From contig NZ_CP089309.1 in assembly GCF_021228795.1 (NCBI RefSeq), positions 4,399,501 through 4,463,500 on the forward strand: a stretch of DNA of 64,000 nucleotides, given 5' to 3'. This document shows, in pieces, positions 1 to 64,000 of this stretch. The stretch is from Thiocapsa bogorovii (GTDB lineage: Bacteria > Pseudomonadota > Gammaproteobacteria > Chromatiales > Chromatiaceae). Both the position numbers and the translations under genes were made by a program. Below the pieces are notes generated by a model. That model saw only the letters and a list, made by a program, of their open reading frames with translations, did no database searches and had not been told where the DNA came from. Within the stretch, counting starts at the first letter, position 1. Each line of letters opens with the position of its first letter.

Positions 1-161
1 CGCAGTCCACCGGCGCCGGTGCAGGGCTCCGTGGACTGCGTTCGCCCTCGTCCACCCGACGGGCCGACAACCTAATCGCTAACCAAATTCATCGGTTGGA
101 TTGATTTACTGAATAACTGCTTTACTATACCGGGGAAACAGACCTTCAGACTTGGTTGCCC

Positions 162-1286
162 ATGCGTTTCCTCTCTTCCCTCGGCATACTGCTTTCGGTG
201 ATCCTCGTCGCGGGCTGCGGCTCGCAATCGACCCGGCCCGGCGACATCTCCGAGGGCTCGGCCTATCCGATGATTCCGGCGTCCGGCTCGGTCGCCGTCA
301 CGGGCGATTTCGCCGGCTATCCGGGCGTCGATCCCTTTATTCGTCGCATGCAGCAGCAGGGCTTCGCGCCGAACCAGGTCGCCGCCATCCTCTCCGGTGC
401 CAAACGCGAGCAGTGGATCATCGATGCGATGGATCGTCAGGCCCCACGGCGGAGTACCGGGCCCAACGGCGCCTGGACGCGCTACCGCGCCAAGTTTCTG
501 ACCCCCGACAACATCGCCAACGGGGTACGGTTCTGGCAGAAAAACGAGGCGGCGCTCAAGCAGGCGAGCGCGCGTTACGGCGTGCCGCCGGAATACATCG
601 TCGCCATCATCGGTGTCGAGACTCGCTACGGCGGTTATGTGGGCAAGACCCGTATCGTCGATGCCCTTTCGACCCTGGCCTTTGCCTATCCGCGCCGCGC
701 CGATTACTTCTCGGGCGAGCTCGCCTCCTTCCTGGTCATGACCCGGGAAGAGGGCATCGACCCCTTCGGTCCGCGCGGCTCCTACGCCGGCGCAATGGGC
801 CTCGGGCAGTTCATGCCCTCGAGCTTTCGGGACTATGCCGTGGACTTCGACGGCGATCGTCATCGGAACCTCTGGCACCCCGCGGATGCTATCGGCAGCG
901 TCGCCAACTACTTCAAATCACATGGATGGCAGGCGGGCGAGCCAGTGGCCGTGCGGGCGAAGGTGCAATCCCCCGCGGCGGCTCGGGCGATGAAGACGGG
1001 CTACGATACGCGCTACGGAGTGAAGGAGCTGGCGGGTCGAGGGATCGTGCCGGCAGGCGCCTTCCGCGGCGTCTCCAAAGTGAGTCTGCTCGAATTGGAC
1101 GTCGGCACCGGCTACGAATATTGGCTGGGGTCGCAGAATTTCTACACCATCACCCGCTACAACCACAGCACCTACTACGCGATGGCCGTGCATCAACTCG
1201 CTCGCGCCATTGCGGATCGCAAGGGCGTGCCGAGCGGGGCGCGCCTGTCGTCTCTCCCGGATGTCGCCTCCGAGGCACGGCTCTGA
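162..1286 (+). CDS. mltB: Lytic murein transglycosylase B (lipoprotein)
   Basis: Membrane-bound lytic transglycosylase that cleaves the MurNAc-GlcNAc bond in peptidoglycan. The ATG at 162 gives 374 residues beginning with a lipoprotein signal: a hydrophobic stretch followed by lipobox VAGC with the lipidated Cys at residue 19. A TTG two codons upstream is less likely. The SLT/MltB domain fills residues 50-350, with the catalytic Glu in GVETRYGG (about residue 153) and the downstream GAMGLGQFMPSS motif. Length is normal for MltB. It stands alone, convergent with yjbQ. Family assignment is firm; the exact subgroup is not determined. Confidence 0.95.
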   Translation: MRFLSSLGILLSVILVAGCGSQSTRPGDISEGSAYPMIPASGSVAVTGDFAGYPGVDPFIRRMQQQGFAPNQVAAILSGAKREQWIIDAMDRQAPRRSTGPNGAWTRYRAKFLTPDNIANGVRFWQKNEAALKQASARYGVPPEYIVAIIGVETRYGGYVGKTRIVDALSTLAFAYPRRADYFSGELASFLVMTREEGIDPFGPRGSYAGAMGLGQFMPSSFRDYAVDFDGDRHRNLWHPADAIGSVANYFKSHGWQAGEPVAVRAKVQSPAAARAMKTGYDTRYGVKELAGRGIVPAGAFRGVSKVSLLELDVGTGYEYWLGSQNFYTITRYNHSTYYAMAVHQLARAIADRKGVPSGARLSSLPDVASEARL

Positions 1287-1340
1287 GGCGGACGTACGCG
1301 CACCAGGCGTCTTCGCCGAGCAGCGCGGCGAAGCCTGATC

Positions 1341-1757
1341 TCACTCGCCCTGGATGGTTAGGGTGATCCGGCGCTGGTGGCCTCGCGTGCGGTGCTCGTA
1401 TAGATACAGACCCTGCCAGGTGCCGAGCGCACAGGTGCCCCCGCTGATCGGAAGCGTCAGCTCGACTTGAGTGAGGATGGCGCGGATGTGGGCGGGCATG
1501 TCGTCCGGTCCCTCGTCGCTGTGCTCGAAGCGCCGGTCGCCGTCCGGGACCAATCGGGCCATGAAGGACTCGAGGTCGCTCCGTACCGTCGGGTCGGCGT
1601 TTTCGCAAAGGATCAGGGATGCACTGGTGTGATGGACGAAGACGTGACAGAGTCCGATCCGGACACCGGAGGCCCGAACCTGTTCCTGGAGGTTCCGCGT
1701 GATGTCGTAGGTGCCGCGACCTTTGGTGATGACCGAGAGTGATTTTTGAAGGATCAT
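1341..1757 (-). CDS. yjbQ: YjbQ/UPF0047 family protein
   Basis: Small cytosolic protein of 138 residues in the UPF0047/YjbQ family, whose members have weak thiamine-phosphate synthase activity; the physiological role is unclear. Visible family signatures are HVFVHHTSASLILCENAD in the middle and GTWQGLYLYEHR near the C terminus, with the His residues that bind metal. Full length. It is convergent with mltB and divergent from recG, with about 250 bp of non-coding sequence before recG. Confidence 0.93.
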   Translation of the reverse strand: MILQKSLSVITKGRGTYDITRNLQEQVRASGVRIGLCHVFVHHTSASLILCENADPTVRSDLESFMARLVPDGDRRFEHSDEGPDDMPAHIRAILTQVELTLPISGGTCALGTWQGLYLYEHRTRGHQRRITLTIQGE

Positions 1758-2004
1758 GGGGTTGGGTCAACGGTTGTTGAAGATCGACGCCTTCGCACAC
1801 CGGCAGAACACGACGACGGATGCCCGAATGAATCCCGATTGGCGGTTCGATTGCATCCGTTGACGGTGTCCGACCGACGCGACGCGTCATCTGGGTACCG
1901 CTCGGGCACTGAATACCCATTGCGCCCCGGAATCACCACCGCCTAAAAACGAGGGTTTGAACCGCAACGCCGCAAGGGGCGCAGAGACAATAGTAGGTTA
2001 AACC

Positions 2005-4128
2005 TTGACCGACAATGCCCCGGGGTCGTGCGAGAATCCATCGCTTCCGACCCCTTCGCTCGACACCATCCCGGTGGAGCGGCTCAAACGGGTCGGTCCG
2101 CGCGTGGCCGAGCGTCTCGGCAAGCTCGGTGTACGCACCGTTCAGGACCTCCTCTTCCATCTGCCCCACCGCTATCAAGACCGCACGCGCTTGGCCGCCA
2201 TCGCCGAGCTGCGAGCGGGCGACGAGGTGCTGGTCGCGGGCGAGATCCGGGAGGCGGAGCTCGCGGGCGGGCGCCGCCGCTCCTTGAAGGTCTGGCTCTC
2301 GGACGGTGGGTTCGGCGGGCTCATGCTGCGCTTCTTCCATTATTCCAGGCAGCAGGTCGACGCCCTCAAGCCCGGCGTTCGGCTGCGCTGCTACGGCGAG
2401 GTGCGGCAGGGGCCAAGCGCCTTGGAGATGGTCCACCCGGAATATCGCATCCAGTCAGAGGAGCCGGTCGCGATCGAAGAGCGCTTGACCCCGCTCTATC
2501 CCTCGACCGAGGGCCTGCAGCAATCCTCCTGGCGCGGTCTGACGGACCAGGCTCTGGCGCTCTTGGCACGACAGGCGCCGCGCGAATGCCTGCCGGACGA
2601 GGTCTTGCGCCCCTTGGGTCTGCCGAGCCTCGTCGAGGCGCTCGCCTATCTGCACCGTCCGCCGTTGGCTGCCGACCCCGTCGATCTGATCGAGCGCCGT
2701 CATCCGGCCTTTCACCGCTTGGCCTTCGAGGAGCTGGTCGCGCATCAGGTCAGTCTGCGACGGTTGCGTGCAGCGCAGCGGGCGATCGTCGCGCCTGTCC
2801 TGGCGGGCGACGGGGCCCTGCGCAAGCAGTTGCTCGATGCCTTGCCGTTCCGGATGACCGCGGCGCAGGAGCGGGTCGTCGCCGAGATCGCGGCCGATCT
2901 GCAGGACGACCGCCCCATGCAGCGTCTGCTCCAAGGCGACGTGGGGGCCGGCAAGACGCTGGTTGCGGCGCTGGCGGCCCTTCAAGCGATCGAGTCCGGC
3001 GCACAGGTCGCCTTGATGGCGCCGACCGAGCTCTTGTCCGAGCAGCATCGACGCGGCTTTGCGGGTTGGCTCGCCCCGCTCGACATCGAGCCCGTCTGGC
3101 TGGTCGGGCGCCACAAGGGCCGTGAGCGTGCCGGGCTGCTCGAGACCATCGCGAGCGGTCGTGCCCGCATGGTGATGGGCACCCACGCACTCTTTCAAGA
3201 CGACGTCGTCTTCTCCGACCTGGGTCTCGTCATCATCGACGAGCAGCACCGATTCGGCGTGCACCAACGCATGCGTCTGCGCGCCAAGGGCGGCGGTGCC
3301 GGCGGTGCGCCGCATCAGTTGATCATGACCGCCACACCCATCCCGCGCTCCCTCGCCATGACCGTCTATGCGGATCTGGATCTCTCTGTGATCGACGAGC
3401 TGCCGCCCGGTCGGACACCCATCGTCACGGTCGCGGTCCCGGACACCCGTCGCGAGGAGGTGATCGCGCGCGTCGAGCAGGCCTGTGCGCAGGGGCGCCA
3501 AGCCTATTGGGTCTGCACCCTGATCGAGGAGTCGGAGGCGTTGGAGTGCCAGGCCGCCGAAGAGACCGCGCGCCAATTGGCCGAGAGCCTACCCGGAATC
3601 CGCATCGGCCTGGTGCATGGGCGTATCAAGGGGCCTGAACGCGAGACGGTGATGGCGGCCTTTGCCTCGGGCGATCTGGACCTTCTGGTCGCGACCACGG
3701 TCGTGGAGGTCGGTGTCGACGTCCCGAACGCCAGTCTCATGATCATCGAGAACCCCGAGCGTCTCGGTCTTGCGCAGCTGCATCAACTGCGTGGCCGGGT
3801 CGGGCGCGGGTCGGTCCAAAGCCACTGCGTGCTGCTCTTCCATCCGCCCCTGTCGATCGCTGCGCGCGAGCGTCTCGGTATCATCCGCGCGGCCGAAAGC
3901 GGTTTCGAGATTGCGGAGCGCGATCTGGCCATGCGCGGTGCGGGAGAGGTTCTCGGCACGCGCCAGACCGGCACCGTGCAGTTTCGTGTCGCCGACCCCC
4001 TGCGCGATCAACATCTGGTCGCCGCCGCCCAGCAGGCCGCCGACCTGATCCTGGCGCGCTATCCCGATCGGGTCGAGCCCTTGATCCAGCGCTGGCTCGG
4101 ATCGCGCGAGCTGTACGGAAGCGTGTGA
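2005..4128 (+). CDS. recG: ATP-dependent DNA helicase RecG
   Basis: Branch-migrating helicase that remodels stalled forks and Holliday junctions. The 707-residue product has the N-terminal wedge/OB domain (helix-hairpin start IPVERLKRVGPRVAERL), Walker A GDVGAGKT at residues 311-318, the DEQH box at 412-415 followed by RFGVHQR, motif III MTATPIPRSLAMT, and motifs V-VI (TTVVEVGVDVPNA, QLRGRVGR). The C terminus is complete. The start codon is a TTG with no strong ribosome site; it is chosen because RecG proteins need about 20 residues before the IPVERL helix. The gene is convergent with the ClC gene, 13 bp apart. Confidence 0.97.
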   Translation: MTDNAPGSCENPSLPTPSLDTIPVERLKRVGPRVAERLGKLGVRTVQDLLFHLPHRYQDRTRLAAIAELRAGDEVLVAGEIREAELAGGRRRSLKVWLSDGGFGGLMLRFFHYSRQQVDALKPGVRLRCYGEVRQGPSALEMVHPEYRIQSEEPVAIEERLTPLYPSTEGLQQSSWRGLTDQALALLARQAPRECLPDEVLRPLGLPSLVEALAYLHRPPLAADPVDLIERRHPAFHRLAFEELVAHQVSLRRLRAAQRAIVAPVLAGDGALRKQLLDALPFRMTAAQERVVAEIAADLQDDRPMQRLLQGDVGAGKTLVAALAALQAIESGAQVALMAPTELLSEQHRRGFAGWLAPLDIEPVWLVGRHKGRERAGLLETIASGRARMVMGTHALFQDDVVFSDLGLVIIDEQHRFGVHQRMRLRAKGGGAGGAPHQLIMTATPIPRSLAMTVYADLDLSVIDELPPGRTPIVTVAVPDTRREEVIARVEQACAQGRQAYWVCTLIEESEALECQAAEETARQLAESLPGIRIGLVHGRIKGPERETVMAAFASGDLDLLVATTVVEVGVDVPNASLMIIENPERLGLAQLHQLRGRVGRGSVQSHCVLLFHPPLSIAARERLGIIRAAESGFEIAERDLAMRGAGEVLGTRQTGTVQFRVADPLRDQHLVAAAQQAADLILARYPDRVEPLIQRWLGSRELYGSV

Positions 4129-4141
4129 ACCCGCACGGTGC

Positions 4142-5884
4142 TCAATAGCGATACGCCGATTCGATCCGCTCCCGCGTCAAGACGCCGTAGATGTGCGTGA
4201 TCCCGGGCGCGATCATCCGCTGCACGTAGAGCGCCTCGGCGCCGCGCGTCTGCATCAGATCGAGCGCCTCTTGGAGGGTCGCCTGGAGATGGATCGGCGC
4301 CAGCTCGAGCCGATTGCCGGGGATCGCGAGCAGGTCGATCTCCTGCGCATCGGGTGTCAACGAAAGGGCGCTCGCCACGGCGATACCGGGCATCAGGTAG
4401 GCCGGTCCGCTGTCCTTGTCGACGATGACCCATTCGGGTCCGTCCGCGACCAGTCGTTCCGCCTGCTTCCGCGTCAAGCGTTGTTCGTGCCGGGCAAAGC
4501 GCGTGTTCATCGCGCCGCCCACGCCGATGCGTCTCAGAAGATGCACCACCGGGTTGGCGCGGTAGTCCAGTCCGTTTGCCCGCAACGTCGTGAGGAAGAG
4601 CGAATCCCGGCCGAACAGCTCCTTGCTGGTCAGCGCAGCCAAGATGATCACCAACATCCCCGGCATGATCACCCCCGGGCTGTGGGTCAGCTCCACGATG
4701 GCGGTCAATGCCGCCAGAGGCGCTTGGAGGCTGGCGCCCATCATGGCCCCCATCCCGAGCAACGCGAAGAAGGCGACCTGATCGGCCTCGACCCCGGTGA
4801 AGGCGACCGCCGCGACACCGACCAGGTTGCCGACGATGGCGCCCATGAAGAGCGCGGGGCCGATGGTCCCGCCCGGGATCCCGAGTCCCACGCTGGCCGA
4901 GGTCGCCAGGAGCTTGAAGAGCAGCAGCAGGAGCAGGAAGCTCCAGGTCAGCGGTTCGGTCAGCAGTCTGCGCAAGGTGTCGTAGCCCAGTCCCATCACC
5001 TCGGGGACCAAGGCGCCGGCGATCCCGGCGATCACCCCGGCCAAGCAGACCCGGCGGAAGAAGCTCAGGCGTTTGCCCCAGCCCGCGATCGTCTTGATCG
5101 ACTGGATGTAGGCCGCCGAGAGTGCGCCGACGAGGAGCCCGAGCACGGCCACCGGGAGCAGCGCGGTCAACGAGGTCACTACCACGGGCGCGACCCGAAA
5201 CACTGGGTCGCTGCCGAAGACGACGACCGACAGGGCATTCGCACTCACCGCGGCCAGGATGATCGGCACGAAGCTCGCGACGCTGTATTCCAACCCCAGC
5301 ACCTCGAGCGCGAAGATCACGCCTGCGAGCGGCGTGTTGAACGACGCCGAGATCCCGGCCGCCGTTCCGCAGGCCGCCATGTTACGGATACTGTTGTTGG
5401 GCAGCGTCAGGAACTGCCCGATCAGACTCCCGCTCGCGGCGCCCAAATAGACATGGGGTCCCTCGCGTCCGACCGAGTGACCGCTGACGATCGCGATCGC
5501 GGCGCCCAAGAACTGAAGCACGAACCCGCGCAGGGTCATGTGTCCCTGGTGATATTCCATGCGCTCCATCACGCGGGCGACGCCGAGCACATAGATGCCC
5601 CGCGCGAACCGCACGAACAGCAGCCCGATCAGCACCGCGCCGAGCAACGGCAGCACCAGACGCACCAGGACCGGCAGCGCCTCGTAGTTCTCTCCGTGAA
5701 CGGGCAGCGTCGTCGCCTGCAGACCCTCGACGGCGAGCCGAAAGGCGACGATGACGAGCCCGGCCGCGACGCCGGTGAGCAGGCCCAGAACAGCCGGCCA
5801 GAAGAGGGCCTCCGGGCGCGAAAGCCGGAGTCTCAGCGACTCCAAGGCGCGATGCAGCCGATTCCCCGATGATGTGCGTCGCAT
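4142..5884 (-). CDS. ClC-family chloride channel/antiporter with CBS domain
   Basis: Inner-membrane ClC protein of about 580 residues. The gating segment GREGPHV carries the Glu equivalent to E148 of E. coli ClcA, and a later GIPGG segment corresponds to the second selectivity-filter helix. Ten or more hydrophobic segments precede a cytosolic C-terminal region of about 130 residues that looks like a CBS module. I prefer the ATG at 5884 because a purine-rich GGGGGA lies just upstream; an upstream GTG at 5920 would add 12 residues. Channel versus H+/Cl- exchanger cannot be decided from sequence alone. Confidence 0.92.
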   Translation of the reverse strand: MRRTSSGNRLHRALESLRLRLSRPEALFWPAVLGLLTGVAAGLVIVAFRLAVEGLQATTLPVHGENYEALPVLVRLVLPLLGAVLIGLLFVRFARGIYVLGVARVMERMEYHQGHMTLRGFVLQFLGAAIAIVSGHSVGREGPHVYLGAASGSLIGQFLTLPNNSIRNMAACGTAAGISASFNTPLAGVIFALEVLGLEYSVASFVPIILAAVSANALSVVVFGSDPVFRVAPVVVTSLTALLPVAVLGLLVGALSAAYIQSIKTIAGWGKRLSFFRRVCLAGVIAGIAGALVPEVMGLGYDTLRRLLTEPLTWSFLLLLLLFKLLATSASVGLGIPGGTIGPALFMGAIVGNLVGVAAVAFTGVEADQVAFFALLGMGAMMGASLQAPLAALTAIVELTHSPGVIMPGMLVIILAALTSKELFGRDSLFLTTLRANGLDYRANPVVHLLRRIGVGGAMNTRFARHEQRLTRKQAERLVADGPEWVIVDKDSGPAYLMPGIAVASALSLTPDAQEIDLLAIPGNRLELAPIHLQATLQEALDLMQTRGAEALYVQRMIAPGITHIYGVLTRERIESAYRY

Positions 5885-5979
5885 CGTGCGCGGTCCCCCG
5901 TTCAGGGCGCGGCGAAACACCCGTGAAAAGCCCCCGGCAGAGTCCGCGCATCATCCCAGATCCGGCCTCCTTCATCCCG

Positions 5980-6092
5980 CCGGCGACCCAACCTCGCGGA
6001 AAAAGCATGACACCGGCGGCCCAACCTCAAGGAAACTCGTGACACCGCTCAGCGGTGTCACGCATGCCCCTGGCGCTCTGCGCCACGTGACG
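5980..6092. repeat. Tandem ~33-bp repeat leading into a 59-bp dispersed repeat
   Basis: Two imperfect direct copies of about 33 bp, each reading CCGGCG.CCCAACCTC and ending in TGACA, occupy roughly 5983-6045. They run into a 59-bp sequence (6035-6093) that recurs with two differences at 24498-24556. The 59-bp unit opens with a short hairpin (arms GTGACACCGC and GCGGTGTCAC, 6039-6061). No ORF is supported here. Confidence 0.75.
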
Positions 6093-6178
6093 CTAAACCG
6101 CGTCCAGAGCGAGATGCTCAATTTCGAGCGAGCTCGACGTTCGGTGCATCCACTGCCCTTGGCGGAGACGCGGTTTAG
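6093..6178. repeat. 86-bp inverted-repeat element, family A copy 1
   Basis: Begins CTAAACCGCGTC (6093-6104) and ends with its perfect reverse complement (6167-6178). Terminal arms match the copies at 6199-6288 and 9930-10018. No coding capacity, so it looks like a small non-autonomous or REP-like element. Confidence 0.7.
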
Positions 6179-6198
6179 AATTTTCTGTTTTTTAATAC

Positions 6199-6288
6199 CT
6201 TAAACCGCGCCGGCTCCGACAATGATCGGAGCCGGCGCGGCCAAGCCAACCCAAAAAACTACGCATACCGCACTGGGCGCGGTTTAAG
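6199..6288. repeat. 90-bp inverted-repeat element, family A copy 2
   Basis: Perfect 13-bp terminal inverted repeat CTTAAACCGCGCC (6199-6211 and 6276-6288). An internal hairpin (GCCGGCTCCGA with its complement, about 6210-6236) could act as a transcription terminator. Its reverse complement aligns along much of its length with the copy at 9930-10018. Confidence 0.8.
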
Positions 6289-6364
6289 TCCGGAGTTACG
6301 AATAAGGCACGCCCTCGGTATATCATTGGCGCTCCGAGCTCAGACTAAGCGGGGGAGTATTTCG

Positions 6365-6766
6365 ATGGATCGCGCGAGTGAAAGCCAAGAGATTTGGGTC
6401 TTTTCGACATTGGTAGTGGGCTTTGCCCTATCGTTCTTGATCGCCGTGGTGCCTCATTACAACGGCGCCTACCGGCTTGAGCCCTTGATGCTGGCGGCCT
6501 GGATGATCCCCTATATCATCCTGTCGGTAATCGTGTGGTTTCTGCGAGGCCCGGTTCGGTTGCGTACCATCCTGGGCGTGGTCTGGATACAGCTGCTCAC
6601 GGTCCTGATTCAGCGGGCCATCCTCGGCGACCCCGATGGCCTGTCGCTGTTTCTGATGCCGCTCGTGACGGCCGTCGGCCTGTTGCTCCTGATCCCTCAG
6701 TTGTGCGGGCGCATGGAGGAGGGGCCGCTCGGTCCGCTCTGCGCGCGGGTCCTGAAGCGCACCTAG
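6365..6766 (+). CDS. Small predicted inner-membrane protein (4 TM)
   Basis: Product of 133 residues with four hydrophobic segments (about residues 10-30, 38-60, 68-90 and 97-117) and few charged residues between. The ATG at 6365 is preceded by GGGGGAG at 7-8 bp, a good ribosome site, so a longer upstream reading is rejected. I do not recognise a family. Its stop codon TAG lies in the CTAG that abuts the short mobile element at 6767, so the last codons may have been changed by the insertion. Confidence 0.7.
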   Translation: MDRASESQEIWVFSTLVVGFALSFLIAVVPHYNGAYRLEPLMLAAWMIPYIILSVIVWFLRGPVRLRTILGVVWIQLLTVLIQRAILGDPDGLSLFLMPLVTAVGLLLLIPQLCGRMEEGPLGPLCARVLKRT

Positions 6767-6868
6767 CGCGGCACGGCAGATGTGTCGAGACCCTTCGTTG
6801 TCGTTGTCGTGATCGACCATCGATACGACAACGATCTCGGACGGTCTCGGAATCTCTAGGCTGCACCA
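6767..6868 (-). mobile_element. Short inverted-repeat element (MITE-like), family B copy 1
   Basis: About 102 bp, homologous in reverse orientation to the 115-bp element at 35982-36096. Shared blocks are CACGGCAGATGTGTCGAGACC at one end, GGTCTCGGAATCTCT at the other, and a central hairpin built from TTGTCG/CGACAA units. The left flank is CTAG (6763-6766); the right flank (TGAG) is degraded. No coding capacity. Confidence 0.75.
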
Positions 6869-6979
6869 TGAGCGACACGCGCCGCCGCGAACCTCGTGGC
6901 GGATTCAGGTGCCGACTGGTTGGCGTCGGGCGGGGTGGGAAATTGAAGCCGCTCCGACGCCCACGCCACTGCGCTCTCG

Positions 6980-7942
6980 TCAGACCAGCCGATAGCGGTC
7001 CCTCATGTCCTGGTAGATCAGGTTCGAGACGCGGCGGATGACGTCCCCTCGACTGCGGATCCAGGCGCCGTAGTTTTCGGCGCGGCTCGGTCGCTCGATG
7101 ATCCCGACCACCGTGTAGGCGCGGTTGCGGCCGCGCCGATCCGGGATCTCGATGACACCCATATCGCCGCAGAGCATCGCCGTCGAGCCGGTCTTGTTGT
7201 AGACCCGGGCCGTCTCGGGCAAGCCGGCCACGCCCTTAGACAGGCGATTGCCGCTGGGCAACCCCATCATGCGCAGCATCTCTTTGCTGTTGGGCATGCG
7301 GCCATCCCAAACGGAGATCAGAAAGCGGCTGTAATCGTGCGCCGAGGCCTGATTCCGGTAGGTCTGCCCGGTCGTCGGGATCTTCTCGACGATGCGGGTC
7401 TCTCGGAAGACGGCGGGCGCGCGCTGCTTCAGGACCAACTCGACATCCGCGGGACCGCGGCGGGACTGGTGCTCGCTGACCAGATCCATGATCTTGTTCG
7501 TGTCCGGGTTGCTGCTGCGTTGGAGCATCCGCTCCATGCTCTTGCGGACCTCGTCGGTGTAGCGGACCTGGCCGCGTTTACCGTCCATCTGGAAGAAATA
7601 CGCCTGTGCGACGAGCGGCTTGATCATGCTCGCGGCTTGTCGCGGCACGCCCTCGTTGATCGAGACGATCTTCTTGCGGGCGGTGAAATCGTAGACCGAC
7701 CAGGAGGTCTTCTCGTTGGGTTGGAGCAGGCCTTGGCGGCGCATGCTCGTCACCAGCTCGACAACCTGGCGCTGCAGCGATCCTCGGTTCGATGCCGCTT
7801 CGGCAAGGCCGGGCACGCCTCCGGCCAAGACTCCCGCGGAGGTCGCGGCAAGTGCCGCAAGAAAGGCACGTCGATCGGGACGAAGCGGGTGCTCGTCCTC
7901 GGCGATCGCCTGTGCATCGACGTCATTGCGCTCGTATATCAT
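6980..7942 (-). CDS. Tat-exported class A beta-lactamase-like serine hydrolase
   Basis: Product of 320 residues. A twin-arginine-type signal (RPDRRAFLAALAATSAG, residues 21-37, then a hydrophobic run to about residue 50) predicts periplasmic export. The body shows penicillin-binding signatures: SMIK (SxxK, Ser105-Lys108), SSN at 143-145 in the SDN position, and KTG at 250-252. These put it in the beta-lactamase2/PBP-like fold. Whether it hydrolyses beta-lactams or acts on peptidoglycan cannot be read from sequence. The ATG at 7942 follows a strong purine-rich site (AAGGGGGGAG). Confidence 0.85.
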   Translation of the reverse strand: MIYERNDVDAQAIAEDEHPLRPDRRAFLAALAATSAGVLAGGVPGLAEAASNRGSLQRQVVELVTSMRRQGLLQPNEKTSWSVYDFTARKKIVSINEGVPRQAASMIKPLVAQAYFFQMDGKRGQVRYTDEVRKSMERMLQRSSNPDTNKIMDLVSEHQSRRGPADVELVLKQRAPAVFRETRIVEKIPTTGQTYRNQASAHDYSRFLISVWDGRMPNSKEMLRMMGLPSGNRLSKGVAGLPETARVYNKTGSTAMLCGDMGVIEIPDRRGRNRAYTVVGIIERPSRAENYGAWIRSRGDVIRRVSNLIYQDMRDRYRLV

Positions 7943-8305
7943 CGGCTCCCCCCTTGATCCGGATTCGGCCTGCGGCCGCCTGCCGGTCCGGGTGAGCAGT
8001 GATTCGGAGCATCCCCGGTCGGCGTCACGAGGCGTCCGCGGGACATGCTTCAGCCTCGGACGTCCCCAAGCGAAAGGCGGTAGCAGTTCGAGACCAAGGA
8101 TAGGCGGGTCCTACCTGAATGGCAAGAAAACGCCGATAAAAAGGCTCGATATGTCAGAAGGATTGAGCCCGTTATTGATGAGAGTTGGAATCAGCCTTGA
8201 CGTTGCCCCCGCGATGCCGAAACCTTGACGGAGGGCGCACCCGGCGCGCGGTCACGGACCGCGACGCCGCTTGTATACCGAGCGCACGTCGACTCGGTAG
8301 AGTCC
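7943..8305. other. Non-coding stretch, no feature recognised
   Basis: The 363 bp between the serine hydrolase and the end of the DsrC-like gene show no convincing reading frame. They presumably hold the promoter of the serine hydrolase. I saw no clear hairpin or repeat. Confidence 0.5.
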
Positions 8306-8665
8306 TTATTGGACGCTTCCGAACGACTTGTCCACCGCGCCCGACGGGGCCTGGAGTCCGGCGAAACGGCAGCCTTGCGCGACCGGACCGCCCGGGAATA
8401 TCCCGTAGAGATATTTCAGTCCGCCGCGACCGTGAAAGGCCTCGTCGAGCGCGTCGTGAAGATCACGCACATTGGGTTTCTCGTGACGTGCGAAAAAGTC
8501 CTGCAACGCCTTGATCATGTCCCAGTGATCGTCGCTCAGCGTTATATCGTCGGCCTGAGCCGCGGCGACCGCCTGCTCGCGCGCCCAGCCCTCCGGGGCG
8601 TCCGGAAACTCGGGGTCGTGCACGACGGAGCCCGGATTCATGATCTCACCCATGCTTTGTGCCAC
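8306..8665 (-). CDS. DsrC/TusE-family sulfur-relay-like protein lacking the C-terminal Cys
   Basis: Product of 119 residues. The family core is clear: LSDDHWDMIKALQDFF, LKYLYGIFPGGP and GCRFAGLQAPSGA. DsrC carries sulfane sulfur between rDsr and partners on two C-terminal cysteines. Here CysB is present (Cys99), but the position 11 residues on, where CysA belongs, is Ala110, and nine extra residues follow. It is therefore a divergent paralogue, perhaps regulatory, rather than the catalytic DsrC. The GTG at 8665 is chosen because AGGAGGT lies 7 bp upstream; a longer ATG reading would ignore that site. Confidence 0.87.
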   Translation of the reverse strand: MAQSMGEIMNPGSVVHDPEFPDAPEGWAREQAVAAAQADDITLSDDHWDMIKALQDFFARHEKPNVRDLHDALDEAFHGRGGLKYLYGIFPGGPVAQGCRFAGLQAPSGAVDKSFGSVQ

Positions 8666-8672
8666 GATCGTT

Positions 8673-8679
8673 ACCTCCT
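8673..8679 (-). promoter_or_regulatory. Shine-Dalgarno AGGAGGT fixing the GTG start of the DsrC-like gene
   Basis: Perfect AGGAGGT on the minus strand, seven bases before the GTG at 8665. It decides the start in favour of a 119-residue product. Confidence 0.85.
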
Positions 8680-8953
8680 GAGAAAAAATGATTGGTCGTC
8701 GTTGCAGTGCTGCAGCCATCGGCAGCGCTGTGCCCGATGCTGCGATCCGGGCGGCCGAGAAGCCGAATCCCAGATCGCGCTCGGTAGGGCATGAGTGTCG
8801 AACCTGAGGAAGGTTCCGTCAACCGCTTCGCTGGATTCCAAGGCGCGCACGCCGGCGTTTCGTGGATTCTCGGCGTGCAAGGCTGGCGAGCCGACCCGTG
8901 GGGGCGCTACCCTATGCACTCCCGAACACATAACATCGATAACGGAGATCGGC

Positions 8954-9934
8954 GTGAGCGAGCAGGACGAGGTCGGGGCCAGGACCTATATCGCCGGACA
9001 TCGCGGCATGGTGGGGTCCGCCATTGCACGACGGCTGGAGGCCACGGGTGTCTCGAACATCCTAACGCGCACCCACCGGGAGCTGGATCTTACGGATACC
9101 CGCGCGGTCGATGCCTTCTTTGCCGAGACGCGCCCGTCCCGGGTCTATCTGGCGGCAGCCAAGGTCGGCGGAATCCAGGCCAACAACAGCTTCCCGGCCG
9201 AGTTCATCCATCAAAACCTGATGATCGAGGCCAACATCATCCATGCCGCCTGGCGCAACGGCTCGGAGCGCCTGCTCTTTCTCGGCAGCTCCTGCATCTA
9301 TCCGCGCCTCGCCCCGCAGCCCATGACCGAAGAGTCCCTCCTGACCGGACCGCTCGAGTCGACCAACGAGCCCTATGCCGTGGCCAAGATCGCCGGGATC
9401 AAGCTCTGCGAGTCCTACAACCGCCAATATGGGACCGATTTCCGCAGCCTGATGCCGACCAACCTCTACGGACCCGGCGACAACTTCGACCTGGAGAACA
9501 GCCACGTCATCCCGGCGCTGATGCGCAAGTTCCATGAGGCCAAGACCCAAGGTGCGCCCGCGGTAACCGTCTGGGGAACCGGCACGCCGCGTCGCGAATT
9601 CCTCCACGTCGACGACCTGGCCGATGCCTGCGTGCATCTGATGGGGCTCGCGCCCGAGACCTATCGAGCCCACACCCGGCCGATGTGCTCCCACGTCAAC
9701 GCCGGGACCGGGGAGGACGTCAGCATCCGCGAGCTCGCCGAAACCATCGGCGAGGTCGTCGGCTTCGAAGGCGAGATCCGCTTCGACACCGACAAACCCG
9801 ACGGCACCCCGCGCAAGCTTCTGGACGTGAGCCGTCTCGCCGCTCTCGGTTGGACTGCGCGCACCCGGCTTCCCGAGGGATTGGCGCAGACCTACGCCTG
9901 GTTCCTCGACCACCGGGACGCGCTCAGGACTTAA
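8954..9934 (+). CDS. fcl: GDP-L-fucose synthase
   Basis: NADPH-dependent 3,5-epimerase/4-reductase converting GDP-4-keto-6-deoxymannose to GDP-L-fucose. Extended SDR of 326 residues with [10 protein letters not shown] (Rossmann fold), GSSCIYP, and the YAVAK catalytic pair. The GTG at 8954 follows CGGAGA and gives the normal family length; a reading that opens 159 bp upstream would add 53 unrelated residues. The stop codon lies inside an inverted-repeat element (9930-10018). It acts just after Gmd, encoded 363 bp downstream. Confidence 0.95.
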
Positions 9935-10018
9935 ACCGCGCCCAGCATGGTATGCGATGTTTTTGGATCGGATCGGACCCGGCAGACGAGACAACCGCTG
10001 GAGCCGTCGCGGTTTAAG
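9930..10018. repeat. 89-bp inverted-repeat element, family A copy 3
   Basis: Ends CTTAAACCGCG (9930-9940) and its reverse complement (10008-10018). The inner sequence CCCAG...GGTATGCG...TTTTTGG aligns with the reverse complement of the copy at 6199-6288. The element supplies the TAA stop codon of fcl (9932-9934), so the terminal repeat has become part of a gene end. Confidence 0.8.
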
Positions 10019-10047
10019 ATATTAAAAAAGGACACGAAAGCTCTACT

Positions 10048-10108
10048 CGTTGTCGTTGTCGTTGTCGTTGTCGTAATCGGATTCCGGACGAACACGACAA
10101 CGACAACG
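10048..10108. repeat. TTGTCG/CGACAA hairpin
   Basis: Four consecutive TTGTCG hexamers, a loop of about 25 bp, then CGACAACGACAACG. The arms pair over 13 or more bases. The core resembles the centre of the family B elements (GTCGTAATCGG is shared with 35982-36096 in reverse), but the flanks differ. It lies between fcl and gmd. Confidence 0.7.
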
Positions 10109-10297
10109 AAAAATTCTGCGACGGTTTGCTCAAGACTTACGGCGTAAGGGGCAAAATGCCTTCCAGGCATGCGCATTCGGGATGCCTATTGTCGGAAATC
10201 GCCTTACGATCCGGCAAGCCGATCGTTTCGCCCCGCATTGTCCAGGGCCGCCTCAACGGCAACACAACAGATTGCATATCGACATCGGGGTAAGGAC

Positions 10298-11389
10298 ATG
10301 ACCACCAAGAAGGCGCTGATTACCGGCATCACGGGACAGGACGGGGCCTATCTGGCTGAGCTGCTCCTGTCCAAGGGCTACGAGGTGCACGGCATCAAGC
10401 GGCGGACCTCGCTCTTCAACACGGACCGCATCGATCATCTGTACCAGGATCCCCAGCAGCCGGACCGGCGTTTCGTGCTGCATCACGGGGACATGACCGA
10501 CTCCTCAAGCCTGATCCGGATCATGCAGCAGGTCCAACCCGACGAGCTCTACAACCTCGCCGCACAGAGCCATGTCGCCGTCTCCTTCGAAGAGCCCGAG
10601 TACACCGCCGACTCCGACGGCATCGGGACCCTGCGACTGCTCGAGGCGATCCGCATCCTCGGCCTCGAGCGCAAGACCCGTTTCTACCAGGCGTCCACCT
10701 CCGAGCTGTACGGCAAGGTCCAAGAGGTACCCCAGAGCGAGACCACGCCCTTCTACCCGCGCTCGCCCTACGCGGTCGCCAAGCTCTACGCCTACTGGAT
10801 CACCGTCAACTACCGCGAGGCCTACGGCATCTACGCCTGCAACGGCATCCTCTTCAACCACGAGAGCCCGCGACGCGGCGAGACCTTCGTTACCCGCAAG
10901 ATCACCCGCGGACTCGCCCGCATCAAGCTCGGTCTTCAGGACCGGATCTATCTCGGCAATCTCGATGCAAAGCGCGACTGGGGCCACGCCAAGGACTATG
11001 TCCGCATGCAATGGCTGATGCTCCAGCAGGACGCCCCCGAGGACTTCGTGATCGCCACCGGAAACCAATACTCCGTGCGCGACTTCGTCGCCGCCGCGGC
11101 CGCGGAGGTCGGTATCCGGATGCGCTGGGAGGGCGCAGGCCAGTTCGAACAAGGCTTCGACGAGGCCACCGGCGCCTGCATCGTCGCCGTGGATCCACGC
11201 TACTTCCGCCCGACCGAGGTCGAGACCCTGCTCGGCGACGCCACCAAGGCCCGCGAGCGCCTCGGCTGGTCCCCCGAGATCGGCTTCGAGGCCCTCGTCG
11301 CCGAGATGATGCGCGACGACCTCAAAGAGGCCGAAAAAGACGCCCTGTGCCGGCGCGAAGGCTTCAACGTGGCGCAACGACACGAGTAA
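10298..11389 (+). CDS. gmd: GDP-mannose 4,6-dehydratase
   Basis: Converts GDP-D-mannose to GDP-4-keto-6-deoxy-D-mannose, the substrate of Fcl. SDR of 363 residues with [10 protein letters not shown] at the N terminus, YAVAK catalytic pair and [16 protein letters not shown], typical of Gmd. The ATG at 10298 follows TAAGGAC. Order fcl-gmd on one strand suggests co-expression, though two repeat structures lie between. This is the sugar-nucleotide start of the polysaccharide locus. Confidence 0.96.
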
Positions 11390-11493
11390 ACCCGCTCCCT
11401 GGCCACCGGCATCGGCGTCCAAAAGGGCTAGTTTCGACCGCGTGACACGGCTCCGAGACCGGGCAAGTATTCCGCTGCCGCCCGTCGACCCGC

Positions 11494-11916
11494 TCAAGCA
11501 CTCGCCCAGGCGGCGGGCGGTACCGCACAGGCGCCGCGGCGGTGGCGAATCGGCGCCGCGAGGCGGACCGGCGCGCGAGGCGCCCTTGCAGGCGTCGTCA
11601 TGAGCTGCAGACGATGAAAAATGACGCTTCGAGTTCGCCTTCCGCCCGAGCGGCGGCGCGCTTCACAGGCCGCCCGGAAGCCGTCGAGTCCGAGGACGCT
11701 CAAGACCCGTCGGAAGTTGTCGCAGTGGACCAAAAGGGCTAGTTCTCCCTGAACCTTCTCCAGGCCGCGGACGAGGAAGTGGTCCCAGCCCATCCAGCGC
11801 TTGAGGGTGCCGAAGGGGTGCTCGCAGAGCGCCGCTCGCGCGCGCATCGCCTCGGGGTGCTCGGCCATGCGCGCGCGATGGCCTTCGACCACATCGGCCA
11901 GCTCCGAGCGGTAGAT
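11494..11916 (-). pseudogene. IS1182-family transposase, C-terminal fragment
   Basis: Minus-strand reading frame with the family C-terminal block HPFGTLKRWMGWDHFLVRG, then ALLVHCDNFRRVL and an arginine-rich tail. All upstream catalytic parts are missing: the frame is cut at 11917, exactly where the IS1595-family terminal repeat begins. The 13-bp string CCAAAAGGGCTAG occurs near 11416 and 11729 and may mark old ends. Confidence 0.75.
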
Positions 11917-11999
11917 CCGGCATTATGTAGCAAGCGCACATGACCGGACCCGGCCGCCGGGCGAGAATCCGACCCTCCATAGGCAGAGGAGTTGGCATC

Positions 12000-12431
12000 A
12001 TGTCCGATACGCAGGTCCTGGGCGGGTTGATCGCGAAGCGGGGCGAGCTGGCCGGGCACGTGGAGCAGTGTCGTCGTGAAGTGCAGCGACTGGCGCAGGA
12101 ATTGACCCACCTGGACGCCACGATTCGTCTGTTCGATCCGGACGACGCCGTCGGCGCCGTTCAGTCGAAGGGGCCACGTCACCGGCAACAGTGGTTCGCC
12201 TCGGGCGAATGCCAGCGTCTGGTCCTGGAAGCCTTGCGCGATGCGCTCGAGCCGTTGTCGGCGCGCGCGGTGATGCAACTGGTGGCCGCGCGCAAGGCGC
12301 TCCCCGAGCATCCCGAGGTGCGCGCGGGCGTACAGAAGACGGTCCAGGCGGTGCTGCGCCGTCTCGCGGCCAAGGGTGCGGCGCGGGTTGTGGCGCTGGA
12401 CGGTCAGACGCAGGTCTGGACGCGCGGTTGA
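12000..12431 (+). CDS. Passenger protein of the IS1595-family element, unknown function
   Basis: Product of 143 residues. The N-terminal half is charged and helical (about residues 5-45, possibly coiled coil). The C-terminal half contains two predicted helical blocks (QRLVLEALRDALEPLSARAVM and TVQAVLRRLAAKG) resembling a winged-helix layout, so DNA binding is possible. ATG at 12000 follows AGAGGA. It ends 4 bp before the end of the convergent transposase gene and lies wholly inside the terminal repeats. I do not recognise a named family. Confidence 0.7.
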   Translation: MSDTQVLGGLIAKRGELAGHVEQCRREVQRLAQELTHLDATIRLFDPDDAVGAVQSKGPRHRQQWFASGECQRLVLEALRDALEPLSARAVMQLVAARKALPEHPEVRAGVQKTVQAVLRRLAAKGAARVVALDGQTQVWTRG

Positions 12432-12435
12432 GCCC

Positions 12436-13461
12436 TCAGGCGGCCAGCAGCTCCGGGCGGGCGGTATTGCCCTGCCAGTAACCGCACCAGTCCCGATGCG
12501 GGCGGGTGCGGGCACATTTGGCGAGGATGTCGTCGAAGATCGCCCCGTTGGACCAGCGCCGGGTGTCTTCTCGGTAGGGGGCCTCGTTGGCGTAGCGCGC
12601 CAGGTGGGACAAGCCGCACTTGTGGTGTTGGCCGATCTGCATGCGCCGAAACCGCGCGAAATACGATTCGGCCTGATTGTCGGTCGTTCCGTCCGCGGCG
12701 CGGTAGGCGTGTTGATGGTTGACCCGACGCATCGCATAGCGCCCGTGCAGCAGATCGTAGGCATCGGACGCGTCGGCCGAGAGCGTGGCCCCCGGCGCTA
12801 TGAAGCGAGCCGCCAGCGCGCCGACGTCGGTCTGATTCTCCCGCCCGATGATGAAGGTGAGGGTGCGCTTGCCGCCGACTCGCCCGAGCGGATCGTCCGC
12901 CGGGTGGGTCTCGCGCATCACCAGCACACAGCGCTTATCCGGGTTTTGATGTTCGGCGAGACGCCGATCCACACGATCCTCGGCCCGGTTCTCGGGGCGT
13001 ACCGAGCCGTTCGTGTAGGCCCCGTCGAGCTGCACCTCGCCGCTCAGTGCGGTCTCGTCGCGCTGCGCTATGAGACTCTCGCGGATCTTGTGCATCATGA
13101 CGAAGGCGCTTTTGTACTGCACGTCCAGGTCACGGCTCAGTTGCAGTGCCGACAGCCCCTTCGCGGCATTGCTGTAGATGGCGATGGCGCCGAGATAGAC
13201 CTGCAACGGCAACTTATGGTGGGCAAAAATCGTCCCCGAGGTTACCGAGAAGGTGTGCCCGCAGGCGCGACAACGCCACTGCCGGCGGCTCGGCAGGAAC
13301 CAGGGCTGCTCCGCGACACCGCAGGCCGGACACACCGGTTCGCTCTCCGGACCCCAGCGCATCGCGCGGAAGCGCTCGAAGGCTTGCGCGTCGGTCATCG
13401 CGAACACTTCGCGCACGGAGAGCGTCCGGGCAGCAGCCGACAAGAGGAAGTGCTGGGACAT
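12436..13461 (-). CDS. IS1595-family (ISXO2-like) transposase
   Basis: Product of 341 residues. N-terminal zinc ribbon CPACG...CRACGHTFS, then a DDE-type core with acidic residues in VQLDGAYT and SADASDAYD and the N/E segment NQAESYFARF. It is full length with no interruption, so it may be active. It transposes the 11917-13579 element and perhaps related copies elsewhere. Confidence 0.9.
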   Translation of the reverse strand: MSQHFLLSAAARTLSVREVFAMTDAQAFERFRAMRWGPESEPVCPACGVAEQPWFLPSRRQWRCRACGHTFSVTSGTIFAHHKLPLQVYLGAIAIYSNAAKGLSALQLSRDLDVQYKSAFVMMHKIRESLIAQRDETALSGEVQLDGAYTNGSVRPENRAEDRVDRRLAEHQNPDKRCVLVMRETHPADDPLGRVGGKRTLTFIIGRENQTDVGALAARFIAPGATLSADASDAYDLLHGRYAMRRVNHQHAYRAADGTTDNQAESYFARFRRMQIGQHHKCGLSHLARYANEAPYREDTRRWSNGAIFDDILAKCARTRPHRDWCGYWQGNTARPELLAA

Positions 13462-13579
13462 GGCATGCTCCGAGGGCTGGGTCGATCGTGCCAGTGTGCT
13501 CCCGGGGGTGGCTCAAAACGTGAGCCTGCGCGCTAAGTTGTTGATGCAAAATTCGTGTGCGCCTGCTACAGAATGCCGG

Positions 13580-14358
13580 TTCAGTGTCGCACGGTTGGGG
13601 CGACGCCAGTCGAGCTCGCCGGTGCGCGGACCGCTGCGCACTCGATCGGGCAATTGGATATGGTGGTCGACCAGATCACGCAGGACCCCATTGATCGTCC
13701 CGCACCGTTGGAACTGCCGAAACACCGTCTCGATCACGCCCCGAACCTGCGCGTCCGGATCCTTGAGCACCTCTCCGGAAGGCGCGCGGACATAGCCGCG
13801 CGGCAGCAGCGTGTGCAGCTCTCCGCGGCGTGCCTTCGCGCGCTTGCCCTCGAGCATGCGCTGCTTGAGGATGTGCAGCTCCGCTTCCGACATCGTCCCC
13901 TTCAGCCCCAACAGCAACCGGTCGTTGTCGATCTGCGGATCATAGACCCCGTCGGCATCCCCGATCAGGGTCGCAAACAGTCCGCAGACCGCGAGCAATT
14001 GATACCAGTCCCGCGAGCTGCGCGCCAAACGCGAGATCTCGATGCCGAGGAAGATGCCGACATGATCCAGACCGACTTCGGCCATCAGCCGCTGAAAGCC
14101 GGGCCGACCCTCGGCGCTCGCCCCGGAACGGCCCAGATCCTCACCGATCAGGAGGATCTGCGAGGGCGACCAGCCCAGCTCCACCGCCCGATCCACCAAG
14201 GCGTACTGCAGCCGGGTCGACTCCTGGTGGCGCTCCACTTGCTGCAGCGTCGATTGGCGCACGTAGACCACGGCCTGGCGCTGCAGATGCGAGGACTGGA
14301 TCCTGCCGTACGTCGGGTTGATCGGCGCACGGTACACGGGCGAGAGGACGGTGCTCAT
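13580..14358 (-). pseudogene. Large serine recombinase, C-terminally truncated
   Basis: The N-terminal resolvase domain is intact: VVYVRQST with the nucleophilic Ser, then GEDLGRSGASAEGRPGFQRL and EISRLARSSRDWYQLL. A partial recombinase domain follows (residues about 170-255). The frame is cut by the IS1595-family element at 13579, losing the zinc ribbon and coiled coil expected in a protein of 500-700 residues. Starts at ATG 14358. Confidence 0.85.
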
Positions 14359-14485
14359 CGGCGTTCTCCTCTGCCGTCCCGGTCGCGCTCAGCCGATGTT
14401 CGACCAAGCGACTCAGCAGGACAATCAGGCGCTCTCGCTGCCGCGGCGGCAGTGTGCTCAAATCGATCGGAGCCTTGCGCGTCAT
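14350..14485 (-). CDS. Short ORF upstream of the recombinase (partial, doubtful)
   Basis: Reading frame starting MTRKAPIDLSTLPPRQRERL, about 43 residues before it runs into the recombinase gene in another frame. Small ORFs of this kind are found upstream of such recombinases. Here no stop codon lies at the overlap (the frame stays open to 14141), so a frameshift or chance is possible. Confidence 0.3.
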
Positions 14486-14599
14486 GCCGGTGATCCAGCC
14501 ATTTCGCAAGTTTCAACAACGCCCTACAATCCAGTATTGGTGACGTTTCGGGGGTTGTCAAAAACGCATCTATGGCGGTTTTCGTGATGGGGTATCGAA

Positions 14600-14908
14600 A
14601 CCGGATTCAGAGAAATCAAGCAGGAGATCGGCAGTGCTCAGACGCAGACCCGCAACCCCGATGCGGTCACCAACCATCTGCACTTCTGTATGGTGGCCAC
14701 CACCATCACCTGGATCTACGCGGCCAGTCTGGAACAGGCCCCCACGCGGCGCTACGCCGCCGCGCGTCGGACCGAATATGCCTTCGCCGATGTGCGCCGA
14801 GCGCTCGCCCACGATCTCGCCGACGTGGGTTTCGGGGTCGACTGCGGCGATCCCGGCCACGGCAATCGAAATCCCCTCGTCGCTGCAGTCATGGGGCTGG
14901 TTGCCTGA
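14600..14908 (+). pseudogene. DDE transposase, C-terminal fragment
   Basis: Plus-strand frame reading FREIKQEIGSAQTQTRNPDAV, then MVATTITWIYAASLEQAP and a basic tail to a stop at 14908. The FRE.KQE block is typical of the last catalytic segment of IS4/IS701-like DDE transposases. There is no start codon, and the rest of the gene is missing. Confidence 0.6.
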
Positions 14909-14952
14909 GGAAAACGAGAAACTTCAGCGAAAATGAATATGCCATCTTTATC

Positions 14953-15092
14953 GGCTGCGTGAGCACCTCGTCCGTTGTAACGATTCGAACCGATCGGAGC
15001 GACTGGCTGACGCGAACAGTGCGGTCATGCAACTGATCTCGGGGATTCAGTAAGGCGATCCAATAACAGGTATCCGCAAACACTGTTCGCTT
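14953..15092 (-). pseudogene. PIN-domain toxin remnant (start lost, C terminus deleted)
   Basis: Residues FADTCYWIALLNPRDQLHDR and VTTDEVLT match the intact PIN toxin at 36593-37024. The position of the ATG is AAG (15092-15090), and homology stops at about 14953, where unrelated sequence begins. Both defects would inactivate it. It follows the antitoxin remnant at 15092-15266. Confidence 0.75.
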
Positions 15093-15266
15093 TAGCGGCT
15101 TTTGTTCGGTCCGTAGAGGCAGTGATCGAGCTCCGTCGCGCCATCTGATGGAAGGGTGCTCCACTCCTCGGCGGGAACATCGCGCGCAAGTTCGGCGGCA
15201 AACTCCCAAATCGGGAGTGATGCCGCTTCGTTTTCTTGAAGCGATTCGGCTATCTCCAATACCAAC
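15092..15266 (-). pseudogene. DUF104/AF2212-like antitoxin remnant
   Basis: LVLEIAESLQENEAASLPIWEF and ELARDVPAEEW match the antitoxin at 36333-36593 at most positions. The first 25 or so residues are replaced because the left end of an IS110 element begins at 15267. Confidence 0.75.
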
Positions 15267-15794
15267 CTGATAAGCATCTAGCCGACCCCGCCCGCGGGCC
15301 TACAGTTAAGGTAGAAGAAAAGACCTGAGCTGGAGACCCGGCGGGAGGAGTCGACGATGAAACTCTACGGCGGAATCGATCTGCATTCCAACAATAGCGT
15401 CGTGGCCCTTTTGGACGACGAGGACCGCGTGGTGTATCGCAAGCGGTTGGCGAACGACGCGGCGCTGGTGCTGGAATCCCTGGCGCCGTATCGCGAAGCG
15501 ATCACGGGACTGGTGGTGGAGTCGACCTACAACTGGTACTGGCTGGTCGACGCCTTGATGGACGCGGGCTATCAGGGGCACTTGGCCAACACCGCGGCGA
15601 TCGTGCAGTACAGCGGGCTGAAGTAAAGCGACGACGATTCAGACGCCGCCTGGCTGGCCAAGCGGCTGCGCCTGGGGCTGTTGCCGGAGGGCTCTATCGA
15701 CCCCAAGGAACAGCGCGCCGTGCGTGATCTGCTGCGACGGCGCAGTCGCCTGGTCCAGCAGCATACGGCCAACGTCCTGGCGGTGCAGAACCTG
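15267..15794 (+). pseudogene. IS110-family element, 5' fragment with nonsense mutation
   Basis: Left end CTGATAAGCATCTAGCCG is shared with the element at 27835. The transposase starts at ATG 15357 (MKLYGGIDLHSNNSVVALLD, the first DEDD Asp). A TAC codon in the second copy is TAA here (15624-15626). The frame then continues to GCAGAACCTG at 15794, where FkbM sequence begins. The catalytic C-terminal part is missing. Confidence 0.85.
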
Positions 15795-15989
15795 GCCGCC
15801 TACGTCGAGGCGTCCTATGTCGAGCTCTACGAGGGACAAGCCCTGCACGAGGAGATCGAGCGCTTTCTGATCGAAGCCGGGTTCACCCTGGACGGCCGTT
15901 TCAATACCCACATCCACCAGGGCGAGCCGGTGCAGGCGGATCTGCTGTTTCGGCGCCGAACCTCAAGCCTGCGCGAACCAAAAGGCTAA
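15795..15989 (+). pseudogene. FkbM-type methyltransferase, C-terminal fragment
   Basis: Fused in frame to the IS110 fragment. YVEASYVELYEGQALHEEIERFL and GEPVQADLLFRRR match the typical end of FkbM methyltransferases. The SAM-binding part is absent. A 60-bp copy of its 3' end reappears at 16905-16974. Confidence 0.65.
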
Positions 15990-16030
15990 GCGGCAACACA
16001 TCTGTTCCCTTATTCTGAAGACGGACTCTT

Positions 16031-16903
16031 GTGAAGACCGACCATCCGATTTACCTGTTTCTCTCCGCTGGCCCCGAGGCGTTCCGGGTGCTCACCGGTG
16101 GGCATCGCTTGGAAGGCGACTACCGTTTCTGCTCGCTGACCATCGCGGGTCTGGAGCGGCGCCTGGACGGGATCTTCGAGCCCGAAGGGCACGCCGGGCC
16201 GGTCTATGTGGTCGAATTCCAAGGACAGGCCCTCGGGAAGGCTTGGTACAATCTGCTCGTGAAGATCGGTCTTTACGGCGAAGAGCATCCCGAGCGCGAG
16301 GTGGTGGGCGTCGGGGTCTTCCTGCGCGAGCAGGATGTGCCGGGGTGTCCGAGCTGGGCGAACCGGGCCGATGCGCCGCTGCTGCGTGTCGCGCTGCGTG
16401 ACGTCCTCCCGGAGTGGTTGGCGCGCGAGCCGGATAATCCCTATGTGGCGGTCTTTGCGCCGCTGCTGATCGAGGACGATGCCGAGTTGCGGGCCCGAGC
16501 CCCGGCGCTGTGGCACACGGTGCAGGCAGCCGCAGTGCCCGCGGAGGTCCGCGAGGTGCTCGGAGAGGTCTTGGAGTATTGGTTTTTCGAGCGATTTCGC
16601 GGGCTCACCGCGAAGGAGATCTGGGCGATGTTGAATCTGGTGACTCCCATCCAGGAAACGCGGGCCTATCAGTCGATCTTTGCCGAGGGCGAGGCCAAAG
16701 GCGAGGCCAAGGGCAAGGCCGAGGGCGAGGCCGAGGGCAAGGCCAGTACATTGAAGCGCCTATTGACGCGCCGTTTCGGCGCTGTCCCGGCTTGGGCCGA
16801 GCGGCGGATCGACGCGGCCGCGGTTGCACAGCTGGACAGTTGGCTCGACGGCATCTTCGGTGCCGCGAACGTGGAAGACCTGATCGGTCCCGGGTCCGGC
16901 TAA
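16031..16903 (+). CDS. PD-(D/E)XK nuclease-fold protein, DUF2887/DUF4351 type
   Basis: Product of 290 residues. The N-terminal half resembles the DUF2887/Rpn-like PD-(D/E)XK group: LDGIFEPEG...VYVVEFQGQ has the D..ExQ pattern of the active site. A repetitive linker of alternating GEAKG/KAEGE units (residues about 218-236) precedes a C-terminal DUF4351-like block (LLTRRFGAVPAWAERRI...LDSWLDGIF). Such genes are often spread through genomes and may promote recombination; no direct function is shown here. It is flanked by two copies of an FkbM 3' end. Confidence 0.8.
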   Translation: MKTDHPIYLFLSAGPEAFRVLTGGHRLEGDYRFCSLTIAGLERRLDGIFEPEGHAGPVYVVEFQGQALGKAWYNLLVKIGLYGEEHPEREVVGVGVFLREQDVPGCPSWANRADAPLLRVALRDVLPEWLAREPDNPYVAVFAPLLIEDDAELRARAPALWHTVQAAAVPAEVREVLGEVLEYWFFERFRGLTAKEIWAMLNLVTPIQETRAYQSIFAEGEAKGEAKGKAEGEAEGKASTLKRLLTRRFGAVPAWAERRIDAAAVAQLDSWLDGIFGAANVEDLIGPGSG

Positions 16904-16904
16904 C

Positions 16905-16974
16905 GGGTGAGCCGGTGCCGGCGGATCTGCTGTTGCGGCGCCGAAATCCGCGCACGCCGGAAACAAACCCGTGA
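16905..16974 (+). pseudogene. Relic of an FkbM methyltransferase 3' end
   Basis: GEPVPADLLLRRRNPRTPETNP then stop. It is a second version of the segment at 15930-15989, with substitutions throughout. Only about 22 codons remain. Confidence 0.5.
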
Positions 16975-17535
16975 GCGAAAAGAGTCACATTTCAAGACCT
17001 GGGTGACCTGGCAATGGTTGCCCGCTGTGAGAGAGCCGCGCAAGCGGGAAGCTCTCCCGAGTAGGGCTTAGTCAGCCGCTCGGAAATGTACTGATCGAAA
17101 GGCATGAGCCGGACGGCCAGAGACATGAGGGACACGAGGTGAAGGGTGATGCCCTGAATCCGACACATAGCCCCGAGAAGAAATGATTTTGGGTGAGAGC
17201 CGATCCTGTCAGGTCGGGCGCAGGCCATGCGGGAGGTGCGTGATCGACGAGCACCAACCGTCCCCCCGGGGTCTCAGACGGCATCGAGTGTCACAACGGC
17301 GGCAATGAACCAGGCGAGCGACGATCAAGGGCTCTTGGAGAAACGCGCAATGCAGTACCCGAGTATGAGCGCCAATGTCACAAGAGGTGCTCAAATGGCC
17401 GCGTCGCGAGTGATGAGGACCGGTATGCCGCAACGGTTAGCGATGAAGAGGGGTAATGTCCTCCGAGCGAAGGTCCTCACGGTGGGTTGAGCGTCGAGGC
17501 GGAAACATTGTCACGATACAAGGCGTGAACAAACA

Positions 17536-18861
17536 GTGAGCACAGAGTCGAGACGTCTAGGCGAGAAGGCGCGCAATGATCCACGGCTGGTCTTCAGCAG
17601 TCTTCATCATCATGTCTGCGATGTGGATCACCTGCGCGCCTGCTTCGAAGCACTGCCCGCGGATCGGGCAGTGGGGATTGATGGCATCACGAAGGAGCGC
17701 TACGGAGCGAACCTGGAGGAGAATCTCGAGGCGCTCTCGAGCAGGCTGAGGAACATGGGCTACCGGCCGCAACCGAAGCGGCGCACCTATATTCCCAAGC
17801 CGGGAAGCGAGAAAGGGCGACCGCTGGCCATCAGCTGCTTTGAAGACAAGCTGGTCGAGCTGGCGATCAAACGGGTTCTGGAACCCATCTACGAGGTGCA
17901 GTTCGAGGACCGCAGCTACGGCTATCGGCCGGGGCGCAGTCAACACCGATGCCTGGACGATCTCGGGCGGACCATCCAGCAGCGCCGTATCAACTATATT
18001 GTCGAGGCTGATATTCGCAGCTTCTTCAACGAAGTCGACCATGGGTGGATGCTGAAATTTCTCCGCCATCGGATCGGCGACCCGCGGATCGTCCGCCTCA
18101 TCGCCCGCCTGCTCAAGGGCGGTATCCTGGAGGACGGGCTGGTACAGGCCAGCGAGGAGGGGACGCCGCAAGGCTCGATCCTCTCGCCGCTGTTGTCGAA
18201 CATTTATCTGCACTACGTGCTGGACCTCTGGTTCAGCTATCGGGTACGACCGCAAAGTCGCGGCGAGGCGTACTACTTCCGTTTCGCCGATGATTTTGTC
18301 GCCGGCTTTCAGAACCGGCAGGACGCGGAACACTTCCAAACGGCCCTCGGCGAGCGGCTGAGAACATTCCGGCTGCGGCTGGCTGAAGAGAAGACCCGGT
18401 GTCTGGCGTTCGGGCGCTTTGCCCGAGACAACGCGCGGGCACGGGGCGAGAAGCCCGAGGAGTTTACCTTCCTCGGCTTCACCCACTATTGCGGCAAAAG
18501 CAAGAAGGGCCACTTCAAGGTCAAGCGCCGCACCAGCCGCAAGAAGTTCGGGGCCAGCCTGCGGGCGTTCAATGATTGGGCGCGACGCGTCAGGCACAAG
18601 CAGACCAAGGGAGAGATGCTCATCCGCGCCAAGGCGCGGATACAGGGACACCTCAACTACTATGCCATCACGGACAATGCACGCAGTTGCTCGCGCTACG
18701 TCTATCACGCCACGCGCATTCTGCGCCGGTGGCTCAACCGCAAGAGCCAGCGTAAGGCGTACAACTGGGACCAGTACAACGACGTCCTGCGTGAGGTCGC
18801 CTGGCCCCGCGTGCAGATCCGCACCGACCTGAATCCCTTTCGAAGAGCGGAGGCTTGCTGA
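17536..18861 (+). CDS. ltrA: Group II intron reverse transcriptase/maturase (intron 1)
   Basis: Product of 441 residues from a GTG start. RT blocks are in order: GIDGITKERY, KGRPLAISCFEDKLVELA, SYGYRPGRSQHRC, EADIRSFFNEVDH (first catalytic Asp), EEGTPQGSILSPLLSNIYLH, and FRFADDFVAGF (FADD box). The thumb/X domain contains GHLNYYAITDN. No HNH endonuclease is seen, so integration would use other DNA ends. The frame is uninterrupted, so it may be active and could act on ORF-less relatives in trans. Confidence 0.92.
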   Translation: MSTESRRLGEKARNDPRLVFSSLHHHVCDVDHLRACFEALPADRAVGIDGITKERYGANLEENLEALSSRLRNMGYRPQPKRRTYIPKPGSEKGRPLAISCFEDKLVELAIKRVLEPIYEVQFEDRSYGYRPGRSQHRCLDDLGRTIQQRRINYIVEADIRSFFNEVDHGWMLKFLRHRIGDPRIVRLIARLLKGGILEDGLVQASEEGTPQGSILSPLLSNIYLHYVLDLWFSYRVRPQSRGEAYYFRFADDFVAGFQNRQDAEHFQTALGERLRTFRLRLAEEKTRCLAFGRFARDNARARGEKPEEFTFLGFTHYCGKSKKGHFKVKRRTSRKKFGASLRAFNDWARRVRHKQTKGEMLIRAKARIQGHLNYYAITDNARSCSRYVYHATRILRRWLNRKSQRKAYNWDQYNDVLREVAWPRVQIRTDLNPFRRAEAC

Positions 18862-18874
18862 ATGACCGACCGAG

Positions 18875-18907
18875 GAGCCGGATGTGGGAAAGCCGCTTGT
18901 CCGGTTC
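18875..18907 (+). ncRNA. Group II intron domain V (intron 1)
   Basis: A 33-nt hairpin with the AGC catalytic triad on the 5' strand and CCGGTTC closing the 3' strand, 14 bp after the RT stop codon. Confidence 0.8.
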
Positions 18908-19087
18908 CGAGAGGGGCCGGGTCGCAACTTGGACCACGGGCGAGATCATGTGGCACCGCCGGGAAACCAGGCGGCAAACAGAGAACACAAACGTCGCCCT
19001 ACCGTTCGGGGAGTGCCCGGCCTACTCAAAACCCCGAGCTCCCTTATTCTCGCCAAGATGACGACTCAAGCAACGAGGGCCAAAGAC

Positions 19088-19306
19088 ATGCAAATCGTGC
19101 TGGATATCCCGGAAACACTGGCCGAGAAGCTGCGCGCATTGCCGGATCCGCAACAATTCGTAGTCGATGTATTGGTTCAATCCCTTGACTGTGGACTGAG
19201 TTCCGATCAGTGGTGGATGCTGTTAGAGGACATCGAGTCGGTTGCTGTCGATACCGGGGTCGCTGATCTCGCCGCGAATCACGATCACTATCTCGGCACG
19301 ATTTGA
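19088..19306 (+). CDS. Antitoxin of a PIN-type TA pair (DUF2281-like)
   Basis: Product of 72 residues: MQIVLDIPETLAEKLRALP plus QFVVDVLVQSL, a short helical protein with an acidic C terminus, as expected for a toxin-binding tail. ATG at 19088 follows GAGG; an in-frame ATG at 19058 is possible. Its stop overlaps the toxin start by one base (TGATG), so translation is coupled. The pair sits immediately after intron 1. Confidence 0.75.
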   Translation: MQIVLDIPETLAEKLRALPDPQQFVVDVLVQSLDCGLSSDQWWMLLEDIESVAVDTGVADLAANHDHYLGTI

Positions 19307-19725
19307 TGAGGACCATTTTCGTCGATACCGCCGCCTTGATCGCATTGGGTAACCGGCAGGACCAATGGCACGTCCAAGCCGTTGCGATGAGTCGTCAACT
19401 CACCCTGGCAGGATCCCGTTTTGTCACCACTGATGCCGTCCTGCTTGAGGTTGGCAACACCTTCAGCCGGGCAGCCTATAAACCAGTCGCACTGCGCTTG
19501 ATCCAGACCGCGCGCGAGTCACCTCGATGGCGCTGTATTGCATCCGAGCGTGAGTTAGTTGATCGTGGACTTGCTCTGTTTCGACAGATGACTGATAAGG
19601 ATTGGAGTCTGACTGACTGCATCAGCGTTGTTGTTGCAGGAGAGCGAGGGTTGCAGCAGGTTTTCACAACGGATCATCATTTCACGCAAGCGGGCTTCGA
19701 AATCCTATTACGCGAGCATGCCTGA
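19306..19725 (+). CDS. PIN-domain toxin (VapC-like RNase)
   Basis: Product of 139 residues with PIN acidic residues in FVDTAALIAL, TTDAVLLEVGN (Glu), WSLTDCISVVV and VFTTDHHF. Expected to cleave RNA when free of its antitoxin. It is full length and related in layout to the PIN toxin at 36593-37024. Confidence 0.85.
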   Translation: MRTIFVDTAALIALGNRQDQWHVQAVAMSRQLTLAGSRFVTTDAVLLEVGNTFSRAAYKPVALRLIQTARESPRWRCIASERELVDRGLALFRQMTDKDWSLTDCISVVVAGERGLQQVFTTDHHFTQAGFEILLREHA

Positions 19726-20112
19726 AAGACTGTGCAGAAAACGTGGTCTGTGATGCGCCAGGACAAACTGGCAAGAGGTAGTCGATGAAAGTTCGATACG
19801 AAATAGAAAGGGCGATTCGTTTCGGCCCCGAGTCATGGGGGATATGCCGTGAGGCGTAGCTCCAAGCGTTGACAGGGGAAACCGGCAGGCCAGCCATTGA
19901 GCCGCGAAATCACGAACTCCGGGATGCCGACGTCGTACAGACAGGCGGAAGGCGACACGGCTGCGGGCGCTAATCGCAAGTGCGCAGACGATCCCGCGCG
20001 GTCGGAGACCCTGAGCATGCCGGGAAGCCTTTTGCACAGGACCTGGGAGGTCTCATCCGTACCCGGCGCCGACCGGGTGGGGCGGGGAAGGCAAAGCCGT
20101 CATCCCGCCATC

Positions 20113-21572
20113 GACGCGGATGAGAAGTCGGATACGCTCGTAGTACCGAAGAAGCTGCCGAACAAGGGGGACAACCCCGCGGAGGTGGTGGAGGGAAGGG
20201 GCGTAGCCGAGGGGAACGCTGGAGAGGCGCCCACGCACCGGACACAGAGCCGGGATCGCGTGTCGATGGGTCTCGAAGGCGTACGCGAAGCGGCCCGCCG
20301 GGATCGGCGGGCACAGTTCACGGCACTGCTGCACCACATCACACCGACGCTACTGGAGGAGAGCTTCCATGCGCTTCGCCGGGACGCGGCGGCGGGGGTG
20401 GACGGCGTGACCTGGACCAGCTACGAGGGGGCCTCGCCAGTCGGCTGGAGGACTTGCACCGGCGGATTCATACCGGTGCCTATCGCGCCACGCCGTCGCG
20501 GCGAGTCTACATCCCCAAGGCGGATGGTCGTTTGCGTCCGCTGGGGATTGCCGCCTTGGAAGATAAGATCGTGCAGCAGGCGGTGGTGACCGTCCTCAAC
20601 GCGATTTATGAAACGGATTTCTTGGGGTTCTCCTATGGCTTTCGACCTGGCAGGAGCCAACACCAAGCGCTGGACGCGCTCTATGTCGCCATCGACACCA
20701 GGCCGGTCAACTGGGTCTTGGACGCAGACATCCGTTCGTTCTTCGACATGCTCGATCACGGGTGGATGATGCGATTCCTGGAACACCGGATCGCGGATCG
20801 ACGGATCCTTCGACTGATCCGCAACTGGCTGAAAGCAGGCGTCATCGACGAACAAGGACGGCGGGTTCCCGGCGAACGGGGTACGCCGCAAGGTGCGGTG
20901 ATTTCGCCGTTACTGGCGAATATCTACTTGCACTACGTTCACGACCTTTGGGCGCACCAATGGCGCCGGCGGCACGCGCGCGGCCAGGTCATCCTGGTCC
21001 GCTATGCCGATGATAGCGTGTATGGATTTCAGGCTGAGGTGGAGGCGCGCGGCTTCCTTGCGGACCTGCGCGAACGCCTTCAGCGCTTCGGTCTGGAACT
21101 GCATCCGGAGAAGACGCGGCTGATCGAGTTTGGCCGCTACGCTGCTTCCAACCGGAAACGCCAGGGATTGGGAAAGCCGGAGACGTTTGATTTTCTCGGC
21201 TTTACGCACATCTGCGGCAAGACCCGGAAAGGCTGATTCGCGATCGTCAGACGCACCGTCAAAAAGCGGATGCGGGCGACGCTGGCGGCGATCCGGGGGC
21301 GACTGAGGGAGCAGCGCCACGCGCCAATTCCGGAGCAAGGAAAATGGCTGGGCCGCGTCCTGCGGGGCTACTTCAACTACCACGCGGTGCCGGGCAATCT
21401 CAAACGCCTGGACGGCTTCCGAGCGGAAGTCACCCGCGCCTGGCGTCAGTCTCTCATGCGGCGTAGTCACAAGCACCGGATGCCCTGGTCGAGGTGTAAC
21501 AGGCTGGCTCGAAAATATCTACCGTCGGTGAAACTGGCTCACCCCTACCCGACGGTTCGCTTCGCGTCATGA
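20113..21572 (+). pseudogene. ltrA: Group II intron reverse transcriptase, frameshifted and interrupted
   Basis: The N-terminal frame (VEGRGVAEGNAG...FTALLHHITPTLL...AAAGVDGVTW) breaks near 20428 in a run of five Gs. The next frame continues YIPKADGRLRPLGI, SYGFRPGRSQHQ, DADIRSFFDMLDHGWM, ERGTPQGAVISPLLANIYLH and VRYADDSVYGF. A TGA at 21234 then interrupts the thumb domain, which resumes at once (RGYFNYHAVPG) to 21572. Start is uncertain. Two lesions make it non-functional. Confidence 0.85.
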
Positions 21573-21582
21573 CCCGAGGCAG

Positions 21583-21615
21583 GAGCCGTATGCGGTAATT
21601 CCGCACGTACGGATC
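21583..21615 (+). ncRNA. Group II intron domain V (intron 2)
   Basis: Hairpin with AGC triad, arms GAGCCGTATGCGG and CCGCACGTACGG, loop TAATT. Closest to the canonical domain V of all the introns here. Confidence 0.85.
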
Positions 21616-21867
21616 TGTGCGGGGGGCGGGGGGTAACCTCCGTCCCTACCGCGACCCCCGGTTTTCGCATTGGGCGCCGCGACCTCGGCCGGAATGGTTC
21701 CTGTCGCGTTCTGTCGCGCGGGCACCGGCAACTGACCGGCCTTATACCAGTTCCAGGCCGTACGTTAGGAGATGCCTTGTTGCTTGGCCCAAGCGCTGAG
21801 TATCATGCGTCTTAAATCAGCATGACCTGCCACGCTCTTCGATGCTTTCTTTCAACAGTTGGAACCC

Positions 21868-22016
21868 CGGGAACGATAAGGGTTTTGCTGGAGGCCAAAC
21901 AGAGCGGCCTGATCGACTCGATACTTCAACCGTTGGAATCGATGCGGGAAAACGGCTACCGTATCCACGAAGACAGTGTGCAGGCCGCAGTACGACAGCC
22001 TGGCGAGGCATTTTAG
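21868..22016 (+). pseudogene. DUF3368 PIN-like toxin, C-terminal fragment
   Basis: GTIRVLLEAKQSGLIDSIL then MRENGYRIHEDSVQAA matches the usual end of DUF3368 toxins (G.LGVLL.AK..GLI). There is no start codon or N-terminal PIN half; intron 2 lies 220 bp upstream. Confidence 0.6.
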
Positions 22017-22031
22017 ATGTCTTCAAGTTCC

Positions 22032-22170
22032 GGGTCGGGCGCTTTGGTGAAATGCCTGATCCGGGTACACTTGCGCAGACCGATCTCAAGCCTTCTGTCG
22101 AGTGCCGCCGCCTTGACACCCCCGTGACCCAAGGCGAGTGGTCCGGCGCAACGGCAGACCGTAGGTTGTG
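22032..22170 (+). pseudogene. Decayed relic of a DUF1501 gene 3' end
   Basis: RFGEMPDPGTLAQTDLKPSVECRRL corresponds to the C-terminal YGEMPDLGSLEQADL of DUF1501. The following sequence (CCGCCTTGACACCCCCGTGACCC, then GGCAGACCGT) also recurs at 36111-36190, so the two relics descend from one duplicated segment. Confidence 0.6.
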
Positions 22171-22289
22171 CTGACGAGTAGGTTGTGCTGACGATAGGAA
22201 GCACAACGTGCACCCAAGCACAAACGATCCGACCATGCAGTGGTTGTAAGCCCCCAACCTCGAGAGAACGGACGCAAGGGAACGGACGC

Positions 22290-23321
22290 ATGTCGACCCC
22301 CTACAACGATCTCCTTGCCGCGCTCCCCGCGCAGCCCAAGACCTGGCTCGTCACCGGCGTGGCCGGCTTCATCGGCTCCAACCTGCTCGAAACCCTGCTC
22401 AAGCTCAACCAAACCGTCGTCGGGCTCGACAACTTTGCCACCGGTCACCGGCACAACCTCGATCAGGTCAAAACCCTGGTCACCCCGGCCCAATGGACGC
22501 GCTTTCGCTTCATCGAAGGCGACATCCGCAACCTGGACGCCTGCCGCACCGCCTGTGCCGGGGTCGATTCTGTTTTGCATCAGGCCGCACTCGGCTCGGT
22601 GCCGCGCTCGCTGGAAGACCCCGTCACCACCAACGCCGTCAACATCGACGGCTTTCTCAACATGCTGGTGGCGGCCCGCGACGCCCGGGTCGGGCGCTTC
22701 GTCTATGCCGCCTCCAGTTCGACCTATGGCGATCATCCCGAACTGCCCAAGGTCGAGGACCGCATCGGCAAGCCCCTTTCGCCCTACGCCGTGACCAAGC
22801 GGGTCAACGAGCAGTACGCCGAGGTCTTCGCCCGCGCCTACGGCTTTCAGAGTATTGGCCTGCGCTATTTCAACATCTTCGGCGCGCACCAGGACCCCAA
22901 CGGCGCCTATGCCGCCGTGGTGCCCAAATGGACCGCGGCGATGATCCGAAATGAACCGGTCTGGATCAACGGCGACGGCGAGACCAGCCGCGACTTCTGC
23001 TACATCGCCAACGCCGTCCAGGCCAACCTGCTGGCGGCGACGGCCGAACACCCCGAGGCGGCCAACCAGGTCTACAACGTCGCGGTCGGCGAGCGCACCA
23101 CGCTCAACGCGCTGTTCGAGGCCATTCGGGCCGCCCTGGTACCGCGCTTTGCGCATCTGGATGGATTTCAGCCCAGCTACCGCGATTTTCGCGCCGGCGA
23201 TGTACGCCATTCGCTGGCCGATATCGGCAAGGCGCAGCGCCTGCTCGGGTATGCGCCCAGTCATCGCATTCGGGATGGGTTGACCGAGGCGATGGCGTGG
23301 TACGTGAGGGATCTGGAATGA
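22290..23321 (+). CDS. wbpP: UDP-N-acetylglucosamine C4-epimerase (WbpP/TviC type)
   Basis: Extended SDR of 343 residues that interconverts UDP-GlcNAc and UDP-GalNAc for surface polysaccharide. The sequence follows WbpP closely: [22 protein letters not shown] at the N terminus, [47 protein letters not shown] (Tyr/Lys pair) and [17 protein letters not shown] at 22290 follows AAGGGA. It is isolated between two islands but fits with fcl-gmd and the cluster after 38.5 kb. Confidence 0.92.
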
Positions 23322-23432
23322 CTGAGATCAGTCAATGCCGACTGACTGAGTGCGTGCCCTCGCACAAGGGAGTGGCAAACAATAGTCGTTTTTCAAGACC
23401 CCCAAGCCTGCTCATCCCCGGAGCATAACGCG

Positions 23433-23684
23433 ATGAACGAAGACCAACTGTTGCAACGCATCACGATCAACCCTGAGATCTTCGGCGGTAAACCGATCAT
23501 TCGCGGTCGACGCCTGGCCGTGGAGCATGTCCTGGGAATGCTCGCGGCGGGAGATGATTTCGCTACTCTGCTCGAAGGCTATCCGTGGCTAGAGCGGGCT
23601 GATATTCTCGCGTGCCTGACCTATGCGCGTCGCCTCGTCGAACATGAGCGCGTAGAGCCCATCATCGTCAGCGCCGCCGCATGA
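23433..23684 (+). CDS. DUF433 antitoxin
   Basis: Product of 83 residues with the DUF433 signature ITINPEIFGGKPIIRGRRLAVEHVLGMLA, a small winged-helix-like antitoxin. It normally precedes a DUF5615 PIN-like toxin. Here the toxin start overlaps the stop (GCATGAAG at 23680), but the toxin is broken. Confidence 0.85.
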   Translation: MNEDQLLQRITINPEIFGGKPIIRGRRLAVEHVLGMLAAGDDFATLLEGYPWLERADILACLTYARRLVEHERVEPIIVSAAA

Positions 23685-23748
23685 AGCTATTGCTTTCACC
23701 AAAGACCGCGTGCGCATCCGGACCGGCGATTCTGAGGCGTCATAATCG
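23682..23748 (+). pseudogene. DUF5615 toxin remnant
   Basis: MKLLLS at 23682 is the expected DUF5615 start. In another frame FTKDRVRIRTGDS resembles its last strand (xRVRVR). An internal deletion of most of the gene would explain this. Short, so uncertain. Confidence 0.4.
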
Positions 23749-23897
23749 TTGAGGTTGCAAACTCAATGCTTTTCAAGATTCCTCTGACCTTGGCGCAACA
23801 ATGGCAGACTTGTGCAACCTGTGCGATGGGGAGCCCCCGGATTCCCTCCCTTGAAGGAAAACGTGTTCTAACCCCTTTTTCCTTAAGAGGGCATGTC

Positions 23898-24125
23898 ATG
23901 GCGACATCTGTTCGGCTCGATCCAGCGATCGAGGAACGACTTAAGCACTTGGCGGCATTAACCGGCCGCACCAAGGCGTTCTATCTGCGTGAGTTGGTCG
24001 AGCGCGGCATCGATGACTTAGAGGACTACTACCTGGCGGATGCGATCATGGAGCGCGTTCGCAAGGGTGAAGAGCTGACCTACAGCCTAGAGGACGTGGA
24101 GCGCGAGCTTGGCCTGGCGGATTGA
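23898..24125 (+). CDS. relB: Ribbon-helix-helix antitoxin (RelB/DinJ-like)
   Basis: Product of 75 residues. MATSVRLDPAIEERLKHLAALTGRT is a ribbon-helix-helix DNA-binding start, followed by an acidic tail (YLADAIMERVRKGEELTYSLEDVE) for toxin binding. ATG at 23898 follows GAGGG. The cognate RelE toxin begins in an overlapping frame but is truncated, so this is probably an orphan antitoxin. Confidence 0.85.
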   Translation: MATSVRLDPAIEERLKHLAALTGRTKAFYLRELVERGIDDLEDYYLADAIMERVRKGEELTYSLEDVERELGLAD

Positions 24126-24152
24126 ACTGACCGCCGGAGCGAAAAAGCAGCT
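24109..24152 (+). pseudogene. RelE-type toxin, first ~14 codons only
   Basis: From TTG 24109 the frame reads LAWRIELTAGAKKQL, the standard RelE opening. At about 24152 it joins the 3' end of a DUF1501 gene, so the toxin core and catalytic residues are gone. Confidence 0.65.
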
Positions 24153-24337
24153 CGCTGCTGGGCGGGCGGATCAAGGGTGGACTCTATGGCGAGATGCCAG
24201 ATCTGGGTTCACTAGAGCAGGCCGATCTCAAGTATGCTGTCGACTATCGGCGACTCTATGACACGGTGGCCGCGCGATGGTGGGATAATCCGCCTGCGGA
24301 TATCGAGGCGCAGGCTCCGGAAACAGCGTGGCTATGA
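24153..24337 (+). pseudogene. DUF1501 gene, C-terminal fragment
   Basis: LLGGRIKGGLYGEMPDLGSL...ADLKYAVDYRRLYDTVAARWWDN then a stop at 24335. It matches the end of the intact DUF1501 gene at 37163-38335 and preserves the uninterrupted CTAG site that is occupied by a small element in the 35-kb copy. Confidence 0.85.
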
Positions 24338-24497
24338 ACAACGATCACCGGCAGGCGTCGGTCACACTTCTCGACAAGGGATCGGACGTCGAATGCCCGC
24401 TGATATCGTCAGAGATGTCGATGCCAAGCGAGATGCCGCGCTCATGAGACCAACCACTCAAGGCCGAAAGAACGTGTGACACCGCGCCGCGAGAGAT

Positions 24498-24556
24498 ACT
24501 CGTGACACCGCTCAGCGGTGTCACGCATGCCCCTGGCGCTCTACGCCACGTGCCGC
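24498..24556. repeat. 59-bp dispersed repeat, second copy
   Basis: Matches 6035-6093 at 57 of 59 positions, including the hairpin at 24502-24524. It sits between the DUF1501 relic and a MNT-HEPN pair. Confidence 0.8.
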
Positions 24557-24705
24557 TACGGCAAGAGTGACAAACAAGGACAATAGAGTAATGGGAGATC
24601 TGATCTCGTGTGCGTGAGGATCCGTGAAGTGGGAGAACTGGCCCGGATTCCCGAGGCGCTGGCGCCCTACGTGCCCCGGTTCCGCTATGACCCCATCGCC
24701 CCTTC

Positions 24706-25044
24706 ATGAGCAGACCATCGAAGCTGATGCAAACATCCTCCGACGACGTACCATCCGCTTTTGCGCATGAAGTCCGCAAAAGACTGGGCGCACACATCAA
24801 GGAGCTGCGTCTCTTCGGCTCGCGTGCCCGAGGCGATGCTCGAAACTATTCCGACTATGACATGCTGGTGATCGTTGATCGTCGATCGCCGGAAATCCGC
24901 GCCGCGATTCTGGATATCGAAGTAGACTTGATCGACCGCTACGACGCATTGGTGACATCCATCGTCAGAACCGAAAAAGAATGGAAGCAGCGCCAAGGAA
25001 GTCCCCTGGCCCTCAACATCGAACGCGAGGGACGGTTGTTGTGA
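24706..25044 (+). CDS. mntA: MNT nucleotidyltransferase-fold antitoxin
   Basis: Product of 112 residues. GSRARGDARNYSDYDMLV is the nucleotidyltransferase signature (GSxARG..SDxD), with a further Asp in DIEVDLIDRYD. In MNT-HEPN pairs this protein modifies (AMPylates) or masks the HEPN toxin. ATG at 24706; its stop overlaps the HEPN start by four bases (GTGA). Confidence 0.87.
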   Translation: MSRPSKLMQTSSDDVPSAFAHEVRKRLGAHIKELRLFGSRARGDARNYSDYDMLVIVDRRSPEIRAAILDIEVDLIDRYDALVTSIVRTEKEWKQRQGSPLALNIEREGRLL

Positions 25045-25457
25045 CACCTCAAATCGAGGCGGTGCTGCGAAAAGCCGCCGAGAAACGACGTGTCGCCGAA
25101 ATGCTCGTGACGAACGGCGCCTGGGACGATGCGGTATCCCGAGCCTATTACGCGGCCTTTCATGCCGTCAGCGCTTTGCATCTGTCGCAGGGCAATTCAT
25201 TTTCATCGCATGCGCAGTCGATAGGGCGATTCAATAAGGAGTTCGTGCGAACAGGTATTTTCCCCAGTGAGTTTACAGCTATACTGACGCGCCTGTTCGA
25301 GGATCGTCAAAGCGGCGATTACGATTTAGCTGGATTGATCACCGAAGAAGAAGCAAAACGGGATGTGGGCGATGCAAATCGCATGCTCAAAGCAATCGAC
25401 GGTTATTTACGCCACGGATGGGTACGGATCCACATAGAGGAAGAAGGCCAAGAATGA
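25041..25457 (+). CDS. hepT: HEPN-domain toxin
   Basis: Product of 138 residues from the GTG at 25041. Four-helix HEPN pattern with SRAYYAAFHAVSALHL and LFEDRQSGDYDLAG, typical of partners of MNT proteins; the Arg and His of the first motif are candidates for the RNase site. Translationally coupled to the MNT gene. Confidence 0.85.
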   Translation: MTPQIEAVLRKAAEKRRVAEMLVTNGAWDDAVSRAYYAAFHAVSALHLSQGNSFSSHAQSIGRFNKEFVRTGIFPSEFTAILTRLFEDRQSGDYDLAGLITEEEAKRDVGDANRMLKAIDGYLRHGWVRIHIEEEGQE

Positions 25458-25581
25458 GACCTGACCTTTGTGGCTCCGGGCTTTGTGGTTCTGAAAAATC
25501 AAAAATGTGGTCTGTTCCTGGTTTCCCATTCAACGTGAGGCTGACCCTGGGGCCTGCGAATGGCAAGAGTCGAGACTTGAC

Positions 25582-25680
25582 CCCGATGAGCCCCCGCCCC
25601 CTTTTATCCCGAGGTCGGAGCGGGCCCTGCTCGACCATTTGCCCTGGCCGGGATAAAAATCGCGGAAAAGGGCTCTAACC
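25582..25680. repeat. ~100-bp repeat with TTTTATCCCG inverted ends, copy 1
   Basis: Recurs at 32979-33091. A potential stem-loop is bounded by TTTTATCCCG and CGGGATAAAA. The last part (GGGCTCT.ACCCCTTTAATCTTG) is split here by an IS4-type element: the remainder lies at 27038-27058. Confidence 0.8.
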
Positions 25681-27037
25681 CTGAGGTATCCCCACGAATT
25701 CATCCCCCACAAACCCCGTCGGCGAGCAGGGCGTCATGGTCGCTCGCAACCCATCGGTCCGGTGGCGCGATGGCCGTGAGCACCTCATCGAGCACATCGC
25801 GGGTACTGTCGAGGATGAGCAGCAGACGCGCGAGGAAGATCCGCGAGTAGACGCGACGCTTGCCGTTGCCCGGATGCAGCCGGCGGTGGATGCCGGCGCG
25901 CTCGGCCGCGGTACCGATCAGCCAGAGCAGGAACGCGGCCAGCGAGGCGATCAGCACCAACACCGTAAAGCGTTCTGTGCCGCGCGAGCGGCTACGCTCC
26001 AAGCCCTCTCCGAAGTGTAAGTTCTTCATGTCGCGAAAGCTTTGCTCGATTTGCATGCGCTGGGCGTAGAGGCGCACCAGCCGCTTGGCCGGCCACTCGG
26101 CGAAGCGGGTCGAGGCGACCAGCAGCCAGGGCTCTTTGGCGCTGCGGGCGTTTTGCGTGCTGGCCTTGGAGCGCGCTCGCCGCCCGAAGGTGGTCTTGCC
26201 GCGACGGCCCTTGGGCGGTCGACGCACCAAGGCGAAGACGGCGCGCAGCGGATTGCTGCGCACCCACTCGCCCTCGCCGAGCGCCGTCGGGGTGGCCGTC
26301 GCACGCGCGAAAAGCGTCTTGCAGCTGCTCCAGCGCGACTTCAGCCGCACGAAGTCGCGCCCGCGCACCCGTCCGACCCAGCGCCAGCCCAGGGCTTGCA
26401 CCTCGCGATAGAAGGGAACTTTGAAGCCCGCGTCGGCGATGATGATCGGCGCCACCCCGGCGGCATCAGGGTGCTCAGGTGGCGCAGAAAGCGCGCGTGC
26501 ACCGCCGCGTTGTTGAGTTTCTTCTGTGGGTGCACCTCCTCGTAGAGGGTCAGACTGCGTCCGCCCACCGGCAGCGATGCGCGCAACAAGTGCAGCGACT
26601 GGTCGGCCTTCAGATCCGACCAGTCGATCAGGATCAGCGGTTCGCGTACGCGCGCCAGCGTCACGCGGCACAAGGCCCGATAGATCGATTTGGCCTCCCG
26701 GCGCAGATGCCGATTGCCGAGCAGGCGATCGGCGCGCTTGATCTTGTGGCGCAGCCCGACGGCGCCTCCGAAGCGCCGCCCCACATCGGTCAGCGACAAC
26801 GCCGGCCCGCTCACGCAGGCCGCCACCGCGGCGAAAAGTGTCGCCAAACGTGTGCGGTGAATCGCCTGCAGCAACGGATCGAGGCAGCGGTGTAAGATGG
26901 TTCCTGCATGCACGAGGGGTCTCCTGGCGGGTTTCGTCGCTTTCCAGGGACAACGACCTCTCGTGCATGTTCAATCCTGTGCAAAGAATGCGATTTAACG
27001 CACTGAAAAAGTCTACATTATTTTGGGGATACCTCAG
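25681..27037 (-). mobile_element. IS4-family insertion sequence
   Basis: 1357 bp with perfect 14-bp terminal inverted repeats CTGAGGTATCCCCA (25681-25694) and its complement (27024-27037). Flanked by a 9-bp target duplication GCTCTAACC (25672-25680 and 27038-27046). The insertion is recent by these marks, but its transposase frame is shifted. Confidence 0.93.
25700..26913 (-). pseudogene. IS4-family transposase, single frameshift
   Basis: The N-terminal frame (from ATG 26913) reads SLTDVGRRFGGAVGLRHKIKR and LILIDWSDLKAD (first Asp). Near 26460 the continuation APIIIADAGFKVPFYREV lies in the next frame. The second frame has LVASTRFAEWPAKRL and the YREK signature YAQRMQIEQSFRDMK. One missing base would restore the frame; programmed frameshifting is possible but no classic slippery site is obvious. 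Confidence 0.85.
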
Positions 27038-27074
27038 GCTCTAACCCCTTTAATCTTGTAACCTTGAGGGCGCG

Positions 27075-27287
27075 ATGATGCTGCAGACGATTGAAGTTGA
27101 GATTGACCGTGATGGCCAAATTCATCCGGTCGAGCCACTGCCTCGCCTACCGGCAGGTCGGGCATTGTTGACGTTGTTGCAGCCATCGACGGATGAGACG
27201 GCTTTGCTCGCGGAGGCGGCCCTAGCGGAAGATTGGCTCAAACCCGAGGAGGACGAGGCGTGGGCGTATTTGCAGCCGGACAAGTAA
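27075..27287 (+). CDS. Antitoxin of a PemK/MazF-type pair
   Basis: Product of 70 residues: MMLQTIEVEIDRDGQIHPVEPLP is a small beta start seen in DUF104/AF2212-type antitoxins, with an acidic tail (WLKPEEDEAWAYLQ). It overlaps the toxin gene by 28 bp. Confidence 0.75.
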   Translation: MMLQTIEVEIDRDGQIHPVEPLPRLPAGRALLTLLQPSTDETALLAEAALAEDWLKPEEDEAWAYLQPDK

Positions 27288-27598
27288 CGATACTCCGCTT
27301 TCCGTTCTCTGATCTGAGCAGCAGCAAGCTCCGTCCAGCACTGCGTCTGGCCGATGTGGGGCGGGGTGATTGGGTTGCCTGCCAGATCACGAGCAACCCC
27401 TATGCTGACCCAATGGCGGTAGAAATTGGCGCTGCGGATTTCGCTAACGGTGGTCTACAGCGCACCAGTTATGTGCGGCCTGGCAAATTGTTTACGGCCC
27501 ACGAGAGCTTGTTCGTGTCCACTGCGGCCACTGTGCGAATTGAGAAATTGCTAGAGGCGCGGGGTGCGGTCATTGTGCTCCTACAAGGTGGATCGTGA
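27260..27598 (+). CDS. PemK/MazF-family mRNA interferase toxin
   Basis: Product of 112 residues from the GTG at 27260 (preceded by GAGGACGAGG). GQVTILRFPFSDLSSSKLRPAL is the MazF/PemK opening, followed by VACQITSNPYAD and SYVRPGKLFTAHESL. Expected to be a ribosome-independent endoribonuclease. Full length. Confidence 0.85.
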   Translation: MGVFAAGQVTILRFPFSDLSSSKLRPALRLADVGRGDWVACQITSNPYADPMAVEIGAADFANGGLQRTSYVRPGKLFTAHESLFVSTAATVRIEKLLEARGAVIVLLQGGS

Positions 27599-27834
27599 CG
27601 TGGCGCTGGAGCGTTGCGAGGCGCTCCACGCTGCGGAGGCCGTGCGTCAACGCGTTCAAACCGCCGATCCGAACACCCGGCTGCGCTGGTCCGAATGGGT
27701 TTTCACGGCCACCGGTTTGGAGGCCGTTTTCGTGGAGAGCGTGCAATGGGAGACCTCGATCCTTGGGGCTGCACGATTCCGTGGTACGTCCCCTATTTCT
27801 CGCGCCGTTCTTAGCCCAAGGCAAAAGTCAAGAC
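27599..27834. other. No gene recognised
   Basis: An open frame reading RCEALHAAEAVRQRVQTADP continues from the PemK region, but I do not recognise it and it ends in the IS110 left end. Probably gene debris. The last bases are GCAAAAGTCAAGACCTG, a string shared with the 5' flank of intron 3. Confidence 0.4.
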
Positions 27835-28009
27835 CTGATAAGCATCTAGCCGACCCCGCCCGTGGGCCTACAGTTAAGGTAGAGGAAAACACCAGAGCTG
27901 GAGACCCGGCAGGAGGAGTCGACGATGAAACTCTACGGCGGAATCGATCTGCATTCCAACAATAGCGTCGTGGCCCTTTTGGACGAAGAGGACCGCGTCG
28001 TGTATCGCA

Positions 28010-29467
28010 GAGCTATGCTCGATTCTGGTGTATGAGCGGGGACTGATAGAGCTTGAGCAGGCGGCGCACCGTTGCTGACAATGTGGTTGTCGAGACCCAA
28101 AGCAGCAACGAGAGAGGTGCGCCATGAGCGACGATACGAGTACGGGGGCCCGCCGTGCAAGAGGGGATCGGGGCGAGGTGCTGGCCGAGCTGGGCCTGCC
28201 GCTGGAGGAGCTGGTGCGCCGCGGGGCGCGCGACATCCTGCAGCGGGCCATCGAGGCGGAGGTGGAGCAGCTGCTCGAGGAGTTTGCCGGGGTGTCGCTG
28301 ATGGACGGACGCCGGGCGGTGGTGCGCAACGGTTATCTGCCGGCGCGCGAGATCCTCACCACGGTGGGTCCGGTGGAGGTGCAGGTGCCCAAGGTACGCG
28401 ACCGCTCCGGGGCCGGGGTGAAGTTCAACTCCGCGCTGGCCCCGCCGTACGTGCGCCGCAGTGCCCGGGTCGCCGCGGCGCTGCCGTGGCTCTATCTGAA
28501 GGGGATCTCCAGCGGCGACCTCGGGGAGGCGTTGGAGGTGCTGGTGGGAGAGGACGCCAAAGGGCTCTCCGCGGCGGCTCTGGGCCGGCTCAAGGCCGCG
28601 TGGGCCGAGGAGTACAAGGACTGGACCCAGCGCAGCCTCGAAGGCCGGCAGTACGCCTACTGGTGGGTCGACGGCATCTACACGACACTGCGCGAGAGCG
28701 ACGATCCCAAGCTCTGCCTGCTGGTGATCATCGGGGTGCGGCCCGACGGCACCAAGGAGTGGGTCGCCATCGTCGACGGGTTGCGTGAATCCACCGAATC
28801 CTGGCTCGATGTGCTGCGCGATCTGAAGGCACGTGGTCTGCAGACGGGTCCGCGCTTGGCCGTCGGCGACGGGGCGCTGGGGTTCTGGGGTGCGCTTGAG
28901 CAGGTCTACCCCGAGACCGCGCATCAGCGCTGCTGGTTCCACAAGATGGGCAACGTGCTCAATGCCTTGCCCAAGTCGTTGCAAGGCAAGGCGAAGGCGG
29001 ATCTGCAGGCGATCTGGATGGCGCCGACCCGCAAGCAGGCCGACCAAGCCTTTAAGCGCTTCATCAACCGCTATGGGGCCAAATATCCCAAGGCCACCGA
29101 GAAGCTCGAGAAGGACCGCGAGGCCCTGCTCGCCTTCTTCGCCTTCCCGGCCGAGCACTGGGTGCACCTGCGCACCACCAACCCCATCGAGTCGACCTTC
29201 GCCACCGTGCGCCATCGCACCGGCCGGACCAAGAACTGCGTCACCCGCGCGACCTTCCTCGGCCTGGCCTTCAAGATGAGCGAAGAGGCCGCCAAGACCT
29301 GGCGGCGCATCCGTGCCCCCGAGAAAGTGGCCGAACTGCTCGGCGGGACACGTTACGAAGACGGGATTCCGGTGTCCGACGACCCACCGGAGACCCAAGA
29401 GGAGCAACGGGAAGCCGCCTGATCAAACTCTGGCCCTATGGTCATACACCAGATTTGACAATAGCTC
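28010..29467 (+). mobile_element. IS256-family insertion sequence, copy 1
   Basis: 1458 bp. Inverted ends GAGCTATGCTCGATTCTGG and GAGCTATTGTCAAATCTGG (second on the other strand), about 26 bp imperfect. Target GTGTATCGCA (10 bp) is duplicated at both sides, inside the IS110 transposase. Nearly identical to 39681-41137. Confidence 0.93.
28124..29422 (+). CDS. IS256-family (mutator-type) transposase
   Basis: Product of 432 residues. Family markers are VPKVRDRSGAGVKFNS, YLKGISSGDLGEAL, catalytic Asp in WWVDGIYTTL and in VGDGALGFWGAL, then AHQRCWFHKMGNVLNALP and the TTNPIESTFATVRHRTGRTK region with the last Glu. Uninterrupted, so likely active and the probable source of the second copy. Confidence 0.95.
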   Translation: MSDDTSTGARRARGDRGEVLAELGLPLEELVRRGARDILQRAIEAEVEQLLEEFAGVSLMDGRRAVVRNGYLPAREILTTVGPVEVQVPKVRDRSGAGVKFNSALAPPYVRRSARVAAALPWLYLKGISSGDLGEALEVLVGEDAKGLSAAALGRLKAAWAEEYKDWTQRSLEGRQYAYWWVDGIYTTLRESDDPKLCLLVIIGVRPDGTKEWVAIVDGLRESTESWLDVLRDLKARGLQTGPRLAVGDGALGFWGALEQVYPETAHQRCWFHKMGNVLNALPKSLQGKAKADLQAIWMAPTRKQADQAFKRFINRYGAKYPKATEKLEKDREALLAFFAFPAEHWVHLRTTNPIESTFATVRHRTGRTKNCVTRATFLGLAFKMSEEAAKTWRRIRAPEKVAELLGGTRYEDGIPVSDDPPETQEEQREAA

Positions 29468-30409
29468 GTGTATCGCAAGCGGTTGGCGAACGACGCGGCG
29501 CTGGTGCTGGAATCCTTGGCACCGTATCGCGAAGCGATCACGGGCCTGGTTGTGGAGTCGACCTACAACTGGTACTGGCTGGTCGACGCCTTGGTGGATG
29601 CGGGCTATCGGGTGCACTTGGCCAACACCGCGGCGATCGTGCAGTACAGCGGGCTAAAGTACAGCGACGACGATTCCGACGCCGCCTGGCTGGCCAAGCT
29701 GCTGCGCCTGGGGCTGTTGTCGGAGGGCTCTATCGACCCCAAGGAACAGCGTGCCGTGCGCGATCTGCTGCGACGGCGCAGTCGCCTGGTCCAGCAGCAT
29801 ACGGCCAACGTCCTGGCGGTGCAGAACCTGTTCTCGCGCAACCGCGGGCGCTCGCCGAGTGCCAATGCGATCCGACGCCTGACGCCCGAGAGGGCAGGCG
29901 AGCTGCTGCCCGATGCGAATCTGGCTCCGGCGGTCCAAAGCACCCTGCTGGCCATGCGTGGCCAAGAGGCGGCGATCGATCTGTTGGAGCACGAGGCCTG
30001 CGCGCAGGTCAAAGGCCGGCCCGAGTACCGGCATCTGCTCGGCACCAGCGGCATCGGTCAGGTGCTGGGGTTGACGATCCTGTTGGAAACCGGACCGATC
30101 GAGCGCTTTGCCCGCGTCGGCAATTATGCCTCCTATAGCCGTCTCGTCGGCAGCGAGCGGCTCTCCAACGGCAAACGCAAGGGCCGGGGCAACACCAAGA
30201 GCGGCAACAAATATCTGGCCTGGGCCGATCTGGAGGCGGCCAACTTCGCGGTGCGCTACAGCCCCGCGATCAAGCGCTATTACCAGCGCAAGCGCGCCAA
30301 GACCAACGGCGTGGTCGCCATCAAGACGGTGGCGCACAAGCTGGGACGGGCCTGTTACTCCATGCTGCGCGAGGGGACCAACTTCGATGTCGATCGGGCC
30401 TTCGCCTGA

Positions 30410-30966
30410 AGGGCCATGGGCGATGCGCCGGTGAGCCAGGACACGGGGTTGGCGGACAGCCTCCAGACCTGATTGGCCGCCGGCACATCTCCCGCCGACA
30501 TTCGTCAGGGAGCAACGCTTGTGACCGAGACGCCTCCGCCATCGAGCCAACACGGGGTTGGACGGTGCCGACATGGCACCGAGCCAGCGATCTGTGAATC
30601 CGCGGCCCGGCGGGGGCGGGTCGGGGGCGCCTGGATCTATTGGGATCCGCGCCCCCGACCCGCCCCCGCCTCCGTGGTCCACTTGGACCTTGGTGGGGCA
30701 CCGACGATTTTCTGGGGCTCCTATGAGCCAGGGGCCGGGTGTCTACTCCCAACGGAGCAGCCCCACCGCCTTGATCGAGAAGGGTGACTGGCGCGGATCG
30801 GAGTGAATCCGCGACCGTTCAACGAGAACCGCGGGCGCGTTGGCGGTAGCAATGTCGCACTCCCCGACCGACATGAGCGTGCATAGGTGCGAGAAAAAAG
30901 GTCGTGCCATTGATCGGGGTCAGCTAAATGGTGACCCCGGCCTTCGTCGCTGCGCATGGCAAAAGT
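30410..30966. other. Non-coding stretch with a long GC hairpin
   Basis: Holds the presumed IS110 right end and a 22-bp perfect inverted repeat (separate entry). No convincing gene. The last bases carry GGCAAAAGTCAAGACCTG, the 5' flank of intron 3. Confidence 0.5.
30609..30670. repeat. 22-bp perfect GC-rich inverted repeat
   Basis: Arms 30609-30630 and 30649-30670 are exact reverse complements made of GGCGGGGGCGGG-type sequence. The 18-bp spacer itself contains GGATC/GATCC. No T run follows, so it is not a standard terminator. Confidence 0.85.
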
Positions 30967-31509
30967 CAAGACCTGGGTGACCTGGCAATGGTTGCCCGCT
31001 GTGAGAGAGCCGCGCAAGCGGGAAGCTCTCCCGAGTAGGGCTTAGTCAGCCGCTCGGAAATGTACTGATCGAAAGGCATGAGCCGGACGGCCAGAGACAT
31101 GAGGGACACGAGGTGAAGGGTGATGCCCTGAATCCGACACATAGCCCCGAGAAGAAATGATTTTGGGTGAGAGCCGATCCTGTCAGGTCGGGCGCAGGCC
31201 ATGCGGGAGGTGCGTGATCGACGAGCACCAACCGTCCCCCCGGGGTCTCAGACGGCATCGAGTGTCACAACGGCGGCAATGAACCAGGCGAGCGACGATC
31301 AAGGGCTCTTGGAGAAACGCGCAATGCAGTACCCGAGTATGAGCGCCAATGTCACAAGAGGTGCTCAAATGGCCGCGTCGCGAGTGATGAGGACCGGTAT
31401 GCCGCAACGGTTAGCGATGAAGAGGGGTAATGTCCTCCGAGCGAAGGTCCTCACGGTGGGTTGAGCGTCGAGGCGGAAACATTGTCACGATACAAGGCGT
31501 GAACAAACA

Positions 31510-32817
31510 GTGAGCACAGAGTCGAGACGTCTAGGCGAGAAGGCGCGCAATGATCCACGGCTGGTCTTCAGCAGTCTTCATCATCATGTCTGCGATGTGG
31601 ATCACCTGCGCGCCTGCTTCGAAGCACTGCCCGCGGATCGGGCAGTGGGGATTGATGGCATCACGAAGGAGCGCTACGGAGCGAACCTGGAGGAGAATCT
31701 CGAGGCGCTCTCGAGCAGGCTGAGGAACATGGGCTACCGGCCGCAACCGAAGCGGCGCACCTATATTCCCAAGCCGGGAAGCGAGAAAGGGCGACCGCTG
31801 GCCATCAGCTGCTTTGAAGACAAGCTGGTCGAGCTGGCGATCAAACGGGTTCTGGAACCCATCTACGAGGTGCAGTTCGAGGACCGCAGCTACGGCTATC
31901 GGCCGGGGCGCAGTCAACACCGATGCCTGGACGATCTCGGGCGGACCATCCAGCAGCGCCGTATCAACTATATTGTCGAGGCTGATATTCGCAGCTTCTT
32001 CGACACGATTCCCCATGCCAAGCTCATGGCCGTGGTGGCTGAACGCATTGTCGATGGTCCCGTGTTGGGACTCATCCGGCAATGGCTGAAAGCCCCGGTC
32101 ATTGAGGAAGACGAGCAAGGCAAGCGCCGTCCCACGGGCGGAAAAGGGAATCGACGGGGAACCCCACAGGGCGGCGTCGCCTCACCCCTGTTGGCAAACC
32201 TGTATCTGCATCTCCTGGACCGGATCTGGGTGCGGCACGACTTGGAGCGTCGACTCGGCGCACGGCTGGTGCGCTATGCCGACGATGCGGTGATCCTCTG
32301 TCGCCACGGCACCAAGAAGCCCATGGCCGTCTTTACGGCGGTCCTCGAGAAGTTGGACCTCACGCTCAACGTGCAGAAAACCCATGTGGTCGATGCGCGC
32401 GCCGACGGGTTCGACTTCCTGGGGTTTCGGATTGCCTGGCGAACGAGCCGTCGCAGCGGCAAGGGTTACCCGCACGTGGAGCCATCGAAACGGGCCGAGC
32501 AACGCATCAAGGACCGGGTCACGGAACTGACCGCGCGTCGCCGAACCCCGGTGGCGCTCAGGGACATGATCGGCGAGGTCAACCACGCCCTCAGGGGCTG
32601 GTCAGGCTACTTCCACTACCGCAACTGCTCAACGGTTCTTGGTCGGGTAAAAACGCATGCCGAGGAGCGGATGCGTACGCAACTGCGTCGCCGCCACAAG
32701 CTCCAGAGCCGGGCGCAAGGATATCTGCGCTTTCCCAATGCGCATGTCTACGACCACCTCGGATTGTTCAAGATCCCAACCACCGCAGGCTGGACATCGG
32801 CGCATGCCTCGGCGTGA
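31510..32817 (+). CDS. Chimeric group II intron reverse transcriptase
   Basis: Product of 435 residues. Residues 1-164 equal those of the intron 1 RT, up to EADIRSFF. After this the sequence switches to another lineage: DTIPHAKLMAVVAERIVDG, then NRRGTPQGGVASPLLANLYLH, the YADD box in LVRYADDAVILC, and LRGWSGYFHYRN in the X domain. The joint is exactly at the conserved RT-3 block, and the YADD active site is kept. Whether the hybrid is functional is unknown; its RNA ends also come from two lineages. Confidence 0.88.
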   Translation: MSTESRRLGEKARNDPRLVFSSLHHHVCDVDHLRACFEALPADRAVGIDGITKERYGANLEENLEALSSRLRNMGYRPQPKRRTYIPKPGSEKGRPLAISCFEDKLVELAIKRVLEPIYEVQFEDRSYGYRPGRSQHRCLDDLGRTIQQRRINYIVEADIRSFFDTIPHAKLMAVVAERIVDGPVLGLIRQWLKAPVIEEDEQGKRRPTGGKGNRRGTPQGGVASPLLANLYLHLLDRIWVRHDLERRLGARLVRYADDAVILCRHGTKKPMAVFTAVLEKLDLTLNVQKTHVVDARADGFDFLGFRIAWRTSRRSGKGYPHVEPSKRAEQRIKDRVTELTARRRTPVALRDMIGEVNHALRGWSGYFHYRNCSTVLGRVKTHAEERMRTQLRRRHKLQSRAQGYLRFPNAHVYDHLGLFKIPTTAGWTSAHASA

Positions 32818-32827
32818 AGCACATCGG

Positions 32828-32861
32828 AAAGCCGTGTACGGGAGAACCGTATGCACGGATT
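32828..32861 (+). ncRNA. Group II intron domain V (intron 3)
   Basis: Hairpin AAGCCGTGTACGGG with CCGTATGCACGGATT just after the RT stop, followed by GATGAGGGAGG as in CUACUCUAC-ending introns. Confidence 0.7.
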
Positions 32862-32978
32862 GATGAGGGAGGGCTGGTATCCTGTGTCTATGACTCGGCT
32901 ATTGAGGCACCGCCAAACGAAAGGGGCGGCAACAGATAGGCCGGGTCTACGGGCGCAGGATGCCTGCTCTCTACTCTA

Positions 32979-33091
32979 CCCGATGAGCCCCCGTCCCCTT
33001 TTATCCCGAGGTCGGAGCGGGCCCTGCTCGACCATTTGCACTGGCCGGGATAAAAATCGCGGAAAAGGGCTCTGACCCCTTTAATCTTGAT
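32979..33091. repeat. ~110-bp repeat, copy 2
   Basis: Uninterrupted version of 25582-25680 plus 27047-27058, with few differences. It follows the intron 3 end directly. Confidence 0.8.
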
Positions 33092-33211
33092 GTCGACGGA
33101 TTCGGCATGGGCCGCGGAGCGCCGGGGGCATACGTGACGACGCAGAGCGGGTGTCATGAGACTTTTAAGGCGTCACGAGACGTTGGAGGTGTTCGGTGGT
33201 CCCACGACTCG

Positions 33212-33268
33212 ATGATGTCCAAGATCGTTTGCAATACAGGTCCGTTAATTGCTTTGGAGCGCGCCGGT
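33212..33268 (+). pseudogene. DUF3368 PIN-like toxin, N-terminal fragment
   Basis: MMSKIVCNTGPLIALERAG is the usual start of DUF3368 toxins (first catalytic Asp region, here Asn-Thr-Gly). It stops after about 19 codons at unrelated sequence. Confidence 0.6.
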
Positions 33269-33383
33269 GTACCGCATGATTGCGCTCGTCAAAGCTGAGC
33301 CGTCCAACCCCCTTCAACAGAGGCACAACCCCCTCTGCCATGGCGCAATACACCCCTTAAGGACGCCCGCCCGACCAATCAAA

Positions 33384-34802
33384 GTGAACGCGATAAGCCC
33401 CAAGCCCTCCACACAGATACCCTGGCTGCTCGCCGCCTGGATCGCGTTACCGCTCCCCGCAGCGGCCTTGAGCCCGGATGAAACCCGCCATCTCCTGGAT
33501 CGGACGGCATTCGGCGCGCATCCCGAGATGCTCGCGGACTTCGCCCCGCTGGACCGCACCGGTGCCGTCGAGCGCATCCTGGCGGTCACTCCCGGCACGC
33601 CCCCGCGCCCGGCCTGGGTGGACGATCGACCGTTTCCGGACCGCACCCTCCTCGCCGATCTGCCGGAAACCGAGCGGCTTGCCGCGCGTCAGGCTCAGAA
33701 CAAGCAACGTACCGAGCATCAACGCGCCCTGCAAGACGGCTGGATGCAGTGGATGCTCGTCACCGAGGCACCCCTCGTCGAGCGCATGACGCTCTTCTGG
33801 CACAACCACTTCACCTCCCAACTGCGCACCGTCAGCTCGCCCCAGCTCATGTGGCGCCAGCATGACTTGCTGCGCCGGCACGCGCTGGGAAACTACGCCG
33901 ACCTCTTGCGGGCCATCGTCACCGACCCGGCCATGCTGATCTATCTCGACGGCCGACAAAACCGCAAGGACCGACCCAACGAGAACTTCGCCCGCGAGCT
34001 GCTCGAGCTGTTCACCCTGGGCGAAGGACACTACACCGAAGCCGATGTCAAAGCCGCCGCCCGCGCCCTGAGCGGATGGAAACTCCACCCGACGAGCGGC
34101 ACCGCGCGCTTCGACCCGCGCCGGCACGACGACGGCGTCAAGACCTTCCTCGGCCGCACCGGACCCTGGGGCGCCGACGACATCGTCGCCATCCTGCTCG
34201 AGCAACCCCGCGCGGCCGATTGGGTGGTCGAGAAGCTCTGGATCGAGTTCATCTCCCCGCAACCGGATCCGGCTGAGGTGTCGCGCCTCGCCGCCGTGTT
34301 CCGCGACAGCGGCTACGAGATCCGGCCCCTGCTCCACGCCCTTCTGACCTCCGACGCCTTTTGGGCCGACGCGCATCGCGGCACCCTGATCAAATCGCCC
34401 ATCGAGATCGTCGTCGGCACCGTCCGCCGTTTCGACCTCCCGGACCCGAATCCGCGGCGTCTGGTCACCCTCGGCACCGAAATGGGCCAAACCCTCTTCG
34501 AGCCACCCGACGTCAAAGGCTGGCCCGGCCAGACCGACTGGATCGACACCGACCGCCTGTTGGCGCGCGAGCGCTTCCTGCGCAGCATCACCCGCGATCT
34601 GGCCGACCGCAGCGCAGGCACCGGCCGCGCCTGGTCCGCGCTCGACGCAGCGACGGCGACGCACCTCCTCTGGCCGGTCTCCGATCCCGCGCCGGCAACC
34701 GCGGCAGCACCCCAACCGCCCGAGGATCCGCCGCACGCCGAGGCCGATACCCGCGTCGAGCTCATCGCCGCGATTCTCGATCCACGTTATCAGCTCAAGT
34801 GA
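33384..34802 (+). CDS. DUF1800 domain protein, exported
   Basis: Product of 472 residues from a GTG at 33384. Signal-like start (PWLLAAWIALPLPAAALS), then DUF1800 landmarks: LLDRTAFGAHPEML, MTLFWHNHFTSQL, FARELLELFTLGEGHYTEADVKAAARALSGW, and PPDVKGWPGQTDWI. DUF1800 genes are usually paired with DUF1501 genes, as here (17 bp downstream). Biochemical role unknown. No clear ribosome site; upstream ORF sequence is toxin debris, so the GTG is preferred. Confidence 0.85.
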   Translation: MNAISPKPSTQIPWLLAAWIALPLPAAALSPDETRHLLDRTAFGAHPEMLADFAPLDRTGAVERILAVTPGTPPRPAWVDDRPFPDRTLLADLPETERLAARQAQNKQRTEHQRALQDGWMQWMLVTEAPLVERMTLFWHNHFTSQLRTVSSPQLMWRQHDLLRRHALGNYADLLRAIVTDPAMLIYLDGRQNRKDRPNENFARELLELFTLGEGHYTEADVKAAARALSGWKLHPTSGTARFDPRRHDDGVKTFLGRTGPWGADDIVAILLEQPRAADWVVEKLWIEFISPQPDPAEVSRLAAVFRDSGYEIRPLLHALLTSDAFWADAHRGTLIKSPIEIVVGTVRRFDLPDPNPRRLVTLGTEMGQTLFEPPDVKGWPGQTDWIDTDRLLARERFLRSITRDLADRSAGTGRAWSALDAATATHLLWPVSDPAPATAAAPQPPEDPPHAEADTRVELIAAILDPRYQLK

Positions 34803-35436
34803 CGCACGGGAGAGCCTGATGCAACGTCGCGATGTCCTACGCCTGTCCGGTCTGAGCATAGCGCTCCCCACGGTGTCCATGGCCGCGCCGCCCATCGCAT
34901 CCCCGCAACCGACCACGCCGCAGCCCAGCCGATCGCTCGTCCTGATCGAGCTCAAAGGCGGCAACGACGGACTCAATACCCTGATCCCCTACACCGATCC
35001 GGAGTACGCCCGCCTGCGCCCCAATCTCGCCATCGCCCCGACCCGCGTCCTCGACCTAAACGATCGCGTTGGCCTGCACCCCGCACTGCGCCCCTTGATG
35101 TCCGCCTGGGACGCCGGAGAGCTGGCCTGGATACAGGGCGTCGGCTATCCCCGGCCCAATCGCTCCCATTTTCGCTCCATGGACATCTGGGAGACCGGCT
35201 CGGCCAGCGACGAGGTGCTGGACCAAGGCTGGCTCGCCCGCGCACTCCCGATCCGCGCCCTCGGCGACCTGCCGGACATGGTCGTGCTCGGAGGCGACGA
35301 CGGACCCGCGCGCGGCGGCGACCTGCGGATCATCACCCTGGCGTCCGCCGAACGGTTCGTCGACGACGCCCGGCGTCTTCAGCCGCTCGACGCACCGCCC
35401 GCTGACCGGACCCCGGCGCTCGACCATCTACTGAGC

Positions 35437-35550
35437 AAACGTTCAATAACAAGCGATCCATCTTAGCCCCTCTCCCCTCGCGGGAGAGGGGTTGGTGAGA
35501 GGGGGAGAATTAACCGGAATGGCTAAGTTATTCCTGAACCATGACCGAGC
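35437..35550. repeat. 114-bp insertion with GAGAGGGG palindrome
   Basis: Absent from the intact DUF1501 copy. Flanked by GAGC on both sides (35433-35436, and its last four bases). Contains CCCCTCTCCCCTCGCGGGAGAGGGG, a palindrome of the type dispersed in many proteobacteria, here described as 12-bp arms around CG. Confidence 0.65.
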
Positions 35551-35981
35551 GTCAGAGCCGAAATTCAAGCTGCGGGCGCCGAGTTTCGCCGATCCATCGA
35601 GCCTCGACACCACGCCCACACCCTTCCCCAAGAACGCCATCGGCCGTCAACTCCAAGAAGCGGCACGCATGCTCCAAGCCGGCATGACCATCCCCGTCTT
35701 CAAGGTCCGGATCGGGAGCTTCGACGCCCACGCCAACCAACTCGTGCGCCACGAGCGCTTCCTGGCCCAGTTGGCCGACGCCCTGGCGGCCTTTTGCCAA
35801 ACGCTCCGACACCGCGGACATTGGGATCGTGTGCTGGTGATGAACGACTCGGAATTCGGACTCCGGCCCGCCGAGAACGCCAGCGGCGGGACCGACCACG
35901 GCACGGCCGCGCCGCATCTCGTGCCGGGCGGGCGGGTCAAGGGCGGGCTCTATGGCGAGATGCCGAATCTCGGTAGACTAG

Positions 35982-36096
35982 TGCTGCAGTGCAGAGATTC
36001 CGAGACCGTCCGAGATCAATCACGTTGTCGTTGTCGATGGCCGATTACGACCACGACAACGACAACGAACGGTCTCGACACATCTGCCGTGCTGCA
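35982..36096. mobile_element. Short inverted-repeat element (MITE-like), family B copy 2
   Basis: 115 bp with imperfect 28-bp inverted ends (21 of 28 match) and a central TTGTCG/CGACAA hairpin. CTAG flanks it on both sides (35978-35981, 36097-36100). The unoccupied DUF1501 relic at 24209-24217 has one CTAG at the same place, so this is a genuine insertion with a 4-bp duplication, as produced by IS5-type transposases (YTAR targets). Confidence 0.88.
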
Positions 36097-36332
36097 CTAG
36101 ACGAGGCCGATCTCAAGCCTACTGCCGACAACCGCCGCCTTGTCACCCCCGTGACAAAACGCCGGTGCACCGGCCCAACGGCAGGCCGTTGTTGCTTTTC
36201 AAGACTCCGGATTCCTCGCGGGGGACGTCGTCCAGTTTTGGCCGGATGTCGCATCAAGACCTGATTTCGTGTGTGCGAGGATCCGTGAAGTGGGAGAATG
36301 CCCCGTCCTGCCTTGAGACAAAAAGGTGAACC

Positions 36333-36593
36333 ATGACTCAACATCTACGAGCGATTTACGAGGACGGGGTGTTCCGCCCGCTTGAACCGATCTGCCTCAA
36401 AGATCACCAAGAGGTCACGTTGGTATTGGAGATAACCGAATCGCTTCAGGGAAATGAAGCGGAATCACTCCCGATCTGGGAGTTTGCCGCCGAACTTGCG
36501 CGCGATGTTCCCGTTGAGGAGTGGAGCAACCTTCCATCAGACGGCGCGACGGAGCTCGATCACTATCTCTATGGATCGAAAAAAACCCGCTAA
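36333..36593 (+). CDS. DUF104/AF2212-like antitoxin
   Basis: Product of 86 residues. LRAIYEDGVFRPLEPICLKDHQEVTLVLE is the AF2212/DUF104 beta-rich opening, and the acidic tail (ELARDVPVEEWSNLPSDGA) should bind the toxin. Stop and toxin start overlap (TAATG). A degraded copy is at 15092-15266. Confidence 0.87.
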   Translation: MTQHLRAIYEDGVFRPLEPICLKDHQEVTLVLEITESLQGNEAESLPIWEFAAELARDVPVEEWSNLPSDGATELDHYLYGSKKTR

Positions 36594-37024
36594 TGCGAAC
36601 CCTGTTTGCCGATACCTGTTACTGGATCGCCTTACTGAATCCCCGAGACCAGTTGCATGACCGCGCTGTTCGCGTCAGCCAGTTGCTCCGAGCGGCTCGA
36701 ATCGTAACGACCGACGAGGTGCTCACAGAGTTTCTGAACTATTTTAGTGATCGCGGTATTTTGCTACGCCAAGCCGCAACCCGGATGGCTGCGCAGATGC
36801 AAGTCGACAGAAGGATTCACATCGAACCGCAATCCCGTGAGACTTTTGAGGCCGGCTTCAGATTCTTCCGCGCGAGACGCGATAAGGGCTACAGCCTGAC
36901 AGACTGCATTTCCATGGATCGCATGCTGAAAATGCAAATCACCGAAGCGCTGACCAATGACGGGCATTTCAACCAAGAGGGTTTTTCCTGTCTGTTGCGC
37001 GAAGATGTGCAATGGGAAATCTGA
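36593..37024 (+). CDS. PIN-domain toxin (VapC-like RNase)
   Basis: Product of 143 residues with PIN acids in LFADTCYWIALL, TTDEVLTEFLN, KGYSLTDCISM and TNDGHFNQEGF. Full length. The TA pair sits between the two copies of the DUF1800-DUF1501 duplication. Confidence 0.9.
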   Translation: MRTLFADTCYWIALLNPRDQLHDRAVRVSQLLRAARIVTTDEVLTEFLNYFSDRGILLRQAATRMAAQMQVDRRIHIEPQSRETFEAGFRFFRARRDKGYSLTDCISMDRMLKMQITEALTNDGHFNQEGFSCLLREDVQWEI

Positions 37025-37065
37025 CTTTTAGCTCTGGGCTTAGTATCAAGACCCCGGCTCCACGC

Positions 37066-37146
37066 GAGGATCCCCCTCCCGCCGAAGCCGATGCCCCTGT
37101 CGACCCGATCGCGGCAATCCTCGATCCACGCCATCCGCGCAAGTGA
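37066..37146 (+). pseudogene. Last 26 codons of a second DUF1800 gene
   Basis: EDPPPAEADAPVDPIAAILDPR then stop matches the C terminus of the gene ending at 34802. It proves that the whole DUF1800-DUF1501 unit was duplicated and that the second DUF1800 copy was deleted where the TA pair now lies. Confidence 0.85.
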
Positions 37147-37162
37147 CCCACCGGAGAGCCTG

Positions 37163-38335
37163 ATGCACCGTCGCGACGTCCTGCGCCTGGCCGGTCTGAG
37201 CATGGCACTCCCCACGGTGTCCATCGCCGCACCGCCCGTCGCATCTCCGCAACCAACCGCGCCGCATCCCACCCGATCGCTCGTCCTGCTCGAGCTCAAA
37301 GGCGGCAACGACGGACTCAATACCCTGATCCCCTACGCGGATCCGCAATACGCCCGCCTGCGCCCCACCCTCGCCATCGCCCCGGCCCGCGTCATCGACC
37401 TGAACGATCGCCTTGGCCTGCACCCCGCACTGCGCCCCGTGATGCCCGCCTGGGACGCCGGAGAGCTCGCCTGGATACAGGGCGTCGGCTATCCCCGGCC
37501 GAATCGCTCCCATTTTCGCTCCATCGACATCTGGGAGACCGGCTCGGACAGCGACGAGGTGCTCGAGCAAGGCTGGCTCGCTCGCGCACTGCCGATCCGC
37601 GCCCCCGGCGATCTGCCGGACGTGGTCGTGCTCGGAGGCGACGACGGACCCGCACGCGGCGGCGACCTGCGGATCATCACCCTGGCCTCCGCCGAGCGCT
37701 TCGTCGACGACGCCCGGCGCCTTCAGCCGCTCGACGCAACACCCGCGCACCTGACCCCGGCGCTCGACCATCTGCTCACCGTCAGAGCCGCGACCCAAGC
37801 CGCGGGCGCCGAGTTTCGCCGATCCATCGAGCGCCTCGACACCACGCCCACACCCTTCCCCAAAAGCCCCATCGGCCGTCAGCTCCAAGAGGCGGCGCGC
37901 ATGCTCCAAGCCGGCATGGCCATCCCTGTCGTCAAGGTCCAGATCGGGAGCTTCGACACCCACGCCAACCAACTCAAGCGCCAGGAGCGCCTCTTGGCCC
38001 AGTTGGCCGACGCCCTGGCGGCCTTTCGCCAAACACTCCGACACACCGGACATTGGGATCGGGTCCTGGTGATGAGCTACTCGGAATTCGGACGCCGACC
38101 CGACGAGAACGCCAGCGGCGGGACCGATCACGGCACCGCCGCACCGCATCTCGTGCTGGGCGGGAGGGTCAAGGGCGGACTCTATGGCGAGATGCCGGAT
38201 TTGAACGCACTGGAGAAGTCAGTCCTCCGGAATACTGTCGACTATCGGCAACTCTATGACACGGTTGCCGCGCGATGGTGGGATAATTTGCCAGCGAGTA
38301 CCGGGATGACATCTCGAGACAAAACGTGGCTATAA
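37163..38335 (+). CDS. DUF1501 family protein (intact copy)
   Basis: Product of 390 residues. RRDVLRLAGLSMALPTVS is a Tat-like signal. The body has ELKGGNDGLNTLIPY, GVGYPRPNRSHFRSIDIWETG, VVKVQIGSFDTHANQ and SEFGRRPDENASGGTDHGTAAPHLVLGG, the metal-site pattern of the sulfatase/alkaline-phosphatase-like DUF1501 fold. Substrate unknown. ATG at 37163 follows GGAGAG. It could work with the DUF1800 protein at 33384, as the two families usually do. Confidence 0.9.
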   Translation: MHRRDVLRLAGLSMALPTVSIAAPPVASPQPTAPHPTRSLVLLELKGGNDGLNTLIPYADPQYARLRPTLAIAPARVIDLNDRLGLHPALRPVMPAWDAGELAWIQGVGYPRPNRSHFRSIDIWETGSDSDEVLEQGWLARALPIRAPGDLPDVVVLGGDDGPARGGDLRIITLASAERFVDDARRLQPLDATPAHLTPALDHLLTVRAATQAAGAEFRRSIERLDTTPTPFPKSPIGRQLQEAARMLQAGMAIPVVKVQIGSFDTHANQLKRQERLLAQLADALAAFRQTLRHTGHWDRVLVMSYSEFGRRPDENASGGTDHGTAAPHLVLGGRVKGGLYGEMPDLNALEKSVLRNTVDYRQLYDTVAARWWDNLPASTGMTSRDKTWL

Positions 38336-39680
38336 GTAATGATCGCCGACGAGCGTCGATCATGCTTCTAGAACATGAATTCAAGGTTAGCGATGAGCGT
38401 ACTCCCATCGTGAAAGAACAGGTGTTGTTCGGTTCGACGCACCAACACTTAAGCGCCGCCCGCTAATGCCGTAGTAATAAACTTTACCCTTATCTATTCA
38501 AAGCAATACCTGCTAGCGCTATGAACTTACAACAGCATCATATCGGAACAATCGTTGTCGGCAGTGTCATTTTGACAAGTCTAGCCGTTGTCGTCGCAAG
38601 CATACCCGTGTTCATAAAACACGATTGGTCCGCTGCGATGTTGACATGGACTGGTATCGCATTGCTATTGGTGGTGGCGATCCCGGCGTTCCGGAGTTCT
38701 CCATATGAGGCATTCCAGCCCCTTACTTTCATTTTATTGTCCGTAATGATCGGGGTGACATTAAAAATCCCCCTCGTATTTCTAAGCCAGGATGATGAGC
38801 TTCTTTACCATCTTCTGCTCGGTTATTCGCCAGATATCCTATTCCGTGGCCTTTTTGTTATGATCATCGGTTTGTCGATGCTCACAATCGGTTATCTTAT
38901 TCGGATAAAACCCATAGCAACCACTCGGCTCCGTTTTTTTTCAAGCCAGATTTCTGGTAACACATGGTTTTTACTGATCGGGTTGTTAATTCTTACGGTC
39001 TCAGTGTTCGCGATCATTGAATTCGTAAAAAACTTCGATTTCTCTCTTGCCGATGCGGATGTCGCTGAGCTTTCCGCGAAAAGATTCCAAACTGTCGAGG
39101 GTGGAGAATATCGAACGGCTTATGGTTATCTCCGTTGGGCCGTTTCATTAACACCTCTGCTATTCACGATCGCGTACGCGTTTTATCTGCAATCGGTAAA
39201 TATCAGTAAACAAATTTTTGCCGTCGTCGCATTCCTCGCTGCGATGGTCACCGTTGGGTTTGCGGTCTTTACGAGCAGTCGGAGCGAGGTCGCTGATCTG
39301 GCTATAATGGCGATCATATTAATCTATTACCTAAAAAAGAGCGTTCCGCTTAAACAGGTCATAACTTATCTGCTTCTCGCATTTCTGATTCTAAGTCTGA
39401 TCACCGTCTTAAGATCCACACGAAGCATTGAAAGCATCGAGTCACTAAGTCTTTCTGAGTCACTAATCACGATGACGGTTGGTGGTCGACACTTCATCGA
39501 TCTAGGTAAGACGAGCCTTATTATTGAAAGTGTGCCAGACAGGATACCCTATCAATATGGCACCACGATGGTTTCTTGGATTGTCGCGCCAATTCCTCGT
39601 GTGTTGTGGCCGGATAAACCCGCCCTCGGAGGTGGAAAGTTAGTTGGCAAAGAAATCTATGGGCTTGAGGAAGCGGGAGT

Positions 39681-41137
39681 GAGCTATGCTCGATTCTGGT
39701 GTATGAGCGGGGACTGATAGAGCTTGAGCAGGCGGCGCACCGTTGCTGACAATGTGGTTGTCGAGACCCAAAGCAGCAACGAGAGAGGTGCGCCATGAGC
39801 GACGATACGAGTACGGGGGCCCGCCGTGCAAGAGGGGATCGGGGCGAGGTGCTGGCCGAGCTGGGCCTGCCGCTGGAGGAGCTGGTGCGCCGCGGGGCGC
39901 GCGACATCCTGCAGCGGGCCATCGAGGCGGAGGTGGAGCAGCTGCTCGAGGAGTTTGCCGGGGTGTCGCTGATGGACGGACGCCGGGCGGTGGTGCGCAA
40001 CGGTTATCTGCCGGCGCGCGAGATCCTCACCACGGTGGGTCCGGTGGAGGTGCAGGTGCCCAAGGTACGCGACCGCTCCGGGGCCGGGGTGAAGTTCAAC
40101 TCCGCGCTGGCCCCGCCGTACGTGCGCCGCAGTGCCGGGTCGCCGCGGCGCTGCCGTGGCTCTATCTGAAGGGGATCTCCAGCGGCGACCTCGGGGAGGC
40201 GTTGGAGGTGCTGGTGGGAGAGGACGCCAAAGGGCTCTCCGCGGCGGCTCTGGGCCGGCTCAAGGCCGCGTGGGCCGAGGAGTACAAGGACTGGACCCAG
40301 CGCAGCCTCGAAGGCCGGCAGTACGCCTACTGGTGGGTCGACGGCATCTACACGACACTGCGCGAGAGCGACGATCCCAAGCTCTGCCTGCTGGTGATCA
40401 TCGGGGTGCGGCCCGACGGCACCAAGGAGTGGGTCGCCATCGTCGACGGGTTGCGTGAATCCACCGAATCCTGGCTCGATGTGCTGCGCGATCTGAAGGC
40501 ACGTGGTCTGCAGACGGGTCCGCGCTTGGCCGTCGGCGACGGGGCGCTGGGGTTCTGGGGTGCGCTTGAGCAGGTCTACCCCGAGACCGCGCATCAGCGC
40601 TGCTGGTTCCACAAGATGGGCAACGTGCTCAATGCCTTGCCCAAGTCGTTGCAAGGCAAGGCGAAGGCGGATCTGCAGGCGATCTGGATGGCGCCGACCC
40701 GCAAGCAGGCCGACCAAGCCTTTAAGCGCTTCATCAACCGCTATGGGGCCAAATATCCCAAGGCCACCGAGAAGCTCGAGAAGGACCGCGAGGCCCTGCT
40801 CGCCTTCTTCGCCTTCCCGGCCGAGCACTGGGTGCACCTGCGCACCACCAACCCCATCGAGTCGACCTTCGCCACCGTGCGCCATCGCACCGGCCGGACC
40901 AAGAACTGCGTCACCCGCGCGACCTTCCTCGGCCTGGCCTTCAAGATGAGCGAAGAGGCCGCCAAGACCTGGCGGCGCATCCGTGCCCCCGAGAAAGTGG
41001 CCGAACTGCTCGGCGGGACACGTTACGAAGACGGGATTCCGGTGTCCGACGACCCACCGGAGACCCAAGAGGAGCAACGGGAAGCCGCCTGATCAAACTC
41101 TGGCCCTATGGTCATACACCAGATTTGACAATAGCTC
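39681..41137 (+). mobile_element. IS256-family insertion sequence, copy 2
   Basis: 1457 bp, one base shorter than copy 1 and otherwise near identical. Flanked by a 9-bp duplication AGCGGGAGT (39672-39680 and 41138-41146). Inserted in the polymerase gene in the same direction. Confidence 0.95.
39795..41092 (+). pseudogene. IS256-family transposase with one-base deletion
   Basis: Same as 28124-29422 but lacking one C near 40135 (CGCAGTGCCGGG versus CGCAGTGCCCGGG), which shifts the frame after YVRRSA. The rest of the gene is intact in the next frame. Confidence 0.93.
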
Positions 41138-41456
41138 AGCGGGAGTGCCTACGGGGTTCATCGCCGATTTGTTTATGAATTTTCACCTTCCTGGTGTTTT
41201 CTTTGGTATGTTACTATACGGAATCTTACTACGTTTTTTTTATGACTCCATTCGGCCGCTCCTTCTTTCCCGAAACCCCATTGGTGTCGCCTTTTACGCG
41301 ATAACGGTGATCCCGCTATCGTTTGGTTTGCTTTCGAGCGATTTGAGTAAATTTATAATAAGCTATCTAATGGTTATTCTGCCTTTTGCTTTAATGGTGT
41401 TTCTTCTGAGTAGACGCTTTCGCTTTGGGGTCCGTAAAGTATCCACCAAGATTTAA

Positions 41457-41940
41457 CCAACCATTAGGTGCAAGGGCCTTGATCATCGTTTCGCACAAAA
41501 CCTAGTAAGAGGTAGGGCATCACAACGCATGGCGTTGCGAATCACAATGTTACGGCCGGATACCAGCCGGGAATCCCGCAGGTGGGCCAAACGATGATCA
41601 AGGCCGCCACTCCTTACCGGCTCGGGACTTGCACCCGGTGGGTCGCAAAAAGGAGTTTCCGATTTGCTTATCCGTTCGCTATCTTCCTCTCCTTCCAGAC
41701 TTTGCCTGGCGCAACGAAACGATGATCAAGGCCCACAAGCCCAAGCAAGAACTTTATAGGTTTGGCAATCTTTTATTTCGATATCCAACGTTAAAACCCG
41801 CCTTTTAGGTGCGCAGCTTTCATCTGGGCTGTCTGCAGGGCATCGGTAGCCGCGACGTCGGCCCCCGTTCCGGAGTGGTCTCGGTCTGGTCGGTCACTAA
41901 AACGCCCGGGCATGTTTTAATCAGAAATGGAGTGAAACCA
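41457..41940. other. Non-coding stretch with a three-fold 17-bp repeat
   Basis: No gene recognised. GGCCTTGATCATCGTTT occurs at 41475-41491 and, inverted, at 41589-41605 and 41717-41733. The two inverted copies are about 128 bp apart. These may be ends or binding sites of a lost element. Confidence 0.6.
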
Positions 41941-42834
41941 ATGAGAGTTGGTTTGAGTGCGACAGTTTTTGATAACGGAATCGTCAACGCGCCAGAGGGT
42001 GCGCCGCACTTCCTTATCGTCGGGGCCTGTAAATCTGGCACGACGTCTCTTTATGATGATTTGGCTGCTCACCCGGATGCGGCACTGCCGACCGAGAAAG
42101 AGCCCGATATACTCCATCAGGCTACCTCCCCGGAAGAAGCGCTGGGGCTTTGGCGAAAACATTTCGGTAGAATAGGTCGTGATAAGATCCGAGGCGAAGC
42201 ATCAACGACCTATACGATGGCCCCGGATTGTGCTGATGTATCGGATCTCGCGCGTGCCGCGCTAGGGCCAGAGGCGCGGATTATTTACATCATGCGTGAC
42301 CCGATTCATCGGATCGAAAGTCATCTCGCCCATGACTTCGCCGCTAAGCGCTTGGAACGCCCGGAGTTCGACCGTACGGCGCTGGATATCGGACGTTATG
42401 TTGCGTGTAGCGATTACGCCCGGCAGATTAAACCCTGGATCAACGCATTCGAGCGGCGGAATGTGCTTCCGGTCATCTTCGAGGACTACGTTCGCGCGAG
42501 GTATGATTGTGCTCGCTCTGTGGCCTCTTTCGTGGGTCTGGACCCAACTCGTCTTCCGGCACGGAGTGCTGTTTCCAATCCGCGCGATAGCCGACGCGCA
42601 CCAAAGACGTCTCCGCTCGGCCGGTTCGTGAGTGGCAGGTTTTACCGTCAACGGCTTCGCTGGATGTTTCCCGACGTGTTACGCCAAGCCGCAAAAGTCG
42701 TTTTGATCAAAAAGCGAGAAATCCCGCCTGTGAGGCTGGCGCCAGAGACACGAATTGAACTCGCGAGACGGTTGGCTCACGTACCCGACGGTCTCAGACA
42801 GTTAGGGATAGAACCAGGCGACTGGTGCGGGTGA
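41941..42834 (+). CDS. Sulfotransferase
   Basis: Product of 297 residues. FLIVGACKSGTTSLYDDLAAHPD is the 5' phosphosulfate (PAPS) loop and IMRDPIHRIESHL the 3' phosphate site. Expected to sulfate a glycan or lipid carrier sugar. ATG at 41941 follows GGAG; a longer upstream reading lacks homology. It ends in TGATG overlap with the flippase gene, so the two are coupled. Confidence 0.88.
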   Translation: MRVGLSATVFDNGIVNAPEGAPHFLIVGACKSGTTSLYDDLAAHPDAALPTEKEPDILHQATSPEEALGLWRKHFGRIGRDKIRGEASTTYTMAPDCADVSDLARAALGPEARIIYIMRDPIHRIESHLAHDFAAKRLERPEFDRTALDIGRYVACSDYARQIKPWINAFERRNVLPVIFEDYVRARYDCARSVASFVGLDPTRLPARSAVSNPRDSRRAPKTSPLGRFVSGRFYRQRLRWMFPDVLRQAAKVVLIKKREIPPVRLAPETRIELARRLAHVPDGLRQLGIEPGDWCG

Positions 42835-44141
42835 TGAGTCTGCTGTTATCAGGTCGAGATTGGTCCCTCTACGGCGTACGCGGAGCGATCGTTGCTGTGA
42901 ACTCCTTATCGCTGCTGGTAATTGCAGCGGTTATGAACCTAGCCGACTTTGGGCATTTTGTTTTTTTGTGGGTGATTGCAGTCACCCTCGGCGCAGTTGG
43001 ATCGCTCGGTGGACAGCTATATATAATGCGAGAGACCTCAGCTCTACAATCTGATCCAGCCCGTGGTGTATCGGCAGTCGAAGCCATCCAGATCGTTTTC
43101 TTATGGCCAGCAGCAATGCTTGGTCTCATCGCGATTTCGACTATACTGGCCGGGCCTTTATTTCTGCCGTTCGTTGGCTACGAGGCGCCACGGCCAACCG
43201 AGGTTTTCCTGGTGGTGGCAGTTGGCTTGACCCTGAACTTGATCGGTCATGCTGCAACCCCGCTTCGCATCGACGATCGCTTGACAGTCTCGATGTTGGT
43301 ACGCGACGGCGGGCCGCAATTGATCCTACTGACCGCTGCCCTGCTGGCCACCCTCCTCGCGCGACCACATCCCGTGGTGATCTTTGGGTTTTTTCTTGTG
43401 CTTTCGTTATTCGTCCTTGCGCTACTCGCGATGACTAGCATCAAGCGTGCATTTTCGCGTCGACAACTTCTCCGTGTATCGGGAAGTGCGCGTGCCCTTG
43501 GCTTACGCAGCTTCTGGGGAACATCCGTTCTGGGCAACTTAAATGCACAAGTAGACATCCTGCTCGGAGGCCTGTTCTTGAGCAATGCCGATCTAGGCGC
43601 ATACCAAATCCTCAAGCGCTTGGCGAATCTTGCTAGCCTGCCGCAAATCGTCGCAAATTGGACCGTGCTGGTCGGCGTTGGACGGGCCTGCGCATCATCT
43701 GACGTGATGATGGTTCAAAGACTCTGCCGGCGTGCCGCGACGCTGACATTACTTCCGGGAATTACACTTGCCAGCGTATTGCTACTCTCTCTACCTGCTT
43801 TTCTTTGGTTTTTCGAGATCGAGAACGAACAGGGAATATGGCTGGTCTTCTCTGTAATTCTCGCGGGGTCAGTGGTCAATATCATCTGTGGCGCGAACTT
43901 TACGGTCGCAGCGCAATGTCGGTTGGAACATATTGCGCTTCGCGCACGCCTGATTGGCGTTATGTTTGCGGCGGCGATGATACTTATCCATGGTGCTGCA
44001 TTGTCTGCAATTAACCTGGCGGTTGCTGCGTTCATAGCACTTTCAATCCCAAATTTGCTTCTCTGGCTGTATTTGCGACGCAAACTATCGATCGATACCT
44101 CTCTTATATGTCTTCTGCGTTCCGAACGCCATATGAGTTGA
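42834..44141 (+). CDS. Wzx-type flippase (MOP superfamily)
   Basis: Product of 435 residues with about 12-14 hydrophobic segments, charged N-terminal half-turn WSLYGVRGAIVAVNSLSLL and the even spacing of polysaccharide translocases. Likely flips the lipid-linked repeat unit to the periplasm. Start ATG at 42834 overlaps the sulfotransferase stop; GTG at 42825 is an alternative. Confidence 0.82.
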   Translation: MSLLLSGRDWSLYGVRGAIVAVNSLSLLVIAAVMNLADFGHFVFLWVIAVTLGAVGSLGGQLYIMRETSALQSDPARGVSAVEAIQIVFLWPAAMLGLIAISTILAGPLFLPFVGYEAPRPTEVFLVVAVGLTLNLIGHAATPLRIDDRLTVSMLVRDGGPQLILLTAALLATLLARPHPVVIFGFFLVLSLFVLALLAMTSIKRAFSRRQLLRVSGSARALGLRSFWGTSVLGNLNAQVDILLGGLFLSNADLGAYQILKRLANLASLPQIVANWTVLVGVGRACASSDVMMVQRLCRRAATLTLLPGITLASVLLLSLPAFLWFFEIENEQGIWLVFSVILAGSVVNIICGANFTVAAQCRLEHIALRARLIGVMFAAAMILIHGAALSAINLAVAAFIALSIPNLLLWLYLRRKLSIDTSLICLLRSERHMS

Positions 44142-44389
44142 TCGCCATGATCCACACTTCAGATGGATGAGGTTAATAAAGCTCCTTCTTAGGTTACGAA
44201 CAGCAGTAGCCTCTAGCCGGGGATTCTTATTTTGTTTAGAGCGTCTCCGCGGCGTTCACCGAAGCATGAGCGGGGAAGCGGAGCTTAGCCTGACCTAGGA
44301 CAGCATGAGATGCGTGCACTATCTCGTCGGCGTGAGCAACTCCTTTCACCTCATACGCTATCATTGCTTGACCAAACGGAGCAAGTTTT

Positions 44390-45073
44390 ATGAAAAGTCA
44401 AATTGGAAGAATCTTGAATTCTGTTGCGAGACCTCTCGGCCTACAGGTCATACGGCACCGACCTGATGGCTGGCGCACCCTCAAGGAAATTGGGCATATT
44501 GACACGGTTATCGATATCGGCGTCGCAAGCGGCACGCCGTTGCTTTATGAGGCATTCCCAGACGCCAGACTCATTCTTATAGACCCTTGTGCCGAAACTG
44601 CTTTACTCACCAACGAGTGCTTGCGAGGTCGTAGCACGGAATTCCTGAATTTTGCCGTCGGATCGTTGTCAGGCAAGATTTCGATCAACGTGGACAAAGG
44701 AAAACTATCACGGACATCGGTCCTGCAACGTACTGCGCTAACCGAAAGAAACACGGAATTCGAGGAACGGCAGGTAGAGATGGAGACACTAGATGAATTG
44801 CTTAAGAACTACAACTTAGGCAAGGCATTGTTAAAGATTGATACAGAAGGTTATGAGTTGGAGGTTCTTAAAGGTGGAGTGGAATCTTTAAATAGAATAA
44901 AATTCGTTTTAGCTGAAGTATCTGTATCAAGCAGGTTTATAGGATCTTATCGTTTTGAAGAATTGATTAATTATATGTCTAATTCTGGATATCAAGTTAG
45001 GAGCATACTTTCTGCACCTAAAAATAACGAAGGCACAATTCGATACGTGGATGCATTATTCGTTCGAAATTAG
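44390..45073 (+). CDS. FkbM family SAM-dependent methyltransferase
   Basis: Product of 227 residues. IDTVIDIGVASGTPLLYEAFPDA is the SAM-binding loop, with LILIDPC as the acidic strand, VEMETLDELL and LLKIDTEGYELEVLKGG as the FkbM hallmark. Likely O-methylates a sugar in the repeat unit. AT-rich codon use from about 44850 on, unlike the core genes. Confidence 0.88.
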   Translation: MKSQIGRILNSVARPLGLQVIRHRPDGWRTLKEIGHIDTVIDIGVASGTPLLYEAFPDARLILIDPCAETALLTNECLRGRSTEFLNFAVGSLSGKISINVDKGKLSRTSVLQRTALTERNTEFEERQVEMETLDELLKNYNLGKALLKIDTEGYELEVLKGGVESLNRIKFVLAEVSVSSRFIGSYRFEELINYMSNSGYQVRSILSAPKNNEGTIRYVDALFVRN

Positions 45074-45193
45074 GATCTGAGTTGTGACGTTTTTCAGCCC
45101 TACTTTTTTTTCACGGCAATTTTTGCAATGTTGACGTACATTGCTCTAATAACAGGTGGCATCCTGAGCCGGTTTAGTATGTGGTAAGGTAAA

Positions 45194-46366
45194 ATGGTGA
45201 TTAAGGTAGCACATTGCATAAGAAGTCTTTCTCCTCAATTTGGCGGGCCGCCGCGGTCGGTAACTGGACTCACTGAGCACCTGGCAGCGCAGGGGGACTG
45301 CACGGTAACATTAATCACTCAAAGTATTTGCAATGGAGAAATTTTCGCTGCGGATACTGAAACGAGGGTCGAGCGTCGAATAGCATTTTCTCGTTCACAA
45401 TTGGCACTAAAATTCGGCTTGCCAATGAGGCGAATGTTATATGACGTAGTTGCTGAAAATACTCCGTCAATATTGCACTATCACGGTTTATGGTTACCAC
45501 ACCATCATCATGTCGCAGTTGCCGCGCGAACGTTTCAGATTCCCCTGGTTACGCATCCTCGTGGAACCCTTGAGCCTTGGGCACTCGATTATCGTGGTTG
45601 GAAAAAGCGCCTTGCACTATATACGTACGAACGCCGTAATCTTGAAACAGCAGTGCTTTTGTTCGCGACAGGTGAGCAAGAAGCCGAAAGTATGCGAAGG
45701 TTGGGGTTGAGACAGCCGATTGCGATCATACCTAACGGTGTTGTGTTACCCACTTTACAATCGAGTGTAGATGGGGCTTTGAAATTACGGCCTGGACCTC
45801 GCGTAGCACTTTTTCTTAGTCGCATTCATCCGAAAAAAGGGTTGCTGAATCTAGTTGAGTCATGGAGTCGTTTGCGGCCGTTGAATTGGCGCTTGTGCTT
45901 GGCTGGTCCCGACGAGGACGGACATCTGGCCGTCGTGATGCGACGAGTTCGTGAGTTGGGTTTGGAAACAGTTGTGGATTATTTGGGTGAAGTTGAAGGC
46001 GAAACCAAAGCCAATTTGTTTGCTAAGGCTGACGTATTTGTACTACCATCTTTTAGTGAGAATTTTGGAATTGTGGTCGCCGAGGCATTGGCCTCTGGAC
46101 TGCCCGTGATCACAACCGTTGGCACACCATGGCGTGGGCTCGAAAGGCATGGATGCGGCTGGTGTATTGAACCGACCGTTGACGCGCTGACTTGCACGCT
46201 GCGCGAAGCACTCGAATTGGACGTGCTGCACCTGAAAGCGATGGGTGAGTGTGGCCGAGAATATGCGCGGGAGTTTGATTGGACGCACATCGCCCTGCAG
46301 ACCAGTGACGTCTATCACTGGATATTGGGTCGTAGATCGATGCCGGCTTGCGTTTATTGCGATTAG
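45194..46366 (+). CDS. GT4-family glycosyltransferase
   Basis: Product of 390 residues, GT-B fold. N-terminal acceptor side HCIRSLSPQFGGPPRSV and HYHGLWLPHH; C-terminal donor side FLSRIHPKKGLLNLVESW, LAGPDEDG and the E-x7-E motif in SFSENFGIVVAEALASGLPVI. Adds a sugar to the growing lipid-linked glycan; the specificity is not readable. Confidence 0.9.
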   Translation: MVIKVAHCIRSLSPQFGGPPRSVTGLTEHLAAQGDCTVTLITQSICNGEIFAADTETRVERRIAFSRSQLALKFGLPMRRMLYDVVAENTPSILHYHGLWLPHHHHVAVAARTFQIPLVTHPRGTLEPWALDYRGWKKRLALYTYERRNLETAVLLFATGEQEAESMRRLGLRQPIAIIPNGVVLPTLQSSVDGALKLRPGPRVALFLSRIHPKKGLLNLVESWSRLRPLNWRLCLAGPDEDGHLAVVMRRVRELGLETVVDYLGEVEGETKANLFAKADVFVLPSFSENFGIVVAEALASGLPVITTVGTPWRGLERHGCGWCIEPTVDALTCTLREALELDVLHLKAMGECGREYAREFDWTHIALQTSDVYHWILGRRSMPACVYCD

Positions 46367-46647
46367 GTCGTGAATCTCGGGAGGCATTACGCATAAGCCT
46401 TACCATGTAATCTGTATGTTGAGAACCATGGAACGGTCGCCCTTCATTAGTAGTGTATTATTTTATTGTTTTTCAATAAACCGTAGGTAACCGTATTACA
46501 ATTTCCGTTTTAGCGTTTCGGCGCTGGCTTGATAACAGCCCGTGATATTTGATTATACGCTGCCTTCTAATGTATTCACCTGAGTTAGTTCAGCATCGTG
46601 TTGACCGAACGTAACCTAACGACGAATGGGGAAGGCCGGCACTGATT
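46367..46647. other. AT-rich non-coding stretch
   Basis: About 280 bp of low GC between the AT-rich first half and the GC-richer second half of the cluster; no gene seen. A composition boundary lies here. Confidence 0.5.
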
Positions 46648-47214
46648 ATGTCTATCAAACCTCGCCTCTGTTATCTCACTCCCGGCAACAAACTCGCCCG
46701 TGCCGCTTGGTTTCTCGTCTGGATCACGCTCTTTCGACCGTCGCCCCGCCCACTGCATTCCTGGCGCTGCTTCTTGCTTCGGCTCTTCGGGTCCAGGATC
46801 GGCAAGAAAGTGCATGTGTTTCCATCGGCGCGGATCTGGGCGCCATGGAACCTGGAGATGGCCGATCGGAGCCGTCTCGGCGACTTCGCCGATTGCTACT
46901 GCGTAGACCGGATAACAATTGGTCGTGGCGCAGTGGTCAGTCAGTATTCCTTCCTATGTACCGGCAGCCATGACTACACGGACGAACGCCTGCCCTTGAT
47001 CACCGCACCCATCGAGATCGGCCCACAGGCGTGGGTGACGGCGGACGTCTTCGTGGCGCCGGGCGTGACCATCGGCGAAGGAACGGTAGTGACAGCGCGG
47101 TCCAGCGTGTTCGACGATCTTGAGCCCTGGGTAGTGGCCAGCGGCAACCCGGCCCGCAGCATCCGGCCGCGGAAGCTTCGAGCCGCCTCCTCCGTCGAAG
47201 CGGGTCGGTGCTGA
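46648..47214 (+). CDS. WcaF-like O-acetyltransferase (left-handed beta-helix)
   Basis: Product of 188 residues. Hexapeptide-repeat rungs are visible (IGKKVHVFPSARIWAPWNLEMADRS, then WVTADVFVAPGVTIGEGTVVTARS) together with the family string CTGSHDYTDERLPLI and SGNPARSIRPR at the end. Likely acetylates a sugar of the polysaccharide. Confidence 0.9.
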   Translation: MSIKPRLCYLTPGNKLARAAWFLVWITLFRPSPRPLHSWRCFLLRLFGSRIGKKVHVFPSARIWAPWNLEMADRSRLGDFADCYCVDRITIGRGAVVSQYSFLCTGSHDYTDERLPLITAPIEIGPQAWVTADVFVAPGVTIGEGTVVTARSSVFDDLEPWVVASGNPARSIRPRKLRAASSVEAGRC

Positions 47215-47230
47215 CCGCCAGGATTCCCGC

Positions 47231-48436
47231 ATGATTGCCGTTCGCTTCTTCAATACCTATGAGCCGGTCTCGCCTTTCTACCGGGATTTGCTGCCTTTCC
47301 TCGCCGAGCAGGGAATGACCGCTGAGGTCGTGGTCTCAAGTCGGGAATACCGCGGTGGGCGGCAACCGCTGGAGGACAGCCTAAGGCATCCCGGGCTGCG
47401 GCTCCGGCGCCTACCGACCGGTCGAGGGGTGGTCCGGACCGGGCCGCAGAAGCTGTGGGCCATGGCCGGTTACCTATTCGGCGCCGCAGCCTATTCGCTG
47501 TTTGGACCGCGCGTACGACTGAACTTTTTTCTCACCCAACCGCCCCTGTTCGCGCTGTGGGGCGTCGTGCTGCGGCGGCTGCGCGGCCAGCGCTATTGTT
47601 GCCTGGTGATGGACCTTTATCCCGATGTGGCCGTGCGAGACGGGCTGCTGTCCGCCGACGGTTGGCTGACCCGCGCCCTCACACGGTTATCGCGATTTGC
47701 CTTGCGTCGGGCCGATGCCGTGGTCGTGATCGGTCGCTGCATGCGGGACCATCTGGAACGGGATGGCATCCCGGCGGACCGGTTGCATCTTGTGCCCAAC
47801 TGGATCAACGAGAACGAAGTGTTTCCCGTGCCTCATGCACACAATAGGCTACGTCGGGATTGGGGGCTGGCCGATAAGTTCGTGATCTTGTATTCGGGAA
47901 ACCTCGGCATTTCGCACGTTCTCGACGATATCCTGGAAGCCGCTCGGCGCTTGCGGGCCTTGCCCGACCTGGTGTTTCTGTTCATCGGCGACGGGTCGCG
48001 CCGCCGAGAGGTGGTGGAGTGGCAACAAAGGTACGCGTTGGAGAATATCCGGTTGATGCCGTTCCAGCCCCCCGAGCGCTTGGCCGAGAGTCTCAGTCTT
48101 GGCGATCTCCACTTCATCTCGCTGCGAGCCGGCTTTGCCGGCCTGGTTGTGCCCTCCAAGGCTTACGGTGCCTTGGGCGCAGGCCGGGCAATCCTGTATC
48201 AAGGGGAGCCGTCGGGGGAGATTGCCCGCATGGTCGCCGAAGAGCAGATCGGGACAGTGATCCCGCTCGGAGATCCCGATGCACTGACGGCTGCGATCCG
48301 CCGCTACCACGCCGACCGGACGTTGGCTGTCGCGCAGGGTCAGCGGTCTCTTGCGCTGAATCGAGAGAAATATGGGAGAGATCATGCCCTTTCTCGTTAT
48401 TTGGCGTTGTTCCAGACGTTTGCCGATAAGGAATAG
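47231..48436 (+). CDS. GT4-family glycosyltransferase (WbuB/WcaI-like)
   Basis: Product of 401 residues. RFFNTYEPVSPFYRDLLPFLAEQ at the start, MDLYPDVAVRDGLL, NWINENEVFP, LYSGNLGISHVLDDILEA and RAGFAGLVVPSKAYGALGAGRAIL match WbuB-type enzymes that add an N-acetylated amino sugar. Its start is 16 bp after the acetyltransferase stop, so the two are probably in one operon. Confidence 0.9.
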   Translation: MIAVRFFNTYEPVSPFYRDLLPFLAEQGMTAEVVVSSREYRGGRQPLEDSLRHPGLRLRRLPTGRGVVRTGPQKLWAMAGYLFGAAAYSLFGPRVRLNFFLTQPPLFALWGVVLRRLRGQRYCCLVMDLYPDVAVRDGLLSADGWLTRALTRLSRFALRRADAVVVIGRCMRDHLERDGIPADRLHLVPNWINENEVFPVPHAHNRLRRDWGLADKFVILYSGNLGISHVLDDILEAARRLRALPDLVFLFIGDGSRRREVVEWQQRYALENIRLMPFQPPERLAESLSLGDLHFISLRAGFAGLVVPSKAYGALGAGRAILYQGEPSGEIARMVAEEQIGTVIPLGDPDALTAAIRRYHADRTLAVAQGQRSLALNREKYGRDHALSRYLALFQTFADKE

Positions 48437-48441
48437 CACGT

Positions 48442-49182
48442 ATGAATAGGATTTACTGGCGTTTTTTATGGTCGCACGATCTGTGGCTACACCGCGCTCT
48501 GGTCCGGCTGTACTATCGATTGGCGCGTTTGATCCCGTTTTCGGTCAAATATTTTATCGGGCGCACCTTTCGCAAGAATCGCTATCCCTACCGATTAGTC
48601 AAAGAAGGTGCTGTCGTGGTACAGATCGGCGCACCGAAAGACACCCTGTTGGCCGGACGCTCACGGGCGATGTATTTCAGTTTATTTGCTGGCACGAGCG
48701 GACGTGTGTTGATCGTCGAGCCGGATCCTGAGAGCGAGGCAGCCTTCAGCCAGATCATGGAAACTCATCATCAAACAAATATCCTGCTGTCACAGATGGC
48801 CGCCTGGTCGCAGGCGCAAACGCTGCGGATCTACGTGAGCGATACCCATCCGGCGACGAACTTTACCGAAGGGAGCAAGCAGTACGACGAGGAACGCCTC
48901 AAGGACTATCGGGTCGTAGAACTGCCGGCCGATACGCTGGATTCGATCGTTCGGTTGCAGGGTCTGGAGCGGGTCGACCTGGTCAGCATCACCACGAACG
49001 GAGCTGAACGAGAGATCCTAGCCGGAATGAGTGGTTTGATTGCAGCGGGGCTGCCTTTTATTTGCCTGGCTCGAACCGGCGAGAACTATGAGGATATGAT
49101 GGCCGAGCTCGGATATCACCTGCTTGCCCATGATGATCGGGGATTTACATTCGAGCAGCGCCCGCAGCTAGGGACCACATAG
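48442..49182 (+). CDS. FkbM-like methyltransferase
   Basis: Product of 246 residues. VVVQIGAPKDTLLAGRSRAMYF replaces the usual SAM loop, followed by RVLIVEPDPESEAAF and an FkbM-like end (VDLVSITTNGAEREILAGMSG). The loop IDxGAxxG is modified (QIGAPKD), so the activity is less certain than for the 44390 gene. Six bp separate it from the upstream glycosyltransferase. Confidence 0.78.
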   Translation: MNRIYWRFLWSHDLWLHRALVRLYYRLARLIPFSVKYFIGRTFRKNRYPYRLVKEGAVVVQIGAPKDTLLAGRSRAMYFSLFAGTSGRVLIVEPDPESEAAFSQIMETHHQTNILLSQMAAWSQAQTLRIYVSDTHPATNFTEGSKQYDEERLKDYRVVELPADTLDSIVRLQGLERVDLVSITTNGAEREILAGMSGLIAAGLPFICLARTGENYEDMMAELGYHLLAHDDRGFTFEQRPQLGTT

Positions 49183-49195
49183 GGAATGCCGAGGA

Positions 49196-50050
49196 ATGAC
49201 GTATCGACCTTTGATTGTAATTGGGGCAGCCCGTTCCGGAACAAAGCTGCTGCGAGATCTGATTGCCGCGCACGATGGCGCGGATAAGGTACCCTTCGAT
49301 GTGAATTATCTTTGGCGCCTCGGCAACGAAAAATGGCCGGATGATGAACTCACTCCCGCTATGTTGACGCCCGCGGTCAGAAGTCGCATCCAGCAGCAAA
49401 TATCGCGGCATCATGCCGGAGCGCCCTGGCTGGTTGAAAAGACCGTCAGCAACTGCCTACGCGTGCCCTTTGTCCAAGCGGTGTTTCCCGAGGCGCGGTA
49501 CGTCCATCTCGTGCGAGATGGCCGGGATGTGGTTGAATCCGTGGTTCGTCAATGGAACGCGAAACCGGACTGGCGCTATATCTTACGGAAAGCCTACACC
49601 TATCCGATCCGGGAAGCCTTTGGATATGGCGTGTCCTACGGCTTCTCTTTGCTCCACCGATTGCTGACGCCGCAACAAAAAAGCCGGTTCGTGTGGGGCC
49701 CACGTTACGCTGGTATCGACGTCGATCTGGCGCGAAAGGCATTGCCTGAGGTCTGCGCGTTGCAATGGCTCCGCTGCGTCGAGAGCGCCAGCCGTGATTT
49801 AGCTCAGCAGATTCCCGCCGAGCGGTTGCTGACGCTCCGCTACGAAACGCTCGTGGAAGAGCCCAAAGGTTGTCTGGAACAGGTGGCTGACTTGCTGCAG
49901 ATCGATCCCGAACCCTATCGCAGGCCCGAACTGCTGTCTACCGTCTCTCGCACCTACGTTGGCAGGGGGCGATACACGCTCTCGAATGATGATTGGCAGT
50001 GTGCAATGCCACACTTGAATCGTGGCTTGGCATTACTAGGTTATGCCTAG
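49196..50050 (+). CDS. Sulfotransferase
   Basis: Product of 284 residues. LIVIGAARSGTKLLRDLIAAHDG is the PAPS 5' loop and HLVRDGRDVVESVVRQW the 3' phosphate motif; LLTLRYETLVEEPKG is also typical. Second sulfotransferase of the cluster, not closely similar to the first, so two positions may be sulfated. Confidence 0.9.
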   Translation: MTYRPLIVIGAARSGTKLLRDLIAAHDGADKVPFDVNYLWRLGNEKWPDDELTPAMLTPAVRSRIQQQISRHHAGAPWLVEKTVSNCLRVPFVQAVFPEARYVHLVRDGRDVVESVVRQWNAKPDWRYILRKAYTYPIREAFGYGVSYGFSLLHRLLTPQQKSRFVWGPRYAGIDVDLARKALPEVCALQWLRCVESASRDLAQQIPAERLLTLRYETLVEEPKGCLEQVADLLQIDPEPYRRPELLSTVSRTYVGRGRYTLSNDDWQCAMPHLNRGLALLGYA

Positions 50051-50113
50051 GTCGATCACTTGGTTTGCTCAACGTGCCCTGTGCATGTAGAAGATACAAC
50101 GATTCGAATCGAT

Positions 50114-51331
50114 ATGGGAGCCGCAGTGTATGGAAGCCTCGAAAGCGAACCTAGTCGCCCTGGAGCTAATCGGATGAATAATCTGATCGCTTTCAAGCAG
50201 TGTACCGCTGCTCAGTTGGCGGATGATGCCAGCGTGACCCTATTCTGGAAGGGTCGTGTGGCACTTTACGCGATTCTGAAGTCTCTCGGCGTCGGGGAAG
50301 GCGATGAGGTCATAGTCCCTGGGTTGACCTGCGTCGTCGTTCCCAATGCCGTTATCTACGCGGGCGCTAAGCCAGTCTATGTGGATGTGGATCCGGGCAC
50401 CTATACGCTTACCCCTGAATCAATATTGGCGCTAATAACCCCTAGGACCCGAGCCATCATCGCCCAGAACAGCTTCGGGCTATCCGCAGACCTCGACCCG
50501 ATCCTCGATCAAGCGAGGAACAGGGGGATCGAGGTCATCGACGACTGCACCCATGGCTTCGGTGGTACCTATAAGAGTCGACGCAACGGCAGCGTTGCCC
50601 GCGTTTCCTTCTTTTCCACGCAGTGGAATAAACCTTTCAACACAGGGATCGGTGGATTCGCGGTGACTTCGGACAAAGCGCTGGCGAGGAGTTTGGAGGA
50701 GTTCGAGGCTCGTGCGCTCAAGCCCTCCTTCAAGGACGTGGCGATGCTGCGCGCGCTCTACTTCGCTCGTCACAATCTGATGAGGGAGTCGACCTATTGG
50801 CCCCTGCTGCGGCTGTATCGCTGGCTCAGTGCTAAAAACCTGGTGATTGGCTCATCCCAAGGCGAGGAACTGGAAGCGCCTCAAATGCCCGAGGATTTCT
50901 TGAAGGGCCTCTCCAACTTCCAAGCGGATCTCGGTATCAAGGCGCTAGAGAATCTCGCCGAAGTAATCCGGTTCAGACAGCGAGTCGCGGCGGAGTACGA
51001 CGTCTTGTTGTCTGGACTGGGCAAGGCGGTTCCTGTTCGCCCCCAGTATGCGGAGCATTCGTTTCTGAAGTATGCGGTGCGCGTCAAGAATCGTGGGCGA
51101 ATGATGCGGGATGCCGAGCGACAGCGGGTACGCTTAGGCGATTGGTTCAACTCGCCATTACACCCGATAGAAAGCGATCTTAGTCCGTGGGGTTATGAGA
51201 AAGGCAGTTGCCCCCGCGCCGAGGAAGCGGCGCGAGAGCTGGTAAATCTACCGACCGATCCGGACATGAGCGCGGGTGAACTGGAGAGGGTGAAGGAATT
51301 CGTGCGTGCGCATGCGGATAGTTTTCTGTAG
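50114..51331 (+). CDS. DegT/DnrJ/EryC1/StrS aminotransferase family protein
   Basis: PLP-dependent sugar aminotransferase fold, about 405 residues. GDEVIVPGLTCVVVPNAVIYAGAKPVYVDVDP is the cofactor-side strand, VIDDCTHGFGGTY the Asp that holds the PLP ring nitrogen, and FFSTQWNKPFNTGIGGF carries the probable Schiff-base Lys. It would make an amino sugar from a keto sugar nucleotide. Start is uncertain: ATG 50114 is chosen, ATG 50174 (after CTGGAG) and a TTG at 50060 are possible. It is the last gene of the cluster before the intron region. Confidence 0.85.
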   Translation: MGAAVYGSLESEPSRPGANRMNNLIAFKQCTAAQLADDASVTLFWKGRVALYAILKSLGVGEGDEVIVPGLTCVVVPNAVIYAGAKPVYVDVDPGTYTLTPESILALITPRTRAIIAQNSFGLSADLDPILDQARNRGIEVIDDCTHGFGGTYKSRRNGSVARVSFFSTQWNKPFNTGIGGFAVTSDKALARSLEEFEARALKPSFKDVAMLRALYFARHNLMRESTYWPLLRLYRWLSAKNLVIGSSQGEELEAPQMPEDFLKGLSNFQADLGIKALENLAEVIRFRQRVAAEYDVLLSGLGKAVPVRPQYAEHSFLKYAVRVKNRGRMMRDAERQRVRLGDWFNSPLHPIESDLSPWGYEKGSCPRAEEAARELVNLPTDPDMSAGELERVKEFVRAHADSFL

Positions 51332-51392
51332 TCGTTTGGGTCGTCGTTCAGAGACCCGCCGCTGGAGCCAGTAGCGCGGGAAACCGGGGACG

Positions 51393-52207
51393 GTGCGGCC
51401 TGGCAAGGCCGCGTGTTCTAGCGGGTGGAACTCCCGCCCGGGTAATCGTGCGCCGCGAGCCCGGTATCGAGCCTTGCGGCGCGACTGGTCACAGGCGCGT
51501 CGATGCGTAGGCACGACAGCAGGCGAGGTGCAAAGGTAACGGGTGATGCCGACCCTGAAGGTGTGAGCCCCGAAAATTTTGGTTGGTGAGTGCCGACGGC
51601 TTCGTCCCGCCGGTAGGCAACAATCCGTGTCGCGCTCTGGCGAGCGGCACGGATACTCCCCGGGGTCAGAGACCGTATCGAGCCTGACATTGAGACTCCG
51701 CGGTAACCAGGGAGATCCGCGCATCGGTCCGCAGGAAGCGGGCACCCGCGAACAAGTGTCAAAAGCGAGGACGCGGGCGGGGATGCGTGGAAGTCGGAGC
51801 CACCCATAGGAGCTGTGACGCCCGGTCATGCGGTTCGAGCAAAGGGGTGGCGGCCCAGGACAATGCGCGGGTAAAGCACGGCCCTCCACCGAGAGGATTC
51901 TGTCCGTGACAACCATGCTCGCGCGTTTCACGCCGTCGGCGTGCCCGCCCTTGTGGCGGTGCGCGGAACGCTCGGCGCGGCGGCGGGAGCCGCACGCGCG
52001 GAGTCGACAGGGCGCTGGACTCGCTCCCCTGTTCCACGGCGGAAGACTCGGGCCGGGAGCCGGATGGTGTAACACTCCAAGTCCGGTTCTGCGAGGAGTC
52101 GGGCGCCGAATCGTCGCATGGCGGAGATATCGCGGCACCGCCGGGAAACCAGGCGGCAAACAGATCAAGCAAACATCTGCCTAAACGACGGCAAGGCCCC
52201 GGCTTAC
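51393..52207 (+). mobile_element. ORF-less group II intron, copy 1
   Basis: About 815 bp. Starts GTGCGGCCTGGCAAGGCCGCG and has a domain V hairpin (52053-52086: GAGCCGGATGGTG, AACAC, then CCAAGTCCGGTTC). After domain V it shares CACCGCCGGGAAACCAGGCGG and the CCGGCTTAC end with intron 1. No RT frame is present; long minus-strand ORFs across it are chance frames. The 5' flank is GAAACCGGGGACG. The exact 3' end may be 5-6 bases further on. Confidence 0.85.
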
Positions 52208-52818
52208 TCTCCTACCACGGTTATCGCGATCGGTGACCGATGGGCCTCGCTGATGAATCCGGCCAAAACGCGTTCAGCGCGGTTCCCGAGATCGTCGCGT
52301 TGACATGGATCCCGCGGACCGTCTAGCCGGCGTAAGAAGACGACTGCAAGTCGTCGATCCGGGGATGTCGGGGCTTCGCGAGGATCGCGATCGGCGAGCG
52401 CTCGGCCTCGCTGGCTTGCGAGCCAGCTGCTTGGGGCCGGCGAATCGTCGCGTCGTGTTCGTGCCTTCGGCCATCGTGGCACTTGATTGTCGGGCTGCGG
52501 GATGTAGGTGTGGGATGATTTCAGTCGCCCCCTGGCACCGACGCAGCGTTGCGCCGGGCACGCGAACGGGGAGCAGTTGCGCGACTGGATTCCGTCGACG
52601 GATGAACCGTGTCCGATTCGGGGATAATTTACCTCGTTGTCCCAGGTCCCCGGTCGTGGGGCGCTGGACTGGTCCTGCCCAAGCCTAGCCTGCAGGAAAC
52701 GCTGGAATGGCTGCGATGCGAGGTCTGCCCCGTCCTGGATCGGCGCTGCATCGACACCGTAGACTACGAGGCGTAGGCTACGGTAAAGCGACCCAACTGC
52801 CAGCTTCCGGGATGAAAC
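52208..52818. other. Non-coding stretch between intron copy 1 and the TA cassette
   Basis: 611 bp, repeated identically at 61653-62263. Contains two copies of an ATCGCGATCGG[TC]GA-type repeat (52215-52250 and 52385-52420). A possible gene tail (SLQETLEWLRCEVCPVLDRR, about 52690-52777) is not recognised. It may contain the TA promoter. Confidence 0.5.
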
Positions 52819-53157
52819 ATGCACGCCACGAATGTCAGAAATCTGAAAAAGAACCCCTCTCTCGCGCTGCGCCAGGCAGAAGAGTCGCCTGTGCTGGTGC
52901 TGAAAGGCGATGAACCCAACGCGCTGATCGTGCACCTCGACAAGTCGGTTGCCGAGGGGGAGCAGTCGGTGAGACCAGCCTTGGCTGCGGCACTCTTCAA
53001 AGACGGTACACTGTCTTTGGGCGGGGCCGTCCGGCTGAGTGGTATGGTCACGCAGGCGTTTCTTCAGTACCTCGGTGAATTGGGTATCGACGTTGTCCGC
53101 TTCGACGAAACCACTAGGCACGAAGCCGCGGACCTGGATCGATGGCTCGCGTCGTAA
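52819..53157 (+). CDS. Antitoxin, Phd-like N terminus joined to UPF0175 domain
   Basis: Product of 112 residues. Residues 1-45 (NVRNLKKNPSLALRQAEESPVLVLKGDEPNALIVHLD) look like a Phd/YefM DNA-binding part. Residues 50-112 (AALFKDGTLSLGGAVRLSGMV, then FLQYLGELGIDVVRFD) are a UPF0175 helix-turn-helix unit. It overlaps the DUF3368 toxin by 16 bp, so the two are coupled. Confidence 0.8.
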   Translation: MHATNVRNLKKNPSLALRQAEESPVLVLKGDEPNALIVHLDKSVAEGEQSVRPALAAALFKDGTLSLGGAVRLSGMVTQAFLQYLGELGIDVVRFDETTRHEAADLDRWLAS

Positions 53158-53621
53158 TCGCCGACGCTGGGCCACTCATCGCATTTGCTGGAATCGACGG
53201 ACTTTTTGTCCTGCGGGTGTTGTTTTCACGGATCCGGATCACCGCGTCGGTGCGGAACGAATGCTTGGTGACCGAGGGATTGGACGCTCAACGGATCGCT
53301 GCATCCATCCGGGACGGCTGGCTGATTGTCGAGGCCCATGCAAGGGAATCGGCTCCCTTGACCCCGAGCCTGGGGCTCGGTGAAAGCGATTCGATCCGAC
53401 TGGCCCTGGAGGACCGGGCGCGTTCACTGCTGATCGTAGACGACCGGCTGGCGAGGCGCTATGCGCTGCGCAAGGGGCTCAACATCGTCGGATCGGTTCG
53501 GCTGCTCGATATGGCGGAACGGCGAGGGCTGATCCAGAGTGCGGAGAGGTGCATTCGGCAGATGTCGAATTTCGGCTACCGAGTCTCCGTTGACCTGTTG
53601 GAGCAGATCCGATCCAGTTAG
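53142..53621 (+). CDS. DUF3368 PIN-like toxin
   Basis: Product of 159 residues. VVIADAGPLIAFAGIDGLF supplies the first Asp, GLGESDSIRLALEDRA the Glu/Ser/Asp block, and LLIVDDRLARRYALRKGLNIVGSVRLL the last acids. Predicted RNase toxin. Identical copy at 62587-63066. Confidence 0.87.
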   Translation: MARVVIADAGPLIAFAGIDGLFVLRVLFSRIRITASVRNECLVTEGLDAQRIAASIRDGWLIVEAHARESAPLTPSLGLGESDSIRLALEDRARSLLIVDDRLARRYALRKGLNIVGSVRLLDMAERRGLIQSAERCIRQMSNFGYRVSVDLLEQIRSS

Positions 53622-54506
53622 GAGTGGCGTGGGATGTTCCAGGAGGAAACCGGGGACGGTGCGGCCTGGCAAGGCCGCGTGTTCTAGCGGGTGGAACTCC
53701 CGCCCGGGTAATCGTGCGCCGCGAGCCCGGTATCGAGCCTTGCGGCGCGACTGGTCACAGGCGCGTCGATGCGTAGGCACGACAGCAGGCGAGGTGCAAA
53801 GGTAACGGGTGATGCCGACCCTGAAGGTGTGAGCCCCGAAAATTTTGGTTGGTGAGTGCCGACGGCTTCGTCCCGCCGGTAGGCAACAATCCGTGTCGCG
53901 CTCTGGCGAGCGGCACGGATACTCCCCGGGGTCAGAGACCGTATCGAGCCTGACATTGAGACTCCGCGGTAACCAGGGAGATCCGCGCATCGGTCCGCAG
54001 GAAGCGGGCACCCGCGAACAAGTGTCAAAAGCGAGGACGCGGGCGGGGATGCGTGGAAGTCGGAGCCACCCATAGGAGCTGTGACGCCCGGTCATGCGGG
54101 TCGAGCAAAGGGGTGGCGGCCCAGGACAATGCGCGGGTAAAGCACGGCCCTCCACCGAGAGGATTCTGTCCGTGACAACCATGCTCGCGCGTTTCACGCC
54201 GTCGGCGTGCCCGCCCTTGTGGCGGTGCGCGGAACGCTCGGCGCGGCGGCGGGAGCCGCACGCGCGGAGTCGACAGGGCGCTGGACTCGCTCCCTGTTCC
54301 ACGGCGGAAGACTCGGGCCGGGAGCCGGATGGTGTAACACTCCAAGTCCGGTTCTGCGAGGAGTCGGGCGCCGAATCGTCGCATGGCGGAGATATCGCGG
54401 CACCGCCGGGAAACCAGGCGGCAAATGAGCACGGCCACCTTCCCTGATGGTTATTTCCCCTTAAATCGTCATCTTTCATGAGGGCGAGCGGTGGGCCTCC
54501 CTCGGG

Positions 54507-55138
54507 GTGCTTGAACAACAGCACCCGTCGGGAGAGTCTCTTGTTTGCGAAGACAAAGAGACGCCATCAGTGTGCCACGCCGTCCTTGAAAGCCCCACGT
54601 TTTTCGCCTTGTTGCTGCACATCGACGAGGATCTCGCCGAGGCCGCCCGAGAGGCCGGTTGTCCCGCCTGCGGCGGCACGCTGCATCAGGCCGACTACCC
54701 CCGTAAACCGCGCGGCTGTCCGGAGCCATGGCGCGAGGCGTTCGCCACGCGTCGCAGCTTTTGCTGTGCGCAGTGTCGGCGACGCCTGACGCCGCGCTCG
54801 GTGCGGTTCTTGGGCCGGCGGGTCTATCTCGGCCTCATCGTCGTGGTGGCCTGCGTGCGCCATAGCGGACATCACCCCAAAGCGGACGCCTTGGCCGCGA
54901 CGTTGGCGGTCCCGATCCGCACCCTGCGGCGCTGGCAGACCTGGTGGCGGGAGCAGTTGGCGCAGACCCCGCTGTGGTGCAGCGCGCAGGGGGCTTTGTC
55001 CCGCCGGTGGATCTGCAGCAGGCGCCGGGGAGTCTGCTCGAGCGCTTCCTCGGCGATGCCGCGGACGCCCTGGTGGCGTTGCTGCGCTTTTTGAGTCCCT
55101 TGACGAGTCGTTCGTGCAGGCTGCACGAGGGCGGCTGA
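54507..55138 (+). pseudogene. Zinc-ribbon accessory protein of the transposon, frameshifted
   Basis: First frame: GCPACGGTLHQADYPRKPRG and FCCAQCRRRLTPRSVRFLGR (zinc ribbon), then RTLRRWQTWW. After LWCSAQG the continuation GFVPPVDLQQAPGSLLERFL lies in the -1 frame. The shift point is a run of five Gs (about 54988-54992); a sixth G, or -1 slippage, would give a product of about 190-210 residues. Start may be ATG 54507 or GTG 54570. Confidence 0.7.
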
Positions 55139-55234
55139 CGCCACGCAGAGGATGCAGCTCGAAGGCGCCGGGGCACCCGGCTAGGCTGGTCGCGAAGGTG
55201 TCGGAACCCCCGGCGCCGTGGCCGGGAGACCCCT

Positions 55235-56680
55235 ATGCCGACCCCCGTGGAGGTTCCGCAACGCGAGCGTTGGGCCCGCGTGCGCTTTGCGATCATCGGA
55301 CCCTTGCTCGCCGCCCCGCCGTCGGACGGCGAGTTGCAGGCGGCACTCGCCGCCTTGGCCGCCAAGACCTGGCGCCATCCCGTCACCGGCCTGGATGTTC
55401 GGTTCGGTGTGTCGACCCTCGAGCGCTGGTACTACGCCGCGCGCGCCGCGCCCGATCCGGTGGCGGTGCTGCGCAATCGCGTGCGCGCCGATCGCGGGGC
55501 CTTCCCGAGCGTGCTGCCCGCCGCCCGCGAGGCCCTGCAGGCGCAGTACCGCGATCATCCCGGCTGGACCGCCCAGCTGCATCGCGACAACCTGGCCGCG
55601 ACCCTCGCCGGCACCGCCACCCCGGTGCCGTCCTATCCGAGCGTGCGGCGCTACTTGAAGGCCCACGGGATGGTGCGCCGCGCCACCCCCAAGCGCGACA
55701 CCGCCGGCGCGCTGGCCGCGCGCGATCGCCTGGAGCAGCGCGAGGTGCGCAGCTTCGAGGTCGAGCACGTCTCGGCGCTCTGGCACCTGGATTTCCATCA
55801 CGGCTCGCGCAAGGTGCTCACGGCGGCCGGAACCTGGCTCACGCCGTTGCTGTTCGGGGTCATCGACGATCGCTCGCGCTTGGTCTGTCACCTGCAGTGG
55901 TACACCAACGAGACCGCCGAGGTGCTGGTGCACGGGCTGTCGCAGGCGTTCATGAAGCGCGGCCTGCCGCGCGCCCTGATGACCGACAACGGCGCGGCGA
56001 TGCTGGCCGAGGAGACGACCGCCGGATTGGCCCGTCTGGGCGTCCTGCATCAGACCACCTTGCCCTATTCGCCCTATCAGAACGCCAAGCAGGAGGCCTT
56101 TTGGGGCCGCGTGGAAGGCCGCCTGATGGCGATGCTCGAAGGCGAGTCCGGGCTCACGCTGCAGGCCCTCAACCACGCCACCCAGGCCTGGGTCGAGCAG
56201 GAGTATCACCGCAGCACCCATTCGGAATTGGCCACTACGCCGCTGGCGCGCTATCTGGAGGGCCCGACCGTGGCGCGCCCCTGCCCGGACGCCGCCGCCT
56301 TGCGCGCGGCCTTCCGCATCGAGGTCGCACGACGCCAACGCCGGGCCGACGGCACCGTCAGCCTGGCCGGCATCCGCCTGGAAATCCCCGCACGCTACCG
56401 CGCCCTGGAGACGGTGCATCTGCGTTACGCGCGCTGGGATCTGGCCCATGTCGATCTGGTGGATCCGCACAGCGGTGCGATCTTGAGCCCCCTGCGTCCG
56501 CTGGATAAGGCCGCCAATGCCGGGGAGGCCCGCCGTGCGCTGGTGCCCGGCGCACCGGTGCCGCAACCGAGCACACCGAGCGGGATGGCGCCGCTGCTGC
56601 GCCAGCTCCTCGAGACCCATGCCGCGACCGGCTTGCCGCCGGCCTATCTGCCCCTGAACACCGCCGAGGACACCCGATGA
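55235..56680 (+). CDS. DDE (rve/Mu-type) transposase, TniA-like
   Basis: Product of 481 residues. N-terminal helix-turn-helix part (residues 1-150), then an RNase H-like integrase core with Asp in LWHLDFHHGSR, Asp in LMTDNGAAML and Glu in NAKQEAFWGRVEG, and a beta-rich C-terminal domain (VSLAGIRLEIPARYR). Stop overlaps the ATPase start (ATGA). Together they make a TniA-TniB/MuA-MuB type pair. Confidence 0.92.
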   Translation: MPTPVEVPQRERWARVRFAIIGPLLAAPPSDGELQAALAALAAKTWRHPVTGLDVRFGVSTLERWYYAARAAPDPVAVLRNRVRADRGAFPSVLPAAREALQAQYRDHPGWTAQLHRDNLAATLAGTATPVPSYPSVRRYLKAHGMVRRATPKRDTAGALAARDRLEQREVRSFEVEHVSALWHLDFHHGSRKVLTAAGTWLTPLLFGVIDDRSRLVCHLQWYTNETAEVLVHGLSQAFMKRGLPRALMTDNGAAMLAEETTAGLARLGVLHQTTLPYSPYQNAKQEAFWGRVEGRLMAMLEGESGLTLQALNHATQAWVEQEYHRSTHSELATTPLARYLEGPTVARPCPDAAALRAAFRIEVARRQRRADGTVSLAGIRLEIPARYRALETVHLRYARWDLAHVDLVDPHSGAILSPLRPLDKAANAGEARRALVPGAPVPQPSTPSGMAPLLRQLLETHAATGLPPAYLPLNTAEDTR

Positions 56681-57522
56681 ATGCGCGACTGCTCGCCCTC
56701 TACGGCCTGAAATGGCATCCCTTCTCCTCGGAGCTGCCGATCGAGGCGCTCTACATCCCCCCGCGCGTGGAACACTTCCTGTGGCGCATCGAACAGGCGC
56801 AGATCCGCGAAGGCGGGTTTGCGATGATCCACGGCGAACCGGGCACCGGCAAAAGCGTCGTGCTGCGTCTGCTCGCCGAGCGTCTCGCCCGGCTCCCGGA
56901 TCTGAGCGTCGGCGCCATCGATCATCCGCAAAGCAGCCTCGGGGATTTCTACCGCGAGCTCGGCGAGCTGTTCGCCGTGCCGCTGCGTCCGCACAACCGC
57001 TGGGGCGGTTTCAAGGCGCTGCGTGCCACCTGGCTCGGCCATCTGCAGACCACCCGCCGGCGCGCCGTGCTGCTCGTGGACGAGGCCCAGGAGATGAGCC
57101 CCGCCGTGCTCAACGAGCTGCGCCTGCTCGCCAGCGCCCGCTTCGACTCCCAACCGCTGCTGTGCGTCGTCCTCGCCGGGGATACCCGCCTCACCGATCA
57201 CCTGCGCCGCGAGGAGCTGCTGCCCCTGGGCTCGCGCATCCGCACCCGTCTGGCCACCGAGCATGCGCGCCGCGAGGAGCTGCTCGCCTGCCTGCAACAC
57301 CTGTGCGCCAGCGCCGGCAACGCCGCCCTCATGAGCGAGCCCCTGCAACACACCCTCTGCGACCACGCCGCCGGCAACTACCGCATCCTCACCACCCTGG
57401 CCGCCGAGTTGCTCGCCGTCGCCGCCCAAACCGAGCGCCCCCACCTCGACGAGGCGCTCTTCCTCGAGGTCTTCACCCCGCCCACCACCGCCACCCCGCG
57501 GCGGGCCGCCCTGCCACGTTGA
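56677..57522 (+). CDS. AAA+ ATPase of the transposon (TniB/ExeA-like)
   Basis: Product of 281 residues. Opening YGLKWHPFSSELPIEALY is the ExeA-type start, Walker A GEPGTGKS at about residue 52, Walker B AVLLVDEAQEM, then sensor and C-terminal helices. Expected to choose targets and stimulate the transposase. Confidence 0.92.
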   Translation: MNARLLALYGLKWHPFSSELPIEALYIPPRVEHFLWRIEQAQIREGGFAMIHGEPGTGKSVVLRLLAERLARLPDLSVGAIDHPQSSLGDFYRELGELFAVPLRPHNRWGGFKALRATWLGHLQTTRRRAVLLVDEAQEMSPAVLNELRLLASARFDSQPLLCVVLAGDTRLTDHLRREELLPLGSRIRTRLATEHARREELLACLQHLCASAGNAALMSEPLQHTLCDHAAGNYRILTTLAAELLAVAAQTERPHLDEALFLEVFTPPTTATPRRAALPR

Positions 57523-57540
57523 CCGACTCGGAGCACCACC

Positions 57541-57759
57541 ATGCCGCAGCCCGACACCACCCTGCAGCCATTCTTCTGGCCACCCCTGTCCGATGACGCG
57601 GTCCTCGCCATCCGGGAGGTCCTCTTCCGACTGACCGATCAGTTCGAGACCCGCTACGCCTCCCAAATCCGCGATGCCGAACGCGACGACAACCGGCCTC
57701 GCGACCACCAACCGGACCTGTTCGACGGACCGGATTTCGACGATCCCCTGTTGTTCTGA
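57541..57759 (+). CDS. Small acidic protein of the transposon
   Basis: Product of 72 residues: a helical middle (LAIREVLFRLTDQFETRYASQI) and an acidic end (DLFDGPDFDDPLLF). Preceded by GGAGCACC. Not recognised, but its place 18 bp after the ATPase inside the transposon suggests a part in transposition. Confidence 0.6.
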   Translation: MPQPDTTLQPFFWPPLSDDAVLAIREVLFRLTDQFETRYASQIRDAERDDNRPRDHQPDLFDGPDFDDPLLF

Positions 57760-58100
57760 GTCCCGTCACCGCGCTTGATCCACCTCGCGCCGCCGGCCCA
57801 CACCCCGGCCGCGCGAGACCGCGGGAGCGCTTCGCCGACCCCCATCACGCAACTTGATCACGCCACCATCAAAATCGCTGACCGCACTCAGCAAACAGAT
57901 CAAGCAAACATCTGCCTAAACGACGGCAAGGCCCCGGCTTACTCTCCTACCACGGTCATCGCTATCGGCGAGCGATCGGCCTCGCCGGCTTGCTAGCTAG
58001 GATCTTGTGACAGCGCGGAATGGTATCACGAGCCCCGGCAGGTTTGGGTGACCGGTCAAATAAGCGATGGCGAAGCAGTATAAAGCAACGGAGCAAGATG

Positions 58101-58553
58101 ATGACGCTCATTTACCTGGATATTTGCTGATTCAATCGGCCGTTCGACGATCAGAGCCAGCTGTTGATCCGGCTTCAAACCGAGGCCAAACTATTCGTTC
58201 AGGACGCGATTCGACAAGGCGTTTATTCGCTTGCATGGTCGGCAATTCTCGATCTTGAGAACATCGCGAACCCGGACATGGAACGTCGGATCGCAATCCA
58301 GATGTGGCGATCCCTGGCCTCGGTGAACGTCGACACGAGCCAAAGAATCGAGGCATTGGCTGAGCAGTTTGCAAAAAAGGGCATCAAGCCCATGGACTCA
58401 TTGCATGTCGCAAGTGCCATCGAAGCCGGCGCAACTTGGTTCTTGACCACAGATCATGCTTTGTTGCGAAAGATGAGAAGCGAAAGCCGTTTGAGCGTTG
58501 CAGATCCCGTGGACTTCATCCGTATGCTTCAGGAGTCAAACAATGAGAACTGA
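58101..58553 (+). pseudogene. PIN-domain toxin with an in-frame TGA at codon 10
   Basis: MTLIYLDIC, then TGA (58128-58130), then FNRPFDDQSQLLIRLQTEA in the same frame. The family normally reads LDxCC[LFY]NRPFDD, so the TGA stands where the second Cys is expected. The rest (SAILDLENIANPD, GIKPMDSLHVASAIEAGATWFLTTDHALL) is complete. A shorter protein from ATG 58164 would lack the first catalytic Asp. Probably a nonsense allele. Confidence 0.8.
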
Positions 58554-58755
58554 TGCCGAGATTCGCTCGCACGGAATCCAGCTATTAACCCATGCTTTAG
58601 GCGTTGTGGAAGCCGAACGCTTCATCGCTCTGCTCAATCGCGAACGGTTCGATTATACGAAATGGCGGCAGACTCAATGGCCAGACGAAACTGTTGCGTC
58701 GTTGGCGCATCGAGCCCGCGCGCTGCGCGAGCAAACCGAGACCAAGGCGGATTGA
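58543..58755 (+). CDS. Antitoxin-like protein downstream of the PIN gene
   Basis: Product of 70 residues: MRTDAEIRSHGIQLLTHALGVVEAERFIALL and FDYTKWRQTQW, a helical protein commonly found next to PIN genes of this type. It overlaps the PIN stop by 11 bp. Toxin-first order is the reverse of the other pairs here. Confidence 0.7.
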   Translation: MRTDAEIRSHGIQLLTHALGVVEAERFIALLNRERFDYTKWRQTQWPDETVASLAHRARALREQTETKAD

Positions 58756-58775
58756 CAATGGACACATTGTTTCGC

Positions 58776-58844
58776 AGGCGCCGCTCCGGTTCGGCCGACG
58801 GCGCTCCCGGCCGACGGGGTGGTGGATGCGCTGCGCTTATCCAC
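58776..58844. repeat. GGCGCCGCTCCGG...TTATCCAC repeat, copy 1
   Basis: About 70 bp; recurs at 59991-60066 and 60220-60300. The last part (GGTGGATGCGCTGCGCTTATCCAC) is a dispersed motif seen in many proteobacteria. Copies 1 and 2 flank the PD-(D/E)XK gene. Confidence 0.8.
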
Positions 58845-58930
58845 TCAAGCGCCCCTGGACGGCACGTTGATTGTTCATCAAACCCTGCAGGGGACTAAAC
58901 TCCGACCATCGCCCGTCACCGGAGCTCCGC

Positions 58931-59875
58931 ATGACCGACACCGCCGAGACCACGCCCCTCAGCGACCACGACAGCCCTTGGAAGGAGGCGCTGGAGGGCT
59001 ACTTCCCGGAGTTCCTCGCGCTGCTCTTTCCACGCATCCACGCCGGCATCGACTGGTCACGCGGCCACCGTTTCCTCGACAAGGAGTTCCAGCAGATCGT
59101 CCGCGACGCCGACATCGGTCGCCGCTACGCCGACAAACTCGTCGGTCTGCACCGTCTCGACGGTCAGCCGGCCTGGGTGCTGGTGCACGTGGAGGTGCAG
59201 GGCGAGCCCGAGACGGCCTTCGCCGAGCGCATGTTCGTCTACAACCACAAGATCCGCGACGCCCACGGCGTACCCGTCGCCAGCCTCGCCGTGCTCGCCG
59301 ACACCGATCTGCGCTTTCGCCCCGAGCACTACTCCGATGACCTCTGGGGCTGTTCGGTCGACTTTCGCTTCCCGATGGTCAAGCTCATCGACTGGGACAC
59401 CCCCGAAGCCTGGCCCGCGCTGGAGGCCAGCAACAACCCCTTCGCCCTGGTCGTCATGGCCCAGATCCGCGCCAAGGCCACCAAGGATGCGGAAACCCGC
59501 AAGGCCTGGAAGTTTCGTTTGATTCGCCTGATGTATGATCGCGGTTACGCGCGCAAGACCATCCTGGAGCTGTTCCGCGTTATCGACTGGATGATCCAAT
59601 TGCCCGGGACCCTGGAAACGGCCTTCCGCCAAGAGATCTTCACCTACGAGGAGAGCAAACAGATGCCGTACGTCACCACCGTCGAGCGTGCCGGGATCGA
59701 GAAAGGCAATCGCCAAGGCGAGGCCAACCTCCTGCTCTGGCAGATCGAAAAGAAATTCGGCGAGGCCTCCGCCAATGCCTTGCGCGAGCGCGTCGCGTCC
59801 GCCGACAGCGACACCTTGCGTCTCTGGTCCGAACGCATCCTCACCGCCGACTCCCCGGATGCGCTCTTTCATTGA
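58931..59875 (+). CDS. Rpn-like PD-(D/E)XK nuclease/transposase-family protein with DUF4351 tail
   Basis: Product of 314 residues. DKEFQQIVRDADIGRRYADKLVGL (Asp) and WVLVHVEVQGEPE (E-x-Q) form the nuclease core; FRFPMVKLIDW and NPFALVVMAQIRAKAT follow. The C terminus (LLWQIEKKFGEASANALRERV) is DUF4351-like. ATG at 58931 follows GGAG. Rpn proteins promote RecA-independent recombination; here the gene is bracketed by repeats, in line with spread by recombination. Confidence 0.83.
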   Translation: MTDTAETTPLSDHDSPWKEALEGYFPEFLALLFPRIHAGIDWSRGHRFLDKEFQQIVRDADIGRRYADKLVGLHRLDGQPAWVLVHVEVQGEPETAFAERMFVYNHKIRDAHGVPVASLAVLADTDLRFRPEHYSDDLWGCSVDFRFPMVKLIDWDTPEAWPALEASNNPFALVVMAQIRAKATKDAETRKAWKFRLIRLMYDRGYARKTILELFRVIDWMIQLPGTLETAFRQEIFTYEESKQMPYVTTVERAGIEKGNRQGEANLLLWQIEKKFGEASANALRERVASADSDTLRLWSERILTADSPDALFH

Positions 59876-59990
59876 GCCGCTGACCAGCCTCGGATCCGGC
59901 GATTTTCGGGTCGGATTCTCGCCCTGCGGCCGGGTCCGGTCATGTGCGCTCCTGATTAGAAAAAATCTTCCGCCAGGCTCACGGAATGAG

Positions 59991-60066
59991 CGCCGCTCCG
60001 GTTCGGCCGACGGCGGTCCCGGCCAGCGGGGTGGTGGATGCGCTGCGCTTATCCACCCTACAAAAT
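59991..60066. repeat. GGCGCCGCTCCGG...TTATCCAC repeat, copy 2
   Basis: Continues to CCCTACAAAATAGG, the longer form of the motif. Confidence 0.8.
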
Positions 60067-60081
60067 AGGTGATGCTCCGGA

Positions 60082-60124
60082 CACCGGGGACGTGCCACGG
60101 TCATCGCGATCGGCGACCGATCGG
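60082..60124 (+). other. Candidate empty target site of the ORF-less intron
   Basis: CACCGGGGACG (the 5' flank of copies 1, 2 and 4) is followed directly by TGCCACGGTCATCGCGATCGGCGACC, the sequence that lies downstream of copies 1-3. An intron placed between these halves would give the occupied sites seen elsewhere. Confidence 0.5.
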
Positions 60125-60219
60125 GCTCGCTCATGCGTCCGCCCAAAGCGATGTAGAGTGGAGAAGGCGCGCGCTCGACGGTTGGCCATTGGTATAACGT
60201 CGGCCGCGCCGCATCCACC

Positions 60220-60300
60220 AGGCGCCGCTCCGGTTCGGCCGACGGCGCTCCCGGCCAGCGGGGTGGTGGATGCGCTGTGCTGATCCACTCTACACAATAT
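60220..60300. repeat. GGCGCCGCTCCGG...ATCCAC repeat, copy 3
   Basis: Third copy, with GCTGTGCTGATCCAC in place of GCTGCGCTTATCCAC. No gene lies between 59876 and 60446; this stretch is made of repeats. Confidence 0.75.
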
Positions 60301-60446
60301 GTCATGTATGGATGAAGGCGCGCGCTCGGTGGTTGCAAGAAAGGGCTCTGACCGCTTTTCTCACGTCGCTCAGGATCTCCCGGTTGTCAGTGTAACTACA
60401 ATGGCTATACCGGGCTTACCAATACGCCCCCGAATGAGGTCATGAC

Positions 60447-60728
60447 ATGAGCAAAACGTCCACGGTTCGTTTTGAAGGTATCGTCCAGCCATGGGGCAAT
60501 AGCCTGGGCCTGCGGATCACCCGTTCCGTCAGCGAACTGGCTAACCTGAAGCGCGGTGCGCACGTCACGATGGAGATCACCGATGAAGGACTGCTGATTC
60601 GCCGCCAGGCAACGGAGCCTCGACGCCCGCTTCCCTTCTCCGAAGCGACCCTCCTCGATGGACTCACCCCTTTTACGGCACACGCCGATGAACTGCCCAT
60701 CCTCATCGTCTCCGAACAGGATCACTGA
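60447..60728 (+). CDS. mazE: MazE-family antitoxin (AbrB fold)
   Basis: Product of 93 residues. GIVQPWGNSLGLRITRSVSELANLKRG and HVTMEITDEGLLIRR form the swapped-hairpin AbrB domain; the acidic tail (ADELPILIVSEQDH) should bind MazF. ATG at 60447 follows GAGG. Stop overlaps the mazF region. Confidence 0.9.
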   Translation: MSKTSTVRFEGIVQPWGNSLGLRITRSVSELANLKRGAHVTMEITDEGLLIRRQATEPRRPLPFSEATLLDGLTPFTAHADELPILIVSEQDH

Positions 60729-60729
60729 T

Positions 60730-61116
60730 GTGGCACCCGCTTTCATCCCGGACCGCAACGACATCGTCTGGCTCGATTTCGAGCCGACCAAAGGCCGGGA
60801 GATCGGCAAGTATCGACCGGCCCTGGTCCTGACCAGCCTGGTCTATCACCAACGAACCGGTCTGTTGATCTGCTGCCCAATCAGCACGAGCATTCGCGAT
60901 GCGCTAACCGAGGTTCCCGTGCGTAACCTCGATCAGCCATGCGTGGTGGTGTGCAACCTCGTTCACACCCTGGACTGGAAGGCGCGCCAGGTCAAAAAGG
61001 CTGCCGAGGGTGAACCGGGGCTGATGATGGACGTCCTCGCGCGTCTGATCCCCCTGATCGGAGCGGATCTTCTGCTCGCATCGCCAGAATCCGCACCCGC
61101 GGGCAAGGAGCCGTAA
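60730..61116 (+). CDS. mazF: MazF-family endoribonuclease toxin
   Basis: Product of 128 residues from the GTG at 60730, two bases after the mazE stop. FIPDRNDIVWLDFEPTKGREIGKYRPALVLT is the classic MazF opening; LLICCPISTSIRD and LDQPCVVVCNLVHTLDW follow. An ATG in the same region is out of frame. Confidence 0.92.
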   Translation: MAPAFIPDRNDIVWLDFEPTKGREIGKYRPALVLTSLVYHQRTGLLICCPISTSIRDALTEVPVRNLDQPCVVVCNLVHTLDWKARQVKKAAEGEPGLMMDVLARLIPLIGADLLLASPESAPAGKEP

Positions 61117-61146
61117 CCCTAGATCCGGCAGTTGACCGCTTCGCGA

Positions 61147-61652
61147 GGTAACCGGGGAGATCCGCGCATCGGTCCGCAGGAAGCGGGCACCCGCGAACAA
61201 GTGTCAAAAGCGAGGACGCGGGCGGGGATGCGTGGAAGTCGGAGCCACCCATAGGAGCTGTGACGCCCGGTCATGCGGTTCGAGCAAAGGGGTGGCGGCC
61301 CAGGACAATGCGCGGGTAAAGCACGGCCCTCCACCGAGAGGATTCTGTCCGTGACAACCATGCTCGCGCGTTTCACGCCGTCGGCGTGCCCGCCCTTGTG
61401 GCGGTGCGCGGAACGCTCGGCGCGGCGGCGGGAGCCGCACGCGCGGAGTCGACAGGGCGCTGGACTCGCTCCCCTGTTCCACGGCGGAAGACTCGGGCCG
61501 GGAGCCGGATGGTGTAACACTCCAAGTCCGGTTCTGCGAGGAGTCGGGCGCCGAATCGTCGCATGGCGGAGATATCGCGGCACCGCCGGGAAACCAGGCG
61601 GCAAACAGATCAAGCAAACATCTGCCTAAACGACGGCAAGGCCCCGGCTTAC
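61147..61652 (+). mobile_element. ORF-less group II intron, copy 3 (5' truncated)
   Basis: Identical to copy 1 from its position 51702 to the end. The first 309 bp are missing, so it cannot splice. The start of homology is also the start of the duplicated 2.7-kb unit. Confidence 0.85.
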
Positions 61653-62263
61653 TCTCCTACCACGGTTATCGCGATCGGTGACCGATGGGCCTCGCTGATG
61701 AATCCGGCCAAAACGCGTTCAGCGCGGTTCCCGAGATCGTCGCGTTGACATGGATCCCGCGGACCGTCTAGCCGGCGTAAGAAGACGACTGCAAGTCGTC
61801 GATCCGGGGATGTCGGGGCTTCGCGAGGATCGCGATCGGCGAGCGCTCGGCCTCGCTGGCTTGCGAGCCAGCTGCTTGGGGCCGGCGAATCGTCGCGTCG
61901 TGTTCGTGCCTTCGGCCATCGTGGCACTTGATTGTCGGGCTGCGGGATGTAGGTGTGGGATGATTTCAGTCGCCCCCTGGCACCGACGCAGCGTTGCGCC
62001 GGGCACGCGAACGGGGAGCAGTTGCGCGACTGGATTCCGTCGACGGATGAACCGTGTCCGATTCGGGGATAATTTACCTCGTTGTCCCAGGTCCCCGGTC
62101 GTGGGGCGCTGGACTGGTCCTGCCCAAGCCTAGCCTGCAGGAAACGCTGGAATGGCTGCGATGCGAGGTCTGCCCCGTCCTGGATCGGCGCTGCATCGAC
62201 ACCGTAGACTACGAGGCGTAGGCTACGGTAAAGCGACCCAACTGCCAGCTTCCGGGATGAAAC
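61653..62263. other. Non-coding stretch, duplicate of 52208-52818
   Basis: Same as the first copy at every position I compared; no gene recognised. Confidence 0.6.
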
Positions 62264-62602
62264 ATGCACGCCACGAATGTCAGAAATCTGAAAAAGAACC
62301 CCTCTCTCGCGCTGCGCCAGGCAGAAGAGTCGCCTGTGCTGGTGCTGAAAGGCGATGAACCCAACGCGCTGATCGTGCACCTCGACAAGTCGGTTGCCGA
62401 GGGGGAGCAGTCGGTGAGACCAGCCTTGGCTGCGGCACTCTTCAAAGACGGTACACTGTCTTTGGGCGGGGCCGTCCGGCTGAGTGGTATGGTCACGCAG
62501 GCGTTTCTTCAGTACCTCGGTGAATTGGGTATCGACGTTGTCCGCTTCGACGAAACCACTAGGCACGAAGCCGCGGACCTGGATCGATGGCTCGCGTCGT
62601 AA
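62264..62602 (+). CDS. Phd/UPF0175-type antitoxin, second copy
   Basis: Same 112-residue product as at 52819-53157. Overlaps the toxin by 16 bp. Two identical antitoxin genes mean that loss of one cassette would not release the toxin of the other. Confidence 0.8.
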   Translation: MHATNVRNLKKNPSLALRQAEESPVLVLKGDEPNALIVHLDKSVAEGEQSVRPALAAALFKDGTLSLGGAVRLSGMVTQAFLQYLGELGIDVVRFDETTRHEAADLDRWLAS

Positions 62603-63066
62603 TCGCCGACGCTGGGCCACTCATCGCATTTGCTGGAATCGACGGACTTTTTGTCCTGCGGGTGTTGTTTTCACGGATCCGGATCACCGCGTCGGTGCGG
62701 AACGAATGCTTGGTGACCGAGGGATTGGACGCTCAACGGATCGCTGCATCCATCCGGGACGGCTGGCTGATTGTCGAGGCCCATGCAAGGGAATCGGCTC
62801 CCTTGACCCCGAGCCTGGGGCTCGGTGAAAGCGATTCGATCCGACTGGCCCTGGAGGACCGGGCGCGTTCACTGCTGATCGTAGACGACCGGCTGGCGAG
62901 GCGCTATGCGCTGCGCAAGGGGCTCAACATCGTCGGATCGGTTCGGCTGCTCGATATGGCGGAACGGCGAGGGCTGATCCAGAGTGCGGAGAGGTGCATT
63001 CGGCAGATGTCGAATTTCGGCTACCGAGTCTCCGTTGACCTGTTGGAGCAGATCCGATCCAGTTAG
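62587..63066 (+). CDS. DUF3368 PIN-like toxin, second copy
   Basis: Same 159-residue product as at 53142-53621. Confidence 0.87.
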   Translation: MARVVIADAGPLIAFAGIDGLFVLRVLFSRIRITASVRNECLVTEGLDAQRIAASIRDGWLIVEAHARESAPLTPSLGLGESDSIRLALEDRARSLLIVDDRLARRYALRKGLNIVGSVRLLDMAERRGLIQSAERCIRQMSNFGYRVSVDLLEQIRSS

Positions 63067-63103
63067 GAGTGGCGTGGGATGTTCCAGGAGGAAACCGGGG
63101 ACG

Positions 63104-63916
63104 GTGCGGCCTGGCAAGGCCGCGTGTTCTAGCGGGTGGAACTCCCGCCCGGGTAATCGTGCGCCGCGAGCCCGGTATCGAGCCTTGCGGCGCGACTGGT
63201 CACAGGCGCGTCGATGCGTAGGCACGACAGCAGGCGAGGTGCAAAGGTAACGGGTGATGCCGACCCTGAAGGTGTGAGCCCCGAAAATTTTGGTTGGTGA
63301 GTGCCGACGGCTTCGTCCCGCCGGTAGGCAACAATCCGTGTCGCGCTCTGGCGAGCGGCACGGATACTCCCGGGTCAGAGACCGTATCGAGCCTGACATT
63401 GAGACTCCGCGGTAACCAGGGAGATCCGCGCATCGGTCCGCAGGAAGCGGGCACCCGCGAACAAGTGTCAAAAGCGAGGACGCGGGCGGGGATGCGTGGA
63501 AGTCGGAGCCACCCATAGGAGCTGTGACGCCCGGTCATGCGGGTCGAGCAAAGGGGTGGCGGCCCAGGACAATGCGCGGGTAAAGCACGGCCCTCCACCG
63601 AGAGGATTCTGTCCGTGACAACCATGCTCGCGCGTTTCACGCCGTCGGCGTGCCCGCCCTTGTGGCGGTGCGCGGAACGCTCGGCGCGGCGGCGGGAGCC
63701 GCACGCGCGGAGTCGACAGGGCGCTGGACTCGCTCCCCTGTTCCACGGCGGAAGACTCGGGCCGGGAGCCGGATGGTGTAACACTCCACGTCCGGTTCTG
63801 CGAGGAGTCGGGCGCCGAATCGTCGCATGGCGGAGATATCGCGGCACCGCCGGGAAACCAGGCGGCAAACAGATCAAGCGAACATCTGCCTAAACGACGG
63901 CAAGGCCCCGGCTTAC
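63104..63916 (+). mobile_element. ORF-less group II intron, copy 4
   Basis: About 813 bp, complete, matching copy 2 before its interruption; two bases are missing near 63370 (ACTCCCGGGTC versus ACTCCCCGGGGTC). The 5' flank is GAAACCGGGGACG. After the intron end lies AACCGGGGCAGTACCACGCTCATCGCG, another variant of the target repeat. The last 84 bp of the window hold no gene. Confidence 0.85.
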
Positions 63917-64000
63917 TCTCCTGGAGAACCGGGGCAGTACCACGCTCATCGCGATCGGCGACTGAGGGGGAGTCCATCGGGGGGGCCTTCGAGTGTGTCG

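What the first reader, a model, noticed from the sequence alone, without database searches (positions are those of the whole stretch)
30977..32979. Group II intron and reverse transcriptase that are chimeras of two lineages
Introns 1 and 3 are identical over 1036 bp (16992-18027 and 30966-32001) and then share nothing. The break is inside the conserved EADIRSFF block (RT-3, first catalytic Asp), and the frame stays open. The C-terminal half, domain V and the CTACTCTAC terminus of intron 3 belong to another intron class than its 5' half. So both the RNA and the protein are hybrids. If real, it shows exchange between intron lineages at an RT active-site motif.
Basis: partly seen in the sequence, partly recalled or inferred. 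Interest (0 to 1): 0.75.

Follow-up and report, generated by a model that had tools for sequence, protein, structure and literature searches.

The report
Hybrid intron made by serine recombinase
A self-splicing retroelement in a purple sulfur bacterium is half one lineage and half another, and the seam sits exactly where a little-known family of site-specific recombinase elements inserts, which suggests that these elements cut and rejoin such introns at their catalytic motif.

Summary
Introns 1 and 3 are identical over 1036 bp (16992-18027 / 30966-32001), then switch in frame at codon FF|D of RT-3. Two real lineages exist: intron 1 belongs to one (89% full length in G151); intact members of the other (89-93% to intron 3's 3' half) have an unrelated 5' half. 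The parents share only 4 nt at the seam and 48% identity around it.

The seam has a likely cause. In Thiocapsa marina, the closest relative found of the 3' half (98.8%) is split at this codon by a 2.7-kb large-serine-recombinase element. Its clade sits in RT-3 of group II RTs in many phyla: 51 left and 44 right junctions could be placed, all with TT where the window has 31999-32000. In 7 of 41 two-sided loci the RT halves are of different lineages. In Mycetohabitans rhizoxinica B12 the element joins half of intron X to half of intron Y; strain HKI 454 keeps both intact.

I infer that intron 3 is a scarless recombinase product. This is not shown: neither the element nor the reciprocal product was found in this genome.

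The parts
30977..32979 (+). hybrid group II intron (intron 3), 2003 bp
   Evidence: GTGACC 5' end shared with intron 1 and its relatives...CTACTCTAC 3' end shared with the other lineage; RF02005 55.5 bits at 31022-31255, RF00029 39.3 bits at 32827-32979
30966..32001 (+). part from lineage P5 (11 bp of target plus intron 5' half: 5' ribozyme domains, start of DIV, RT N-terminal half)
   Evidence: identical to 16992-18027; 89% to the intact G151 intron
32002..32979 (+). part from lineage P3 (RT C-terminal half, DV, DVI, 3' terminus)
   Evidence: 98.8% G110, 93% G020, 89% G153; intact P3 introns L037/L038 have another 5' half
31998..32001 (+). ambiguity zone of the crossover (CTTC), holding TT at 31999-32000, first two bases of the 2nd Phe codon of FFD, where the elements have their junctions
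31510..32817 (+). hybrid RT/maturase ORF, GTG start, 435 aa
   Evidence: TIGR04416 331.8 bits over cut-off 300; RVT_1 and GIIM
31184..31189 (+). CAGGTC, complementary to GACCTG of the 5' exon (probable EBS1)
   Evidence: found at 17210 in intron 1, here by the same offset in the identical stretch; assignment inferred
16992..19036 (+). intron 1 with 11 bp of target: intact member of lineage P5, identical in its 5' half; 3' end approximate
25582..25681 (+). second copy (97%) of the sequence right of intron 3 (32979-33078), without intron, preceded by a similar CAAGACCTG-type target
13513..14358 (-). truncated serine recombinase gene (53-56% to the N-terminal part of P0003), not shown to be RT-3 type

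Best explanation
Intron 3 is a true hybrid made at the DNA level by a large serine recombinase whose attachment site is the RT-3 catalytic motif of group II intron RTs. An element of this family (about 2.7 kb: DUF5372-like ORF, small ORF, about 740-aa recombinase) inserted at the TT of the FF|D codon of a lineage-P3 intron and of an intron-1-type (P5) copy, or bridged the two as seen in Mycetohabitans. A crossover between the two introns, followed by excision at the TT core, left the P5 left half joined to the P3 right half without a scar and in frame. Shown: the hybrid, the two parents, the element family, its target codon, mixed-lineage flanks, and one orthologous pair with and without the bridging element. 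Inferred: that intron 3 itself arose this way, since the element was not found in this genome. Whether the hybrid splices or moves is untested.
For: (1) The seam CTTC (31998-32001) contains the TT found at 51 of 51 left and 44 of 44 right element junctions that could be placed (57 left and 51 right RT halves had been found under the same rule, the others were dropped because the alignment stopped more than 6 residues from the motif). Only 5 equivalent crossover points out of about 1308 ORF or 2003 intron positions fit, 0.25-0.38% by chance (reckoned after the fact). (2) The nearest relative of the 3' half found (98.8%) is the T. marina intron split by this element at this codon. (3) The recombinase is specific by clade: 58 loci with a group II RT half beside the element all fall in one clade of 66 (SH-aLRT 100, quick tree). 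(4) The two flanking RT halves are of different lineage in 7 of 41 two-sided loci, the limit being the highest value of 22 intact RTs; intron 3 scores 0.75 and 0.89 by the same measure. (5) M. rhizoxinica HKI 454 has introns X and Y intact; B12 has X-left | 2700-bp element | Y-right, 99.8% and 99.9% identical outside, with breaks at the TT and the 2681 bp between the two sites gone. (6) The join is in register with only 4 nt shared, as site-specific recombination predicts.
Against: The element was not found in the window genome: an attP-end pattern gives 0 matches with up to 3 mismatches, and its three recombinase matches are only 42-53% identical to P0003 (5 of 19 candidates scored). The reciprocal P3-left/P5-right product was not found in the own genome, nor seen in the 210 order genomes, where only 2 candidates per genome were scored. 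No second element-free hybrid at this codon was seen: 0 of 22 intact RTs, a small set. A degenerate P5/P3 hybrid in G111 has its seam elsewhere. In T. marina the two intron halves lie at the ends of two contigs, so their link through the element is inferred. Six of the seven mixed-flank loci are draft or MAG contigs that could be misassembled through the element, and L150, L154 and L180 rest on short stretches; only the Mycetohabitans one is from a complete record. Thirty of 97 loci showed no RT flank, among them close recombinases with long flanks (L136, L151, L174).
Confidence: 0.78

Rival explanations
1. Template switching: during target-primed reverse transcription the RT copied a P3 intron RNA from its 3' end, switched at CUUC to an intron-1-type RNA, and finished the 5' half.
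For: Several P3 matches start inside the intron, as 5'-truncated copies would, though some of these are contig ends; members of both lineages sit at the same CAAGACCTG-type target; a second, degenerate P5/P3 hybrid in G111 has a seam at another place.
Against: Does not explain why the seam falls on the junction codon of a known element, nor the exact register with 4 nt of homology. The longest in-register similar stretch of the parents lies elsewhere (29 nt at 79%).
Confidence: 0.13
2. Ordinary homologous or illegitimate recombination between two resident introns.
For: The left and right flanks may come from different sites: the right flank is 97% like the 25582 copy over 100 bp, the left target only 20 of 25 (Fisher p about 0.008, post hoc; it would fit the recombinase model too).
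Against: 48% identity within 30 nt of the seam, longest shared run 4 nt there: far below what RecA-type exchange needs (recalled).
Confidence: 0.06
3. Assembly or read artefact.
For: Introns 1 and 3 share 1036 identical bases 14 kb apart; no reads could be inspected.
Against: Single-contig genome, 99.99% complete. The join has only 4 nt of overlap, and the P3 3' half was found at full length nowhere else in the genome, nor any P3 5' half beyond 78 nt at 74%.
Confidence: 0.03

Closest known systems
Mobile bacterial group II introns with RT/maturase ORF (TIGR04416; RF02005, RF00029)
   Same: D1-D4 match, near-threshold DV-DVI match, RT and maturase domains, GTGAC start and ...CTAC end
   Different: 5' and 3' halves come from two lineages, in RNA and in protein
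Large serine recombinases / serine integrases (Pfam Resolvase, Recombinase, Zn_ribbon_recom; survey PMC10083194, passages seen)
   Same: domains, site-specific insertion at one conserved coding site, junctions that fit a 2-bp core; the survey describes LSRs specific for one gene
   Different: small unit (2.7 kb) whose target is the RT-3 codon of group II intron RTs; the survey's main text has 0 mentions of group II intron, reverse transcriptase or ltrA (supplements not seen)
Deletion between two sites of a mobile element (general knowledge, recalled)
   Same: the B12 case lacks the 2681 bp between two target sites
   Different: both ends are the same codon of two different RT genes, so a hybrid RT gene is set up

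Membership tests
Group II intron (intron 3) | D1-D4 ribozyme core | tested here: met
   RF02005 55.5 bits over gathering 49
Group II intron (intron 3) | DV-DVI | tested here: inconclusive
   RF00029 39.3 bits, just under gathering 40, E 1.1e-5, ends exactly at 32979
Group II intron (intron 3) | 5' GUGYG start (consensus recalled) | tested here: inconclusive
   GTGACC at 30977, as in intron 1
Group II intron (intron 3) | RT/maturase ORF | tested here: met
   TIGR04416 331.8 bits over 300; RVT_1 and GIIM
Group II intron (intron 3) | self-splicing and retrohoming | not testable with these tools
   no RNA or mobility data
Product of an RT-3-targeting serine recombinase | seam at the TT of the FF|D codon | tested here: met
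   31999-32000 inside the 4-nt ambiguity zone
Product of an RT-3-targeting serine recombinase | element or reciprocal product present in the same genome | tested here: not met
   no att-end match, no close recombinase, no reciprocal product
Large serine recombinase element (T. marina L077) | Resolvase + Recombinase + zinc ribbon domains | tested here: met
   P0003
Large serine recombinase element (T. marina L077) | fixed insertion codon | tested here: met
   51 of 51 left and 44 of 44 right junctions that could be placed. Phe codons start with TT anyway, so the right side is partly automatic; 48 of 51 left junctions read TTG followed by element sequence. Loci are not all independent (L141/L142 one genome; L179/L245 identical recombinase rows)
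Large serine recombinase element (T. marina L077) | recombination activity | not testable with these tools
   needs an assay

The most novel reading that the evidence does not exclude
A widespread family of serine-recombinase elements lives in the catalytic motif of group II intron reverse transcriptases and works as a natural shuffler. By inserting, bridging neighbouring introns and excising without a scar, it exchanges RT and ribozyme halves between intron classes at a fixed codon, and some of the hybrids (such as intron 3) are functional, mobile new introns. A second recombinase clade uses another conserved RT codon block (RPLGIP).
Probability: 0.3. Interest if true: 0.88.

Novelty: new variant of a known kind. 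Interest (0 to 1): 0.75.

Why it matters
[quoted passage not shown] A site-specific recombinase that uses the RT active-site motif as its attachment site gives a concrete, testable way for halves to be swapped between lineages. It could explain RT trees that conflict at RT-3. Separately, a recombinase clade that recognises one catalytic codon block in very divergent genes is of interest for recombinase target recognition.

Tried and rejected
G110 (T. marina) at first looked like a second hybrid with the same breakpoint. It proved to be an element inserted at that site, with the intron halves on two contig ends. Homologous recombination was tested by local identity and disfavoured. The reciprocal hybrid was sought in 210 genomes (2 candidates scored per genome) and in the own genome with both halves apart, and not found. 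An att-end pattern was sought in the window (0 matches) and in the own genome (0 matches). The G111 hybrid relic (seam elsewhere, 5' truncated) was not explained and is not counted as support; a G053 contig with short P5-like (45 nt) and P3-like (121 nt) matches 437 bp apart was not examined. The flanks of intron 3 against the 25582 site do not decide between models. AlphaFold2 of the hybrid RT (32-row alignment of two window proteins and flank halves) gave mean pLDDT 69.1 and pTM 0.46: too weak to judge function, so no fold search was run. Nine literature searches (capped listings of open-access papers) listed no paper that by title or abstract start treats serine recombinases in group II RT genes. 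Passages only were read of PMC10083194, PMC4853749 and PMC9203015. Subscription papers are mostly not in that library.

Full report
WHAT IS THERE. Window 16992-18027 and 30966-32001 are identical over 1036 bp with no extension to the left. The first 11 bases are the shared target, the intron starts at GTGACC (30977), and intron 3 ends at ...CTACTCTAC (32979). The window lies in a single-contig 5.65-Mb genome, 99.99% complete. The hybrid RT frame is open and passes the TIGR04416 cut-off, as does intron 1.

TWO LINEAGES. In 210 genomes of the order (own included), 52 match intron 3's DNA, with 2 candidates scored per genome. Outside the window genome no listed match covers substantial parts of both halves in one piece; the G111 relic below holds pieces of both side by side, and a G053 contig with two short matches was not examined. 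G151 carries an intact intron 89% identical to intron 1 over 2046 nt, and G181 a relative at 74% over 1395 nt: lineage P5. G020 and G153 carry intact introns 93% and 89% identical to the 3' half of intron 3, but with an unrelated 5' ribozyme and RT N-terminal half: lineage P3. P3 also has ORF-less copies, for example in G117, in which its own 5' and 3' ends stay together. Intron 3 therefore has a P5 5' ribozyme and RT N-terminal half joined to a P3 RT C-terminal half and DV-DVI. Members of both lineages sit next to CAAGACCTG-like targets: on the P3 side L037 and L038 but not L039. A CAGGTC in the P5 half can pair with GACCTG.

THE SEAM. The parents share CTTC at the seam, 48% identity within 30 nt either side, and no run above 4 nt in that stretch. 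The join is in codon register: EADIRSFF from P5, FDTIPH from P3.

THE ELEMENT. In T. marina the P3 3' half is 98.8% identical to that of intron 3. Its 5' half ends at AAATACTT|GGATCG (contig C38) and its 3' half begins at GAGTCCTT|CGACAC (contig C52). Both outer pieces are the ends of a complete 2742-bp element on contig C59, which there interrupts another group II RT at the same codon. The link between C38 and C52 is inferred. The element encodes a 740-aa protein with Resolvase, Recombinase, zinc-ribbon and HTH domains, and a DUF5372 ORF.

THE FAMILY. The recombinase search found 93 relatives among GTDB genomes, of which the best 80 were kept, and 452 plasmid records at E up to 1e-40 (15 regions fetched). 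Of 97 loci examined (80 GTDB, 15 plasmid, L081, L084), 41 have group II RT halves on both sides (at least 40 bits each), 26 on one side and 30 on none. Many of the 30 are distant recombinases or have short flanks, but some close ones with long flanks (L136, L151, L174) are not explained. Some loci are near-copies (L141/L142, L179/L245, L247/L249). Of the 57 left and 51 right halves found, 51 and 44 reached within 6 residues of the motif and could be placed; all 95 have TT as the first two bases of the second aromatic codon. Phe codons begin with TT in any case; the telling part is that 48 of 51 left junctions read TTG and then element sequence. In a quick tree of 95 recombinases (14 of 109 rows under 450 aa were left out) the 58 loci with an RT half fall in one clade of 66 with SH-aLRT 100, the other eight lacking an RT flank. 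Four recombinases in or beside the RPLGIP codons of group II RTs form a separate clade; L086 shows this on both sides, L087 and L088 on one, L089 less cleanly.

MIXED FLANKS. For each two-sided locus I asked how much score is lost when the N half's best intact relative is forced on the C half, and the reverse. Over 22 intact RTs the smaller loss never exceeds 0.24, which I took as the limit. Seven of 41 element loci exceed it: L150, L149, L253, L156, L180, L146, L154 (L150, L154 and L180 rest on short stretches). Intron 3 gives 0.75 and 0.89. L253 is the megaplasmid of Mycetohabitans rhizoxinica B12, a complete record. Strain HKI 454 has, at the same locus, two intact introns X and Y. B12 matches HKI 454 at 99.8% over 2597 bp up to the FF|D codon of X and at 99.9% over 2728 bp from the FF|D codon of Y. 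The 2681 bp between are gone and the 2700-bp element stands there instead. Which strain shows the older state is inferred from the two intact introns. Excision from the B12 state would leave a seamless X/Y hybrid, which is the kind of structure seen in intron 3. No such element-free X/Y hybrid was seen.

READING. I conclude that intron 3 most likely arose by this route. The seam position, the closest relative being split by the element, the clade-level specificity and the strain pair support it. Against it: neither the element nor the reciprocal product was found in the window genome, no second element-free hybrid at this codon is known to me, and template switching remains possible. A G111 relic joins P5 and P3 pieces at another place and is 5' truncated; the recombinase does not explain it. 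Function of the hybrid is open: DV-DVI scores 39.3 bits against a gathering score of 40 and the predicted model is of low confidence.

NOVELTY. In the listings of nine searches of an open-access library I saw no report of serine-recombinase elements in group II RT genes. The main text of a large survey of such recombinases does not mention group II introns or reverse transcriptase. The pieces are of known kinds; their combination, and the hybrid that it explains, appear new as far as these searches reach.

Noticed in passing
L086, L087, L088, L089: A second serine recombinase clade (42-49% to P0003) sits in or beside the RPLGIP codons of group II RTs.
   Followed up: partly
L048 2032-2473 (G111:C1:3684031-3684472): Degenerate P5/P3 hybrid: 326 nt of the P5 RT N half joined to about the last 111 nt of P3; seam not at the att codon.
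   Followed up: partly
G053:C182:37127-37728 (L031): Short P5-like (45 nt) and P3-like (121 nt) matches 437 bp apart; might be another relic hybrid or just conserved codons.
   Followed up: no
window 19788-21655: Intron 2, a further group II intron with one in-frame TGA in its RT; the highest Rfam score of the window.
   Followed up: no
window 51379-54425 and 61144-63922: Four near-identical repeats, three of them with group II D1-D4 matches (RF02005).
   Followed up: no
window 13513-14358: Truncated serine recombinase about 2.6 kb left of intron 1; no RT flank found beside it.
   Followed up: partly
L050 (G117): ORF-less P3-type introns (about 750-770 nt), so this lineage may be mobilised in trans.
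   Followed up: no
window 30860-30976, 25556-25590: A REP-like sequence with CAAGACCTG lies at the insertion site of intron 3 and, similar but intron-free, at 25556; related targets flank several other introns of both lineages.
   Followed up: partly
L085/L099 (G111:C1:5502968-5509078): A recombinase element of this family that itself seems interrupted by a group II intron.
   Followed up: no
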